Source of the DNA: Desulfocapsa sp.
GTDB lineage: Bacteria > Desulfobacterota > Desulfobulbia > Desulfobulbales > Desulfocapsaceae
DNA length: 64,000 nt
Assembly: GCA_022712895.1 (NCBI GenBank)
Contig: JAFLJS010000051.1
Coordinates: forward strand, 101,927 to 165,926
Direction: 5' to 3'
A program made the position numbers and the translations under genes. This document shows positions 1 through 64,000 of this stretch, piece after piece. Within the stretch, counting starts at the first letter, position 1. Each line of letters opens with the position of its first letter. The notes under the pieces are model-generated. The model was given only the letters and a program-made list of their open reading frames with translations, was not told the DNA's origin and searched no databases.

Positions 1-1266
1 CCGGATCACCGGCTCTGTGCCTGACGCCCGAACAAGTATCCGCCCACTCTTACCCAGTTTCTTCTCCATTTTTATCACTGCTTTTTGAAAACTTGGAAAA
101 TTCTCAAGGTCAATTTTAGAGGATGTCCTGACATTGTTGAGCACCTGAGGATAGGAAGTCATCACCGTGGCCAGCTCAGACAGCTTCTTCTTCCGTTTCC
201 TCATGATCGACAATAAACGAAGAGCAGCAAGATTGCCGTCTCCTGTTGTTATATGATCAAGGAAGACTAAATGACCGGATTGTTCCCCGCCAAAGGAATA
301 TCCGTTCTTGCGCATCTCTTCAACCACATAGCGGTCACCGACATTTGTCCGCACCATTTTTCCACCCATCTCCTTCATGGCAATTTCAAGGCCCATATTG
401 GACATTACGGTGGTAACGAGGGTTTTCTTTCTCAGCTTTCCTCGTTTGATAAGATCTTTGGCACAAATCGCCATGATGTGATCACCATCAACAACTTTTC
501 CATTTTCATCACAGACTATCAAGCGGTCACCATCACCGTCCAAAGCAAGGCCGATATCAGCACCGGTCTCTTTCACCTTTGCTGCCATCAATTCTGGGTG
601 CAGAGCGCCGCATTGGTGATTGATATTTTTACCGTCTGGGCTCACACCAAGGCTTGTCACCTTTGCCCCTAATTCTTCAAGGACATATGGTGCGACCCCG
701 TATGTTGCACCATGGGCACAATCAAGCACGATATGCATTCCCTCAAGGGTCTGTTTTTTAGGGAAAATATTTTTTAAGAAGACGATATATCGACCTTTGG
801 CATCATCAATTCGTCTGGCCTTCCCCACTTCTTCAGCAACTGGTCGTAACGTTGCCATTTTTTGTGAGAAGATCAGCTCTTCAATATCCGCTTCCACTTC
901 GTCAGGTAATTTGAACCCATCACTGGAAAATATTTTAATCCCATTATCCTGAAAAGGATTGTGAGAGGCGGAGATCACCACACCGGCATCGGCTCGCATG
1001 GAAGTTGTAATAAATGCGATACCAGGCGTTGGCAACGGCCCTACGAGCAGTACATCGACCCCCATGGAACAGATACCTGCTGCCAGTGCATTTTCGATCA
1101 TATAACCGGATACGCGGGTATCTTTGCCTATAACAATGCGATGCCGACCTTTTTTATTCTTGACGATAAAAGCAATTGCCCGCCCTACCTGCATAGCAAT
1201 TTCTGTGGTCATGGGGTAGATGTTGGCCACCCCTCTTATACCGTCAGTTCCGAATAGTTTACGCAT
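1..1266 (-). CDS. glmM: Phosphoglucosamine mutase GlmM (C-terminal end cut by window edge)
   Basis: Reverse-strand translation from ATG at 1266 gives [20 protein letters not shown]..., then the phosphosugar mutase motif [22 protein letters not shown]; runs off the left edge. Confidence 0.93.
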
Positions 1267-1461
1267 ATTATTTTATATTTTTGGGAGTGTTAGTAGCCGT
1301 CATTGTGTCATGACGACGAGAGTCTAGATCAGGTAAGCGAAAATCCCGAGTCTTGAATGATGAAGAAAACAGTAAGCCAGCGCACAGTATAATACCCCCC
1401 GAGGAGGATAAGTACCTTTATGCCAAATTCTTTTCAAAAAAACAAAAAATATTATACGTTA

Positions 1462-2403
1462 CTAGTTCTCTTCTATCAAGGTGACCGTGGACGGCTCAAT
1501 TTTTAATATTTTGACCGGGCCTGAGAAAGCACTTGTTTGCATCACTTTGACCTGCATCTGTCCATTTTCCTGTTCATCTTCAGCGCTCACCTTGAAAAGT
1601 TTGTGCAAATCTATCTGTCCACGAATCAATGTTTTAGGAAGTGCTGCGGTGATGGAAACAGTTGCCGGGGTAACCCGTTGCAGGATTCCATCTTTTTGAA
1701 CGTTAACCATAAAACCTGAAATCGTTTTCTGTACTGTTTCCACCCTTATATCCAGGGATGCTGTGATAGTTGTCGCACCGATAAGATCAACAAAAACCGG
1801 ATCAAGTTCCAGAGGAACCTGAAGTTCCGTAGACTTATTCAATCCTTGGATATCGATAACTCTTGTACGTAATACATCAAACTTTTCAAGTACTGTCTGC
1901 GGTCCGGTAATGGATATTGAGTCGGGCTCCATACGGATATTTTTCAGGATATAATCGACTGCCAGCTCCCCGCTGGTCACGGGATTAACCGGGAACTGCT
2001 TTTGGATCAGTTTATCCAGGGACAAAATTACACTTTTAGGCTGGATTCGAAGAACCTTCACTCCTCGAGGTACTGCAATTACATCATTACTGTTTTCAAG
2101 AACCATTGTTCCGGGAGTCGCTTTTTCCAGATCAATCTGACGAGTGATTGATCCTTTTCCCATATTGAGTACCAGACTGCGCGGCCCACTCACTGAAACT
2201 TCAATTTCTTTCTTAAACTGATTGGAAATAACCAGATCTCGGGGCAGGTTAATTATTTCAACCGGTACCATAACGTTTTTATTCACGATATCTTCACCAC
2301 CCACAAAGTACCAGAGCATTATGGCAAGCCCCAGTGAGATCATACGTAAGATCCAGTCTTTGGGGGAAAGCTGTAACCAATATCGAATATTCAAATAGTT
2401 CAT
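1462..2403 (-). CDS. cdaR: YbbR/CdaR-like domain protein
   Basis: N-terminal TM followed by YbbR-like repeats; lies between cdaA and glmM as in the classic operon. Confidence 0.85.
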   Translation of the reverse strand: MNYLNIRYWLQLSPKDWILRMISLGLAIMLWYFVGGEDIVNKNVMVPVEIINLPRDLVISNQFKKEIEVSVSGPRSLVLNMGKGSITRQIDLEKATPGTMVLENSNDVIAVPRGVKVLRIQPKSVILSLDKLIQKQFPVNPVTSGELAVDYILKNIRMEPDSISITGPQTVLEKFDVLRTRVIDIQGLNKSTELQVPLELDPVFVDLIGATTITASLDIRVETVQKTISGFMVNVQKDGILQRVTPATVSITAALPKTLIRGQIDLHKLFKVSAEDEQENGQMQVKVMQTSAFSGPVKILKIEPSTVTLIEEN

Positions 2404-3191
2404 GACTTACCCATCCACTGCTTCCAGCCTGTGCTTGCATTGTCCTTGGGAATAAAAATATTACGCAGACTATTGGTAAGTGTCATTTCATCATGCATTG
2501 CGGTGAGGGCACCATGCTGCACCAGAGAAATCTCCTGAGTCTCTTCTGAGACCACAAGAATCACAGCATCAGTTTCTTCGGACAAACCAATTGCTGCCCG
2601 GTGTCTTGTACCGAATCGTTTACTGATATAAGGGTTTTGAGACAGAGGCATGATGCACCCCGCAGTCTGAATTTTACCTTTATAGATGATAACACCGCCA
2701 TCATGGAGGGGCGAAACGGGCATAAAGATAGAGATCAGCAGTTCTTTACTGAGATTTGCATTCAGCCTGAAACCGGACTCAAGAAACTCACGTAAACCGG
2801 TGTCACGTTCAATGACAATAAGCGCACCAATGCGACGTTTGGACAGATAAAAAACTGCACGAATAATTTCATCCAGCTCCTTTTCCGCTAAATCTGTGCT
2901 TTTCTGAAAGGGCGATTTACCAACCTGAGTAAGGGCCTTGCGGATGTCCTGTTGAAAAACAATCACCACAATAAGGAACAGAGAGCCAAGGAAGGTCTTA
3001 AGCAACCACTGGAGGGCGGCAAGGTCAAACATGGAGGCCATAAAATAGACCATGCCGAGAACCAGCAGACCAAGTACCATCTGTACCGACCTGGTACCAC
3101 GAATAATGGTGATAAGCTGGTAAATAATGAACGCGACTACAAGGATATCGACAACATCCTGCCAGCGAATTATATTGAAACTTTCAAACAT
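2400..3191 (-). CDS. cdaA: Diadenylate cyclase CdaA (DAC domain)
   Basis: TM N-terminus and DAC motifs HDGGVIIYKGKI and RFGTRHRAAIGLSEETDA. Confidence 0.93.
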   Translation of the reverse strand: MFESFNIIRWQDVVDILVVAFIIYQLITIIRGTRSVQMVLGLLVLGMVYFMASMFDLAALQWLLKTFLGSLFLIVVIVFQQDIRKALTQVGKSPFQKSTDLAEKELDEIIRAVFYLSKRRIGALIVIERDTGLREFLESGFRLNANLSKELLISIFMPVSPLHDGGVIIYKGKIQTAGCIMPLSQNPYISKRFGTRHRAAIGLSEETDAVILVVSEETQEISLVQHGALTAMHDEMTLTNSLRNIFIPKDNASTGWKQWMGKS

Positions 3192-3390
3192 TTAACCGTT
3201 CACAGAATCGTTTAGATAAGGGACAAAAAAACCGGGCCACAGCAGTGGCCAGGAACACTTCCTATTTACGGAGTAACTTTAACAGATTTACTCTAAAAAA
3301 ACTCTATTATTTCAGCAACTGATCCTTTTTTCAGGATTAACACCTCTCCTTCATGTCCTGTTGCTGCGGTCATGATATTAAAACCGGGTT

Positions 3391-3660
3391 TTAGGCCCCT
3401 TCTATCATCGATTCAATATAAACATGTGCTGCAAAGGCAAGACTTCCCACGCCAAAGAGAAGCAAAAACATGGTAAAGATTTCTCCACCATCAGAAAGAG
3501 GCTGCACCTCTCCATAGCCAACGGTTGTAATACTGATCACAGCCATATATACTGTTTCCAGCAATGTATAGCCTTCAAGAAGGTATATAATCACCAGTTC
3601 CGCCAATCAGAAAAAAAGTACCCGCGCCAGTGATAAAATGATGTGCTTACGACTATCCAT
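3391..3660 (-). pseudogene. Two-TM potassium channel pore domain with in-frame TGA after codon 17 and no RCK domain
   Basis: Selectivity filter TTVGYGE. ATG at 3660 gives MDSRKHIILSLARVLFF*LAELVIIYLLEGYTLLETVYMAVISITTVGYGE...; ORF ends shortly after TM2. Confidence 0.55.
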
Positions 3661-3810
3661 TCGTTTTCATTTTGAGGTTTTTTCTATTCAGTGTTAGATT
3701 CGACCAACTGATAAAAAGTGTAACGACTTCTTAATCCCTATTTTTTCTAATTCTATTGCACAAAACACAATAAATGCTAGTAAATACGTCTTCTTCCACC
3801 ATAAAAATCC

Positions 3811-6800
3811 ATGTCTGATCGTTACGGTTCTATTTCCATCACCGAGGAGCCAGACTCCAGGGACAAAAGAAAACCAGTGCGCCGTCGTCCCATTTTGCCA
3901 AAAAAGAAAAAAAAAGGTGGCAAATGGGGAATTTTATGGGCAACACTTGCAGCACTTACCATCAGCTTTTATTTTCTGGCAGCACTGTATATTGCCCCCA
4001 TGGCCCTGCACAGATATCTGCCCGGGTACATAACAAAAGTCACCGGTCTCACCCTCACCATGGAGAGGGTGGAACTCAATCCGTTTAATTTTCAAATAAC
4101 ATTCTCCGAAATCAGAGCCGATGTACCCGGTTCCACCACCGGCAAACCACTCCTTGAGATCCCTTCTCTCTTTATCGACATGGATCTCACCTCTCTTTTG
4201 CGCAACAGCTTTGCCTGCGACAAGCTCATCATTAAAGAGCTCTCACTGAACATTACCCGTTTTAAGGACAACCACTATAACCTGCCAGTACTCACACAGA
4301 TTTCAGAAAAACAGAGTCAGGAACAAATAATAGATTTCACCAACCTTCCGTTTCTCTTTTCTCTCAACAATATTAATATCAGTGACAGCCGTATCCTCCT
4401 CACTGACCAGGTAACAGACAAAGTACACACTGTAGAACAGTTAACGCTTGCGATCCCAACGCTTTCAAACTTCTCATTTCAGTTAAACGATTACATCCTT
4501 CCTCATTTTTCAGCTCGTATCAATGGCAGTTTCATCCAGCTCGACGGTAAGAAGATCGCATCAGAAGATGGGAAAAGCTTCAGGACCAAACTCTTTTGCT
4601 CCATCAAGGCACTGCAACTCAGCTCATACCTCTCCTACCTCCCTGACAACTTTCCACTCGTACTCAGTAAAGGTGTTGCGGACCTCAACCTTGAACTCGG
4701 ATTCAGCCCTGAAAAAAAGCAGGGTGAGCGAGTTTCCATAGATATCGACATAACAGGTTCTGACATTTTACTGCACACCAGAAAAGGGAACAACAAGATC
4801 AGCTTGCCCAATGTCAGATTGGATGCCACGCTCACTCCTGTGAACAGGCTGTTGCACATCAAAACTATTGTTGCCAAAAAACCACAACTGATCACCAGCC
4901 AGAGGCAACTCCCTAGAGGGCTTGCAAATTTCCTTGCCATTGGCTCTCCCTCTTCCAGGCGTTTAGGCCTCACCATCGATTTACTTCTCATTGACGAAGG
5001 ACGACTGGTTTTCACGGACAGGAAAGACTCTATCTGGGATACTTTACAGCTCTCTATTAATGATTTTGACCGAAGAAACTCCACCGGAAGTTTTCACATA
5101 AGTGGTGAACAGGCAGTAGGTCCGGGATCTTTCTCCTGGCAAGGAAAACTCTCAGGGCCCGGCAATCTCAAAGGAAAAGTACTGCTCAATGAATTCCCGG
5201 CCCGGACAATACTGACACAGCTTTATCCATATCCAGACGCAAGTATTACAGGGAGCTCTGAGTTTACCGGTGAACTGACCTTGTCGACTATAGATAAAAC
5301 AACAACAACTTACAGCTTGGACAATGCAACATTACAATTTCACAATCTGCAACTGGCAGAGAAAGAAAGGGTATGGCTGAAAGCTGACTCTGTTCGTTTT
5401 ACCCGACTTAGCCGACAGGAGACTCGTTTTTCCCTCGGCAATATTTTTCTGAAGAATGCCGAGTTGATACTGACAAACAATGAATATCCAGCATTTTTCA
5501 GCGATGTATTCGGAATAAAAGAACGGCCCCAAATAAGAGGAATTGATTTCTCGGGCAGCCTCGCCCTGCGCCCCCAAAAGAAGCAAGAGCAAACTCTCCA
5601 GTTTTCAGATGTCAAATTCCAGGCAAACAGGATTGATCAACAAGCAAATGCAGAAAATTTCATTTTTTCAGCAACACTTGGAGATGAGGGTTCCATCAAA
5701 TCACGTGGTAAACTCAGCCTTTTCCCCTTAAACATTGAAACAGAAATCGTATTTTCAGACATAGACTCCGCACTGTTTTCCCCCTACGCTTCAGGATGGC
5801 CACTGTTGCAACACTCTGAGGCCATGCTCCATGGAAAAGGTGTTTTCAACTACCCTGCCCTGTCCTTTCAGGGAGACGTGCGTCTCAGTGATGGACGGTT
5901 ACAACTGGAAACGAATGCAAAACTTTTCAGTTGGGACCTTGCGGAACTGAGTAAAGTTCAATACACATTCGCTCCTTTTTCCCTGCGAAGCACAAGCCTT
6001 CACTTACAAAACCCACAACTGCACTACAGAATCCGTACAGAGTCTCCTTTCCAGTTACTCTCAGAAACTTTGCAAACAGTCTTATCCAGAAACAATGAAC
6101 AGAAGAAACTTTTCCCTGTTCACATACAAGATCTCAGCGTTGACGGTGGACTTGTCAACCTGACTGACAGCCGCCTGACACCACCCTGGCACGGGCGGGC
6201 AACGGAAATAAGTGGCCACATAAAAAACGTTAACAGCAAAGACAGAGGGATAACATCCTTTGACCTGAAGGGACGTGTTGAGGATGCACCATTTAAACTT
6301 TCAGGTTCCATGTTTCTTTTCCAGGAGAAAAAGAATAACAGGGCACGCCTCGACCTGACTGATTTCCCTCTTCACAGTTTTTCAAAGCAACTGAAGAACA
6401 GTCAATTGCAGATACAGAATACTAACGTCAGCCTTCAATCGAGATACTCGGAAAACGATACAGGCACAAACAGTACTACAGAACTGACGATTAGTGACCT
6501 ACGGCCCCTTTCTGCAAGCAGAGATGCGGCACTTGCCCTGGCCTTGTTAAAAGACAGCAGTGGTACATTCGCCCTCACAGTACAACAAAACAACAGAAGG
6601 AGATCTCTCTTTCAGGAAACTGTGGATACCTTCCAAACAACAGTAATCAAAGCCTCTTACGCGCCCTTGCTCCTTGACCGTAACTTTAAAGACCTCCAGG
6701 ACAATAACTTTGTCTCTTTTCAACCTGGTACAAATACGATAAATGCAGCCGGCAAAGAATTGTTAATCCGCTATTCTGAGCTGTTGGCAGCACACCCCGG

Positions 6801-7071
6801 CCTTGCCCTGTCAATTACAGGCCTTGCGGATGACAAAAAAGACCGCAACGTACTGGCCAAAACTGTTCCTCCGGCAAAACCTCTGATCATTCGTGACAAA
6901 GCATTGCTGACACTTGCCAAAGAAAGAAGCCTGATCACCTATGACTTTTGTATTCACAGCCTTGGCATCGCGCCATCGCGACTCTCGATTAGTGACTCCC
7001 CGCTTATCAGGAAAGAGTCTCCGGCACATGGCAGTAGTCTCGACATAAGAGTGCTGATAACAAAAACCTGA
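3811..7071 (+). CDS. DUF748/AsmA-like large membrane-anchored protein
   Basis: 1086 aa with N-terminal TM, repetitive beta-rich body and DUF748-like C-terminus. Confidence 0.75.
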   Translation: MSDRYGSISITEEPDSRDKRKPVRRRPILPKKKKKGGKWGILWATLAALTISFYFLAALYIAPMALHRYLPGYITKVTGLTLTMERVELNPFNFQITFSEIRADVPGSTTGKPLLEIPSLFIDMDLTSLLRNSFACDKLIIKELSLNITRFKDNHYNLPVLTQISEKQSQEQIIDFTNLPFLFSLNNINISDSRILLTDQVTDKVHTVEQLTLAIPTLSNFSFQLNDYILPHFSARINGSFIQLDGKKIASEDGKSFRTKLFCSIKALQLSSYLSYLPDNFPLVLSKGVADLNLELGFSPEKKQGERVSIDIDITGSDILLHTRKGNNKISLPNVRLDATLTPVNRLLHIKTIVAKKPQLITSQRQLPRGLANFLAIGSPSSRRLGLTIDLLLIDEGRLVFTDRKDSIWDTLQLSINDFDRRNSTGSFHISGEQAVGPGSFSWQGKLSGPGNLKGKVLLNEFPARTILTQLYPYPDASITGSSEFTGELTLSTIDKTTTTYSLDNATLQFHNLQLAEKERVWLKADSVRFTRLSRQETRFSLGNIFLKNAELILTNNEYPAFFSDVFGIKERPQIRGIDFSGSLALRPQKKQEQTLQFSDVKFQANRIDQQANAENFIFSATLGDEGSIKSRGKLSLFPLNIETEIVFSDIDSALFSPYASGWPLLQHSEAMLHGKGVFNYPALSFQGDVRLSDGRLQLETNAKLFSWDLAELSKVQYTFAPFSLRSTSLHLQNPQLHYRIRTESPFQLLSETLQTVLSRNNEQKKLFPVHIQDLSVDGGLVNLTDSRLTPPWHGRATEISGHIKNVNSKDRGITSFDLKGRVEDAPFKLSGSMFLFQEKKNNRARLDLTDFPLHSFSKQLKNSQLQIQNTNVSLQSRYSENDTGTNSTTELTISDLRPLSASRDAALALALLKDSSGTFALTVQQNNRRRSLFQETVDTFQTTVIKASYAPLLLDRNFKDLQDNNFVSFQPGTNTINAAGKELLIRYSELLAAHPGLALSITGLADDKKDRNVLAKTVPPAKPLIIRDKALLTLAKERSLITYDFCIHSLGIAPSRLSISDSPLIRKESPAHGSSLDIRVLITKT

Positions 7072-7083
7072 GCGGACCAAACC

Positions 7084-7917
7084 ATGCTAAAACCTCCTTA
7101 CACCTGCTACGATCAGTTATATGTTTATAATTTTGACCGGACAGATCTCGGAGAGATTAATGATCCTGATCTCATCGGCACCTGGATTGAAGATGAAACT
7201 GCCATTCTCTTCTTCCACAAAGAAAAAAAAATATTAATAGAGGAAATTCGCAAGCGCAGTGAGGCAATAATCATCTATGAAGCCAATCTCAACTATCAGG
7301 ATTGGGAAGCAGGTCTTAATATAACCACTTTTTCAATACCACCCCTCGTTGTTGCGCCACTGTGGGAAGTCGCACAACTCCAGTTACAGGAAGGTGAAAT
7401 TGGTATACATCTTGACCCCAGTGTTATTTTTGGTTCAGGTTTTCATCCCACCACCAGACTTTGTCTGCAAGTCATCAGTGATATGGTTACCTCAAATAGC
7501 ACAGCTGTTCAAAGCATGGTGGATCTGGGAACGGGTACCGGGTTGCTCTCCATTGGGGCGGCAAAACTGGGCGTGCAGACAATCCGCTGCTACGACAACA
7601 ATCCCTTTGCCTGTGCTGTTGCAGACAAAAACGTAAAGCTAAACAATTGTGAACAGCAGATCCTAGTCAGCGAAGCTGATCTGCGCGCAAACCTTCCCGA
7701 TACCAATGTGGATCTAGTGGTTGCCAACCTGTATAAAGGGCTGCTCCTGGAATTTTTCGAGAATCCTGATTTCTGGAAAGCCAAGTACTACATCATCTCA
7801 GGATTTACCCCTTCCATGGAAGGAGAACTTCTGGCCGCCTTGCCCATGGATCAGTTAAAACTTCTGGAAAGAAGAAAAAGCGAGACCTGGCGGCTCTGGC
7901 TGTTGGCAAAAAAATGA
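7084..7917 (+). CDS. prmA: Ribosomal protein L11 methyltransferase-like
   Basis: FGSGFHPTTRLCL and MVDLGTGTGLLSIGAAKLG SAM-binding motifs. Confidence 0.85.
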   Translation: MLKPPYTCYDQLYVYNFDRTDLGEINDPDLIGTWIEDETAILFFHKEKKILIEEIRKRSEAIIIYEANLNYQDWEAGLNITTFSIPPLVVAPLWEVAQLQLQEGEIGIHLDPSVIFGSGFHPTTRLCLQVISDMVTSNSTAVQSMVDLGTGTGLLSIGAAKLGVQTIRCYDNNPFACAVADKNVKLNNCEQQILVSEADLRANLPDTNVDLVVANLYKGLLLEFFENPDFWKAKYYIISGFTPSMEGELLAALPMDQLKLLERRKSETWRLWLLAKK

Positions 7918-8064
7918 TCCTTGGCCTCAGCCTCCTGGGCTTTCCAGGGAAACCAAATGCAGTGGACAAGCTGTTGCAGATACAGTCCATTCAAAGAACC
8001 CTTAACTGGATCAGAACAAAAGGGGGAAAGAACAACTTCCACTCCCCTGAATCAAGTCATTAAG

Positions 8065-9141
8065 ATGCTCTCTACCCTCCAACAATCCCTGCTCCAATGG
8101 TTTTCAAAAAACCAGCGCCCCCTGCCATGGCGACAACAATACCATCCTTATCAGGTCTGGATTTCCGAAATCATGGCCCAACAGACGCAGATGGATCGAG
8201 TAGTGGAATACCATAATCTCTGGATGAAAACATTTCCAGATATGCAGACGCTTGCCGAATCATCAGAAGATACAGTATTAAAGTGCTGGGAAGGCCTGGG
8301 ATACTATTCACGGGCCAGGAACATTTTAAAGACAGCAAAAATCCTTATCAGTAACTATAATGGTACTCTTCCCAGAAACCAAAAAGAGCTTCTTGCTCTT
8401 CCGGGAATCGGCCCCTACACTGCCGGCGCCATTGCCTCCATCGCCTACAACCAGGATGTGCCAGTGGTGGATGCCAATATTGAAAGAATTTTTTCCAGGC
8501 TTTTCAATATCGATCTTATCCCGGGCAGTCCCGAGGCTAAACGGGAATACTGGCAAAAGGCAGAATTTGTTCTACCTGCAAATAATGCCAGGGATTTCAA
8601 CCAGGGTCTTATGGAACTGGGCGCGCTGATCTGTCGCCCCAAACAACCGAACTGCCAAGCTTGCCCTTTGGCGACACACTGCCTGGCACTGCAATACGAC
8701 CTGATCCCCGAACGCCCAATCCCTAAAAAAAGCACAAAGATCATCCCTATTGATATGGCCACAGGAGTCCTGCTGCATAAGGGACTGATCTTTATCCAAC
8801 AGCGTTTAGCCAACGACGTCTGGGGGGCACTTTGGGAATTTCCGGGAGGACGTATGGAAGAAAAAGAAACTGCGGAAGAGACTGTTATTCGTGAGTTTAT
8901 GGAAGAGACGGAACTTGCAGTTCGGGTGGACTCCAAAATCACAACCACTCTTCATCATTACACCCGATATAAGGTTACCCTGCACTGTTTTTTTGTAAGC
9001 CTTGAACAAAGCGAAAGCGACCCTGTGCTCCATGCTGCACAGGAATTTCACTGGCTCCCTTTTGACCAGATAGATCAGTATGCGTTTCCGGCAGGACACC
9101 GAAAACTAATACAATTTATGAAAACCCACAAACTACCGTAG
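8065..9141 (+). CDS. mutY: A/G-specific adenine glycosylase MutY with C-terminal NUDIX domain
   Basis: HhH-GPD LPGIGPYTAGAIASIAY, FeS Cys cluster CRPKQPNCQACPLATHC, NUDIX box; likely start at internal ATG 8065 rather than 7921. Confidence 0.92.
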   Translation: MLSTLQQSLLQWFSKNQRPLPWRQQYHPYQVWISEIMAQQTQMDRVVEYHNLWMKTFPDMQTLAESSEDTVLKCWEGLGYYSRARNILKTAKILISNYNGTLPRNQKELLALPGIGPYTAGAIASIAYNQDVPVVDANIERIFSRLFNIDLIPGSPEAKREYWQKAEFVLPANNARDFNQGLMELGALICRPKQPNCQACPLATHCLALQYDLIPERPIPKKSTKIIPIDMATGVLLHKGLIFIQQRLANDVWGALWEFPGGRMEEKETAEETVIREFMEETELAVRVDSKITTTLHHYTRYKVTLHCFFVSLEQSESDPVLHAAQEFHWLPFDQIDQYAFPAGHRKLIQFMKTHKLP

Positions 9142-9161
9142 GAGCCTGCCCCTGCGGTCGA

Positions 9162-10508
9162 TCAGCAGGAGCCACCCGCCCTCTTTTCATTTCCATTCCA
9201 GGGAGCTACCCAAACAAGCAATATCATCCCCGGAATAGCCAACACCGCACAGACAAAAAAGAAATTGGTATATCCTATTCCACTCACATCACCTAAAATG
9301 GAATAAAACATTCCATCTTTTTCGTTAATTCCCTCAACCAATACTCCTGCGAATATTCCGGAAAAAGATTTGGGAATAGCAAATAAGGAACTGAGCAGAG
9401 CAAGCTGGGTGCCGGTAAATTTTTTATTTGTACTTTTGGCAATAAACGCCATTAACGCGGCAGAACCAAGTCCTACACCCAGATATTCAAAAGCAACCAC
9501 TCCACCCAAGACCCAAACATTTGCACCCACTTCACTGAGTAATGCAAAACCAAAAATAGACATCACCTGAACAATTCCAAAAATCCACAGCGCCTTGTTG
9601 ATTCCCATTCGGAACATCAACAATCCTCCGACAAACCCTCCAAGCAACATCGACCACAAGCCAACCACCTTCGCCACTGTACCGATGATTGTCGCTGAAA
9701 ATCCTACATCGAGATAAAATGGTGTAATCAAAGCTGTTGCGACCGTATCTCCAAACTTATAGAAAAAAATGAATAATAAAATCAGCAAGCCGGACTTAAA
9801 ACCATCCCGTAGAAAAAACTCTTTAAACGGTTCAACAACCGCCTCCTGCAAAGACTTTGGGGGAGAAATTCCGGTATCAATCTCAGCGATAACAAAAGTA
9901 TGAATAATCCCCACCAGCATAAAGAGAGAGACAACAATGAAAACCATGGACCATGGCATATAATCAGACAAAATTAATCCCAGCCCTCCAGGAATAAAGC
10001 CGGCAACTCGATATGCATTTGCATAGAACGAGCTTCCAAGTCCCAGTTCATTGTCTGGCAGCAATTCACGACGATACGCATCAAGCACTATATCCTGAGT
10101 GGCTGAGAAAAAGCCAATGGCTAGGCCAACATATAAAATCATCTGAATATCATTCTGCGGATTGAACACCGCCAACGATATCATAAAAACTAACAGGCCA
10201 ATTTGACTCACCATCATCCAGCCACGTCGTCTCCCTAAAAACGGAGGTACGTAACGATCAAGAAAAGGTGCCCAAAGATATTTAAACGAGAAAGGAAGTA
10301 AAACCAGCCCAAAAAATCCAATTGTTTTCAGGTCAACACTCTCGCTCCTTAACCATGCCGGGATAAGCTGTGCCAAGAAATATAACGGGAGACCAGCGGT
10401 AAATCCGTTGAAGACGCAAATCAACATTCTTTTGTTTATTAATGCCTTCCACAGACTCGGTTTTTCCTCCGCAATGTTCCGTTTACTTCCATCCATCCGC
10501 TCACTCAT
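9162..10508 (-). CDS. AmpG-like MFS transporter
   Basis: 12-TM MFS; TQDIVLDAYRRELL and LPLYFLAQLIPAWLR typical of AmpG family. Confidence 0.8.
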   Translation of the reverse strand: MSERMDGSKRNIAEEKPSLWKALINKRMLICVFNGFTAGLPLYFLAQLIPAWLRSESVDLKTIGFFGLVLLPFSFKYLWAPFLDRYVPPFLGRRRGWMMVSQIGLLVFMISLAVFNPQNDIQMILYVGLAIGFFSATQDIVLDAYRRELLPDNELGLGSSFYANAYRVAGFIPGGLGLILSDYMPWSMVFIVVSLFMLVGIIHTFVIAEIDTGISPPKSLQEAVVEPFKEFFLRDGFKSGLLILLFIFFYKFGDTVATALITPFYLDVGFSATIIGTVAKVVGLWSMLLGGFVGGLLMFRMGINKALWIFGIVQVMSIFGFALLSEVGANVWVLGGVVAFEYLGVGLGSAALMAFIAKSTNKKFTGTQLALLSSLFAIPKSFSGIFAGVLVEGINEKDGMFYSILGDVSGIGYTNFFFVCAVLAIPGMILLVWVAPWNGNEKRAGGSC

Positions 10509-10574
10509 TCTTCTCTTTTCCCCGCAACCTATTTATGGTACTGTCCACCAAGCTCGTTAAAAAACAAAACAGCA

Positions 10575-10700
10575 AATGGCCACGTAAGAAACTTCCTATA
10601 CGAGGCGCGTATTTTAAATTAAATTTCGACCTACTAACGTACGTCGCAATTTATTTTTAAATGCAGCAACGAAGCAGATGAAGAGTTTTACCTGGCCATT
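10575..10700. repeat. Dispersed palindromic intergenic repeat, copy 1 (divergent)
   Basis: Terminal inverted sequence AATGGCCACGTAAGAAACTTC / GATGAAGAGTTTTACCTGGCCATT, central GTACGT; similar to copies at 20655, 25031, 29152, 44116. Confidence 0.6.
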
Positions 10701-10753
10701 GTATTAACCTTAGTTCCTGATTAATAGCAAACAGCTTTCCAGATTCAATCATT

Positions 10754-12223
10754 ATGTCAGTCAAAATATATAACACTCTTACCCGAAAGAAAGAACCGTT
10801 CCACCCCCTTGAAAAAGGGCATATCAAGCTCTACGTCTGTGGAATCACCTCCTACGATTATTGTCATATCGGACACGCCCGCTCGGCCCTGGCCTTTGAT
10901 ATGATTGTCCGCTATTTCCGCTACCTGGACTACAAAGTTACCTACATCCGTAACTTTACAGATATCGATGACAAAATCATAGCACGTGCTGCCGAACAGA
11001 ACACCTCAACGGAAGAGCTGGCCAATCGTTTTATCGACGAATTTTACATAGATATGGACAAGCTTGGGGTGGACAGGCCCACCATGGAGCCCAAGGCCAC
11101 CGAACATATCCAGGAGATGATTGACCTTATCAGTGAACTCATCGACAAAGATATGGCCTATGCCGCAAACGGTGATGTGTACTACCGGGTTGGTTCTTTT
11201 GCGGAATATGGCAAGCTCTCTGGTAGAAGACTTGAGGATATGCAAGCCGGCGCCCGTATCCAGATCAATGAAAACAAAGATGATCCCATGGATTTCGTGC
11301 TGTGGAAAGCCTCCAAACCCGGTGAACCAAATTGGAAAAGTCCCTGGGGCGATGGCCGGCCGGGCTGGCATATAGAATGTTCTGCAATGAGCCGTAAGTA
11401 TCTTGGAGATACGTTTGATATTCATGGCGGTGGACAGGATCTGATTTTCCCGCACCACGAAAATGAACTTGCCCAGAGCGAAGCTGCTACCAGTAAACCC
11501 TACGTGAACATGTGGATTCATCACGGTTTTGTCACCATTCGTGATGAAAAGATGTCAAAATCCCTGGGTAACTTCCTGACCATCCGGGACATTCTTTCCC
11601 ATTACCATCCTGAAGTGCTGCGATTTTTCATCTTTTCCACCCAATATCGTAACCCTCTTGACTTCTCTGAAGAGGCCATGCAGAATGCAATGACAGGGCT
11701 TGATCGTCTGTACGAATGTATTGCCACTGTGGAAGGAATGCGTGACGATTTTTCCACACAGAGTAAACAAATCGCATCAGCCAAAGACATTACAAAACTG
11801 ACAAGCATAAAAGAACGCTTTCAAAAAGCGATGAATAACGATTTCAACACTGCCTTGGCCCAGGGAGTTTTATTTGAGTCCGCCAAAGTAATGAACAAAA
11901 TCAGCCGCCAGATAGATAAGCAACCATGCCAGAGCGACTACGATCTGCTCACAACTGCTGCCGCCACCATTATAAAATTGGCATCAATTATGGGTATTCT
12001 CCAGGAAAAAGCGGATAAATATCTCGCAGCAAAAAAAGCAGCAATGCTTGAGCAGATTGAAATTTCTGAAGACGAAATCTTACAACTGATCAAAGAACGT
12101 AATCATGCCCGGGATGAAAAGAACTGGAGCCAAAGTGACGAAATTCGTGACCGACTGCTTGCCCACAATATCGAGCTCAATGATGGTGCCACAGGCACAG
12201 GCTGGAGCATAAAAAAGGACTGA
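10754..12223 (+). CDS. cysS: Cysteinyl-tRNA synthetase
   Basis: YVCGITSYDYCHIGHARSALAFD, GWHIECSAMS, KMSKSLGNF. Confidence 0.97.
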   Translation: MSVKIYNTLTRKKEPFHPLEKGHIKLYVCGITSYDYCHIGHARSALAFDMIVRYFRYLDYKVTYIRNFTDIDDKIIARAAEQNTSTEELANRFIDEFYIDMDKLGVDRPTMEPKATEHIQEMIDLISELIDKDMAYAANGDVYYRVGSFAEYGKLSGRRLEDMQAGARIQINENKDDPMDFVLWKASKPGEPNWKSPWGDGRPGWHIECSAMSRKYLGDTFDIHGGGQDLIFPHHENELAQSEAATSKPYVNMWIHHGFVTIRDEKMSKSLGNFLTIRDILSHYHPEVLRFFIFSTQYRNPLDFSEEAMQNAMTGLDRLYECIATVEGMRDDFSTQSKQIASAKDITKLTSIKERFQKAMNNDFNTALAQGVLFESAKVMNKISRQIDKQPCQSDYDLLTTAAATIIKLASIMGILQEKADKYLAAKKAAMLEQIEISEDEILQLIKERNHARDEKNWSQSDEIRDRLLAHNIELNDGATGTGWSIKKD

Positions 12224-12224
12224 C

Positions 12225-13037
12225 ATGGAGAGGTTAACCCGCTCACCCGCAGTTGCTGGCCGCTTTTACCCTGAAGACAGCAAATCGTTACGACTGTCAA
12301 TCCAGGAGCTGTGCTCTGCGAAATCGGTCACCAAAAAGAAGGTTCTGGCAGTGGTCTCCCCCCATGCCGGATATGTGTATTCAGGAGGTGTCGCTGGCGA
12401 GACCATTGGTCAGATTGATGTTCCAGAAACAGTGGTTCTCCTTGGCCCTAACCACACCGGTAAAGGGCTGGCTGTGGGGTTGTCAACTGCAACCTGGGAA
12501 ATGCCCATGGGACCGGTTCCGGTTAATCAAGATTTCGCTCAGGACTTACTGAACGAAACGAATTACATTAAAGAAGATGAGCTGGCCCACCGATATGAGC
12601 ACTCACTCGAAGTGCAGCTTCCATTTTTGCAGATACAGCAGCCAAATCTCTCCATCATTCCCATTTCCATTGCCCATATCTCTTATCAGGCACTGGAGGA
12701 AATCGGACTGGCGCTGGCCGCAGTAATCAAAAGAAGTGGCAAAGAAGTACTTATCCTTGCTTCCTCAGATATGACTCACTACGAACCACGGGCTGCCGCT
12801 GAGAAAAAAGATCATTATGTTCTCAAAAAACTGGCAGACATGAATCCCAGCATTCTCTACCGCTCAGTCACAGGACATAGCATCTCCATGTGTGGGATCA
12901 TGCCGGTAACGGTTGCACTCATTGCCGCCCTTGAATTAGGAGCGACCAAAACTGAACTTGTTCGTTATACTGACTCCGGAGAAATTACAGGTGATACGGA
13001 TCAAGTTGTCGGATATGCCGGGGTGCTCATATTCTGA
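12225..13037 (+). CDS. amrB: AmmeMemoRadiSam system protein B (MEMO1 family)
   Basis: AVAGRFYP, VVSPHAGYVYSGGVAGETIG, LLGPNHTG, SSDMTHYE motifs. Confidence 0.9.
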   Translation: MERLTRSPAVAGRFYPEDSKSLRLSIQELCSAKSVTKKKVLAVVSPHAGYVYSGGVAGETIGQIDVPETVVLLGPNHTGKGLAVGLSTATWEMPMGPVPVNQDFAQDLLNETNYIKEDELAHRYEHSLEVQLPFLQIQQPNLSIIPISIAHISYQALEEIGLALAAVIKRSGKEVLILASSDMTHYEPRAAAEKKDHYVLKKLADMNPSILYRSVTGHSISMCGIMPVTVALIAALELGATKTELVRYTDSGEITGDTDQVVGYAGVLIF

Positions 13038-13102
13038 GCATGTTTTTCACTTGACAGACAGAAGAAAACTTTCTAAATAATCCACCTCGCAACGAGATGT
13101 TC

Positions 13103-13176
13103 TGGGGAATGGTCTAATGGCAAGACTGCAGACTCTGACTCTGTCTATCAAGGTTCGAATCCTTGTTCCCCAGCCA
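13103..13176 (+). tRNA. tRNA-Gln (anticodon CTG), CCA encoded
   Basis: Acceptor TGGGGAA/TTCCCCA, discriminator G, CCA; anticodon loop CTCTGAC; T-loop GGTTCGAATCC. Confidence 0.93.
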
Positions 13177-13182
13177 AATTGT

Positions 13183-13226
13183 AAAAAGCGGTTAAGCCAG
13201 ATTTCAGGCCTAACCGCTTTTTTTTT
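13183..13226 (+). terminator. Rho-independent terminator after tRNA-Gln
   Basis: AAAGCGGTTA...TAACCGCTTTTTTTTT hairpin plus T-tract. Confidence 0.8.
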
Positions 13227-13518
13227 ATTTACCACATACCTTCTTTATATCAGGGGCAGGAGGCGACAGACAACCCAGCAACAACTTTCTCTCACTATCA
13301 GTTACTTCTGCACCACGTTTTTTAATCATCCGTTTCAAGGTTGACTTCCAGCCACGTTTTGATCGCTCTCCTACCTGTTTACAAACGCGTTCTAAATAGT
13401 GACATTCCGTACAACGTAATTCCAATAACTCTGCGCACTCTGGTGTCGTCGCTTCAGTTTGAGCCCCGGCAACTCCCGCGCTACAGATCATTATTACAAG
13501 AACAAAACACAACCTCAT
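13225..13518 (-). CDS. Small exported mono-haem c-type cytochrome-like protein
   Basis: Signal peptide, CTECH haem motif, W..TLKRMIKKRGAEV cytochrome-like C-terminus. Confidence 0.65.
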   Translation of the reverse strand: MRLCFVLVIMICSAGVAGAQTEATTPECAELLELRCTECHYLERVCKQVGERSKRGWKSTLKRMIKKRGAEVTDSERKLLLGCLSPPAPDIKKVCGK

Positions 13519-13533
13519 ACTTCCCCTCTTTAA

Positions 13534-14805
13534 TTACACGAGAGCATTATTTCCATTCCTGGCTTCCACCGATGCCAACCCTCGTTCTCTTAGCTGCTCC
13601 GGAAAGAGATTAGCCAACAAGTCACGTTCTTCCAACTGACTACGCCGCATTAAACGAAAGCGTGCCATTTGTTGCACTTCTACCTGTCGAATTTCTACCA
13701 CACTGCGCAAAAAGGACTGTGCTTCCGTGGCTTCTCTTTCCACTACTGTCTCTGCATTCTCACTTGCATTTCCGTTTATAGCAAGCTTAATTTCCTGGAG
13801 AGGCCGAACCTCCCCTTCCTCAGTCAGAAAAAAGCCGGAGGCAGCAACTTCTCCCAAAAGTTTATTCTTGGAATCCCTCAGTTCAAAGGATGTCTGGTCA
13901 TGGGTAAGACTTATTGCCCCGACACCAGCTTCAGCAAGGCTAATCAATTCTTCTCCTTCAGGACTTCCCGGTTTCCAGATCCGAAGTTTTGAAAATACGG
14001 GGTCATTCTCATCAATCCAGCCATTTGCATCAAAATCGTGTTTTGCGAGCTCTTGAAAGCCATGGCCGGTTGTCGGGCCAAAAAGCTCTGTACCATTATT
14101 GATTAACCCATCATTATTCAAATCAAGGGCTAAAAATCCACTCCCCGGTTGTAAAGAAAAAGATTCGTCGTCCTGCCCGTCACTATCCAGGTCAAATTGG
14201 AAACTCTTATTGATAAGCATACGCAAATCACAATCAAAGGAGAAGACCAACGGATCCATCAAAATACCGCCAGCTGCACGCCAGGCGACACTTTCCCTCA
14301 CCATTGATTCCCGTTCCATACTGAGATCAAGAGAAAAACTGATATTCCTCCCATCGGCGAGCTGAACAGAGCCGGAAGAGTGGACAGATACTTTCTCATA
14401 GTGATAACTGGTGATGTGCGATGTCAGAGAAAATATTGCCTGTTGCCCCGGTGGGCTAACCGGTTCAGACAGCACAATACTTCCACCATTCCTCAATCCA
14501 GGAACTCTGTGCAAACGAAGTCGATGCCCCATCACTTCTTGTGTCATTTGCTCAACGACCTGATTTGCCGTTGTTTCATACTTTGTCTCACCGTCAGAAC
14601 CCTCCACCGCACTTGTGGCGGTAAGCGTTTGAGATTGACGATTCTCCTCAATCCTCTCCCTGCTGACACCTGACCTTCCAGGTAACCGCAGCTGAAACTC
14701 AGGCTGCTCTCCCTGTGTAGCTGCCACTAACTGTGTACTTCTTCCAGTCACATCCTTGTGTTCTACTGACGCGTCCATGCTGATTTGTGAAGTGTTAATT
14801 CTCAT
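13534..14805 (-). CDS. EF-hand/dockerin-like calcium-binding protein
   Basis: DLDSDGQDDE, DLNNDGLINNGTELFG, DFDANGWIDENDPVF Ca-binding loops. Confidence 0.65.
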   Translation of the reverse strand: MRINTSQISMDASVEHKDVTGRSTQLVAATQGEQPEFQLRLPGRSGVSRERIEENRQSQTLTATSAVEGSDGETKYETTANQVVEQMTQEVMGHRLRLHRVPGLRNGGSIVLSEPVSPPGQQAIFSLTSHITSYHYEKVSVHSSGSVQLADGRNISFSLDLSMERESMVRESVAWRAAGGILMDPLVFSFDCDLRMLINKSFQFDLDSDGQDDESFSLQPGSGFLALDLNNDGLINNGTELFGPTTGHGFQELAKHDFDANGWIDENDPVFSKLRIWKPGSPEGEELISLAEAGVGAISLTHDQTSFELRDSKNKLLGEVAASGFFLTEEGEVRPLQEIKLAINGNASENAETVVEREATEAQSFLRSVVEIRQVEVQQMARFRLMRRSQLEERDLLANLFPEQLRERGLASVEARNGNNALV

Positions 14806-15137
14806 GCCACTCCTCCTGCGTCAAAATCATATTATGGCTGGTAGCCGTTTTCTCTTTTTCAGATCTTCAGAAAAAGAGACTTATTGATTCATATCGACAA
14901 ATGTAAAAAAAAATTAATGGTGTAACGGCCCGATTAATTTTAAAAGAGTTTCTTTACATGTCAGGTGCTAGAGGCGAGGCAACAAAACAGGCAGCATTTT
15001 CCATTCTGACATCAGGGTATTGTTACAAAATCACATGACAACGCACAGACCATAAGCAAATTATTGCCAGCAGCATCGTTCTATGGTACCTCTTTTTTGA
15101 TGTACCTGGAAAACACTCGCTGGGCTTATTCACTTTT

Positions 15138-15743
15138 ATGGAGCAATATATGCTTACAAAAACCTGTGCCGCCATTCTGTTGTGTCTTTTTACATTCATG
15201 CCTACTGCGATAGTTGCTGAAGAACAAGACCCCGTTATTCAGACCATAGAAAAGGCCATATCCGAATACAAAAAACAGAGCTACAGCAATGCCGCAACCA
15301 ACCTTGATTACGCAAGCCAGCTGATTCGGCAGAAAAAGGGTGAAGCTTTAAGTGCATTCCTGCCCGATGCCCTGGAAGGCTGGACAGCCAGTAAAAGTAA
15401 ATCTCAGGTAACAGCAGCCTCTCTGTTTGGTGGTGGTCTCACCGCAGAGCGTGACTACACAAAAGAGAACGCCAGGATACATATAACCATTATTACCGAC
15501 TCCCCACTACTGCAACCCATGATCATGATGTTTTCCAATCCCATTTTTGCAGCATCTGCCGGACGCTTTGAACTGATCAATGGTTACAAAGGCATAATCA
15601 AGCACCAGAATAACGGCGGTGATGTAAATATTGTGCTGAATAATCGCTTTCTAGTGACTGTTAAGGGACGGAACGTGAGCGAAGAGGAATTAGTGGATTA
15701 CGCCAAACATATTGACCTAAAAGGAGTTGCGAACCTCCCATAA
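15138..15743 (+). CDS. Exported hypothetical protein
   Basis: Signal peptide; 201 aa ORF in a gap with no competing ORF. Confidence 0.6.
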   Translation: MEQYMLTKTCAAILLCLFTFMPTAIVAEEQDPVIQTIEKAISEYKKQSYSNAATNLDYASQLIRQKKGEALSAFLPDALEGWTASKSKSQVTAASLFGGGLTAERDYTKENARIHITIITDSPLLQPMIMMFSNPIFAASAGRFELINGYKGIIKHQNNGGDVNIVLNNRFLVTVKGRNVSEEELVDYAKHIDLKGVANLP

Positions 15744-15794
15744 CAGTAAACGAATTCTACAGAGATGGCCTGATCGGTTATTTTTGCTGGAGCC

Positions 15795-15844
15795 CGCCAC
15801 TGCCGGTCTGACGAAATTAAGGCCTTCTTCCACCGGCAGCGGCG
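15795..15844. repeat. Imperfect palindrome downstream of the 15138-15743 CDS
   Basis: CGCCACTGCCGGT / ACCGGCAGCGGCG arms with one mismatch. Confidence 0.5.
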
Positions 15845-16005
15845 TTTAAAACACTTACAGGAAACGTATCTTTGCCTATCCTCTCTTCCTGCATAGTATA
15901 CTATAGCCTGAAGAGGGAGCAGACAAACCTACATTCCCTGTAAGCATTTTAAACATTGCTAAAATCACAAAAACAAAACCATTACTTATTGTTACTATTA
16001 CGACT

Positions 16006-16167
16006 ATGGCTGATAACAAAAACACCATCGCAGACGAAATCATCCTCAAAGTATCCAAGGAAATTGCAGTAAAATTTATTGAAGTGGGCCGCCTCACTCC
16101 AGCCACATTCGAGAGCACATTTCAAAAAATTTACGACACTGTAAAGCAGACTGTGGATAAAAAATAA
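16006..16167 (+). CDS. Small hypothetical protein (53 aa) coupled to mpl
   Basis: MADNKNTIADEIILKVSKEIAVKFIEVGRLTPATFESTFQKIYDTVKQTVDKK; stop overlaps mpl start (TAATG); below track length cutoff. Confidence 0.65.
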   Translation: MADNKNTIADEIILKVSKEIAVKFIEVGRLTPATFESTFQKIYDTVKQTVDKK

Positions 16168-17612
16168 TGGAGCTGAACAAAGAGTTAAACCACGCCCCCG
16201 AGAATATTCACCATATCCACATTATGGGAGTATGTGGCACCGGAATGGCAGCCCTTGCAGGGATGCTGAAAAGTGCGGGTTTCGAAATCAGCGGCTCTGA
16301 CAAGGCTGTATACCCACCCATGTCATTGTTTCTGGAGGAGATGCAGATCACCGTATTTGACGGTTATGGAGCACAAAACCTTGAGCCACAACCCGATCTT
16401 GTTATCGTCGGCAACGTTATCACCCGCAAAAACCCGGAAGCAATAGCGCTTGCCAAGACCGATATCCCATATCTTTCATTTCCCCAGGCACTAGCTCACT
16501 TTTTCATTCAGAACCGCACATCTTTGGTGGTAACCGGCACCCACGGCAAAACCACAACCTCGTCCCTGCTTGCCTCCTGTCTATATAGAGCAAACCTTGA
16601 TCCGACCTTTATGATTGGTGGAATTGTACGTGAATTTGATGCAAACTTTCGTCTTGGTAACGGAGAACACTTTATATCTGAGGGAGATGAGTACGACACC
16701 GCATTTTTCGATAAAGAATCGAAATTCCTTCATTATCGTCCTGACATTGCAATCATCACCTCCGTTGAATTTGACCATGCCGATATCTTTGAAAATCTTG
16801 ACGCCATCAAGCGCTCTTTTAAAAAGTTCGTGTCGCTGCTTCCCAAAGATGGGCTAATTATTGCCCACCTTGACGATCCCAACGTGGTGGAAGTGGTTGC
16901 GAATGCTCCTTGCGAAGTACAGGGCTACGGTGAAAACATAAATCTGGACTGGTCACTTACGGATGTAAAAGCTGATGGTGGCACAACCCACTTTAGGGTA
17001 AATCATAAGGGCCAAGAATGGGCGAACTTACGCGTCCAACTCCCTGGAAAGCACAACTGTCTAAATGCACTCGCTGTTGCAGCAGTGCTGCATCATGCTG
17101 GTGTTACACCAGAAACCATAAATAAAGGGTTATCCCTCTTCGGTGGCATAAAACGGCGGCAGGAGGTACGAGGTATCGTCAATAATATTACTGTCATTGA
17201 CGATTTTGCCCACCATCCAACCGCTGTCAAAGAGACCATCCAAGCTCTTAAAAATGCTTACGAGGGCCAACGACTGGTCACCGTTTTCGAGCCACGCACC
17301 AACTCCTCCAGACGTGCTATCTTCCAACAGGATTACATCCCCTGTTTTGATGCCTCTGACCTCACATTTATCCGTGAACCAGTTCCTCTGGAAAGCGTAG
17401 CCAAAAAAGATCTCTTTTCTGCAAAACAGTTAACCAGTGACATCAATAAACGTGGAAAACACGCAATATCCTGCCCGGACACCGAAAGTATCCTAACACA
17501 GCTTCTCCCCATCCTTAAGGCAAACGACGTCGTTGCAATACTCTCCAATGGTGGCTTTGACAATATCCATAATAGATTGTTGAAGCAGCTGCATACAGGT
17601 AAAGCTGCTTGA
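16167..17612 (+). CDS. mpl: UDP-N-acetylmuramate:L-alanyl-gamma-D-glutamyl-meso-DAP ligase
   Basis: HIHIMGVCGTGMAALAGMLK, VTGTHGKTTTSSLL, VIDDFAHHPTAVKETI. Confidence 0.92.
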   Translation: MELNKELNHAPENIHHIHIMGVCGTGMAALAGMLKSAGFEISGSDKAVYPPMSLFLEEMQITVFDGYGAQNLEPQPDLVIVGNVITRKNPEAIALAKTDIPYLSFPQALAHFFIQNRTSLVVTGTHGKTTTSSLLASCLYRANLDPTFMIGGIVREFDANFRLGNGEHFISEGDEYDTAFFDKESKFLHYRPDIAIITSVEFDHADIFENLDAIKRSFKKFVSLLPKDGLIIAHLDDPNVVEVVANAPCEVQGYGENINLDWSLTDVKADGGTTHFRVNHKGQEWANLRVQLPGKHNCLNALAVAAVLHHAGVTPETINKGLSLFGGIKRRQEVRGIVNNITVIDDFAHHPTAVKETIQALKNAYEGQRLVTVFEPRTNSSRRAIFQQDYIPCFDASDLTFIREPVPLESVAKKDLFSAKQLTSDINKRGKHAISCPDTESILTQLLPILKANDVVAILSNGGFDNIHNRLLKQLHTGKAA

Positions 17613-17742
17613 CCATTCGACTATTTTAGCGTAGTATTAATTGCTCATTCATTCCAAGGCTTAAATCTTCTTTCACAATACCTGTGAAAAATTAAAGATT
17701 CGACAAGCTTTATTATTTTATTATTTTCAAGGGGACCCCATT

Positions 17743-18873
17743 ATGAAACTCGCTGTCCTTAAAGAGACCGAAGAGGGCGAAAACAGGGTTGCTATCATCC
17801 CAGATTCTATCAAACGGCTGAGTAAAAAAGGCTTTGATGTATTGATAGAAGCAGGTGCTGGATTGGCCTCTGGACATAGTGATCAGGATTACACGGATAA
17901 AGGTGCCACCATCTTTGCTACAGCTGCTGAGCTCATTGCTCAAAGTGACTGTATCATAAAGGTACGGCCACCATCCATGGAAGAAGCCGACGCCTTAAAG
18001 GACGGTTCTTTTTATATTTCCATCATTCAGTCCACGTTACGCCACGATCTTGTCAAAAAACTGCAGGAGAAAAAAATCACGGCCTTTGGTCTTGATATCA
18101 TTCCTCGTACAACTCTTGCCCAGTCCATGGATGTCCTTTCCTCCATGAGTACCATTTCAGGATACAAATCGGTATTGCTGGCTGCTGACAATATCAACAG
18201 GTTCTTCCCCATGCTTATGACTGCTGCGGGCACTGTTGCCCCGGCAAAGGTTCTGGTACTAGGAGCCGGCGTTGCAGGCCTTATGGCCTGTGCCACTGCT
18301 AAACGGCTGGGTGGAATTGTTGAAGCCTTCGACGTTCGCCCTGAAGTGCGTGATCAAGTGGCATCGGTTGGTGCCAAATTTGTTGAAGTTCCCGTTGAAG
18401 AAGACGGGTCCGGCGGCGGAGGATATGCTAAAGAGATGTCCGATGAGTACAAGAAAAAGCAGGCCGAGCTTATCTCCAAACATATTGCAAAATCAGACGT
18501 TGTTATCCCAACAGCTCTGATCCCCGGAAGAAAAGCTCCAATCCTTATCAGTGAAGAGCAGGTTAAATCCATGAAACCAGGATCAATAATTGTTGACCTT
18601 GCTGCTGAAATGGGCGGCAACTGTGCTCTCACAACAGTTGGTGAAACCACTGTTGAACATGGTGTAACCATCGTTGGCCACGCCAATCTACCTTCCACCA
18701 TGTCGTATCATGCATCGCAAATGTTTTCCAAAAACGTAGAGAAATTCCTCTTCCACCTTTCTGACGAGAATGGTTTCAAAATGGATATGGAAGATGAAAT
18801 CACCAGCGGTTCACTGGTCACCAAAGATGGCGAGGTCATTCATGAACTGACCAAGTCACTCATGGCCGCTTAA
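17743..18873 (+). CDS. pntAA: NAD(P) transhydrogenase subunit alpha part 1
   Basis: AlaDh/PNT N and C domains; VLGAGVAGLMACATAKRLGG. Confidence 0.92.
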   Translation: MKLAVLKETEEGENRVAIIPDSIKRLSKKGFDVLIEAGAGLASGHSDQDYTDKGATIFATAAELIAQSDCIIKVRPPSMEEADALKDGSFYISIIQSTLRHDLVKKLQEKKITAFGLDIIPRTTLAQSMDVLSSMSTISGYKSVLLAADNINRFFPMLMTAAGTVAPAKVLVLGAGVAGLMACATAKRLGGIVEAFDVRPEVRDQVASVGAKFVEVPVEEDGSGGGGYAKEMSDEYKKKQAELISKHIAKSDVVIPTALIPGRKAPILISEEQVKSMKPGSIIVDLAAEMGGNCALTTVGETTVEHGVTIVGHANLPSTMSYHASQMFSKNVEKFLFHLSDENGFKMDMEDEITSGSLVTKDGEVIHELTKSLMAA

Positions 18874-18883
18874 GGAGAAAAAA

Positions 18884-19189
18884 ATGGATACAGGAACAAT
18901 CATCATTGGTTTGACCATTTTTGTACTGGCCTGCTTTGCAGGGGCCGAGCTTATTTCAAAAGTGCCACAAACCTTACACACCCCGCTTATGTCCGCATCG
19001 AATGCCATTTCAGGTGTTGCTATCCTTGGTGCATTACTAGCCACTGGACGCCCAGAAGGAATTGATGCCGAATCCATACTTGGATTTTTTGCGGTTATAT
19101 TTGCCACTGTCAACGTGGTGGGTGGATACATGGTAACGGACAGAATGCTTCAGATGTTCAAGAAAAAGAAGCGGAAGAAAAAAGAATAG
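18884..19189 (+). CDS. pntAB: NAD(P) transhydrogenase subunit alpha part 2
   Basis: Small membrane subunit between pntAA and pntB; HTPLMSASNAISGV. Confidence 0.9.
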   Translation: MDTGTIIIGLTIFVLACFAGAELISKVPQTLHTPLMSASNAISGVAILGALLATGRPEGIDAESILGFFAVIFATVNVVGGYMVTDRMLQMFKKKKRKKKE

Positions 19190-19209
19190 TACAACCAGAG
19201 AGTTAAGTT

Positions 19210-20592
19210 ATGTCTACTGTTAATATTATCGATTTCATATATCTGATATCAGCTGTACTATTCATGCTCGGTATCAAAAATCTGAGTTCTCCTGCCACGG
19301 CAAAATTCGGAAACAAACTGTCCATGGCTGGAATGCTTGTGGCTATCGCTGCCACACTCGCCTCTCCGGATATGTTCGGCTACACCATGATCATCATCGC
19401 CATGGCAATTGGTGCTGCCATTGGCGGTACCGCAGCGGTTAAGGTTGAGATGACTTCAATGCCCGAGATGATCGCACTCTTTAACGGTTGTGGTGGTGCA
19501 GCTTCAGCACTCGTTGCCATGGCAGAATTTAATGGCCACACCGGTGCATTTGCAGGATTCACCATGATTACCCTGCTCCTCTCCGTGATTATTGGCGGGC
19601 TGACCTTTACCGGCTCAATCATTGCCTATACTAAACTACAGGGTATTATTTCAACCCGGCCTATCACCTATCCTTTCCAGCAGGTCGTGAACGCTGGCAT
19701 TGTACTCTTAACATTTTTTCTTGCCTATCTGGTATTTCAAAACCCTGCCAACACCTTTGCATTTGTGCTCATTATTGCTCTGGCATTAGTTCTTGGTGTA
19801 TTGGCTGTTATCCCGATTGGTGGCGCAGATATGCCGGTTATTGTTTCACTGCTGAACTCCTACTCAGGGCTTGCAGTTTCCATGACGGGTTTTGCTCTAA
19901 ACAACAACGCACTTATTATCGTTGGCTCTCTTGTTGGTGCCTCCGGCCTCTTCCTTACCAGAATCATGTGCCAGGCGATGAACCGCTCACTGGCTAATGT
20001 CCTGTTTGGTGCATTTGGAGCCATTGACGACTCCGTTGCAGATGCGGGAGAAGGGCCCACAGGTTCCATGAAAGGTTTTGATGTTGAAGATGTTGCCATT
20101 GCCGTTGAAAATGCCGAATCTGTCATTATTGTTCCCGGTTATGGAATGGCTGCCGCACAGGCCCAGCACGTGACTCGTGAACTTGGCGATTACCTTATCG
20201 ACGAAGGCATCAAGGTTCGTTACGCAATCCATTCTGTTGCCGGTCGTATGCCGGGACACATGAATGTTCTCCTTGCTGAAGCGGATGTTTCTTATGATCT
20301 GCTTTTTGCCATGGAAGATATCAACGATGATTTCTCCACAACCGATGTCGTGCTCGTTATTGGTGCCAATGATGTTGTAAACCCTGCTGCGAAAACCAAT
20401 CCAAGCAGTCCCATCTATGGCATGCCGGTACTGGATGTTGAAGATGCACGGACCGTTGTTGTCCTGAAACGTTCCATGAATGTTGGTTTTGCCGGAATTG
20501 AGAATGAGTTGTTCTTTAAAGATAACACCATGATGCTCTTTGGTGATGCAAAAGATTCTATCCAGAAACTGCTTTCAGCAGTAAGAGAATAA
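19210..20592 (+). CDS. pntB: NAD(P) transhydrogenase subunit beta
   Basis: VIIVPGYGMAAAQAQH, YAIHSVAGRMPGHMNVLLAEA, VIGANDVVNPAA. Confidence 0.95.
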   Translation: MSTVNIIDFIYLISAVLFMLGIKNLSSPATAKFGNKLSMAGMLVAIAATLASPDMFGYTMIIIAMAIGAAIGGTAAVKVEMTSMPEMIALFNGCGGAASALVAMAEFNGHTGAFAGFTMITLLLSVIIGGLTFTGSIIAYTKLQGIISTRPITYPFQQVVNAGIVLLTFFLAYLVFQNPANTFAFVLIIALALVLGVLAVIPIGGADMPVIVSLLNSYSGLAVSMTGFALNNNALIIVGSLVGASGLFLTRIMCQAMNRSLANVLFGAFGAIDDSVADAGEGPTGSMKGFDVEDVAIAVENAESVIIVPGYGMAAAQAQHVTRELGDYLIDEGIKVRYAIHSVAGRMPGHMNVLLAEADVSYDLLFAMEDINDDFSTTDVVLVIGANDVVNPAAKTNPSSPIYGMPVLDVEDARTVVVLKRSMNVGFAGIENELFFKDNTMMLFGDAKDSIQKLLSAVRE

Positions 20593-20654
20593 CAACACTT
20601 CGCTGGTAAATCTTTTATAAGGGCGAATTGAGATGATCTCAATTCGCCTTTCTT

Positions 20655-20782
20655 GATGGCGTCGTGAAAACTCTTCATCTTCTTCGTCACTGCTAATTTG
20701 TTGTTGTTGTTACAACGTACAACGTACGTCACACTCCATCAGATTAGCATTCCTCGAATATGAAGTTTTTCACTTAGCCATC
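20655..20782. repeat. Dispersed palindromic intergenic repeat, copy 2
   Basis: GATGGCGTCGTGAAAACTCTTCATCTTCTTCG ... CTCGAATATGAAGTTTTTCACTTAGCCATC; central ACAACGTACAACGTACGTCAC. Confidence 0.75.
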
Positions 20783-20805
20783 TAAATTTTCCAGGCTTTT
20801 CTTTT

Positions 20806-22233
20806 TTGGTTTTGCTCATTTTGGCAAAAGGTTTAAAACTGTTGAAAAATCGTATCCTTCGCTTTCTACAGACAAATCATATTTTTGAAACAAATAGGCA
20901 AGCCATCGTAATTGCAGTTTCCGGTGGCTCTGACTCTGTTGCACTGCTCCACATTCTTTCCGTCCTCTATCCCGAAAATCAACGTATTGCTGTTTATATC
21001 GATCATGGCCTGCGTCCCCATGAAACACCAGCTGAAAAAGTACTGGTTGAAGCACTTGCCGTTTCATGTTCTGCCACTTTTATCTCTTTAGCGGTCGATG
21101 TGGCAAGTGAACAAAAAGAAAAAAAAGGTTCCCTTGAAGAAACGGCGCGTCATTTACGCTACAAGGCCCTTGAGAGGGTTCGCAAACAGTACAAGGGCCG
21201 ATACATTGCTGTGGGACATACCAGCGACGATCAGGCAGAAGAGGTGCTGTTGCGTTTAATCCGAGGCAGCGGATCTGCAGGTCTCAGCGGCATGGCAATA
21301 GAGAATGGTTTTATCATTCGTCCCCTGTTACATGAATCTAAAAAAACGCTTCGCAACTACCTCAAAGAACAGAACATTACTTACTGCGAAGACAGCAGCA
21401 ACAAGGATCTTCGTTTTCTGCGCAACAAAATCCGCCACAACCTGTTGCCAGACCTTGAGCAGGACTACAATAAATCGATACGGAAAACTCTCATTCAAAC
21501 TGCTGCTATTTTAGACGAAGAAAACAAACTACTGGACACCTTGACGGCCAAGGTCTTTCTTAAATTGTGCATTGTTGACCAGGAACAATTAACACTGGAC
21601 TATGCTGGGATTGTAAAAGAACACATTGCCATTCAAAGACGTATATTTGAAAAAATATGCTGGCAGATGTCAGCAAAACCATCCTTTAAACAAATTGCAA
21701 GCTTATGTGATCTCAGCCTTTCACAAAACGGGACTGAAATACATCTGGCACATGGATTACGAGCAATTAAACAACAGGAGAATATTCTCTTCTACTATCC
21801 TGTAAAAAAAGCTGGCTATCGTGGCTCTGCAATTCTCCATAAGAACTTTGCAACAATCACTATTCAAAGCCCCGGAACCACCTGTGTCCCTGAGCTGGGC
21901 TACAAATTAACGATCCGTCAAAATGACTTCTGCGAAGAACTGCTTTCTCAAGCAAATACCCTAATTGTGGATAACTCGCGGATATCCTTTCCACTCACCC
22001 TACGTCACCATTATGATGGTGAGACATTCCACCCTTTAGGCAGCCCTGGATCAAAAAAAATCTCCCGCTTTTTGACAGATCAGAAAATCCCTGCCACAAA
22101 AAAAACAAATTTCCCCATCCTACTGGCTGATAGATCTATCCTGGCTGTTGTGGGAATAAGAATCGACAACAGATACCGCACCCAATATAACACTTCAACA
22201 TGCCTGCAACTTCAATGGACAAAAGCTGAGTAA
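20806..22233 (+). CDS. tilS: tRNA(Ile)-lysidine synthetase
   Basis: PP-loop AVSGGSDSVALLH, VGHTSDDQAEEVLLRLIRGSG. Confidence 0.9.
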   Translation: MVLLILAKGLKLLKNRILRFLQTNHIFETNRQAIVIAVSGGSDSVALLHILSVLYPENQRIAVYIDHGLRPHETPAEKVLVEALAVSCSATFISLAVDVASEQKEKKGSLEETARHLRYKALERVRKQYKGRYIAVGHTSDDQAEEVLLRLIRGSGSAGLSGMAIENGFIIRPLLHESKKTLRNYLKEQNITYCEDSSNKDLRFLRNKIRHNLLPDLEQDYNKSIRKTLIQTAAILDEENKLLDTLTAKVFLKLCIVDQEQLTLDYAGIVKEHIAIQRRIFEKICWQMSAKPSFKQIASLCDLSLSQNGTEIHLAHGLRAIKQQENILFYYPVKKAGYRGSAILHKNFATITIQSPGTTCVPELGYKLTIRQNDFCEELLSQANTLIVDNSRISFPLTLRHHYDGETFHPLGSPGSKKISRFLTDQKIPATKKTNFPILLADRSILAVVGIRIDNRYRTQYNTSTCLQLQWTKAE

Positions 22234-22441
22234 TCGAATTTACTGTAGAAAAGCATCTAAACTATTGATTTGTCCCTTTCAGCCAATGATGGTAGTAGCA
22301 ACAATGAGGGACGAAAGACTACTACTCTTTTCAGTATCTCCTTGAAGGGTAAAAGTAGCGTAACCAAATTCTTCCCGAAAAAACAAAGGGAATTGTTAAG
22401 GCACTAACAAGCAGCCACAAACCATCAAAAAATAGAGCCAT

Positions 22442-23080
22442 ATGCAAAACGAACTCGCAGCCAGCAAAGACAACAGCCAAAACCTGCAAGAGGTATCCGT
22501 GACACCCCAATCAGATACCTGTCTTATTGCTTGCCCTATCTTCCAAAGAGAACTGGAAAGTGTTCTCCTGGAACTTGGCCTTGCACCCTCCATCAAGTAC
22601 ATGCATTACACCATCCACAACAATCCTTTGGTGATGGAAGAACAGTTAGTCGAAAAAGTTACCGATGCAAAAAAATCCACACAAAACGTGCGTTTTCTTG
22701 TGGGGAAGCACTGTAAAGGCAAGCGTGACATTAATGAGGTGGTTGAGAGCTGTAACGGTAAAATTCCTCAGGCCAGAAATTGCATTGATATGCTGATTGG
22801 CAGTGAACTCACCAAAGAGCTACAGAAAAACAGAACTTCTCTGATGACTCCGGCCTGGATTCGTATGATTAATCAGTCCATTGCTGATGGCCAGTGGTCG
22901 GTGACTGATGCCCGGGTCAACCTGGGATGGTACAATAAGATTTTGATTCTTGATACCGGAGTGGAACCATTAGATGATGAACAGATTATGGAGTTTTACG
23001 ATCTGACTCAGGTAGAGATAGATATCCTGCCAGTGAACCTGAAACACTTCAAGGCATTACTACAGGAGTTGTTGCAGTAA
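22442..23080 (+). CDS. DUF1638-like protein
   Basis: CLIACPIFQRELESVLLE start and overall layout resembling DUF1638. Confidence 0.6.
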   Translation: MQNELAASKDNSQNLQEVSVTPQSDTCLIACPIFQRELESVLLELGLAPSIKYMHYTIHNNPLVMEEQLVEKVTDAKKSTQNVRFLVGKHCKGKRDINEVVESCNGKIPQARNCIDMLIGSELTKELQKNRTSLMTPAWIRMINQSIADGQWSVTDARVNLGWYNKILILDTGVEPLDDEQIMEFYDLTQVEIDILPVNLKHFKALLQELLQ

Positions 23081-23091
23081 GAAACAGGTGC

Positions 23092-25026
23092 TTAGGAGCT
23101 GGACTTTCGTAGAATACGAATATCGCCCACCCGAATTGTCAGCTTAATACGATCAAAGTACTCAAGCAGCGGAATTGAGAACTTACGGGTCAAGCCGGTA
23201 AGGTTCTTAAAACGTGGGGCATCAATCTCCCCTTCTTTCTCGATAAATGCCGTTACATCCTTGAGTAATACCTCAATGGCTGCAGCATCATAATAGAGTG
23301 TCTCACTCACCTTCAATAATTTGTCTTCACGTTGCAGCAGGGCAAATACTTCTTTCACCAGCGTTTCAGGGTAATCACTGAACTCGTCCATGGTTTCACG
23401 AATAGTGGCTGTTTTTAAACCTTTCCCACGGTACCATTTTTCGAGATCCTTTTGCAATTTCCTTTCATCTGCCTGCAGAGCAACCTGATGAGATGCTAGA
23501 CGCACTACAGACTCTTCCTGCACAATCAAATCTTTTTTCTGCAATTCATTCAAACAGAAATGAAACACTTTTCCATCCACATTATGACCAAGACCTGAAC
23601 GGAGTTCTTCTTTGGAAAGCCCGAGCTGCATGGGATTTTTTACATGATATATCTCAAGATTTTTTTGCAGCACCTGCTCGACACCATCGCTCACACTCTT
23701 GGCAAGATAACGCTGTGTTGTGGAATCAACAACCACAATTTTCCTTGAAGAGAGGGGTGCAGAAATCAGTTTTTTCAACTGCTTGGCAAAAACCCCAAGC
23801 CGTACAGCCAACTCATCAAAAGTAAGCCCACTGGTGCCTCGTTCATTCAGAAACAAGAGAATCTTATTCTCAACATTCTCATCATAGAGAATCTGGAAGA
23901 CTGCTCTATTTTTATCCCGGTCCGGCTCGTTCAAACGTTTACGTTTCCGGGGTGGCATATTACCAAGAATTTCACCTCCACCGATGGTCGCAACAGGTGA
24001 GTAGGATCTTACCACATATCTGTCACCGGGCCAGCAACTCACCGGCTCTTCAAGAAGAAGTTGCACACCGGCAGTGTCCCCAGGTTGCAAGACATCACGA
24101 TCAAGCAGAGAAATCCTGCCCATAACCTCAATGGTTCCGAGATGTACCCGAACACGTGTTCTGTGTTTCAGGGGTTTGCTAATGGATGCCAGGTAGAGAA
24201 AATCACAATCAAGCATATACCCAGGAGACAGACAGCCAGGAGTTGCCGCAACCATGCCTCTTGAAACGGCTGCAGTATCAACACCCTGCAAGTTGATAGC
24301 AGTACGGTGTCCGGCTTCTACAGTTTCCACATCTTTGGAATGGACCTGAATACCTCTCACTTTGGCCGTCATATCCGATGGGTAAAAACAGAGTTCATCT
24401 CCAATGTTCAGTCGTCCGGACATTGAGGTTCCGGTGACAACCGCACCAAAACCTTTTATGGCAAAAATCCGATCCACAGGAAGACGAAAAGGTCCGTGCA
24501 CTTCCTTGAACTGCTGCCCAGCAACAAATTCATCAAGCAAAACTTTAATGTCATCGATTCCGTCACCAGTGGTGGAGGAAACGTGCACAAGAGGTGCCTC
24601 TTCTAAAAAACTGCCTTCACAATATTCCCGGACTTCCTCGGTGACCATCTCCAGCCACTCTTCTTCCACCATATCTTTTTTGGTGATAACAATGATTCCC
24701 TGTTTCACACCTAGCAGACGGCAGATCTCAAAATGCTCTTTAGTCTGGGGCATAATGCCTTCATCTGCTGCAATAATGAAAGCAACAAGATCCATACCAG
24801 TGACACCGGCTACCATATTTTTGACAAATTTTTCATGGCCGGGAACGTCTACAATACCAAGACGATGGCCGCAGGGAAGATCGAGATAGGCAAAACCCAG
24901 CTCAATGGTGATACCGCGTTTTTTTTCCTCAGCCAGACGATCGGTTTCAATACCGGTCAACGCCCGGACAAAACTTGTTTTACCATGATCAACATGGCCT
25001 GCTGTACCGAGGACTATTTCACGCAT
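23092..25026 (-). CDS. selB: Selenocysteine-specific elongation factor SelB
   Basis: [54 protein letters not shown]-terminal winged-helix region. Confidence 0.95.
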
Positions 25027-25030
25027 AGAC

Positions 25031-25096
25031 TATGGCGTCATAAAAACTCTTCATCTTCTTCGTCACTTCGAATATGAAGTTTTTTACTTAGCCATC
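25031..25096. repeat. Dispersed palindromic intergenic repeat, copy 3 (ends only, centre missing)
   Basis: TATGGCGTCATAAAAACTCTTCATCTTCTTCGTCACTTCGAATATGAAGTTTTTTACTTAGCCATC. Confidence 0.75.
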
Positions 25097-25144
25097 CTAG
25101 TTATAGGTTTTTACGAATTTATCGTATAAAATATTAAAGAAAGG

Positions 25145-25774
25145 TTAACTGAGATATGGATTAGAGCGAGCTTCTTCGGCAAGTGTAGAACGACTGCCGC
25201 CATAACCATGTCCTGGCCATACCGTAGTTTCCCCTGGAAGAATCAAAAGCTGATCCTTGATAGAGGAAATCAATTCATCATATGATCCACCTGGAAAATC
25301 TGTCCTGCCAATACCACCAACAAAAAGGGTATCCCCGGTAATAAGATCAGTGCCGCAATACAAACACATGCCACCGGGAGTATGCCCCGGGGTATGAATT
25401 ACTTTAATTTCTTCTTCGCCAATCTTGATAATATCTCCGTGTTTCACTGTACGGTCAGCAGGTGGGGATGCTTCCAACCCCAGCATGGAAAAGTAATTCT
25501 GCACTTCAGGTTTGGCAAAAAACTCTTCGTCAAGCTCATGGATGATTATATCAGCACCACTGGCTTCTTTAATAATTCTATTGCCACAGACATGATCAGG
25601 ATGTCCGTGGGTTGCGATAATAGCATCAATAGTAAGGCCGGAGTCTTTCACCTCTTTCAGGATTTTATCTTCATCACCACCAGGATCAACAATCGCACAA
25701 CGATTAGTCTTGGAACAGCCGATAATGTAGCAGCAGACACCCATGGAGCCAACTGTAAGTTGTTTCAGAAACAT
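25145..25774 (-). CDS. MBL-fold hydrolase (glyoxalase II-like)
   Basis: THGHPDH, HTPGHTPGG, GDTLFVGGIGRTDFPGG. Confidence 0.88.
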   Translation of the reverse strand: MFLKQLTVGSMGVCCYIIGCSKTNRCAIVDPGGDEDKILKEVKDSGLTIDAIIATHGHPDHVCGNRIIKEASGADIIIHELDEEFFAKPEVQNYFSMLGLEASPPADRTVKHGDIIKIGEEEIKVIHTPGHTPGGMCLYCGTDLITGDTLFVGGIGRTDFPGGSYDELISSIKDQLLILPGETTVWPGHGYGGSRSTLAEEARSNPYLS

Positions 25775-25861
25775 GATAAGAAATCCCTAAGCAAAAGAGC
25801 AGAAAAAATAATCAAATAACCAAGAACTGTAAAAGTTTACCAGATAAGCGTAGACTTCGTG

Positions 25862-25937
25862 CCCCATATCTGGGCAGGCGTATCATCCCTGCTATACAGT
25901 ACCGTATGCAGGGCGATGCGACCGTTCAGAGATGGGG
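25862..25937. repeat. Nested palindrome downstream of mrp
   Basis: Outer arms CCCCATATCTG/CAGAGATGGGG; inner CGTATCATCCCTGC-TATAC/GTATGCAGGGCGATGCG. Confidence 0.6.
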
Positions 25938-25961
25938 TGCTGGTGATTTTTCACCTCGCTC

Positions 25962-26918
25962 CTAGCAATCGCATTTATCAGGGTCACATCCGCCACCACC
26001 ACAGCCGCAATCACTCGACTCTGAATCAGCAGAAGCCATTTGAATCGGAGCAGGAGCCATAACTGGAGGCAAACGAAGCTCAACAGAATCAATCACCTTG
26101 GCAAATGCTTCGATTGCAGGACTCTTGGCACCCGATGAAAGATATGGAACACCGTCATCACCGGCAATCACAATCTTAGGATCCATGGGAATAGCACCAA
26201 GGAACGGAAGATCAAATTCACGGGAAAGCTCCTCGCCACCACCAGTTTTGAAGATATCAACTGTGGTATTACATTCAGGACAGACAAAACCTGACATGTT
26301 TTCTACGATTCCGATGACTTCCATCTCAACAGTACGACAGAAATTCAAAGATTTACGAACATCAGCAAGAGCAACCTTCTGCGGTGTGGTCACCACAAGC
26401 GCTCTCACATTAGGAATGGTCTGGGCAATAGACAAAGGTTCGTCACCGGTACCTGGAGGAGCATCTATAACCAGATAATCAAGTTCGCCCCAATCCATGT
26501 CCGCAACAAACTGACGAATAGCCTGAATTTTCAAAGGCCCGCGCCAGATAATAGCTTCATCGCGATCCTTCATCATATACTCGAGAGATACAACCTTCAG
26601 GTTATCATTGTATTGAAGAGGTGCAACCAGATCGTTTGGATTTTTGGGTGGCTCCAAAGTTCCGGTAAGATTAAGCATACGGATAACGTCAGGACCATGA
26701 AGATCCACATCCATCAGGCCGACCATATGCCCTTTAGCAGCCAATCCCAGTGCGAGGTTTACAGACACAGTTGATTTTCCAACTCCGCCTTTACCACTCA
26801 TTACCAGAATTTTATTTTTGATTTTCCCAAGGGAGCGGGTGATAGCATTATCCTGCTGTGCCATTTGTGCTTGCTGATCTTCCTGGCTTCCACAGGAACC
26901 ACTTGAACATGAACTCAT
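25962..26918 (-). CDS. mrp: Mrp/NBP35 Fe-S carrier P-loop ATPase
   Basis: VMSGKGGVGKSTVSVNLA deviant Walker A, CPEC, Cys-rich termini. Confidence 0.92.
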   Translation of the reverse strand: MSSCSSGSCGSQEDQQAQMAQQDNAITRSLGKIKNKILVMSGKGGVGKSTVSVNLALGLAAKGHMVGLMDVDLHGPDVIRMLNLTGTLEPPKNPNDLVAPLQYNDNLKVVSLEYMMKDRDEAIIWRGPLKIQAIRQFVADMDWGELDYLVIDAPPGTGDEPLSIAQTIPNVRALVVTTPQKVALADVRKSLNFCRTVEMEVIGIVENMSGFVCPECNTTVDIFKTGGGEELSREFDLPFLGAIPMDPKIVIAGDDGVPYLSSGAKSPAIEAFAKVIDSVELRLPPVMAPAPIQMASADSESSDCGCGGGGCDPDKCDC

Positions 26919-27214
26919 AACATCCTCCTAAAAACAGTATCTATAATTAAAAAGCTAATAAACATTTTCAAATGAGCTGCGTCAGCTAATCAATCTGCTC
27001 CTTAAGCAGCTCGCAACCTTGCCATACATTAATGCTGTTCTACAGAAAAGCAAATATTTTCCTGGCCTCCGGGACAACTTCATTTTTGCTCTCTGCAAAT
27101 GATAAAAAAGGCATTCGTTTTTATTGCTTTCTTATTGATCTAGGCGTAATATACATGGTTTTTGTGACGCGAGTATTTCAATGCATATAAACTTATCAGA
27201 TCAAGGATTTCTGT

Positions 27215-28315
27215 ATGTTAGGATGGTTTAAGAAAAAATTCTCCAAAACTGAGGAGAATGCTACAGCTGCAGAGGCAGTTGAAGTACCTGTTGCTCCAAT
27301 TCAGGAGACTGAAGAAAACAAACCGCAGGAACAGAAAGTAGAGACGCCTGCTGCCCCGGTGGCAGAAGAAAAAAGCACCGGCGCCTCCATGTTTCAGCGC
27401 CTCTCATCACGACTCGGAAAAACTAAAGAATCATTAATCTATCGGATGGATTCGTTGTTTCTTGGCAAAAAAGAGATTGATGCAGATCTTTTTGATGAGC
27501 TGGAAGAGATCCTGATCACTGCTGATCTTGGCGTGGCGACCACCATGGACCTCCTTGACGATGCCAGAAAAAAAGTTAAACGTGATGCCCTTTCAGACCC
27601 AGCAGTTCTCAAAGGAATCCTGAAAGAGAAACTCTGTTCCTATATCACAGAATCTGAAAAACCAGCAGAACTGGTTATGCCTGGCGATGGCCCTTTTGTA
27701 ATTATGGTGGTGGGCGTCAATGGTGTTGGAAAAACCACGACAATTGGCAAGATTGCAAAAAAATTCAAAGATTCTGGACAATCTGTTTTACTGGTTGCAG
27801 CCGATACTTTTCGTGCTGCAGCTGTTGCACAGCTTAAAATCTGGGGTGAACGCAATGCTGTTGAAGTTGTTTCCAAAGCAGAAGGGGCAGACCCGTCGTC
27901 GGTCGCTTTTGATGCTATGGATAAGGCCGTTGCAGATAACTATGATGTGGTGATTGTCGATACTGCCGGAAGACTGCATACTCAAACCAACCTTATGGAA
28001 GAGTTGAAAAAAATCAAACGGGTTATGGGAAAACGCCTGGATGGTGCTCCCCATGAGATTATGCTGATCCTTGATGCAACAACTGGCCAGAACGCCGTCT
28101 CCCAAGCCAAACTCTTTAATGAGGCCGTGACCATTACCGGCCTTGCCGTCACCAAACTTGACGGCACTGCCAAAGGTGGCATCGTTGCCAATATCTGTCG
28201 GGAACTAAAAATCCCCATTCGTTTTATAGGCATTGGCGAGCAGATTGACGACCTACGTGATTTTGATGCCGACGAGTTTATTGGCGCTCTCTTTGGCGAA
28301 GAAAATATACAGTAA
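27215..28315 (+). CDS. ftsY: Signal recognition particle receptor FtsY
   Basis: [53 protein letters not shown]. Confidence 0.96.
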
Positions 28316-28323
28316 GTAAAACC

Positions 28324-29151
28324 ATGCGATATCAACGACGTGAACAACCTGGATGTGGCGGCTGCCTCCTCATCATTCTTTTATTCAGCCTCCTTACCGG
28401 AGGTTTTTCCGGACTTCTTAGTTTCCTTGGAGTACTGATCTATTCCGGTATAGCTGGGATTCTGATCTTTATTGGAATCTTCTGGGGATTCAGTTTCTGG
28501 ATGAAAAAGAAGATCTCTACCTACGAACAGTCTCAGACAGAAAGCCACAATCGCTTTGTCTGGCTGCTGGTACAGATCCTCATCAATATTGCAAAAATCG
28601 ATGGTATAGTCAGTAAAGAAGAAATTTCCACCATCCACCGATTCTTTCAGCAGAACCTGCGCTATGACCAGACTAAAATGTTCTGGGTTAAAGAGCTTAT
28701 CAAGGAGGCGGTGAATTCCACTGAATCCATGGAATCGCTTCTTCTGGAATTCCGTAACACCTTTGCCTACGAGCCACGCCTCATCCTGCTTGAACTGATT
28801 TACCAGATTCTATATACCAAGAGCCACGTTCCGGAAGCGGAACTGAGAATCGCACGGGATATAGCCAATTATCTGCAAATCAAAGATTATGACAAACGAA
28901 CCATCGAGGCCAAGTACAAATATGGTAATCGGCAACAGGCAGGGACTTCACAGGGTACTGCCGATCATTACTATGCAATACTTGGTCTTAAATCCGGAGC
29001 TGACCAAGATACTATCAAGAAGGCTTACAGAAAACTCAGTATGAAGTATCATCCAGATAAAGTCCGGCATCTGGGTGAAGAATTCAGAGCTGTTGCCGAA
29101 GAAAAAATGAAAGAAATTAACGGAGCATACGACTTCTTCAAAAAGAAATAA
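28324..29151 (+). CDS. TerB-like plus J-domain protein (DjlA-like)
   Basis: N-terminal TM, central TerB-like helical domain, C-terminal [33 protein letters not shown]. Confidence 0.85.
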
Positions 29152-29280
29152 CCATAGATATGTAAAAAATCTCCATCTTCTTCGTTGCTGTCAAATTAAA
29201 CTAATTGCGACGTACTCTAGTACGCCGAAATTAGTTTAATTTCCCGCGCCTCGAACATGAAGCTTTTTACAAATCTATGG
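29152..29280. repeat. Dispersed palindromic intergenic repeat, copy 4
   Basis: CCATAGATATGTAAAAAATCTCCATCTTCTTCG ... CCTCGAACATGAAGCTTTTTACAAATCTATGG; centre AAATTAAACTAATTGCGACGTACTCTAGTACGCCGAAATTAGTTTAATTT. Confidence 0.75.
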
Positions 29281-29317
29281 CCGCCAACCCTATAAAATAT
29301 ACAAGGAGTTACACATA

Positions 29318-30502
29318 ATGACTATCTCAACAAAAATGCGTGCCTTTGCCGAGAAATCCTCCTGGATTCGTAAGATGTTTGAAGAGGGGGCCAAAATGAA
29401 GGCCGAATTTGGTGCTGAAAATGTTTTTGATTTCAGCCTTGGCAATCCCGACGTACCACCGCCACCGGAATTCGACAAAGCCATCAAAGAAATCGTAAAC
29501 GACCAGTCTCCCATGGTTCATGCTTATATGCCAAACGGCGGATATCCATGGGTACGTGAAGCTCTGGCTGGCAAGATGTCTAAAGAGCAGGGTGTGGAAG
29601 TGTTCCACGGTGATATGCTTATGACCTGTGGTGCTGCAGGTGCCTTGAATATAGTGATGAAGGCACTTCTCAATCCAGGTGACGAAGTTATCATTCTGGC
29701 GCCTTTCTTTGTGGAATATAACTTCTACGTGGACAACCATGGTGGAACCACCAAGGTCGTGCAGACCGACTCAGAATTTAACATCGACCTGGCAGCGATT
29801 GACGCCGCCATCAGTGATAAAACCAAGGCGATCATCATTAACTCGCCAAACAATCCAACAGGCCAGATATACTCCCAGGAATCTCTCAATGCACTGGGTG
29901 CACTGCTTGACCAAAAAGGAGAGGAACTCAAAACCACCATTTATATGCTGGCCGATGAACCTTACCGAAAAATCATATTTGATAATAATGAGGTTGGCAG
30001 CATTTTTCAGGCCACCACAAATTCCATTGTTCTTTCATCTTATTCCAAGGATCTTTCTCTTCCCGGCGAACGCATAGGCTATCTTGCTGTGCATCCCGAT
30101 ATTACCGAAAAAGGGGCTCTCCTGGATGCCCTTACTCTGGCCAACAGAATTCTTGGTTTCGTTAATGCACCAGCATTGATGCAAAGGGTGGTCGCAGAGT
30201 TACAGGATGTAAGTGTCGACAATTCAATCTATATGGAAAGACGTAAGACATTCTGCAAGATTTTAGAAGAAGCAGGATTTGACTTCATTCCCCCCAAAGG
30301 TGCTTTTTATGTATTTCCTAAGTCACCCATTGAAGATGACGTAAAGTTCTGCGCCATGCTTCAGGAAGAAAAAATTCTCGCCGTCCCCGGACAGGGATTT
30401 GGAGCTCCCGGATATTTCCGTCTGGCTTTTTGTGTTCCGGATTCAGTTATTGCCGGATCTGGTCAGGCGTTTAAGAACGCAATGGCAAAAGCAAAAGCAT
30501 AA
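29318..30502 (+). CDS. Class I/II PLP-dependent aminotransferase
   Basis: NSPNNPTGQIYS, SSYSKDLSLPGERIGYL PLP-lysine motif. Confidence 0.9.
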   Translation: MTISTKMRAFAEKSSWIRKMFEEGAKMKAEFGAENVFDFSLGNPDVPPPPEFDKAIKEIVNDQSPMVHAYMPNGGYPWVREALAGKMSKEQGVEVFHGDMLMTCGAAGALNIVMKALLNPGDEVIILAPFFVEYNFYVDNHGGTTKVVQTDSEFNIDLAAIDAAISDKTKAIIINSPNNPTGQIYSQESLNALGALLDQKGEELKTTIYMLADEPYRKIIFDNNEVGSIFQATTNSIVLSSYSKDLSLPGERIGYLAVHPDITEKGALLDALTLANRILGFVNAPALMQRVVAELQDVSVDNSIYMERRKTFCKILEEAGFDFIPPKGAFYVFPKSPIEDDVKFCAMLQEEKILAVPGQGFGAPGYFRLAFCVPDSVIAGSGQAFKNAMAKAKA

Positions 30503-30504
30503 AT

Positions 30505-31119
30505 ATGACAATGCTTAACCTGCTGGCCTTTGCTGCTGCCATGTTTCTTCTGGCAGCATCGCCTGGCCCCGGAGTATTTGCAACCCTTGCCCGGGCACTG
30601 GCCAGTGGATTTTCCCATGCTGCAGTTTTAGTTCTTGGGATCGTATTGGGCGATATTATTTTCCTTTTGCTCGCCATCTATGGACTTTCATCCATGGCTG
30701 AGTTCCTTGGCAGTTTTTTCACTTTTGTCAAATATGCGGGAGGGATTTATCTGATTTGGCTTGGAATTGGTATTTGGCGATCGAAGGCAAATACTAAAAA
30801 AGTACTGGGAGTGCGGGAAGATTCCTGGAAGAAAAATTTTCTCAGCGGACTCAGTATTACCCTTGCCAACCCCAAAGTAATCTTCTTTTATCTTGGGTTT
30901 CTTCCTACTTTTGTGGATCTGACCAGACTTACAAATATTGATATTCTAGCCATTAGTATTGTAGTAGTAGTGGTACTTGGCAGTGTATTGCTTAGTTATG
31001 CTTTTCTTGCTACTCGCGCGAGTAGACTTATTACCAGTGAACGGAACCAGAGACGTCTCAACCGCTGCGCAGGAGGAGTTATGATCACTGCTGGTGGTGC
31101 CATTCTCATGAAACCGTAA
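30505..31119 (+). CDS. LysE family translocator
   Basis: ASPGPGVFATLARALASGF, NPKVIFFYLGFLPTFV. Confidence 0.85.
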   Translation: MTMLNLLAFAAAMFLLAASPGPGVFATLARALASGFSHAAVLVLGIVLGDIIFLLLAIYGLSSMAEFLGSFFTFVKYAGGIYLIWLGIGIWRSKANTKKVLGVREDSWKKNFLSGLSITLANPKVIFFYLGFLPTFVDLTRLTNIDILAISIVVVVVLGSVLLSYAFLATRASRLITSERNQRRLNRCAGGVMITAGGAILMKP

Positions 31120-31283
31120 AGCACTCCATCAAACGTCGTTGCTGTCTTCTACGATTTCATGCAACAGATAAATCTTGTAAATCTATCCCTTTTGATAAAC
31201 CCGTAAAAGCCCAGAATTTAGATGGTTAAGTATTTATGCCATCAATATTGAAAAGTCTACCTCACCTTCAAACCAGCAGCTTC

Positions 31284-33482
31284 CTAACGACGTCGCCCAC
31301 CACCACGATTCCCGCCCCCCCTGCTCGGACGGCTTGTTCGTGTTGTGGCACGTTGCCTGGAATAGTGCTGGCGATCTATAGATGAGGAACGATTGTAGCC
31401 AGAAAAATCTCGTGTGCTGCTTCGCTGTACACCCTCAGCTCTCTTCACTGGGGCACGATCCTGCCACTGCCCACCGCTACGTTGTTGCCACTTGCCGTTA
31501 TTGTTGCGCAACACGTTTCCATCCCGATCGGCCATTACATTATTCTTCACATTTGAATGGTTTAATGCCACAGCGGCCCCACCAGCCACACCAGCGGTTG
31601 CCAGTGCTGCAGTATTAACATTCTGGCGACCCTTAGCTCTGTTTTTAATTTCCTGCCTATCCTGACTGGAGATAGAACGGGCATTAACACTATTTGTAAT
31701 ATTGGCTCGCTGGTCTACGTTTCGATACAGATTATTTCTATTGGAGACGCGATTATAATTGTTTCTGTTATTAATGGTAACATTGTTGATATGCACATTA
31801 TTATAAGACCGCCTATACCCCCTCGGCCCGTAGTAGCCACGTCCCCAATGCGAGCCATGATACCCACCGCCGGAATAAAAACCGAAAGTAAAGGGACCGG
31901 AGCTCCAGCTCATACCAAATCCCCAACCAGTCCAGGGATTATAAGCAACAGAAAGTCCCCAGGTTGCAGGGCGCGGATAGTAATAATAGGGAGAAACCCA
32001 TGGACTGTAGTACCAGCCAGTTCCATAGACAATGGTCGGCCCATACACATAACTTCCCACATACCCGGGCGTATACCCCACATATACGACTTCGGGTGTA
32101 GAGTCATACACATATACATATTTCGTATTATAGATTGGGCTTGATGGCGGAATCCTATCTATTCCAGGAGGTGCCTTATCCGAAACTACCCAGGGACCAG
32201 TTGCAGAACCAGCGACATACCAGACTGCATCCTTAACAAGATAAAAATCCTGCCCGTCTTTTATAACGGTCTCTGAACAGTTGACAGCAAATGAGAGTTT
32301 GGTTCCTGCTATTTCTTTAAATTTGGGCGTTCCGTCATAGGTGACATCCAGCTCAACAGTACCTCGCTTCACCGCCGCAGTTTGCGGGATCTGAGCATCC
32401 ATTATCGCCTCTTTCGCTTCATCAGTACCGGCGACATAGGCTCTCACATCACCATATTTCGAATCTGCAGGGATATCTTGAAAAGTTGCTGGAAGTGCAT
32501 CGGAGGCGACATAACTCCACTTTCCCTTCATTGAATCTGCTGAATACCAGCGACCTGAAATAACAAGAAAATATTGCTGACTTTTCACATCCATAAAAAC
32601 ATCTGACTCGGTATTACTCATCGCCAGCAAGACATCAGTAAGAGGTTGAAAACTTGCCTTACCAATGGACACCACAAGTTCTGCCGCTGTATGTGAAACC
32701 ACAATCAACGGTGCATTGTCACTTGTTATGGTGCTCTTTGGCACAGGAGAAGCCCCATCAAATTTCGAAGCTTTTGCAGCCACCATTTTCACAAGATCGG
32801 CTGGCGGTTCTGTATCAAATGCCCAGGGGCCATCCACATCTTTTGCTTTGTACCAGACTTTTTCAGCGACATTAAGATACCAATTCTTGCCATCACTAAA
32901 CAAAGGATAGGGAGTATTAACCACTGCCTTAAATTTGCTGTTCTCCACCTTCTGCAAACTGGTTTTGCCATCAATGCTGATCAAAAGAGCTGGCTCTTCA
33001 AGATAGAGAATCTTTGGAGGAATATTTTTCAGATCTGCGGCCTGTTTCTGTTCTTGGCCAACAGCCGCCAGGGCGGTGGTTAATGCATCCAGTGACATGG
33101 TCAGGTTAGAACCTTTCATGGCAGCATCCACACCATTCTTGAATTCTTCCTCGATCTTTTTATTATCCTCAGGAAGGCGAGTATCTGTAATGGTGAAAGT
33201 CTCAAAACGAACTGTGTTTGCAACACGATCGATATCGACTCTTGCGGTAAACCAGGCAACACCAAAAACTGGAGGCTGATCTCCGGCACCATGGTAAGCC
33301 ATTGCAGCACGCCCTGTCAGGATATTCTTTTCCAATGAGTCGACCTGCGGCTGGTAAACCGTTATACTACCGGAGGAAACTGCGACCTCACGCGGCCACG
33401 TTTTGAGCTCTTTAGCAATCAGCCCTGGAGCAAAAAGAAATGTCGCCAATACCAAAAGACTCCACACTCGACCATGTATCAT
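31284..33482 (-). CDS. Exported protein with Tyr/Gly-rich and Asn/Arg-rich C-terminus
   Basis: Signal peptide; YVGYTPGYVGSYVYGPTIVYGTGWYYSPW repeats; WYYS/WYVAGSATGPW segments. Confidence 0.65.
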   Translation of the reverse strand: MIHGRVWSLLVLATFLFAPGLIAKELKTWPREVAVSSGSITVYQPQVDSLEKNILTGRAAMAYHGAGDQPPVFGVAWFTARVDIDRVANTVRFETFTITDTRLPEDNKKIEEEFKNGVDAAMKGSNLTMSLDALTTALAAVGQEQKQAADLKNIPPKILYLEEPALLISIDGKTSLQKVENSKFKAVVNTPYPLFSDGKNWYLNVAEKVWYKAKDVDGPWAFDTEPPADLVKMVAAKASKFDGASPVPKSTITSDNAPLIVVSHTAAELVVSIGKASFQPLTDVLLAMSNTESDVFMDVKSQQYFLVISGRWYSADSMKGKWSYVASDALPATFQDIPADSKYGDVRAYVAGTDEAKEAIMDAQIPQTAAVKRGTVELDVTYDGTPKFKEIAGTKLSFAVNCSETVIKDGQDFYLVKDAVWYVAGSATGPWVVSDKAPPGIDRIPPSSPIYNTKYVYVYDSTPEVVYVGYTPGYVGSYVYGPTIVYGTGWYYSPWVSPYYYYPRPATWGLSVAYNPWTGWGFGMSWSSGPFTFGFYSGGGYHGSHWGRGYYGPRGYRRSYNNVHINNVTINNRNNYNRVSNRNNLYRNVDQRANITNSVNARSISSQDRQEIKNRAKGRQNVNTAALATAGVAGGAAVALNHSNVKNNVMADRDGNVLRNNNGKWQQRSGGQWQDRAPVKRAEGVQRSSTRDFSGYNRSSSIDRQHYSRQRATTRTSRPSRGGGNRGGGRRR

Positions 33483-33686
33483 TTTGTTTACCTCTACTGA
33501 CCCCAGTATTTCCTGAGCCCACTGAAAAAGTTATAACGTATTCACGACTACCAAGTACCATGTCGTAATCAAAATACCTTTATGCAACATGCCTTTCACA
33601 TGCAAGGTAGCACAGCACTTCTCTTATATACCACTGCTACCTGAAATCACAAACAAAAGTCAAAACCTCTGCCAACACTACGAGTT

Positions 33687-33700
33687 GGCATCATTCTCGC
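33687..33700 (+). promoter_or_regulatory. Candidate sigma-54 promoter
   Basis: TTGGCATCATTCTCGCAT has GG-N10-GC spacing about 40 nt upstream of the flagellar-like gene. Confidence 0.35.
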
Positions 33701-33740
33701 ATGTATCAAGTCAAAGATCCACAGACAATGGAGCACAACC

Positions 33741-34094
33741 ATGATACCAGCTGCTAATTCGACACTTTCAGGACTTCAGGCATACGGAACAAAAATCAAC
33801 TCCAATGCCAACAATATCGCCAACCTTTCGACAGAAGGCTATAAAAAGACCCGGGTAACATTGTCAGAACAGGCGCCACAAGGGGTACAGGCCAACGTGG
33901 AGACGGTGGATTCACCGGGGAATACTCGCCTGGAAGAGACTACCCAGGGACAGGAGCAGGTAGAACTCTCAAATGTTGATCTGGCCGAAGAATTACCAGA
34001 GTCTCAACTCAATGCACGCTTCTACCAGGCAAATTTAAAGACGCTGGATGTTGTAGATGAAATGACTAAAAACCTGTTGGACATTAAGGCTTAA
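33741..34094 (+). CDS. Flagellar basal-body rod-like (FlgB/FlgC family) protein
   Basis: N-terminal SGLQAYGTKINSNANNIANLSTEGYKK and C-terminal VDLAEELPESQLNARFYQANLKTLDVVDEM. Confidence 0.8.
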   Translation: MIPAANSTLSGLQAYGTKINSNANNIANLSTEGYKKTRVTLSEQAPQGVQANVETVDSPGNTRLEETTQGQEQVELSNVDLAEELPESQLNARFYQANLKTLDVVDEMTKNLLDIKA

Positions 34095-34112
34095 AGCAAA
34101 CTACTCTCTTCT

Positions 34113-34754
34113 TCAGACCCCGTGTAAAGGACACTCTTTGCAGCGGGGTTTTCCTTTTTTACAGAACTCTTTAGCAACAGCAACAATCAGTGCATGAAAC
34201 TCATTAAAAAGCGCGATATCTTCGGGCAAACTATCTAAGAACTCCTGCTGCAAACCATAATAATCGTTGTCTTCAAGAACTATTTCATGACGTGAAAAAA
34301 CTCGATGGGTATAAGTATCAATGACAAATGTTGGTTTTCCCGCCACATAGAGCAGTATGGAGTCTGCAGTTTCAGGCCCCACGCCCTTCACCCGTAACAG
34401 GTTCTCCCGGGCTCCATCAAGACTATCGTCACATAAAAACTGTAATTCACCTTCATACTCCTCTTCTATCATCTGCAAGAGGTTTTTCAAACGAACTGCT
34501 TTGATATTATAATATCCGGAAGGTCTGATATATTCAGCCAGAGACTCCAGCGACAGGGATTGCATGGCTGTAAAATGTAAACAACCTGCATCTTTAAGAT
34601 TGGCAATGGCCAGTGTGACATTTGCCCAATTTGTATTCTGGGTGAGTACTGCTCCAACAAGTATCTCAAAAGGTGAATCTGCAGGCCACCAGTGTTGTGG
34701 CCCATAATAAGCAAACAGACGATCGTACACATCAAGAAACGGATTGTTTTGCAT
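34113..34754 (-). CDS. Endonuclease III-like HhH-GPD DNA glycosylase
   Basis: VKGVGPETADSILLYVAGKPTFVIDTYTHRVFSR; C-terminal CKKGKPRCKECPL; likely start MQNNPFLDVYD at 34754 rather than 34808. Confidence 0.85.
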   Translation of the reverse strand: MQNNPFLDVYDRLFAYYGPQHWWPADSPFEILVGAVLTQNTNWANVTLAIANLKDAGCLHFTAMQSLSLESLAEYIRPSGYYNIKAVRLKNLLQMIEEEYEGELQFLCDDSLDGARENLLRVKGVGPETADSILLYVAGKPTFVIDTYTHRVFSRHEIVLEDNDYYGLQQEFLDSLPEDIALFNEFHALIVAVAKEFCKKGKPRCKECPLHGV

Positions 34755-34758
34755 AATA

Positions 34759-35844
34759 TCAGTCTCCGAGGCAGACACCGATGTCTCTGGCGGTGTACAC
34801 TTTGTCACTGTTCACATTTACTTTTTTACGCGATTTCACAGCATCAGCCAGCGGAACAGATCCCATATGTGGCGATTTCAGCGCCACCATATGGCCAAAT
34901 GTCCCTTTTTCGACAAGACGAACTGCAGCTGCACCAAAACGCATGGCAAGTAAACGGTCAAAGGTTGTTGGAGAACCACCACGCTGTAGATGCCCAAGCA
35001 CCAGAGAGCGGGTATCTTTACCCGTTCGCTCTCGTACTTCTTTTGCCACCCATTCCCCCACACCACCAAGGAGCAGTTCAGAGCGCCCCACTTCTCCTCC
35101 CCCTTTACTGATCACCTCCCCACCTGCTGCCACGGCACCTTCTGCCACTACAATGATGGCATAATTTTTTCCATGCAACTCATTATCCATTATCTTGGCA
35201 CACACTTTTTCCATGTCAAAAGGAATTTCGGGAATCAGTAGCACATCAGCGCCACCGGAAATTCCAGAATACAACGCAATCCAGCCGGAATCACGCCCCA
35301 TGACCTCAACCACCATTACCCTATCATGAGATTTTGCAGTGGAATGCAGTTTATCCAACGCTTCTGTAGCAGTGGATACAGCAGTATCAAAGCCAAAGGT
35401 TCGATCTGTTGCTTCCAGATCATTGTCAATGGTTTTGGGAATTCCAATCACTGGCATGCCCATCCGTGAAAAACGCTCAGCAATCTCAAGACTGCCGTCA
35501 CCACCAATAGCAATATGGCAGTCAAAACCCATTCTGTTAAAATTATCGAGTATCTTTTCCGAGATATCGACTACCTTTACTTCTCCAGCATAGTTCTCAA
35601 CAGGCATTTCAAAGGGATTCCCCTTATTTGTAGACCCAAGTATAGTACCACCGGTTGCATAAATATCTTCAACATCCTCAGTTCTCAGACGGCACATCTC
35701 GTCTCGATCAAGAAAGCCTTTATACCCACTGCGGCTGCCATAAACCTCCCATCCTTTTCTATAGCAGGCGTGTACCACAGCGTATATCACTGCGTTGAGT
35801 CCCGGTGCATCGCCACCACCTGTAGAGATCATAATTTTTTTCAT
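34759..35844 (-). CDS. pfkA: 6-phosphofructokinase
   Basis: GGGDAPGLNAVI, IGGDGSL, GIPKTIDNDL, VEVMGRDSGWIAL. Confidence 0.92.
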   Translation of the reverse strand: MKKIMISTGGGDAPGLNAVIYAVVHACYRKGWEVYGSRSGYKGFLDRDEMCRLRTEDVEDIYATGGTILGSTNKGNPFEMPVENYAGEVKVVDISEKILDNFNRMGFDCHIAIGGDGSLEIAERFSRMGMPVIGIPKTIDNDLEATDRTFGFDTAVSTATEALDKLHSTAKSHDRVMVVEVMGRDSGWIALYSGISGGADVLLIPEIPFDMEKVCAKIMDNELHGKNYAIIVVAEGAVAAGGEVISKGGGEVGRSELLLGGVGEWVAKEVRERTGKDTRSLVLGHLQRGGSPTTFDRLLAMRFGAAAVRLVEKGTFGHMVALKSPHMGSVPLADAVKSRKKVNVNSDKVYTARDIGVCLGD

Positions 35845-36118
35845 AAAACCATACCTTTTGCTTCACATCATCGTCAATATGTGCATACTATTCTATAGAG
35901 AACAAATGACTTTCCCGTTCATTCTCTGTTTTTTTTGAATGTTACTTGAAATCTTTTCTCAGCATAGAGATTGACTTCTCTTTATGAGTTATTATGATTG
36001 TAGCATATTACTTTCACAGAAGGTGAGTAGTTTTTCACTCTGTGAGTGATACTCAAGTGACATACGAAACAAAGTTTTAACACTTTGCTATTTTTTTGAT
36101 TATAAAAAGGAGGATTTC

Positions 36119-36463
36119 ATGTCTGATTTTACAGTTACAGACCAGGCCGTAGAAAAACTCAAGGAATATTTGGAGCAGAATAATATCAGTTCTGCACTTC
36201 GTATTGCCTTGATGCAGGGCGGCTGAAGCGGCCCATCACTGGGACTGGCTCTGGATGAGCCAAAAGACAACGATAAAGTTTACGACCAGGATGATCTTAC
36301 ATTCTTGGTTGAAGAAGGATTAATGAGCACCTGCGGTACAATCACAGTTGAGTTTATCGACGCTGGTCCACGCTCAGGTTTTGGAATTACTTCCACCAAC
36401 TCCATTGGCGGTGGAAGTGGTGGTTGTTCCTCTGGATCTTGCGGATCCGGTGGTTGCGGCTGA
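36119..36463 (+). CDS. HesB/IscA-family selenoprotein (in-frame TGA read as Sec)
   Basis: ATG 36119: MSDFTVTDQAVEKLKEYLEQNNISSALRIALMQGG[TGA 36224-36226]SGPSLGLALDEPKDNDKVYDQDDLTFLVEEGLMSTCGTITVEFIDAGPRSGFGITSTNSIGGGSGGCSSGSCGSGGCG*; AAGGAGG SD upstream; homology-like signal continues in frame past TGA; SECIS-like hairpin 36246-36262. Confidence 0.88.
36246..36262 (+). promoter_or_regulatory. Candidate bacterial SECIS hairpin
   Basis: TGGCTC-TGGAT-GAGCCA, 6-bp stem and 5-nt loop with G near loop start, about 20 nt after the TGA. Confidence 0.6.
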
Positions 36464-36493
36464 TTGATTTCGCTTCAACCGTTCGTTTAAAAT

Positions 36494-36531
36494 ATGGCGC
36501 AAAGAAAGCTTTCCTGCTTTCTTTGCGCCAT
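36494..36531. terminator. Perfect 16-bp hairpin downstream of the selenoprotein gene
   Basis: ATGGCGCAAAGAAAGC-TTTCCT-GCTTTCTTTGCGCCAT. Confidence 0.7.
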
Positions 36532-36779
36532 TGAATTATCTGCCTTATACTACTTTCCTCCTTTTTTCTTCCCTGCAACAGACAAGAAAAACCAGTCATA
36601 TACCAGCCCCGCTTTTTCACTCCACGTGCGAAATCCTTTCTTCCTCTTTATTGCTACAACAAAAAGGTTAAAAATGTGGTGACTTACACCTGTTTTCACC
36701 TTACTATGGCCTTTAGGAACAATTGCCAAAAAGGACAATCAATCTTTATCAACCCATAGCCTTATAGCCACAACATACT

Positions 36780-38585
36780 ATGCCGCCACACTATTTTTCC
36801 CGATCCACACACAAACGGTTGTCAGCAAAATCTTTATCTTCTCTGTCCCTGACAGGTTTTGTCGCCTTACTGCTCCTCTCACCTCCCTTTGCCTTTGCAG
36901 GTACTCCCCTGACTGTCGAAGTTTCAGGACTTGAAGCACCCCTGCAGACAAATGTTCTTAATTTCCTCGATATTGAGAAAAACAAAAGCAACGAAGAACT
37001 AACTCCCCGCTGGATACAGCATCTGCACAAACAAGCACCGCAGGAAATTCGCGAAGCACTCTACCCCTTCGGATATTACCACGCAACCATCCAGGCAGAT
37101 CTTACAGAAAACCATGGCAAATGGCTGGCCCGCTATACCATTGATGCCGGCAAACCAACCTTTATAACCAAACACAATATTCGATGGACAGGTGAAGGCG
37201 CTACTCACCCCGTATTCCAGGAATCCATACAAAAACTCATAAACAGTTCTAACGGGCAAGTAATTCATGCGAAATATGACGCAGCCAAAAGCAACTTCCT
37301 GAACGTTGCCCTCTCCGAAGGATATCCACAGGCCAAAATAACCAAAAGTGAAATCCTGATTGATCTCGATGCCCACAGCGCTGAATTAACGCTTCTCATG
37401 GACACTGGTCCCCTATACTATTTTGGTGATATCCATTTTCTACAGGATTTTCTAGATCCAGAGCTCCTGCAAAAGTATGTTTCCCTAAAAAAGGGACAGC
37501 CATACTCTCACGATGCCCTTCTCGAGTTTCAACAGAACCTTATAGCTTCAAATTATGCACGTGAAGTCACCCTCACTCCCCTATTCGCCAAAACACAGGA
37601 CAAACTGTTACCAATAGAAGTGCTGATGCAGCCGATTCTTCCCCATAAACTCTCTTTTGGGCTCGGGTACGAAACAGATATCGGTATTCGTGGATCAGCA
37701 CGCTGGGAAGATCGTCTGCTCAACAGCTATGGTCATCACTCGGATTTATTTTTCAAACTCTCAGAGAAAGAAGGACTGTTTCGCGGCCAGTATTATATCC
37801 CGGTAAACAAGGCTCTTACTGATAGTTGGGTATCGTCAGCTGGTATAGAATACGAAACGACGCCGGACACAAGCAGCAGAACTGTAGCTCTGGAAACCGC
37901 TTTTGTACGAAAGAATCTCGAAGACACTCATTTCTACAAGGGATTTCTGCTGGCTTCATACGAATATTTCACCATTGGTGATGATCCACAAGTAGGTACC
38001 AAACTGTTTTCCATTGGCACCACCATCCGATTCTCAGATCTGGAGGATAACATCTATCCACAGTCCGGATATTCGTTCTTCTCTGATCTGCGAGGCGCTT
38101 CTGAGATACTGCTGTCAGATACCACCTATACCAGACTGCATCTTAAAGGCCGTTACATGTTCGGTCTTGGTGAAAATGGACGGTTAGACAGTCATTTTGA
38201 ATTTGGATCAGCCTGGGTTGATGACTACAATGTCTACCCGACATCATTACGTTTTTTTGCAGGTGGAGACAGTTCTGTCCGTGGCTACAAATATGAATCC
38301 CTGGGGCCCATGGACGATGACGGCAATATTATTGGTGGTAAGCATGTTTTCAGCGCAAGCCTTGAGTATGACCACAGAGTGGCAAAATCCTGGGTTATAG
38401 ATATTTTTGCCGATGCTGGAAATGCTTACGATGACACCTTAGACAAGGTATTCATTGGTTCCGGTTTTGGTTTTCGCTGGCTGGCGCCTTTTGGTTCTCT
38501 TCGCTTCGATTTTGCATGGCCTGTGAGCGAGGGCCTTACCATTAGTGCCGCACGAATTCACATTGGATTTGGAGCAACATTATGA
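36780..38585 (+). CDS. tamA: TamA/Omp85-family outer membrane protein
   Basis: POTRA region and C-terminal barrel: LRFFAGGDSSVRGYKYESLGP, SLEYDHRVAKSWVIDIFADAGNAYDD. Confidence 0.9.
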   Translation: MPPHYFSRSTHKRLSAKSLSSLSLTGFVALLLLSPPFAFAGTPLTVEVSGLEAPLQTNVLNFLDIEKNKSNEELTPRWIQHLHKQAPQEIREALYPFGYYHATIQADLTENHGKWLARYTIDAGKPTFITKHNIRWTGEGATHPVFQESIQKLINSSNGQVIHAKYDAAKSNFLNVALSEGYPQAKITKSEILIDLDAHSAELTLLMDTGPLYYFGDIHFLQDFLDPELLQKYVSLKKGQPYSHDALLEFQQNLIASNYAREVTLTPLFAKTQDKLLPIEVLMQPILPHKLSFGLGYETDIGIRGSARWEDRLLNSYGHHSDLFFKLSEKEGLFRGQYYIPVNKALTDSWVSSAGIEYETTPDTSSRTVALETAFVRKNLEDTHFYKGFLLASYEYFTIGDDPQVGTKLFSIGTTIRFSDLEDNIYPQSGYSFFSDLRGASEILLSDTTYTRLHLKGRYMFGLGENGRLDSHFEFGSAWVDDYNVYPTSLRFFAGGDSSVRGYKYESLGPMDDDGNIIGGKHVFSASLEYDHRVAKSWVIDIFADAGNAYDDTLDKVFIGSGFGFRWLAPFGSLRFDFAWPVSEGLTISAARIHIGFGATL

Positions 38586-41500
38586 AAAAATGGATCGTAC
38601 GAATATCCGTCACCGGCCTCGCTTTTCTTTTCCTGATTATCGGGACTGTCTCTTTTCTTATCGGAACCCAGAGTGGAACGAATTTTATTGTAACTCAAGC
38701 AGAAAGACTAATGAATGGGCAGCTGCAAATAGGTTCTGCGACAGGGACACTTCTTGATCGTCTGGAACTGAGTGATCTGCTCTTCGAAAGTCCGGCTGCA
38801 GGCAAGGCAGAAGTTGGTAAACTGGTTCTGGACTGGAAAAGCAGCGATCTCTTCAATCTTCACATTCATATTGTTGAATTAAGTGCAACTAATATACATT
38901 ACACCGCCTCTCAACTAGAAACAGAAGCAATAGCCGAGCCCAAATCGACAGCTTCCACCACACTCCCGGAACTTGCATTACCCATTACAATCACAGTTGA
39001 AAAACTCCTTATTGACAATGTTAAATTCTACACAGCTAAAGACGTAGAACCCATTACCATTACCCACACTGAGATTTCAGCTCTGTGGAATACTAACGGT
39101 ATCCAGCTAAAAAAACTCTCCTTTGCCATGCCCGAAATAACACTGGAAGCTAAAGGAGAAGTTCTTCCCACAGGAAATTATCCTTTAGCCTTCACAACTG
39201 TGATCACAACCCTCAGCCCTGAGTATCCTTCCGTTACGCTCCGCGGCGATTACGGAGGAGACCTGCAAACACTGACAATCAATGAACAACTGCGTGGAGA
39301 GCTAGAAGCAGACCTCCAGGGAACGTTACAGGATGTTGTCAATGCATTGGCCTGGGACATAAAGCTAAACATTATCCATTTTACTCCTGAAATATTCAAT
39401 CCCGATATTCCCGGAATAATAACCGGGAACATTGCATCGACTGGTACACTGCAGAGTCTCAATGCCACAGCACAGATTGCCATGCGTGACACAGAAAATT
39501 CATATGGTAACTGGGATGCAGTTCTCGATGCGGATATAAATCTTGAATCACTCCTAATTTCTATTAAACAATGCACCCTTAAACAGCAGGATTCCCCTGC
39601 TCTAATAGATCTTGCCGGAACCGTAGACATGGACCAGCAGCTTGCTATTGCACTCAGCTGGAAAAGCCTGCAATGGCCGATAACAGGAGAGGCCGAGTAC
39701 AGTTCCTCTGCCGGCGACATTAAACTCACAGGAACTATTGATGACTTTCACCTGGACCTGCAAACCACACTCTCCGGTTCTGCAATACCTGACAGCGCTA
39801 TACAACTGAGCAGTGATGGAAACACAGAAAGTGTGCATGACTTGCACCTGATCCTTAACACCCTTGAAGGAACTATTGCTGTAAATGGTGCTGTTGAATG
39901 GACACCAGCTGTAAAATGGCAGGTGGAAACGACAGGCAGTCAACTCAACCCCGGAGTACATTATCCCGGATGGCAGGGCAGTCTTGACTGGCTCATCAAC
40001 TCAAGTGGCCACCTTGAAAAAACCGACGTTTTTGCAAATGTTTCAATAACCAGTGTGCAAGGTGCTCTTCGTGATATTCCCGTTGCTGCATCAGGTAACA
40101 TCACCATTGCTCCGGAAAATATTCAGATAGAAAAGCTGTTGTTTTCCTCAGGCAAGGCTAGGATTAGCGCTCACGGCCAGCTTGGCAAGAGATCAGACCT
40201 TAGCTGGAATATTCAGGTTGCAAATTTTGCTGATTTACTTCCTGAAAGCAGCGGACAGCTCACAGCCTCCGGCACTGTTCTTGGGAAAATGACAGCGCCA
40301 AAAGTTACTGCAACTATACAGGGATCTTCAATCGCAATCCCACGGCTAGAGCTACAGGATCTGTTACTCAATACAACTCTTGATTTAAGCTGGCAGGAAC
40401 CATTTACCCTCGATCTTGTGGTGAACAATCTCCAATCCGGCGAAACCCTGCTGTCAAAAATCACCCTCCAATCAAGCGGAAAACTAACAGATCACACCCT
40501 GGACCTATTTGCCAGCCACAAACTTGCTGATCTGTCCCTTGCTCTTGGGGGAAACTACCAAGAAAAACTGTGGCAAGGCACACTGAGCAGACTTGTTCTT
40601 GATTCAAGGGATATGGGAAAATGGCAGATCGCAAAACCTACAAAAATAGTGGCCGCTGCCAAAGAGGCCACTATCGAGCGACTCTGCCTGGCACACGAAC
40701 AAAGTGAACTGTGTATAAATGGTACCTGGGACAGTGAAAACCTTCACACTGGTGGTAAAGCATCACTTACAGACTTCCCACTCAGCTGGCTTTCTCCATG
40801 GTTCCCGGATACCCTTGAAGAGCTTGGTGGCGTTTTCTCTTTTGATGCTGAGGCAAGTATGCAGGAGAAACTGAAAGCTACTGCCCACGCCAGAATCACT
40901 CCAGGAGAAATCAAATATATTACCTTTAAAAACAGTGGTATCCTGCCTCACGAAGGACTGAAACTTGATCTGCAAATTGCTGACGATGGGCTCGACTCGA
41001 ACCTGTGGCTCAGTGTAGACTCAAATATCATCAGTGGAAAGCTGCAATCTCCTGACCTTCTGCGAGGTGATGCTGACCACTCCCCCACAATTGCTGGCAA
41101 ACTCAAAATCGATGCAAGCAATTTTACACTGGTCGAAAAACTTGTTGCTGATGTGGAGAACCTGAGTGCGAAAATCGATACCGATTTTACTGTCACAGGA
41201 ACCCTGGCTCAGCCTGAAGTCTACGGCAAAGGAAAACTGCATATCAAAAACATGCTCATTCCTGTTGCCGGCCTTCAGCTTTCCAACACCTCTCTAGATA
41301 TCCTGGCAGATAACAGCAAAATAACCATTAACGGCATATTCAACTCAGGAAAGGGTTCCATGGCTCTTGATGGCAAGGCATTTCTTAATGCTGAAGAAAA
41401 ATATCCTGCCTCCATCACCTTAAAAGGAAAAAACTTCAGGCTTATAAATCTCCCTGACATAAAGGTCTATCTCTCTTCCAACCTCAGCATTGAAAGAAAA

Positions 41501-42262
41501 AAAGAGCTGACCCTTCTTTCCGGTACTATAACAATCCCCGAGGCGGAAATCTTGCTCAGGGATTTACCAAAAGGAACAAAAACAGCGTCCCCTGATATTG
41601 TCATTGTCCAGGAGATGAAAGAAGAAGAGTCAAGCAAGTCACCCATGCAAATGGATCTTAAAGTGAGCCTTGGCAAAAAAGTCTATTTCGCCGGACTTGG
41701 CGTAAATGCCTTTATTGACGGACAGTTAAGCATCACAGCACAACCTGAAGAGCAGATGCTTGGCAGTGGACAATTTCAAATCAGACAGGGGAGTTACAGG
41801 GCATACGGGCAGGATCTCGAAATTGAGAATGGCGTTATCTCCTTTCCTGGCGGCCCACTCACACAACCGGGTATCAACCTGCGTGCCACCAGATCCATTG
41901 GAGACGTGGTGGCCGGTATCTCAGTCATTGGCCCCGCCTCAAAACCCCGTATTACCACTTTCTCAAGACCTTCAATGTCTGAAAGCCAGATACTTTCTTA
42001 TATTATTACAGGCTCGTCACCCAGCACTGGTGGAGCAAAACTCTCGGTTGGGCGTCAGATAAACAACAAACTTTCGGTTTCCGTTGGGACTGATACAAAA
42101 ACTGGCGAAAGCCAATTTATTGCAAGGTATCGTCTAAGCAAAAAAATACATGTGGAGTCCACCACAGGAACCAGCAGTAATGCCGCCGATATCTTTTATA
42201 GTACTGAGCTTGGTGAGAAGAGTGAAGAACGTGCCGATGAAAATGAAAACGACTCGGAGTAA
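38582..42262 (+). CDS. tamB: TamB translocation/assembly module protein
   Basis: 1226 aa, TM N-terminus, C-terminal DUF490 features; follows tamA with ATGA overlap. Confidence 0.9.
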   Translation: MKKWIVRISVTGLAFLFLIIGTVSFLIGTQSGTNFIVTQAERLMNGQLQIGSATGTLLDRLELSDLLFESPAAGKAEVGKLVLDWKSSDLFNLHIHIVELSATNIHYTASQLETEAIAEPKSTASTTLPELALPITITVEKLLIDNVKFYTAKDVEPITITHTEISALWNTNGIQLKKLSFAMPEITLEAKGEVLPTGNYPLAFTTVITTLSPEYPSVTLRGDYGGDLQTLTINEQLRGELEADLQGTLQDVVNALAWDIKLNIIHFTPEIFNPDIPGIITGNIASTGTLQSLNATAQIAMRDTENSYGNWDAVLDADINLESLLISIKQCTLKQQDSPALIDLAGTVDMDQQLAIALSWKSLQWPITGEAEYSSSAGDIKLTGTIDDFHLDLQTTLSGSAIPDSAIQLSSDGNTESVHDLHLILNTLEGTIAVNGAVEWTPAVKWQVETTGSQLNPGVHYPGWQGSLDWLINSSGHLEKTDVFANVSITSVQGALRDIPVAASGNITIAPENIQIEKLLFSSGKARISAHGQLGKRSDLSWNIQVANFADLLPESSGQLTASGTVLGKMTAPKVTATIQGSSIAIPRLELQDLLLNTTLDLSWQEPFTLDLVVNNLQSGETLLSKITLQSSGKLTDHTLDLFASHKLADLSLALGGNYQEKLWQGTLSRLVLDSRDMGKWQIAKPTKIVAAAKEATIERLCLAHEQSELCINGTWDSENLHTGGKASLTDFPLSWLSPWFPDTLEELGGVFSFDAEASMQEKLKATAHARITPGEIKYITFKNSGILPHEGLKLDLQIADDGLDSNLWLSVDSNIISGKLQSPDLLRGDADHSPTIAGKLKIDASNFTLVEKLVADVENLSAKIDTDFTVTGTLAQPEVYGKGKLHIKNMLIPVAGLQLSNTSLDILADNSKITINGIFNSGKGSMALDGKAFLNAEEKYPASITLKGKNFRLINLPDIKVYLSSNLSIERKKELTLLSGTITIPEAEILLRDLPKGTKTASPDIVIVQEMKEEESSKSPMQMDLKVSLGKKVYFAGLGVNAFIDGQLSITAQPEEQMLGSGQFQIRQGSYRAYGQDLEIENGVISFPGGPLTQPGINLRATRSIGDVVAGISVIGPASKPRITTFSRPSMSESQILSYIITGSSPSTGGAKLSVGRQINNKLSVSVGTDTKTGESQFIARYRLSKKIHVESTTGTSSNAADIFYSTELGEKSEERADENENDSE

Positions 42263-42423
42263 CGCCACCTTTGAATGAGGTGGATTGCTTTTTTATTCAT
42301 TGTATATTCAGCCCCAAAAGGAACAACTGAAAAAGAACATCCTTGCATCGCTTATAGAATGCGCAACTGGGCAATATTTTATTGCATTTATCAGTTACTC
42401 ATAACCAAAACTAAGGATCTGCA

Positions 42424-42699
42424 ATGGCTCTTCAGACGAAATCAGACGAACAACGACATCACGTTCGGTATCAACTCAGAGGAAATATTTTCGACGGCCT
42501 CTTCACTGTAACGGATTTAAGCAGGGGTGGCATTGGCTTCGAATCTATATGCCAGGTAAAGAAGTTGGAAGGAAAAAGACTCCTCTTTTATCACAAGTTG
42601 TCTTCAGCCATGATACAAGCCAGCGCAAAAAAATACGTCCTACACGACTACAAAAAACAGACATCAAAGAAAACACCCGCAAGTTCAGAGCCAAACTAG
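42424..42699 (+). CDS. Short PilZ-like domain protein
   Basis: RHHVRYQLRGNIFDGLFTVTDLSRGGIGFES resembles PilZ RxxxR / DxSxxG motif. Confidence 0.5.
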   Translation: MALQTKSDEQRHHVRYQLRGNIFDGLFTVTDLSRGGIGFESICQVKKLEGKRLLFYHKLSSAMIQASAKKYVLHDYKKQTSKKTPASSEPN

Positions 42700-42730
42700 T
42701 CCGCCAAGACAGCAGGCCCTAAGTACTTGC

Positions 42731-44077
42731 TTATCGCTTCTTTTTATCTCTGTTTTTATCACGAATAAAGAGTTGTAAGGGCACTTTATCAAGCCCCAAC
42801 CCCTCACGAAATTTGTTTACCAGGTAGCGTTCGTAGGAGAAATGAACCCCCTTGGAACTGTTACTCATCACAACAAACTTTGGTGGACGGTGTCCAACCT
42901 GGGAAGTGTAATAAAATTTCAGCCGTTTGTTTTTATAGATTGGCGGCGAATGATCTTCAACCGCATCTTTTAACAATCTATTCAGTGCAGAAGTAGAAAA
43001 TGAGGATGTGAACTGTTTATACACCGAACCGATGGTGGGAAAAAGTCGTTTGATACCATAACCGGTAAGGGCAGAAGCCGTGAGTAACGGGGCAAAACTG
43101 ACAAAGGGAACAGCAAGGGCAATCTCACCCATAATCTGTTGCTGACGTATTTTATCATCTTTGACCAGATCCCATTTATTCACAAGCAGGATAAGCCCTC
43201 TCCCCTGCTCCTGGGTATAGCCAATAACCTTGGTATCCTGTTCGGTAATGCCTTCTTCGGCATCAATCAGGACAACGGCTATATCACATTTTTCAAGGGC
43301 TGCAAGAGCCTTTAAAATCGAAAACTTTTCAAGCTTCTCTGTGGTCTTCCCCTTTCGTCTGATACCTGCGGTATCAATCAGCAGATAGCTGTATTTTCCG
43401 TGAGTAAGTAACGTATCCACCGAATCACGGGTAGTACCTGACACCTCGGAAACAACCATGCGATTCTGCCCGAGTATCTGATTAATCATGGAAGATTTGC
43501 CAACATTGGGACGCCCAAAAAAAGCAACCTTCACAGTATCTGCCGGTAAATTCAAATCATCATCATTTACAATTAACTTTTCAGCTAAGGCGTCCATAAG
43601 GGTTCCATACCCGTACTTATGCTCTGCCGATACCGGCCAGAATTCATCTATGCCAAGCTCATAAAACTGGGGTAAATCATTCACTTCCTGTGCCGGGCTA
43701 TCAATCTTATTGATCACGAAGAAAACGGTCTTATCCGTACGGCGCAAGAGCTTGGTGACTTCATGATCCTGCGGTGTTACTCCTTCGCGTCCATCCAGCA
43801 CAAAGAGAATAATATCCGCCTCATCGATGGCAGCCATAGCCTGGTTACGAATATGCCCGCCCATGACATCACCGCTTGCGTCTTCTATGCCTCCGGTATC
43901 CACCAGCATAAAAGCCTTATCATCCCATGTCACCTTATCATAATGACGATCCCGGGTAACACCGGGAGTTGGATCAACCAGTGCCTTTCGAGACCTGGTT
44001 ATGCGATTGAACAGGGTAGATTTCCCTACATTTGGGCGCCCGACAAGAGCCACGATTGAATGTGTTTGAATGGCCAT
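42731..44077 (-). CDS. der: Ribosome biogenesis GTPase Der
   Basis: Two GTPase domains: VGRPNVGKSTLFNRI, FGRPNVGKSSMINQI, KH-domain C-terminus. Confidence 0.96.
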   Translation of the reverse strand: MAIQTHSIVALVGRPNVGKSTLFNRITRSRKALVDPTPGVTRDRHYDKVTWDDKAFMLVDTGGIEDASGDVMGGHIRNQAMAAIDEADIILFVLDGREGVTPQDHEVTKLLRRTDKTVFFVINKIDSPAQEVNDLPQFYELGIDEFWPVSAEHKYGYGTLMDALAEKLIVNDDDLNLPADTVKVAFFGRPNVGKSSMINQILGQNRMVVSEVSGTTRDSVDTLLTHGKYSYLLIDTAGIRRKGKTTEKLEKFSILKALAALEKCDIAVVLIDAEEGITEQDTKVIGYTQEQGRGLILLVNKWDLVKDDKIRQQQIMGEIALAVPFVSFAPLLTASALTGYGIKRLFPTIGSVYKQFTSSFSTSALNRLLKDAVEDHSPPIYKNKRLKFYYTSQVGHRPPKFVVMSNSSKGVHFSYERYLVNKFREGLGLDKVPLQLFIRDKNRDKKKR

Positions 44078-44115
44078 TTTATTATTCTTAATAAACTCGT
44101 AAAAGTTACATGTTA

Positions 44116-44270
44116 GATGACTAAATAAAAAGCTTCATATTCGAGGAACTTGCCCCGCAGGAAATGCCCTTGGGGTACAAACTTGATGGAGTCAGGCGTA
44201 CTTTAGTACGTACGGAACGACTACAAATTTGTAGTGTCGAAGAAGATGAAGAGTTTTTTATGACGCCATC
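44116..44270. repeat. Dispersed palindromic intergenic repeat, copy 5
   Basis: GATGACTAAATAAAAAGCTTCATATTCGAGG ... CGAAGAAGATGAAGAGTTTTTTATGACGCCATC; centre GGCGTACTTTAGTACGTACG. Confidence 0.75.
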
Positions 44271-44928
44271 ATTCTTTGATTTCTGCGATAAACTTATTGG
44301 AGGAAGCGATGGCAACATTCATGGACTGAACCAGTTCATCAATATGTCCTTCGAGATTAGCGAACTCTGCCTGTAGGGAGCCAATGGCTTGAGCATTCAG
44401 GTTATGTTTTAAAAAGAGTACGTTGTCATGGAAGATTCGCAACACAGGAGCCATGGATTCTTCTGCCGTTTTCATGGTATCCAGCATATCTGCATAACGG
44501 GACTTCGTCGCTGTAAGCTGTTTTTCGCTGGAGCGACGCATATTTTTGCTTTCATATTCTTTAAGCTCGCCTTTCCACTCTTTAAACAGTGCGTCAGCAA
44601 CGGATTCAATTTTATCAATTTGCGACGAAACATCGTCGGCTGCGCTTTTGCACTTTTTATATTCTTTATCAAATTTATCATAGGCCTTTTTCAAATCAGT
44701 CTCTTCAAGCTTTACTATGGAATCAAACTGTTCAAGAGCAGACTGAAACTGCTTCTGTGCATCCGCCTGAGAATCACGGCCGTCTTCAACTCGGTCAACA
44801 AGGATATCACGTTTATGAACACCCACCTTTTCCATAGCGCCATAATAGGTACTGGCACAAGATGTGAGAGTTGCCAGCAGCAGCACACTAAAAGCCAGCA
44901 ACAGCACAGACTGAACTGAACATTTCAT
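44269..44928 (-). CDS. DUF2959-like lipoprotein
   Basis: Lipobox LATLTSCAS; YYGAMEKVGVHKRDILVDRVEDGRDSQADAQKQFQSALEQF. Confidence 0.75.
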   Translation of the reverse strand: MKCSVQSVLLLAFSVLLLATLTSCASTYYGAMEKVGVHKRDILVDRVEDGRDSQADAQKQFQSALEQFDSIVKLEETDLKKAYDKFDKEYKKCKSAADDVSSQIDKIESVADALFKEWKGELKEYESKNMRRSSEKQLTATKSRYADMLDTMKTAEESMAPVLRIFHDNVLFLKHNLNAQAIGSLQAEFANLEGHIDELVQSMNVAIASSNKFIAEIKE

Positions 44929-44973
44929 ACAATAAACCTCATTATTCTTTTGATTGAAAATTCCTGCAAGAAT

Positions 44974-45987
44974 TTATTTCCATACTCCATGAATAGCTTG
45001 TCCACATGAAGGGCAACAGCCATTTTGCAGCCTGTTTTCATTGATGGAAAAACCGTGCCTTAGAATAACCTCAATACCACAGGATGGGCAAGATGTATTT
45101 TCACTACCATTGCCAGGTCTATTCCCCGTATACACGTAATGCAAACCAGCTGAAATTCCAATTTTCCTGGCTTTTTCCAAAGTCGCAACAGGTGTTGGTG
45201 GGCGATCCGTCATTTTATAAGTGGGATAAAATCCACTTACATGCCATGGGATAGCAGCATCAACAGAGTAGATGAATTCTGCGATATCTCGTAACTCTTC
45301 CTCACTATCATTATGACCGGGAATCACAAGAGTTGTCACCTCAACCAAAACACCAGCCTTATGCATACGCTGGATGGAATCGAGTACCGGTTGCAACCTG
45401 GCACCACAAACAGAACGATAGAAGGAATCACTAAATGCCTTGAGATCAATATTAATGGCATCGAGCCAGGGAGTCATGACTTCCGTGGCCTCCCGGCTCA
45501 TAAAACCATTGGAAACAAAAACATTCTTCAAACCCTGAGCCCTGGCAAGTTGCATACAGTCATACGCAAATTCAAAAAAAATAGTGGGCTCCACATAGGT
45601 ATAGCTAATGGATTTTGAACCAGAGGTGAGGGCTGCTTGTATTACATCTTCTGCGCTCTGCAAGGTTCCTGGCACTGTCTCCAATTCGGACACCTCAACT
45701 TGAGAAATAGACGCATTCTGACAATGATGACAGGAAAAGTTACAACCTGCAGTAGCTATTGAGTAGGAAAGGCTTCCGGGAAGGAGATGAAACAGAGGCT
45801 TTTTTTCTATGGGATCGACATGTGTTGCAACAAGCTGTCCGTACACCAGGCTGTAGAGAATACCATCTCTATTCTCCCTCACCCCACACTGGCCATGGCC
45901 GCCACTAGGAATGGTACAGTAATGATTGCAAAGGAGACAGTGAACACATCTGTCTTTCCCTTTCTTGTAAAGCATGGCTTCATGCAT
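44974..45987 (-). CDS. amrS: AmmeMemoRadiSam system radical SAM enzyme
   Basis: CNHYCTIPSGGHGQCGVREN, radical SAM CNFSCHHCQN, HVSGFYPTYKM. Confidence 0.92.
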   Translation of the reverse strand: MHEAMLYKKGKDRCVHCLLCNHYCTIPSGGHGQCGVRENRDGILYSLVYGQLVATHVDPIEKKPLFHLLPGSLSYSIATAGCNFSCHHCQNASISQVEVSELETVPGTLQSAEDVIQAALTSGSKSISYTYVEPTIFFEFAYDCMQLARAQGLKNVFVSNGFMSREATEVMTPWLDAINIDLKAFSDSFYRSVCGARLQPVLDSIQRMHKAGVLVEVTTLVIPGHNDSEEELRDIAEFIYSVDAAIPWHVSGFYPTYKMTDRPPTPVATLEKARKIGISAGLHYVYTGNRPGNGSENTSCPSCGIEVILRHGFSINENRLQNGCCPSCGQAIHGVWK

Positions 45988-46028
45988 ATTCTACCAGACA
46001 ATCTAAGCTCAGAAGAGCGGAAACAGTA

Positions 46029-46211
46029 TTATAAAAAGCGGATAAAAAAAGCAACAACGGAACGACAGACAGAGACCACTCTGGATTCTTTCCGGACATA
46101 AGAGTAGGGAACATAACTACTACACTCTGTACGACCGGGATCAGGATCAGGAAGAATAAGCTTCGGGGAAGCAATGCGACACAGAACGCCTTCTAATTGC
46201 CATTTTTTCAT
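46029..46211 (-). CDS. Possible 60-aa small protein
   Basis: Strong SD GGAGG 6 nt before ATG (GGAGGATTCACATG); no family recognised. Confidence 0.35.
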   Translation of the reverse strand: MKKWQLEGVLCRIASPKLILPDPDPGRTECSSYVPYSYVRKESRVVSVCRSVVAFFIRFL

Positions 46212-46382
46212 GTGAATCCTCCATTGAAAACAGAGACGTCAAGAAAGAGAAGACTCTTCCCCATGATTAATTCACAATACCACTAACAACAGCCAAGGTC
46301 AACGCTAAAAGCACCACATATCGATGCACATTGCCACAAACCTACCACATGAAGTACCTTTGGTAAATATCCTGCTGATTTT

Positions 46383-47144
46383 TTAGGACTTATTCTTTTT
46401 AGATTCGTCCTCTTGCCACATCTCATTCACAAAAAGATAGTGAGGATTAAATCGATCTTTATAACTCATGGCTGGTACTTCTTTTAAGTAGTAGCCAAGG
46501 TAGAGATACGCTATATCAAGTTTGAGGCAAGTATCTATGAGTGTCAGAATATTGAAAATACCGGGACTGCGTTTTCCATCAGCCGGGTCAAAATAAAAAT
46601 AGACAGCATTCATCCAGTTTTCACCAATATCCACAATTCCATTCCCGATTAAGCGGCCATCCAGACGATACCGTACCTCCATTCCTTGAACAATCTTATT
46701 CAGAAAAAATCCTTCATAGTAGGATCTTCCATCATTATTTTTATGGGGATAGCGATCTTTTAGAAATGTTTCACAAAGGCTTATATTTTCGGCTGTTGCT
46801 TCAATGGGTGCAAATTCAACATCAACATCCCGGTTTTTCTTGAGCACACGCCGCTGGTTTCTGTTCAGCACCATCTCCCGTACATGGAGACGAATGGGAA
46901 TACAGGAAATACAGTCAGAGCAGTGCATGGTGTAAATGCAGTTACCATTACGCCTGTAACCGGATGCCAGAAAAAGCTCCATCACCCGGTCAGCAACTGG
47001 TGAGAAGAGTGCCTGATAAAAAATTGCATCATGGGGCAGATTATAGGGACAGTCCACCGCCATTTCCGCAAAAAACTGATCAAGCCGAGGCTTGATCAGT
47101 TCAAATTCATGGGCACATTGAATGTCATACAAGGAAGAACTCAT
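46383..47144 (-). CDS. bpt: Aspartate/glutamate leucyltransferase (Ate1/Bpt family)
   Basis: SGYRRNGNCIYTMHCSDCISCIPIRLHV, YLYLGYYLKEVPAMSYKDRFNPHYLF. Confidence 0.88.
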   Translation of the reverse strand: MSSSLYDIQCAHEFELIKPRLDQFFAEMAVDCPYNLPHDAIFYQALFSPVADRVMELFLASGYRRNGNCIYTMHCSDCISCIPIRLHVREMVLNRNQRRVLKKNRDVDVEFAPIEATAENISLCETFLKDRYPHKNNDGRSYYEGFFLNKIVQGMEVRYRLDGRLIGNGIVDIGENWMNAVYFYFDPADGKRSPGIFNILTLIDTCLKLDIAYLYLGYYLKEVPAMSYKDRFNPHYLFVNEMWQEDESKKNKS

Positions 47145-47222
47145 AAAAAAAGATAACCATCACTCGTAAATATGATTACCACTGAAACTCAGTTCCATTA
47201 TGTACTAGCTCTCGGAACCGCA

Positions 47223-47300
47223 GTGTTACAGCGGGATACCGACAAACGTCCACGCTCGGGCCTCGCTGCGGCATTGTTTGTCAGCATCCCGCTGCAACAC
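47223..47300. repeat. Long near-perfect palindrome
   Basis: 25-nt arms GTGTTACAGCGGGATACCGACAAAC / GTTTGTCAGCATCCCGCTGCAACAC. Confidence 0.75.
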
Positions 47301-47366
47301 TTGCTATCAGATAATCCTGAAGAAGGGGCACCGACTGGAAGCTGAGTTTGGGTGGTAATCACACTC

Positions 47367-47476
47367 GTAAATGTTTAGCAGTGCACCAGATTCGCTCGAT
47401 CAGGTTATGTCGTCATAGCAGCGCTATACGACATAATCTGATCGTGAGCGAAGGTGGTGTGCTGCTGGGCATTTAC
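47367..47476. repeat. Long palindrome immediately downstream of gdhA
   Basis: GTAAATG..GCAGTGCACCAGATTCGCTCGATCAGGTTATGTCGTCATAGC / GCTATACGACATAATCTGATCGTGAGCGAAGGTGGTGTGCTGC..CATTTAC. Confidence 0.75.
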
Positions 47477-47480
47477 AATA

Positions 47481-48830
47481 TCAAACTAAACCTTGGTCCA
47501 GCATAGCATTCACCACCTTAACGAATCCGGCAATATTAGCACCTGCCACATAATTCCCTTGTACACCATAACTGTCACCCGCATCAACACAAGTGCGGTG
47601 GATGGATTTCATAATCTGCTTCAGGCGGTTATCCACCTCTTCACGTGGCCAGGATAAACGCATGGAGTTCTGGGCCATTTCAAGGCCTGAAACCGCAACC
47701 CCACCGGCATTAGCAGCTTTACCCGGTGCATAGAGGAGTTTATGCTCCACAAACAGATCAACTGCTTCCGGAACCGATGGCATATTAGCACCTTCCGCAA
47801 TAACATACACACCATTATCCACAAGATTCTTACCATCCAGTGCATTAATCTCATTCTGGGTGGCACTGGGAAATGCACAATCGGCCTTATGGTTCCATAG
47901 AGGATTGTAATCCAACGCTGGATCAACCGGAAAATACTCAGCGTTAGGATATGTCTCAGTATACTCCGACATACGCCCGCGACGTATATTTTTTAACTGC
48001 TGAACAAAAGCAAGTTTTTCACGATCAATTCCCTCTTCGTCGTAAATATAACCGCCAGAATCAGACAAAGTAACAATCTTTCCACCCAGATCCAGTAGTT
48101 TTTCCGTGGTATATTGCGCAACATTACCAGATCCGGAAACCAGGCAGGTCTTCCCTTCAAAGGTCTGACTTTTAGTAGCGAGCATTTCAGCTGCAAAATA
48201 CACTGTTCCATATCCAGTGGCCTCAGGACGAATAAGACTACCACCCCAGTCAAGACTCTTACCGGTAAGCACTCCGGTAAACTCATTACGCAATTTTTTA
48301 TACATTCCAAACAGAAAACCGATCTCCCGGGCTCCCACACCGATGTCACCCGCAGGAACATCTGTATTTGGTCCAATATGCCTTGCAAGCTCTGCCATAA
48401 AAGATTGGCAGAAACGCATCACTTCACCGTCAGATTTCCCTTTTGGATTAAAGTCAGAACCACCTTTCCCTCCGCCCATGGCAAGAGTGGTTAAGCCATT
48501 TTTAAACACCTGCTCAAAGGCCAGAAATTTAATAATGCCAAGGTTGACTGAAGGATGAAAACGCAAACCTCCTTTATAAGGGCCAATGGCAGAACTCATC
48601 TCCACACGAAAACCACGGTTCACATGCACCTGAGTATCGTCATCCATCCAGGGAACCCGGAACATAATCACCCTTTCCGGCTCAGTTATCCGTTCAAGAA
48701 CTGCCTGCTGCCTGTATTCCGGGTTTCGTTCAAGTACCGGCCGCACACTTTCCACAACTTCTTTTACCGCCTGGTGAAATTCACGTTGCTCCGGGTCTCT
48801 GTTTTGAATCAAACTGATGATCTCGTCCAT
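47481..48830 (-). CDS. gdhA: NADP-specific glutamate dehydrogenase
   Basis: GGLRFHPSVNLGIIKFLAFEQVFKNGLTTLAMGGGKGGSDFNPKGKSD. Confidence 0.95.
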   Translation of the reverse strand: MDEIISLIQNRDPEQREFHQAVKEVVESVRPVLERNPEYRQQAVLERITEPERVIMFRVPWMDDDTQVHVNRGFRVEMSSAIGPYKGGLRFHPSVNLGIIKFLAFEQVFKNGLTTLAMGGGKGGSDFNPKGKSDGEVMRFCQSFMAELARHIGPNTDVPAGDIGVGAREIGFLFGMYKKLRNEFTGVLTGKSLDWGGSLIRPEATGYGTVYFAAEMLATKSQTFEGKTCLVSGSGNVAQYTTEKLLDLGGKIVTLSDSGGYIYDEEGIDREKLAFVQQLKNIRRGRMSEYTETYPNAEYFPVDPALDYNPLWNHKADCAFPSATQNEINALDGKNLVDNGVYVIAEGANMPSVPEAVDLFVEHKLLYAPGKAANAGGVAVSGLEMAQNSMRLSWPREEVDNRLKQIMKSIHRTCVDAGDSYGVQGNYVAGANIAGFVKVVNAMLDQGLV

Positions 48831-48854
48831 GCTAACCTCCGTTAGTCTATTGTT

Positions 48855-51800
48855 TTAGCCTTCAAATTCAGCAGTGCATCCGCTTGTATTTTCTTTGTCA
48901 CAATCCTCCATATACAATACTGCCATCTCTTTCTTGCCGTCACATTTCATCACAAAGGGTTTTTCAAGGCGAATATGACGTACATACTTCCCGTCATCAA
49001 AATCGTTCTGGGCCATAAGCCATTCCCAATCCATGCAATCTTCACCTTTTTTACTGCTGCAACCAGCCAATCCATTGGTTTTCCGCTCGGTTACCGTCAG
49101 ATAGGGGATACCAAGGGAGGTAATGTTCTGAAAAAAATGGGAGCCCTGTGAGGGATCAGCATGCAATAATTCGTTTTGCAGCTCAATTATTGCCCCGACC
49201 CCAGAGATATCACGCCACTGCACAGGCACCCCAAGCCATGGATCTGCCGATCCCCAGCGTCCTGGGCCTATAAGGAGGTAGGGCCGTTTCTCTGCCTGAA
49301 TTCTTCCATTCAACACATTTATTTCACTGGCAATATCAACGGTTCTTGCAGCATCAAAACTTTCTGGCCGTACCAGAAGAATATCTTTCATGGTAGAAAA
49401 ACGGCCATGCCCCAGACAAGAACGAGAAAGACAAAAGCTACTCTCAATGTCACAGGCGCAGATAGTAACATCACTGCGTTCACCACCCGTCACCATGGGA
49501 CGCATCTGCAGGAAGTAAAAGGTGGATTTACTAATCTCTTTTTCCAGCACGACTGCGAACTCAATCTCAACCTCACACCCTAAACCACGTTTTCCCAGTT
49601 TGAGCAATTCGCGCAGAATCTCAGCTAGGGGATAAAGATTATGTTTCAGGACCCGGGCAAAAGTCATCACCTTGGGCCCTGGCATATCCGTATCACGGAT
49701 ACGATGTTCATCTGGCACATAAGTGGATGCCAGCATTCGCACGGGCTCTTCATTTTCCGCTGCCTGCACGGTCCGCCGTACAAGATTTGAGCTTTCTCGT
49801 TTTAAGGTAGCGGTGAAATCCATATCCAATGCGTAAAACTGACGCTGACTGTTGTCAAGTATATCTTCCACCGTCGAAAACTGAACAAGACGTTTAGGAT
49901 GTGCCGGAGAAAAACGGAGGGAACGTTCACCTTCAACCACTGTTTTCCCAATACCCAGAGCAATATGGCAGATACCTTCTTCCGCCTTCATTTTCATAAT
50001 TGGATAGTAGTTATGTGACTGGGCGACACCTGAAATATGGGGATAGAAATAGTTACTATGCTGGGTCCCCACTACCTGCTGCACAATCACTGCCATGGAA
50101 TCCTCCCTGCCCTGTTCCTGAACTCTGGAATAGGCTCTGGGGCTCTCGAACCACGTTGACGCATAGACAAGCTTCACCGCTTTTTCCAGCTGCATACAAC
50201 GCATGGCAAAAGAGGGGTGATTATTAGCCAAAAAGTAGGTGGAATACAAACCGGCATAAGGCCTGAAATGCGCATCTTCCAGCAAACTTGAGGAACGCAC
50301 AGACATGGGATAGTTAGCTTTCAGCAGGAAATCCTGCAAATCTTCCTGAAGCCAGTCAGGAAGGTCTGCCGCTAGAAAGCGTTCGGCTATTTCATCATCA
50401 GTTGCATCCTTATCGAGCTTCAGATTATTGATCCGAATGAAATCATCGAAACCGTCGGCAGTGATAACACAGGTTTTGGGCAGGGTAACCTTATTTGCCT
50501 TTAAAGCCGGAAGCGAGCTGCGCCATTGCTGTAACTGCATCCACATAAATGCCAGTCCACGGGCCTTGCCCCCCATTGAACCATTGCCGATTTTTACAAA
50601 CTCAATGATTTCCGGATCAAAGCGCTCCTTTGAATATTTGACCACTACTCCCTGCTGCCGTAGTTTGCGAAGCGAATGAACCTTGAAAACAAGATCACCC
50701 CTGAGTTCCGGACACTTATCAGTGACATGCTCTCTGTGCAAACGAGTTGCAAGTGCTACTTCTGCACGAGCCATTACCCAGTTGGAGAAATGATTACACT
50801 CAGCGTGATAGCAAATAGACTCAATGGGTACTTCTCGCAACTTCTGTTCAAACTCGTACAGATTCGATGCATGAGCAATGGCTTTCCCATCCGGAGTACG
50901 AAAAACAAAGTCACCAAAACCCAGGTAGTTTAAGAAAAAAGCATGGAGCTGATCTTTAATAAGAGGTGAATCCTTATCTAAGAATACAGCAGGAATCCTC
51001 TCCGCAGCCTCTCTGTTTTCAGGCTCTGAAGAAAGCACAAGCATGGGCAGGTCCGGTACTTCCTTTCGAATCCCCTCCAGCAGACGTAAGCCAGCTTTAG
51101 CATCCATCTTTCCCCTGCGAGGGAAACGCACATCCGAAATAATACCAAAGACATAGGGTTTATAGGCCTCATACAGCACCATGGCCTCTTCATAATTAAT
51201 GGCAGAAAGAATTTTCGGACGTGCCCGCATGCGCAGTAAACGATGGGATTCGTTAAGGCTTTCATCAAGAACTGCCTGGGTCTGACGCACCACTTCACGA
51301 TAGATAAGCGGCAGGAAAAAGGAACGATAAACAGGCGAATCTTCCACCAGAATAATCACACGGACCATGGCCCGGTGAGTATCTATATCCACGTTCACAT
51401 GGTCTTCAAAATTCTTAATTACGGCCAGGAGCAGATCCGACTCACAGCACCAGAGATAAATATCATCAATGGAATGGCATTCCACGTCATCGGGTACCGG
51501 ATAAATCCCCCGTAAAGAATGGGCAACCAGAACAATATGCTGCTGAGGGTGAATTTTTTTCACTTCAGCACCAAAAGAAAAAGCATCCATACCACCAACG
51601 TTGGGCATGGTTATCACAAGCTCGAAAGATTGTCTCCTGAGACGCTCAATAGCTTCTTTTCCAGACGAGACAAGGGTGATACGGGGGGCGCCACTCAGAT
51701 TAAGACCGAGGTACTCATTGATCAAACGAGTGGCAAGGGAGCCATCTTCCTCCATGATAAAAGCATCATAAGGTGAGGAAACCAGCAAGATTTCCTGCAC

Positions 51801-51884
51801 TTTGAAAGGCATTAACTCATGAAAGATTTTGAAGTGAGGATCAAAATCCGGGATCACCTGACCTGATTCAAAACGCATAGCCAC
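48855..51884 (-). CDS. Receiver-like plus PEP/pyruvate-binding (PPDK N-terminal) domain protein
   Basis: Two N-terminal receiver-like segments (LVITMPNVGGMDAFSFG; VIILVEDSPVYRSFF..GIISDVRFPRRGK), then IGNGSMGGKARGLAFM and PMSVRSSSLLEDAHFRPYAGLYSTYF PPDK-N motifs. Confidence 0.75.
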   Translation of the reverse strand: MAMRFESGQVIPDFDPHFKIFHELMPFKVQEILLVSSPYDAFIMEEDGSLATRLINEYLGLNLSGAPRITLVSSGKEAIERLRRQSFELVITMPNVGGMDAFSFGAEVKKIHPQQHIVLVAHSLRGIYPVPDDVECHSIDDIYLWCCESDLLLAVIKNFEDHVNVDIDTHRAMVRVIILVEDSPVYRSFFLPLIYREVVRQTQAVLDESLNESHRLLRMRARPKILSAINYEEAMVLYEAYKPYVFGIISDVRFPRRGKMDAKAGLRLLEGIRKEVPDLPMLVLSSEPENREAAERIPAVFLDKDSPLIKDQLHAFFLNYLGFGDFVFRTPDGKAIAHASNLYEFEQKLREVPIESICYHAECNHFSNWVMARAEVALATRLHREHVTDKCPELRGDLVFKVHSLRKLRQQGVVVKYSKERFDPEIIEFVKIGNGSMGGKARGLAFMWMQLQQWRSSLPALKANKVTLPKTCVITADGFDDFIRINNLKLDKDATDDEIAERFLAADLPDWLQEDLQDFLLKANYPMSVRSSSLLEDAHFRPYAGLYSTYFLANNHPSFAMRCMQLEKAVKLVYASTWFESPRAYSRVQEQGREDSMAVIVQQVVGTQHSNYFYPHISGVAQSHNYYPIMKMKAEEGICHIALGIGKTVVEGERSLRFSPAHPKRLVQFSTVEDILDNSQRQFYALDMDFTATLKRESSNLVRRTVQAAENEEPVRMLASTYVPDEHRIRDTDMPGPKVMTFARVLKHNLYPLAEILRELLKLGKRGLGCEVEIEFAVVLEKEISKSTFYFLQMRPMVTGGERSDVTICACDIESSFCLSRSCLGHGRFSTMKDILLVRPESFDAARTVDIASEINVLNGRIQAEKRPYLLIGPGRWGSADPWLGVPVQWRDISGVGAIIELQNELLHADPSQGSHFFQNITSLGIPYLTVTERKTNGLAGCSSKKGEDCMDWEWLMAQNDFDDGKYVRHIRLEKPFVMKCDGKKEMAVLYMEDCDKENTSGCTAEFEG

Positions 51885-52207
51885 CCTGATAGTTGAAAAA
51901 TACCTTCTCTACTTATTTCCCTCAGTCAATTTTATCATAAAAATGATTTATAATAAAAGGATTTACACCATGAAAACGGAACTTGCCATTATATAGTTAC
52001 AAGTGCGATATTGTTTTTTTTTACAACATCACATGTCCCTCTTCAAAAGAGAACCAGCCACTCGGCTGATCACTCTCCCCTCACCTAGTCGGCTAATATG
52101 TCAGGATTTATCCATGTGTTATTTTATATTCCAAAAAAGAGAGGGACTAGTGTTACGCGGTGACATAAAACAGACACAAAATACCCGATCAAACGATTTC
52201 GTAACAA

Positions 52208-52804
52208 TCAAAAATCAGAGTTTTTCAACTGCTCAGGAGTATTGATGTTCCGCCAACTCTCTGCCAGATGATCAGGAACCACAGGAGTGAAAATCGTAGA
52301 ACGTTTGGCAACCCTTGAAATGCGAAAGATCCCGGAACTGGCGAGCTCTTCAAAGTAATCTCTTGCCTGTGGTTCATACAGAGCAAGAAGTGGCTCTACA
52401 AAACCACCAGCAGAGAGCCGCGGCACTGTGCCGTAGGAATCAGGGTGTCTTGATGCAAGTAACCACTCCAATGCCTCTTTGGTGATATTAGGCATATCAC
52501 AGGCCAGAAGTAACCAGCAGCAATCCGACTGCCAGCGCATGGCAGCAAGTATCCCGGTTAGAGGCCCTGCAACTTCCGGCAGATCAGCAATGCGCCTTAT
52601 ATGCGACAGACTTTCCGGAACATCACCCTTACCTGACAATACAATCTCATCAACATAAGGTTCGAGTAGTTCGACTGTGTGCTCCACCCAGGTCTGGCCA
52701 GTCGCTCCTCTTATCAGATGTTTTGGCTGTCCCATTCGTGAACTGCGGCCACCAATAAGCAAACAGGCACGGATAAGAGGAGTATTCTGTTTCATGGTAT
52801 CCAT
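52208..52804 (-). CDS. mobA: Molybdenum cofactor guanylyltransferase
   Basis: LLIGGRSSRMGQPKHLI, LLACDMPNI. Confidence 0.88.
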   Translation of the reverse strand: MDTMKQNTPLIRACLLIGGRSSRMGQPKHLIRGATGQTWVEHTVELLEPYVDEIVLSGKGDVPESLSHIRRIADLPEVAGPLTGILAAMRWQSDCCWLLLACDMPNITKEALEWLLASRHPDSYGTVPRLSAGGFVEPLLALYEPQARDYFEELASSGIFRISRVAKRSTIFTPVVPDHLAESWRNINTPEQLKNSDF

Positions 52805-52807
52805 TAT

Positions 52808-53644
52808 TTAGAACTGCGTTGTCCGGGTAGATGACGGTAAAATCCCCGCATCACGGCCACGTTCAAGAAATGTATCTATGGCAGCAAGCCCGCCACGACC
52901 AAGACTTCTGGAGTACTCATTCACATAGAGCCCAATATGACTCTGCATAACCTTCGTATCCATCTCCTGGGCATGTTGCTGCATATATGGAACACATCGC
53001 TTTGGATCGGCATCAGCATAGGCAATACTCTCTGCAATAGCAGCATCGATGGCTACAACTGTTTCCTCGCCAAGGGAACGTCTGGCAACAATACACCCTA
53101 AAGGGATAGGATGTCCTGAGGTTTCTTCCCACCACTTACCAAGATCCTGCAAACAGATGAGCCCTTGCTCTGCATATGTAAACCGGCTCTCATGGATAAT
53201 TACACCTGTGTCCACTTTTCCTGCAATCACTGCTTCCATAATGGTGTCAAAACGCATTTCCACCAAGCTGGTTGAGGCCGGTGAATACATGCGAAAGAGC
53301 ATATTGGCTGTGGTAAACTTGCCGGGAATAGCAATGGTTGCCGTCTCAAGACTCTTCGCATCAAACCCAGGACGTGCAACAAGGAGAGGCCCACAGCCCC
53401 TGCCAAGGGCAGACCCCGCGGAAAGCACACAATATTCGTCAAGAACATGCCCCAGAGCATGAAAAGAGAGCTTGCTTACATCCAGTTTTTTTGCCATGGC
53501 CCAGCGGTTGAGTGTCTCCACATCTTCAAGCAGAGGTGACGCAAAAGCTACTTCGGGCATAGCTATCTTCTGGTGGGCCAATCCGTAAAAAATGTAGGTA
53601 TCATTAGGACATGGGGAGTATCCAACGCTCAACTTTTCACTCAT
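52808..53644 (-). CDS. mqnD: 1,4-dihydroxy-6-naphthoate synthase
   Basis: LSVGYSPCPNDTYIFYGLAH, PLGCIVARRSL; likely start at 53644, overlapping the mqnB stop. Confidence 0.9.
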   Translation of the reverse strand: MSEKLSVGYSPCPNDTYIFYGLAHQKIAMPEVAFASPLLEDVETLNRWAMAKKLDVSKLSFHALGHVLDEYCVLSAGSALGRGCGPLLVARPGFDAKSLETATIAIPGKFTTANMLFRMYSPASTSLVEMRFDTIMEAVIAGKVDTGVIIHESRFTYAEQGLICLQDLGKWWEETSGHPIPLGCIVARRSLGEETVVAIDAAIAESIAYADADPKRCVPYMQQHAQEMDTKVMQSHIGLYVNEYSRSLGRGGLAAIDTFLERGRDAGILPSSTRTTQF

Positions 53645-54303
53645 TTTTGCAACAACTCCTGTAAAAAAGTGGCTGTACACTTGGCAGCATGCAGACACGC
53701 ATCCTCTAATTTCCAGCGACTGAGATCACGGTCTTCCACATAGTTCGAGATACAGCGCAACTCAAGAAGTGGCAGAGAAAATGCTTCACAGACTCTGGCA
53801 ACTGCTGCGCCTTCCATGTTTTCACACAGCGCACCATACTGCTCGTGCAGCATGCGTCCTCTTGCTGATGTTGCACTCACTCCGGCAACAGTTACAAATG
53901 TCCCCTGCTGAAATGCAATATTTTCTTTTGCTAACACCATGGCGCACTGTTTGAGCAAAATCGCATCAAGGGGATAGCGTGATTTATGCACAAGATGTTC
54001 GGGAAGCGGTTCAATATGACTCCCATGGCAGATACCAAAGTCACCAAACAGCTCTTCCCGCGCCAGACAGATATCAAGGAGTTTTGCAGTCTGACCGGAA
54101 TCAGAGACGTACGCTCCCGCCACACCGCAGTGAATAACTGCTGTGAACGCCCCTTGTTTTTGTTCCAGCATCCGGCTGAGAGAAAGTGTGGTTTCAACAA
54201 CTCCCACACCACACACCAGAGAGGTCCACTGATTTTCATCAGCCGGAACAAGCTCAAGCAAGGGGTGAAGCTCTAATTCAGTTGCACAAACGACAAGGAT
54301 CAT
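53641..54303 (-). CDS. mqnB: Futalosine hydrolase
   Basis: Nucleosidase motifs VIHCGVAGAY, ENMEGAAVARVC, LRCISNYVEDRD; adjacent to mqnD. Confidence 0.88.
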   Translation of the reverse strand: MILVVCATELELHPLLELVPADENQWTSLVCGVGVVETTLSLSRMLEQKQGAFTAVIHCGVAGAYVSDSGQTAKLLDICLAREELFGDFGICHGSHIEPLPEHLVHKSRYPLDAILLKQCAMVLAKENIAFQQGTFVTVAGVSATSARGRMLHEQYGALCENMEGAAVARVCEAFSLPLLELRCISNYVEDRDLSRWKLEDACLHAAKCTATFLQELLQK

Positions 54304-54398
54304 GGTAGGGAAACAGGCTTATAGTCATCTAATACGTTTGTTCTTTTACAAACCACGCACATCATAAAATACTTTTTATACAGCACAACATAAACATC

Positions 54399-55481
54399 AT
54401 GCAACAGGATTTCTCCCTTAAGGCGTATAACTACACACTACCAGCAGAAAACATTGCCCAGCATCCGGCTGATGCCCGGGAAAATTCTCGACTGCTCATA
54501 TTAAATCGACAAACTGATCAGCAAAAGCATGGTACTTTCCATGACATCCTTGAGCTCTTTCAACCCGGGGATTTACTGGTGGTTAATAACACAAAAGTCT
54601 TTCCGGCAAGACTCCATGGCAACAAGGAAAGCGGAGGCAAGGTTGAGGTATTTCTGCTCGCCTACCCTGTTGAGCAAACAAACCAGGATGGCACAGAAAA
54701 AACGGCAGAAGCCACCTGCCTTATCAAAAGCTCCAAACGTCCAAAGGTCGGTTCGACACTCCAACTCGGGCCTGAACTAAAAGCACGCATTCTTGAATTG
54801 CTGGCAGATGGAAAAGTGCAAGTTGAACTACACTACAAAGCATCACACGATCTCGCAACAATCCTTACCACTCATGGCCAGGTGCCTCTACCTCCTTACA
54901 TCACCCGTAAAGAAGGAAGTACGGAAGAGGATCGTAAACGTTACCAGACAGTATATGCAAAAGAGCCGGGAGCAGTAGCTGCCCCCACGGCGGGGCTCCA
55001 TTTTTCAGAAGAGCTGCTGGCCGCGATTCAGACAAAAGGAGTGCAAAGCACCCAGATAACACTCCATGTCGGACATGGCACCTTCGCCCCCGTCCGCTGT
55101 GAAGATATTCGTGAACACCAGATTCATGAGGAATATATTTCCGTTTCCCAGGAAAGTGCAGACAAAATCAACACTGTCCGTAAAAATGGCGGCAAGATCT
55201 GGGCGGTCGGCACCACAACCGTTCGCACCATTGAGTTTATGGCCGATGCAAAGGGAGAAATTCAAGCTGGTAATGGCTGGTGCAATCTGTATATTCTGCC
55301 CGGTTACTCTTTTAAAACCGTCGACAATCTTATCACCAACTTTCATCTTCCCGAATCTTCCCTGCTCTTTCTGGTTTCAGCGCTCTATGGACGAGAGGCG
55401 TTAATGAGCACCTACCAACAGGCAATAACAGAGGGATACCGCTTTTATTCCTACGGAGATGCCATGGTTATCTACTCGTAA
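54399..55481 (+). CDS. queA: S-adenosylmethionine:tRNA ribosyltransferase-isomerase
   Basis: YTLPAENIAQHPADARENSRLL, AAPTAGLHFSEELL, TLHVGHGTFAPVR. Confidence 0.96.
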   Translation: MQQDFSLKAYNYTLPAENIAQHPADARENSRLLILNRQTDQQKHGTFHDILELFQPGDLLVVNNTKVFPARLHGNKESGGKVEVFLLAYPVEQTNQDGTEKTAEATCLIKSSKRPKVGSTLQLGPELKARILELLADGKVQVELHYKASHDLATILTTHGQVPLPPYITRKEGSTEEDRKRYQTVYAKEPGAVAAPTAGLHFSEELLAAIQTKGVQSTQITLHVGHGTFAPVRCEDIREHQIHEEYISVSQESADKINTVRKNGGKIWAVGTTTVRTIEFMADAKGEIQAGNGWCNLYILPGYSFKTVDNLITNFHLPESSLLFLVSALYGREALMSTYQQAITEGYRFYSYGDAMVIYS

Positions 55482-55934
55482 TTTCTTATTTATTTCAAAT
55501 ATATTATTGTTAATAGGAACATTTACAGGAGACTGCCCCATAAGTTCATGTCTATACCAGGCATACACGAACCGCGTTCATTAGGTCTCAAAAGGGAGCA
55601 GATGGATCAGGCAAAACTCTTTACACTTTCCGAAGGGATACTACGGCCTGAGGTAAGTTACTTGATCTCCACAATACGGAGGAAGGATATCACCATCGGG
55701 ACCAAACAAATTGATCCCTACAACTTGATACAAATAAGCAATAAAGGTTTTTCCCCCAAATTTTCGGTAATAATTCCAATGCTGGGATAGGTTACCGGTT
55801 TCCCGTGCCATACCTTCCCTATTGTCAGAATGTGTAAGAAAATTGTAAACTACCACAAGCTAAAGTCGTACTGCCTGGGGACTGCTGAACACCTCTACTG
55901 GTACTTTCTCATGACGGACAACTTCCTAAAAGAA

Positions 55935-56534
55935 CTAACCCTTGGGGAAGTTGGCAATATTAGGTTTAATGGATCGGCCAAGCCAATCAATGCATTTTCC
56001 AACATGACGCATGTTCGCTAAGCCCTCCTTATCTTCACTCACCTCTCCCTTGTTCAGGCCATAGCCCATATTCCAGTAGGTTGAACCGGGAAGGATCATC
56101 CTCGACATTTGAAACATGTGGTTAATCGTATCATAGACATGAGTGGCACCACCGCGTCTAACTGCCACAACTGCAGCCCCTATTTTACCGGAAAAAGCAT
56201 GATTATTAGCATAAGCAACATAGCCAGCCCTTTCAATCAATGCCTTTAAATCTGCAGATACAGCTGCAAAATAGGTTGGTGAGCCCAGAATCATAGCATC
56301 AGCCCGTAACATTTTTGCAAAGATGTCGTTAAATTTATCCTTCTTCACTGCGCATTCGTTGTCCTTATTTTCAAAACACTTCTCGCAAGCAATACAACCG
56401 CGAATCGCTGTTCCACCAACCTTGACAAGCTCTGTTTCCCAGCCGGATTCATGTAGTTCTCCGAGTACTTCTTTAAGGAGCAATTCTGTATTTCCGCCTT
56501 TCCTTGGACTTCCGTTGATGGCTATTGCGTACAT
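55935..56534 (-). CDS. Flavodoxin-like/iron-sulfur flavoprotein
   Basis: AINGSPRKGGNTELLL; CIACEKCFENKDNECAVKKD; SPTYFAAVSADLKALIER. Confidence 0.85.
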   Translation of the reverse strand: MYAIAINGSPRKGGNTELLLKEVLGELHESGWETELVKVGGTAIRGCIACEKCFENKDNECAVKKDKFNDIFAKMLRADAMILGSPTYFAAVSADLKALIERAGYVAYANNHAFSGKIGAAVVAVRRGGATHVYDTINHMFQMSRMILPGSTYWNMGYGLNKGEVSEDKEGLANMRHVGKCIDWLGRSIKPNIANFPKG

Positions 56535-56719
56535 AGTGACCTCCTGATTTGGGATTTGTTAGCCGAACCTTGAAAACAATTACAACTAGAAACTAAGGGA
56601 ATTCATGTGAATAATAGCTACTATCCTCACAATTCTGTCAGCAAATGAGGAATAATTCCAGCCTTTTGATCTACCTGTCGCCCTTACGTTTGTTGCCAAT
56701 CCTGCTAGATGCAATACGC

Positions 56720-58039
56720 TTAAATATTCAGTCGTAAATTACTACCGATCAATTCGAGCAATGAGTGCGGGACACTGTGTTCAGCGGCTAAGTCATTCCA
56801 ACTTGAGACATGCTCTGTAGTCTCCTCAATTATCCGATCAATTTTTTGTTTGTTGAATATGGGGCTTAATTTCTCAAAGCTATAAAAATCTTCTCGTGTA
56901 AAATTATCTCGCTTATTATTGAGCTTCATCCAATGACTATTTACCCAGGGGCTTCCTGGCTTATAGCTGTAGGCTAAATCGTAAGCAGGAGTTAATTGCC
57001 ATTGATGTCGATCATCAAGCATAAATCCAAAGTTCTTAGAATGATCGTCATGATTACGCGCAACGACATTAAAAACCATGCGTTTAAATATCTGTATTGC
57101 ATCATCAGGGCCTAATTTAAGCTCTCTTGCAATTGCGAACAGTTCGGCATAAGAGTACGAACCTACCTTTTTGTAGCTGATGTGCGCCAGACCATTTAAT
57201 GTTTGCACATGCCGCTTTTCATTGCCATCTCGATCAAAACGCTGGGTAATGAAATGGCGCCTATCGCCTTCATTTAGTAAGCGACAAGGCATCATATCTA
57301 TCCCACATGCTTTCGCCATAAGATGATAAACATACTCCATTGCTCCATACCCCATCGGATCGCCAAAGGTTTCTTTATCTTTGTTATGTTCGCTGACGCC
57401 ATCAAATTTCATTAAAAAATGAGTAAACCCTTCAGGTGCATCTGTTTGCCCGGATCGTACTTGGGTGAAATCATCATTAAACGCGAGTACCGCTTTTGGT
57501 CTGGCACCACCAGCACTCACACCTACAGACAACAATGCCATCATTGCCTCTTTGTCTTCCTGCCCCTGTGCGCCAAGGGCTATCCTGAATTGTTCTCGTT
57601 TATCTAAGATTTCCTGGGCAATAAAAACTAAAGATTGAATTTCAATATGTTGAGAAGCGTTTAAGTTTTTTCTTTGGATAGCAGGATGATATGTTAATGC
57701 ACCCATGCCGCGCTTTCCTGTATATTGAAGGCGCTGTATTGGTGTGATATCAGCTGTCGACTTACCTTGACCGGCTATCCAGGCATTCAATACAGCATTA
57801 CCAAAATCATCAGGCAACGAGTCCGCTATCATCCCAGGCAATCCTTTGAAGGCAACATTATCAACTTCTGGAAATGAGTATATCTTTCGGGATAAAGGCA
57901 TCTTTATAGGTGCTAATTCAATGCCTGTTTTGATAAAGCGAGGGTCAAATTCAAATGCGCCTATACCTGTTGTGCTATTGAAACTGACAGCGCCAACATC
58001 ATGCTCTTTATATTTTACAGTAACAACGTCCTTTACCAT
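56720..58039 (-). CDS. hipA: HipA-family kinase toxin
   Basis: HFITQRFDRDGNEKRHVQTLNGL, NVVARNHDDHSKNFGFM, LTPAYDLAYS. Confidence 0.9.
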   Translation of the reverse strand: MVKDVVTVKYKEHDVGAVSFNSTTGIGAFEFDPRFIKTGIELAPIKMPLSRKIYSFPEVDNVAFKGLPGMIADSLPDDFGNAVLNAWIAGQGKSTADITPIQRLQYTGKRGMGALTYHPAIQRKNLNASQHIEIQSLVFIAQEILDKREQFRIALGAQGQEDKEAMMALLSVGVSAGGARPKAVLAFNDDFTQVRSGQTDAPEGFTHFLMKFDGVSEHNKDKETFGDPMGYGAMEYVYHLMAKACGIDMMPCRLLNEGDRRHFITQRFDRDGNEKRHVQTLNGLAHISYKKVGSYSYAELFAIARELKLGPDDAIQIFKRMVFNVVARNHDDHSKNFGFMLDDRHQWQLTPAYDLAYSYKPGSPWVNSHWMKLNNKRDNFTREDFYSFEKLSPIFNKQKIDRIIEETTEHVSSWNDLAAEHSVPHSLLELIGSNLRLNI

Positions 58040-58371
58040 GAGGGCTTACCCTCTTTGAGCCGAGTTTTTCTGCTCTTAGATTTTGATGCTCGTTGCCGTT
58101 TTTGGCCTTTGAGTTTCGCCAACTGTATGGGGGATATTTCTTGTACAGGGAGAAACATATTCAGTTGGTCTGCCATATCCATGGCGGATAAAATAGCGAC
58201 GAAATTCTCCATCTGAACTTTTCCCTTTTCAGCATTAAGAATAGTCCTTCTGTTTAGACCTGCTCGTGATGCCACTTCAGCCTGAGTTAAATCAGCATTT
58301 AACCTGGCCTGCTTCAATCTATTTCCTAATTCTTCTGCTATCGCGGCTGGAGACATGTTTCCAAGCATCAT
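58033..58371 (-). CDS. hipB: HipB-like XRE antitoxin
   Basis: LGNRLKQARLNADLTQAEVASRAGLNRRTILNAEKG; likely start MMLGNMS at 58371. Confidence 0.8.
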   Translation of the reverse strand: MMLGNMSPAAIAEELGNRLKQARLNADLTQAEVASRAGLNRRTILNAEKGKVQMENFVAILSAMDMADQLNMFLPVQEISPIQLAKLKGQKRQRASKSKSRKTRLKEGKPSW

Positions 58372-58779
58372 AATGTTACCTATTCCGTACATTACACATG
58401 TTTTATTGAGACAAGGTGTATTTCTAGTTACATTGTAGCTAAAATAATAAAAAAAACAATTACTTTCGATTAAAATACCCAAACAGTGACATTAAACGCA
58501 ACACACCCGGTTAATGTGTACAATGATACGCCTTACGGAGGACATCTGTAAGATAGTATAGAAAAAGTGGACACAAAACTAATAGCGGAGGTGTTCCATT
58601 CACCAGTACCGTAGTCTGCCAGTCCCTTAATAGCAGAAAGATAGGTTTCTTTTGTGGCTGGAGTAAATCACTGCCAATGCACGTAGTTTGTAAATTTTGT
58701 GCGGGATTTGGAACCTATAATAAATAGAAGTGGATAACCTGCTACCTTTAACAGCCCCCAAGGGACTAATTTCTGGCGT

Positions 58780-59212
58780 AGCAAATGGCAAAAAACGAGT
58801 CGAACACATTCATCGTTGTTCAAATCTAAAGTGGCCTTGGCAGCGATGGCTGGCGATAAGACGCTTGCAGAGTTAGCGCAACAGTTTGAAGTACATCCAA
58901 ACCAGATTACAAGCTGGAAGCAACAACTCAGTAAAGAAGCAGCAGAAGTGTTTGGTAAGGATACCGCAACAGAACTGCTTGTTGACTTGAAAAGATTACA
59001 TGCCAAAATTGGTGAACTGCATCTGGAATATCCGTTTTTGGGAGCCCGAATGCTGCGTGACCAGCTTAATCAAAAAGGATTTGTTGTCGATCGCAAGCAT
59101 TTCAGTACATTGAGGAAACGTCTGGGGTATTGAGGCACTTTACAAAAAGTCAAACACCAATAAGAAACATCCTGGTCACAAGATTTATCCCTACTTGTTA
59201 AAGAATCTGGTG
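58780..59212 (+). pseudogene. IS3-family transposase remnant (orfA/orfB internally deleted and frameshifted)
   Basis: THSSLFKSKVALAAMAGDKTLAELAQQFEVHPNQITSWKQQL joins VDLKRLHAKIGELHLEYPFLGARMLRDQLNQKGFVVDRKH; a frameshift then gives EALYKKSNTNKKHPGHKIYPYLLKNLVI. Confidence 0.8.
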
Positions 59213-59214
59213 AT

Positions 59215-59306
59215 TGAATTACCGACCAACGCAATACGAAGATAGAAACTTAAGACCAACTGGAAACTTGGCCTAAAAATAGGCGTGCTTGTTTTCCAGT
59301 GTATAC
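59215..59306 (-). repeat. attC-like palindromic element A (one arm lost)
   Basis: ACCGACCAACGCAATACGAAGAT...GGCGTGCTTGTTTTCCAGTGTATAC aligns with element B; left arm missing next to the IS3 remnant. Confidence 0.4.
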
Positions 59307-59374
59307 AATTATTATATGATTTTCGGATATCATTTTAGTATGATAACGTATTTTTTCTAAATTTCTTTATACAA

Positions 59375-59767
59375 CTAATACCAATCTTCAATTTTCAAAC
59401 TTTTTATTCTTTTAAATTCTTTTGTGTTATGAGTAACTAGTGTTGCGTTGTTACTTAATGCTGTACCTGCAATCAGTATATCATAAGAGCCGATCGGGGT
59501 ACCTTTACTTTCGAGGTTAGCTCTTATTGTCGCAGCTACTTTAGCTTCTTGTGCACCAAATGAAGAAATATTGACTCTTGATATAAGTGCCTCTAACTGA
59601 ATTGTTCTTTTCTTAGGTTTTGTTGATTTTGCAATACCAACTTCAAGTTCATATAGTACGATTGATGGAATGAGTATATCTTGGGGAGCCTTTGATAATA
59701 GGATGTTGGCAACATCACCTATACCTTTGAAGAAGCAAATCAGCGTATTGGTGTCAAGGAGATACAA
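59375..59767 (-). CDS. vapC: VapC-like PIN-domain toxin
   Basis: MYLLDTNTLICFFKG; SYDILIAGTALSNNATLVTHNTKEFKRI. Confidence 0.88.
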   Translation of the reverse strand: MYLLDTNTLICFFKGIGDVANILLSKAPQDILIPSIVLYELEVGIAKSTKPKKRTIQLEALISRVNISSFGAQEAKVAATIRANLESKGTPIGSYDILIAGTALSNNATLVTHNTKEFKRIKSLKIEDWY

Positions 59768-59769
59768 TT

Positions 59770-60003
59770 TTAAAGTACCTCACGATTGCTATCAACTGCT
59801 TGGGTGGAACGAATTTCTTTCAAAGTGGGAAAATCCTCTTTCCAGCTACCTGCCAAATCAACAACATCTTGTGGCCATTCTGTTGATATATTATCCTTAA
59901 TTATTTTTGCAATCCATTTACTAACAGATAGGTGGCTTGTTTTTGCCGCTGTTTTCATTTTATTTTCAATCTCATTATCGAGATATATCGTTACTTGCCC
60001 CAT
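59770..60003 (-). CDS. vapB: VapB-like CopG/RHH antitoxin
   Basis: MGQVTIYLDNEIENKMKTAAKTSHLSVSKWIAKII ribbon-helix-helix; adjacent to vapC. Confidence 0.8.
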   Translation of the reverse strand: MGQVTIYLDNEIENKMKTAAKTSHLSVSKWIAKIIKDNISTEWPQDVVDLAGSWKEDFPTLKEIRSTQAVDSNREVL

Positions 60004-60141
60004 AATTTCACCTCACTGTAGAATACAAGCTAGCATAAATATATGTGCAAGTATAATTATACCGTAAGTGGTTGTCAAGGAGGTTAGTCCTAAGATGAAT
60101 TACTGGTTGGAACACTTACATTTATTAATGGATTTCCACAC

Positions 60142-60260
60142 ATATAACGGTTTGCATCACCTGCCGGCCATGGAATGACCGTGAACTTTAAGCGTAGCAC
60201 AATGCTTGATGAACAACCAAAAATCGCTCGTGTGAGCCGGTCAGAGTGTATGCGTTTGTC
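60142..60260 (-). repeat. attC-like palindromic element E
   Basis: GCATCAC CTG CCGGC ... GCCGG T CAG A GTGTATGC arms with single unpaired bases on one side. Confidence 0.45.
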
Positions 60261-60356
60261 CAGCGTCTTTTGCCGTTTCCTTTTTTGAGGTTATGAAACA
60301 TTTGTGTAACAAAGCTGATTGTAATTATTTAAACAGGTTACGAGATTAGAGAAATA

Positions 60357-60584
60357 CTACATTAACCCTGGCAAACCTTTCTGGTCAGCAAGATTCAGCA
60401 ACTTCTGGCAGGCACCACTAGGGTTTTTCGCTCCAATTTCCCATTGTCTGATTGTGGATGGGCTAATATTCAGAAATCTGGCAAAAGCTGCCTGACTGAG
60501 TTTCAACCGCTTTCTCAGTTTGGCGATATGGGCAGCATCATATGCTTTAACCTCAGGAATACAAAGGCTTTCAATATTTTTCAT
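60357..60584 (-). CDS. HigA-like XRE antitoxin
   Basis: MKNIESLCIPEVKAYDAAHIAKLRKRLKLSQAAFARFLNISPSTIRQWEIGAKNPSG. Confidence 0.75.
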   Translation of the reverse strand: MKNIESLCIPEVKAYDAAHIAKLRKRLKLSQAAFARFLNISPSTIRQWEIGAKNPSGACQKLLNLADQKGLPGLM

Positions 60585-60625
60585 TGTCACATCACCTACC
60601 AGTCCGATATTATGCAGATCTGTGA

Positions 60626-60756
60626 CCGTCTCTTTTACTGAATCCATGCAAATAAACAGCACGATCACTTTGCTTAAAACAGATCATGGTACGAAAACTG
60701 CCTCTTTTTCCTTTACCTGATTTGGCAACACGCTTCTTGAATACAAGATCAACCAT
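60626..60756 (-). pseudogene. HigB/RelE-like toxin fragment
   Basis: MVDLVFKKRVAKSGKGKRGSFRTMICFKQSDRAVYLHGFSKRDGHRSA* resembles only the C-terminal half of a RelE/HigB toxin. Confidence 0.5.
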
Positions 60757-60826
60757 TTAAAAGAAACTGTGAATAAAATTATTGAGGATAACCTTATTGA
60801 TATTTTACCTGCCGAACGTCCTCTCT

Positions 60827-60931
60827 CACTGGAAACAAGCGGGTTTACCGACCAACGTGATACGAAGATGAAAACTAGATTTAACTGGAAACTTGGCCTG
60901 AAAACCGCTCTGCTTGTTTTCCAGTGAATAC
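60827..60931 (-). repeat. attC-like palindromic element B
   Basis: CACTGGAAACAAGCGGGTTT ... AACCGCTCTGCTTGTTTTCCAGTGAATAC. Confidence 0.45.
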
Positions 60932-60996
60932 ATTTGTTATCTTTTGATTCGTTTGTTATGGACTAACTACAGCAAGATGGGCGTGTTCCGAAAATG

Positions 60997-61332
60997 TTAA
61001 TGAGCCTGACTGGCCTTATCTAAAACTCCCGCTGCCCATTGGTTAATGCTTTTTCCATTGGCCTCAGCAGCAGAAGCTACAGCGGCGTGAATTTCTGCAG
61101 GAACTCTTAACATAAGATTACCAGAATATGGTTTGTTTGGTTTTTGTCCAAGCTCCTTACAAGCAGCTAAATAATTGTCAATTGCTTCATGAAAAGCTGT
61201 TTCAAGCTCTGTTACCGATTCACCATGGAAACCGATAACGTCACGAATGCCAATTATACGTCCGACAAAAATATGATCCTCGGCGTCAAATTCAACATTT
61301 GCGAAATAGCCATTATAATTTATCCCATTCAT
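60997..61332 (-). CDS. hicB: HicB-like antitoxin
   Basis: FVGRIIGIRDVIGFHGESVTELETAFHEAIDNYLAACKELGQKP plus Arc-like C-terminus. Confidence 0.88.
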   Translation of the reverse strand: MNGINYNGYFANVEFDAEDHIFVGRIIGIRDVIGFHGESVTELETAFHEAIDNYLAACKELGQKPNKPYSGNLMLRVPAEIHAAVASAAEANGKSINQWAAGVLDKASQAH

Positions 61333-61583
61333 GGTGTCTCTCCTAGTTTCGTAAGGAATTCACGGGCAGTTTTGATGCGATACCTTAAAGCTGCTTTAGC
61401 AGAGTGTGGCCTATGAAAATACGCCCGAATACCATTTTTTTCAAAAGTAACACTTGAACCTGCCCCTTCAATCGTGCGGCAACCGATAGCACCTAGAAGA
61501 GATTCAATTTTACTCCATTCCATATTTCCATTCACAGGCTCGGTAAAAATGACTGTAAGTATTTTACGATGCTTTGCCTTCAT
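61329..61583 (-). CDS. hicA: HicA-like toxin
   Basis: WSKIESLLGAIGCRTIEGAGSSVTFEKNGIRAYFHRPH; ATGA overlap with hicB. Confidence 0.85.
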   Translation of the reverse strand: MKAKHRKILTVIFTEPVNGNMEWSKIESLLGAIGCRTIEGAGSSVTFEKNGIRAYFHRPHSAKAALRYRIKTAREFLTKLGETP

Positions 61584-61667
61584 ATGGATATGATAACAAT
61601 GAAGGACGACGAGTGCAAGCGAAACATGATTGCACGTGGATTGTTTGTTCTGGGAAGATAACGGCCG

Positions 61668-61777
61668 GTATCACTGGAAACAAGCGGGATTACTTGCCAA
61701 GGTTATTCACAGCTGTGAGCTCGGGTAACCGATGAAGGTTATATGAAAAACTGCGCTGCTTGTTTTCCAGTGAATAC
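61668..61777 (-). repeat. attC-like palindromic element C
   Basis: GTATCACTGGAAACAAGCGGGATT ... GCTGCTTGTTTTCCAGTGAATAC; directly precedes intron copy 1. Confidence 0.45.
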
Positions 61778-61923
61778 CTTTGTGTACGCCCGGCATGGGC
61801 GTGAACTCATGGGGGTAAAGTCCCCTGTAAATGTTCCATGTAACGTTGTGAAACGTACCATAAATTACTAGCCGATGGCAAGGGCGTTACCGTGAGGTAG
61901 AGTCTGAAGGAAGCCTAAGTGCA

Positions 61924-61946
61924 GGTAAGCGAGGTACGAGACTCCG
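61924..61946 (+). repeat. 23-bp mini-repeat, unit 1
   Basis: GGTAAGCGAGGTACGAGACTCCG; absent at the equivalent site of intron copy 2. Confidence 0.85.
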
Positions 61947-62073
61947 AAGATATGAGGCGGAGTTTATCCCGGGTAGTTTCGGGGAACAGAAATATCATAT
62001 AAGGCCGAGTCTCTGGGTAAGTCAGCACAACATGATTAGGCCCAGGAACAGGAGATACGGTAAATGATACGTT

Positions 62074-62096
62074 CGGAGTCTCGTCCCTCGCTTACC
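62074..62096 (-). repeat. 23-bp mini-repeat, unit 2
   Basis: CGGAGTCTCGTCCCTCGCTTACC. Confidence 0.85.
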
Positions 62097-62246
62097 TGCA
62101 TATCGGAAGTTCACGTCATTTTCCGGGGAGATCTGTATTCCATGCGGTATAAAATTATTTCCAGTGAAATCACCGGTGGGGTTCCGGTACACAAATATCC
62201 CGGTACAGACAGGGAATGTCCTGGCCTTTCCGTAAGATACGAAACA

Positions 62247-62269
62247 GGTAAGCGAGGGACGGGACTCCG
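62247..62269 (+). repeat. 23-bp mini-repeat, unit 3
   Basis: GGTAAGCGAGGGACGGGACTCCG; absent at the equivalent site of intron copy 2. Confidence 0.85.
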
Positions 62270-62360
62270 AAGAAGGCAGACAGGAAATAAGGATGTACAG
62301 CGCCACGCTGAGTAATTGGAATGGTGAGAATACAGAAGTCAGCAGAGGCCATAGTAGCCA

Positions 62361-62383
62361 GGTAAGCGAGGAACGAGACTCCG
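62361..62383 (+). repeat. 23-bp mini-repeat, unit 4
   Basis: GGTAAGCGAGGAACGAGACTCCG. Confidence 0.85.
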
Positions 62384-62680
62384 AATGCCAAGGGTAATGC
62401 CTTGGACACGGTGAAGGGCTGAACATTAAGGAGAGTAAAGGTAGTTGATGGCTCTTGATATGCGTTGAATCCGAATGGAGGGGCAGTGTTCAGGCGTTAA
62501 TCGACAGAACCAGCTCAAAGTCTTTACGTCCGGTTACAACCCGACAACCTTAATGAAACGCCCCGTGCGCGCCCTAAAAGAAGTGCCCCTGGGGTAGAGC
62601 CGCATGCGGGGTGTTGTGGGGGCTTGGGGGAGGAAATCCCCCGGCTACCCGATTCGGCGTCTTTTTGCCGTTTTCTTTTG

Positions 62681-62971
62681 TTACGCAAATTCGATCCGTA
62701 ACCGTTTACCTATAACATGGGCTGCACGTTCTAATGTTTGAAGAGTAATAGATGTGTTTTGTGGGTCAAGAAGTCTATCCAACGCAGAGCGACTTGTGTT
62801 CATTTGCTGTGCCATAGCTACTTTTGACAGTTTTTTAGATTTCATTAGTTGGGAAACTTGATAAGCTATTACTCGTTTAATAGCGATTGCTTCTGTTTCA
62901 GCTAATATATCTTCCTCTTCCAGAAAATCATCAAAACTGCTTCCGATATGTTTATTCATGTTTACCTCCAA
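62681..62971 (-). CDS. HigA-like XRE antitoxin
   Basis: IKRVIAYQVSQLMKSKKLSKVAMAQQMNTSRSALDRLLDPQNTSITLQTLERAAHVIGKRLRIEFA. Confidence 0.8.
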   Translation of the reverse strand: MEVNMNKHIGSSFDDFLEEEDILAETEAIAIKRVIAYQVSQLMKSKKLSKVAMAQQMNTSRSALDRLLDPQNTSITLQTLERAAHVIGKRLRIEFA

Positions 62972-63332
62972 AAGTTGCCATACGTTGTTTTGCGACGTTT
63001 AAGTCATTTGCAGGAGTTTTTTGAGATTTTTTTATAAACCCATGCAACAAGACCATGAGTCCTTCATGTGAAGTGAATAGAATACGGGCGATACGGTTAT
63101 CCAACTGAATACGAACTTCCCATAAACCTGCCTCCATTTTACGGACAAGTGGCATTCCCATGGGCCAGCCAAATTGAACAGTTTTTATATCTTCTCCAAT
63201 AACTTTACGATCTTCTTTGTCGAGCTTTTTAAGCCAATCGCGTACCGGTTCTTTTCCAGAGTCTGATTTGTAAAAAACAACCTGTAATCTAAAATTAGTG
63301 CCCATAAGCATAGTGTACCAAATATGGTGCAA
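62952..63332 (-). CDS. RelE/HigB-like (phage Gp49-like) toxin
   Basis: VVFYKSDSGKEPVRDWLKKLDKEDRKVIGEDIKTVQFGWPMGMPLVRKMEAGLWEVRIQLDNRIARILF. Confidence 0.85.
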   Translation of the reverse strand: MHHIWYTMLMGTNFRLQVVFYKSDSGKEPVRDWLKKLDKEDRKVIGEDIKTVQFGWPMGMPLVRKMEAGLWEVRIQLDNRIARILFTSHEGLMVLLHGFIKKSQKTPANDLNVAKQRMATFGGKHE

Positions 63333-63396
63333 ACAGCAACTGCTTTATTGGCTTCTAGAATATTATATGATTTTGGATTTTATAGCCGAACGGCCG

Positions 63397-63506
63397 AGCT
63401 AACCTGCCCCGAGCAGATTTAGCAACCAACTTGAAGCGAAGTTAAAACTTAAAAACAACCACTGAACGCCGCCTGAAAACAGGCGTGCTCGGGGTCAGCG
63501 TTGAGT
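63397..63506 (-). repeat. attC-like palindromic element D (best match to attC architecture)
   Basis: AGCTAAC CTG CCCCGAGC ... GCTCGGGG T CAG C GTTGAGT; reverse strand reads ACTCAAC (RYYYAAC) ... GTTAGCT. Confidence 0.5.
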
Positions 63507-63511
63507 GATTT

Positions 63512-64000
63512 GTGTACGCCCGACATGGGCGTGAACTAATGGGGTTAAAGTCCCCTGTAAGTGTTCCCTGTAACGTTGTGAAACGTAACATGAATTACTA
63601 GCTGATGGCAAGGGCGTTACCGTGAGGTAGGGTTTGGAGGGAGCCTAAGTGCAAAGATGTGGGGCGGAGTTTATCCCGGGTAGTTTCGGGGAACAGAAAT
63701 ATCATATAAGGCCGAGTCTCCCGGTAAGTCAGCACAACATGATCAAGCCCAGGAACAGGAGATACGGTAAATGATGCGCTCGGAGTCTCGTACCTCGCTT
63801 ACCTGCATATCGGAAGTTCATGCCCTTATTCGGGAAGATCTGCATTCCAAGCAGTATGAAATTATTTCCAGTGAAATCACCGGTGGGGTTCCGGTTCCCA
63901 AATATCCCGGCACAGATAAGGAATGTCCTGCCTGTCTGTGAGATACGAAGAAAAGAAGACAGACAGGAAGTAATGACGTACGGCGCCAATACGGGCAATC
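63512..64000 (+). mobile_element. Group II intron copy 2 (cut by window edge)
   Basis: GTGTACGCCCGACATGGGCGTGAACTAATGGGGTTAAAGTCCCC... closely matches copy 1 through about 485 nt. Confidence 0.65.
63781..63803 (-). repeat. 23-bp mini-repeat, unit 5
   Basis: CGGAGTCTCGTACCTCGCTTACC at the same intron position as unit 2. Confidence 0.85.

Follow-up and report, generated by a model that had tools for sequence, protein, structure and literature searches.

A predicted selenocysteine-containing HesB/IscA-like protein, overlooked by standard ORF calling, in Desulfocapsa

The window analyzed here is a 64,000-nucleotide stretch of a Desulfocapsa sp. assembly (GCA_022712895.1, contig JAFLJS010000051.1, positions 101,927 to 165,926). 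Profile searches place at 36119..36463, on the forward strand, a hesB/iscA-like selenoprotein gene of 114 codons including one for selenocysteine (Sec), assigned to NF038090 (IscA_HesB_Se), and the AlphaFold model of its product matches IscA/SufA. Direct reading identified a Shine-Dalgarno sequence, AAGGAGG (36107..36113, +), 5 nt ahead of the ATG at 36119; a GGAGG-like site also precedes the ATG in most relatives. The frame closes with TGA at 36461-36463 and contains a single internal TGA, the candidate Sec codon, at 36224..36226 (+), which is codon 36. With this TGA translated as Sec, the product is MSDFTVTDQAVEKLKEYLEQNNISSALRIALMQGG-U-SGPSLGLALDEP...GGGSGGCSSGSCGSGGCG (114 amino acids), with ALMQGG-U-SGPSLGLALDEPK as the Sec-spanning peptide. 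Because the TGA interrupts and splits the frame under table 11, the gene is absent from the standard ORF list. These readings agree with the original prediction, which had described a frame with a good Shine-Dalgarno sequence and one in-frame TGA that the ORF track had missed.

We rejected the terminal TGA (36461-36463) as a second Sec codon; relatives carry TGA (90), TAA (18), or TAG (5) there. A single mRNA would use UGA as both Sec and stop; of the 113 Sec genes whose stop codon is complete, 90 end in TGA.

The flanking genes in the window lie at 34759-35844 (-) and 36780-38585 (+). Of 58 related loci, 48 have a divergent 6-phosphofructokinase gene (pfkA) upstream and 44 have clpB downstream on the same strand. 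In the source genome, clpB is located elsewhere, and its place is taken by tamA and a tamB-like gene. No linkage to an isc, suf, or nif operon was seen in the loci examined, no metal resistance or transport genes were seen among the common neighbors, and a plasmid search returned distant matches only. A perfect 16-bp inverted repeat with a 6-nt loop (36494-36531) begins 30 bases past the stop codon, with no T run after it.

To assign the family, we ran profile searches with Cys substituted for Sec. The protein scored 134 bits with NCBIfam NF038090 (cut-off 85) and 31.7 bits with Pfam PF01521 (26.3), in line with the HesB/IscA-like similarity first proposed from the sequence. Its score with TIGR01911 (HesB_rel_seleno) was 52.4 bits, under the cut-off of 66.35, and equivalog scores fell far below their cut-offs (IscA, 39 vs. 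150.6; SufA, 32 vs. 136; ErpA, 32 vs. 117). By these scores, the gene adds one more member to a known HesB-like selenoprotein subfamily, NF038090, that has its own NCBI model. TIGR01911 is listed in an earlier account (PMC13188914), and HesB-like proteins were counted in another (PMC1794560).

Comparison across the order revealed a relative in 190 of 196 genomes, and most best matches among those listed carry exactly one TGA. At the nucleotide level, every stop codon at the Sec column of relatives is TGA (145/145, with 0 TAA and 0 TAG). The non-stop codons at this column specify Cys (43) or Ser (2); as both Ser cases are divergent fragments from one genome, all full relatives have Sec or Cys. 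Removal of duplicates left 115 Sec genes and 32 others. Across this order, the Sec form is close to universal. The column is that of IscA Cys35: in a structure alignment, it coincides with the conserved Cys of IscA (PDB 1s98) and of AQ_1857 (1nwb). In A-type carriers, this is where the first conserved Cys stands, and the original prediction had likewise put the TGA at the conserved Cys of the family.

A candidate SECIS apical hairpin lies downstream of the TGA at 36246..36262 (+). The sequence TGGCTC-TGGAT-GAGCCA forms a 6-bp stem with the loop UGGAU, with 19 nt between the TGA and the stem and 25 nt between the TGA and the loop. The published bacterial model has a loop of 3-9 nt, a stem of 4-16 bp, 16-37 nt from UGA to loop, a G in the first two loop positions, and a minimum free energy of at most -7.5 (PMC13188914). 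The hairpin fits this model throughout, as the loop has G at position 2 and the 53-nt stretch folds at -14.9 kcal/mol (z -2.3) with the hairpin present in the minimum-free-energy structure. An Rfam search of the region gave chance matches only, all under the gathering score. We do not claim a CCC/GGG stem within 36233-36243 as part of the SECIS, as two of its three pairs fall at codon positions 1-2 of near-invariant residues; the third pair forms in 83%.

Since the hairpin also codes for a nearly invariant peptide, GLALDE(P), base conservation within it proves little, and the wobble positions provide the test. Of 110 distinct Sec sequences, 108 preserve the complete set of six pairs, compared to 1.7% expected when codons are redrawn synonymously; the complete set is present in 1 of 19 Cys genes. 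In Sec genes, GCT (Ala, codon +8), CTG (Leu, +9), and GAG (Glu, +11) are each used in 115 of 115, and codon +7 ends in G in 114 of 115. Cys genes that also encode LGLALD use GCT in 6, CTG in 9, and GAG in 7 of 19 (Fisher p for Sec vs. Cys genes, with relatedness ignored, 7e-14, 3e-10, and 1e-12, respectively). At other positions, these Sec genes encode Ala with GCC (257), GCT (171), GCA (167), and GCG (89), and Glu with GAA (466) and GAG (204). Pairwise gene identity is 95% in the SECIS codons vs. 61-68% in the flanks. At the level of sequence, the hairpin is under selection together with the UGA, which is strong evidence for selenocysteine insertion. The stem and loop about 20 nt downstream, originally proposed as a SECIS from the sequence alone, are thus upheld by both the published model and synonymous-site conservation.

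The source genome encodes the Sec machinery, with selA (613 bits), selB (384 bits), tRNA-Sec (selC, 77.3 bits), and selD (373 bits) all over cut-off. As had been predicted, selB, the Sec-specific elongation factor, lies within the window at 23107..25017 (-) (TIGR00475, 384 bits; converted from G000:C48:125033-126943), and the check for selA, selC, and selD, which had been set as a possible refutation, found all three. The selD gene (G000:C44:78532-79473, L019) itself contains an in-frame TGA and probably encodes a Sec-containing SelD.

Loss of the machinery was seen in one genus, g53 (four genomes), in which none of selA, selB, and selD is present over cut-off and only Cys forms occur. Matches to tRNA-Sec in this genus are marginal (best 47.1 bits vs. 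a gathering score of 47), and we count it as one loss event. In a second genome of the same genus as the window (G041), the search found selB, selC, and selD (with TGA), but neither selA nor the Sec form. We set aside co-loss in this genome, because selB, selC, and selD are retained and at least one fetched stretch contains 8000 masked N, which may explain both absences.

Together, these data support a model in which the UGA is read as Sec in a HesB-like selenoprotein, with Sec replacing the first of the conserved Cys residues in the A-type carrier fold; from sequence comparison, we put the probability of this reading at roughly 95%. That the locus is instead a pseudogene or a sequencing error, with the TGA a plain stop, would account for a frame that is broken under table 11 and missing from the standard ORF list, but this is refuted by cross-species conservation, as 115 distinct genes, from this order and from outside it, carry the same TGA, with both protein and hairpin conserved downstream of it.

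Cys forms do not share a single origin. On a protein tree built with the Sec/Cys residue masked, they need 8 changes, at least 4 by the starred branches, and we rejected a single origin on this basis. Sec and Cys genes stand in tandem in genomes G117, G185, G066, and G160 and also at L089, L094, and L095. Loci noted for such pairs, which have arisen several times, are L117, L118, L106, L120, L089, L094, and L095. Some Cys copies (L118, L177, and L106) retain a SECIS-like relic hairpin. A relic SECIS in a Cys HesB-like gene of Desulfitobacterium was already reported (PMC1794560), and the relics are a known phenomenon that recurs here several times.

The protein ends in a Gly/Cys tail (36419..36460, +) in which the alignment places C103, C108, and C113 at the position of the C-terminal CGC. 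The AlphaFold model has a mean pLDDT of 80.7, with most of the tail below 50, and the tail is probably disordered. Foldseek matched the model to IscA, SufA, and IscA with a [2Fe-2S] cluster (1r94, 1s98, 2d2a, and 1x0g; E 1e-5 to 2.5e-7). In a 49-row alignment, Cys/Sec at position 36 and C113 are invariant, and C103 and C108 nearly so. The CGC motif itself is absent; a Cys-rich tail, mostly C-x4-C-x4-C, occupies the same place and aligns with the GSCGCGSSFSCG end of AQ_1857 (1nwb). In each of the 111 complete Sec forms, the last 26 residues contain three or four Cys, mostly in this spacing, which argues that, by alignment, the tail is the counterpart of the C-terminal CGC of A-type carriers and not an extra. 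The original prediction, which had regarded the tail as an unusual additional site, was mistaken on this point, as the tail is present family-wide.

How could such a protein act? SelB bound to the hairpin would deliver Sec-tRNA(Sec) at the UGA, giving an A-type protein that is small and probably forms oligomers. Iron or an Fe-S cluster could then be bound by the Sec selenolate, along with two or three of the Cys in the flexible tail, before being handed on. The most likely function, at about even odds, is that of a putative Fe or Fe-S carrier in which a selenolate serves as ligand. The fold, which is that of IscA/SufA, and the Sec and tail Cys, conserved as in A-type carriers, favor this role; the low IscA, SufA, and ErpA equivalog scores, the replacement of CGC, and a position outside isc, suf, and nif operons at the loci examined count against it. 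We found no published experiment on this Desulfocapsa protein. PMC11097638 cites the identification, by mutagenesis and 75Se labelling, of the HesB-like selenoprotein of Methanococcus maripaludis; according to that paper, nitrogen fixation was unimpaired in a disruption mutant, and the function of the protein was called unclear.

More tentatively, the selenoprotein might be a redox enzyme or a thiol- or peroxide-reactive protein built on the A-type fold, with Sec36 acting together with C72 or a tail Cys. Most uncharacterized selenoproteins are expected to serve redox functions (PMC13188914), the C72 column holds Cys in 101 of 111 Sec forms, and the neighbor in most relatives is clpB, with isc, suf, or nif linkage not seen. 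However, ten Sec genes have T, A, or V at the C72 column, the motifs UxxC, CxxU, and TxxU were not found in the protein, and the modeled fold is that of Fe and Fe-S binding carriers.

It is unlikely that the selenoprotein handles some metal or metalloid instead of Fe-S, binding or trafficking it through soft ligands provided by Sec and the Cys-rich tail. This role would fit the presence of three or four tail Cys in every complete Sec form, and metal-ligand roles have been proposed for Sec in some families (PMC13188914). In contrast, no linkage to metal resistance or transport genes was seen among the common neighbors, and the ligand set resembles that of IscA.

A more elaborate version of the carrier reading, which we consider improbable, is a Sec-dependent metallocluster or metal carrier in Desulfobulbales whose distinct ligands combine one selenolate with the C-x4-C-x4-C tail, and which is tied to the disaggregase ClpB and has tandem Cys copies for times of low selenium. 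If so, those copies would be backups under selenium scarcity.

HesB-like selenoproteins entered the lists two decades ago and still have no established function. This order offers an order-wide Sec set, codon-level selection on the SECIS, and natural Sec/Cys tandem pairs; with the set and the pairs, one can test directly what Sec adds to an A-type carrier. The absence of this gene from the standard ORF list is a further reminder of what such calling overlooks.

Compared to known systems, the protein is a typical member of NF038090, with the model matched to its end, including the start of the tail, and nothing of note different. With TIGR01911 it shares the fold and a Sec within a U-x-G-P motif (here USGP), but it scores under the cut-off of that family, which is a sister subfamily of its own. 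Finally, it shares with IscA, SufA, and ErpA (PDB 1r94, 1s98, 1x0g, and 2d2a) the fold, in full matches with TM-scores of 0.63-0.67 on the query, and the position of the first conserved Cys, where it has Sec. Unlike these proteins, it has Sec for Cys, C-x4-C-x4-C for CGC, and a Pro after U-x-G, and its equivalog scores are far under the cut-offs.
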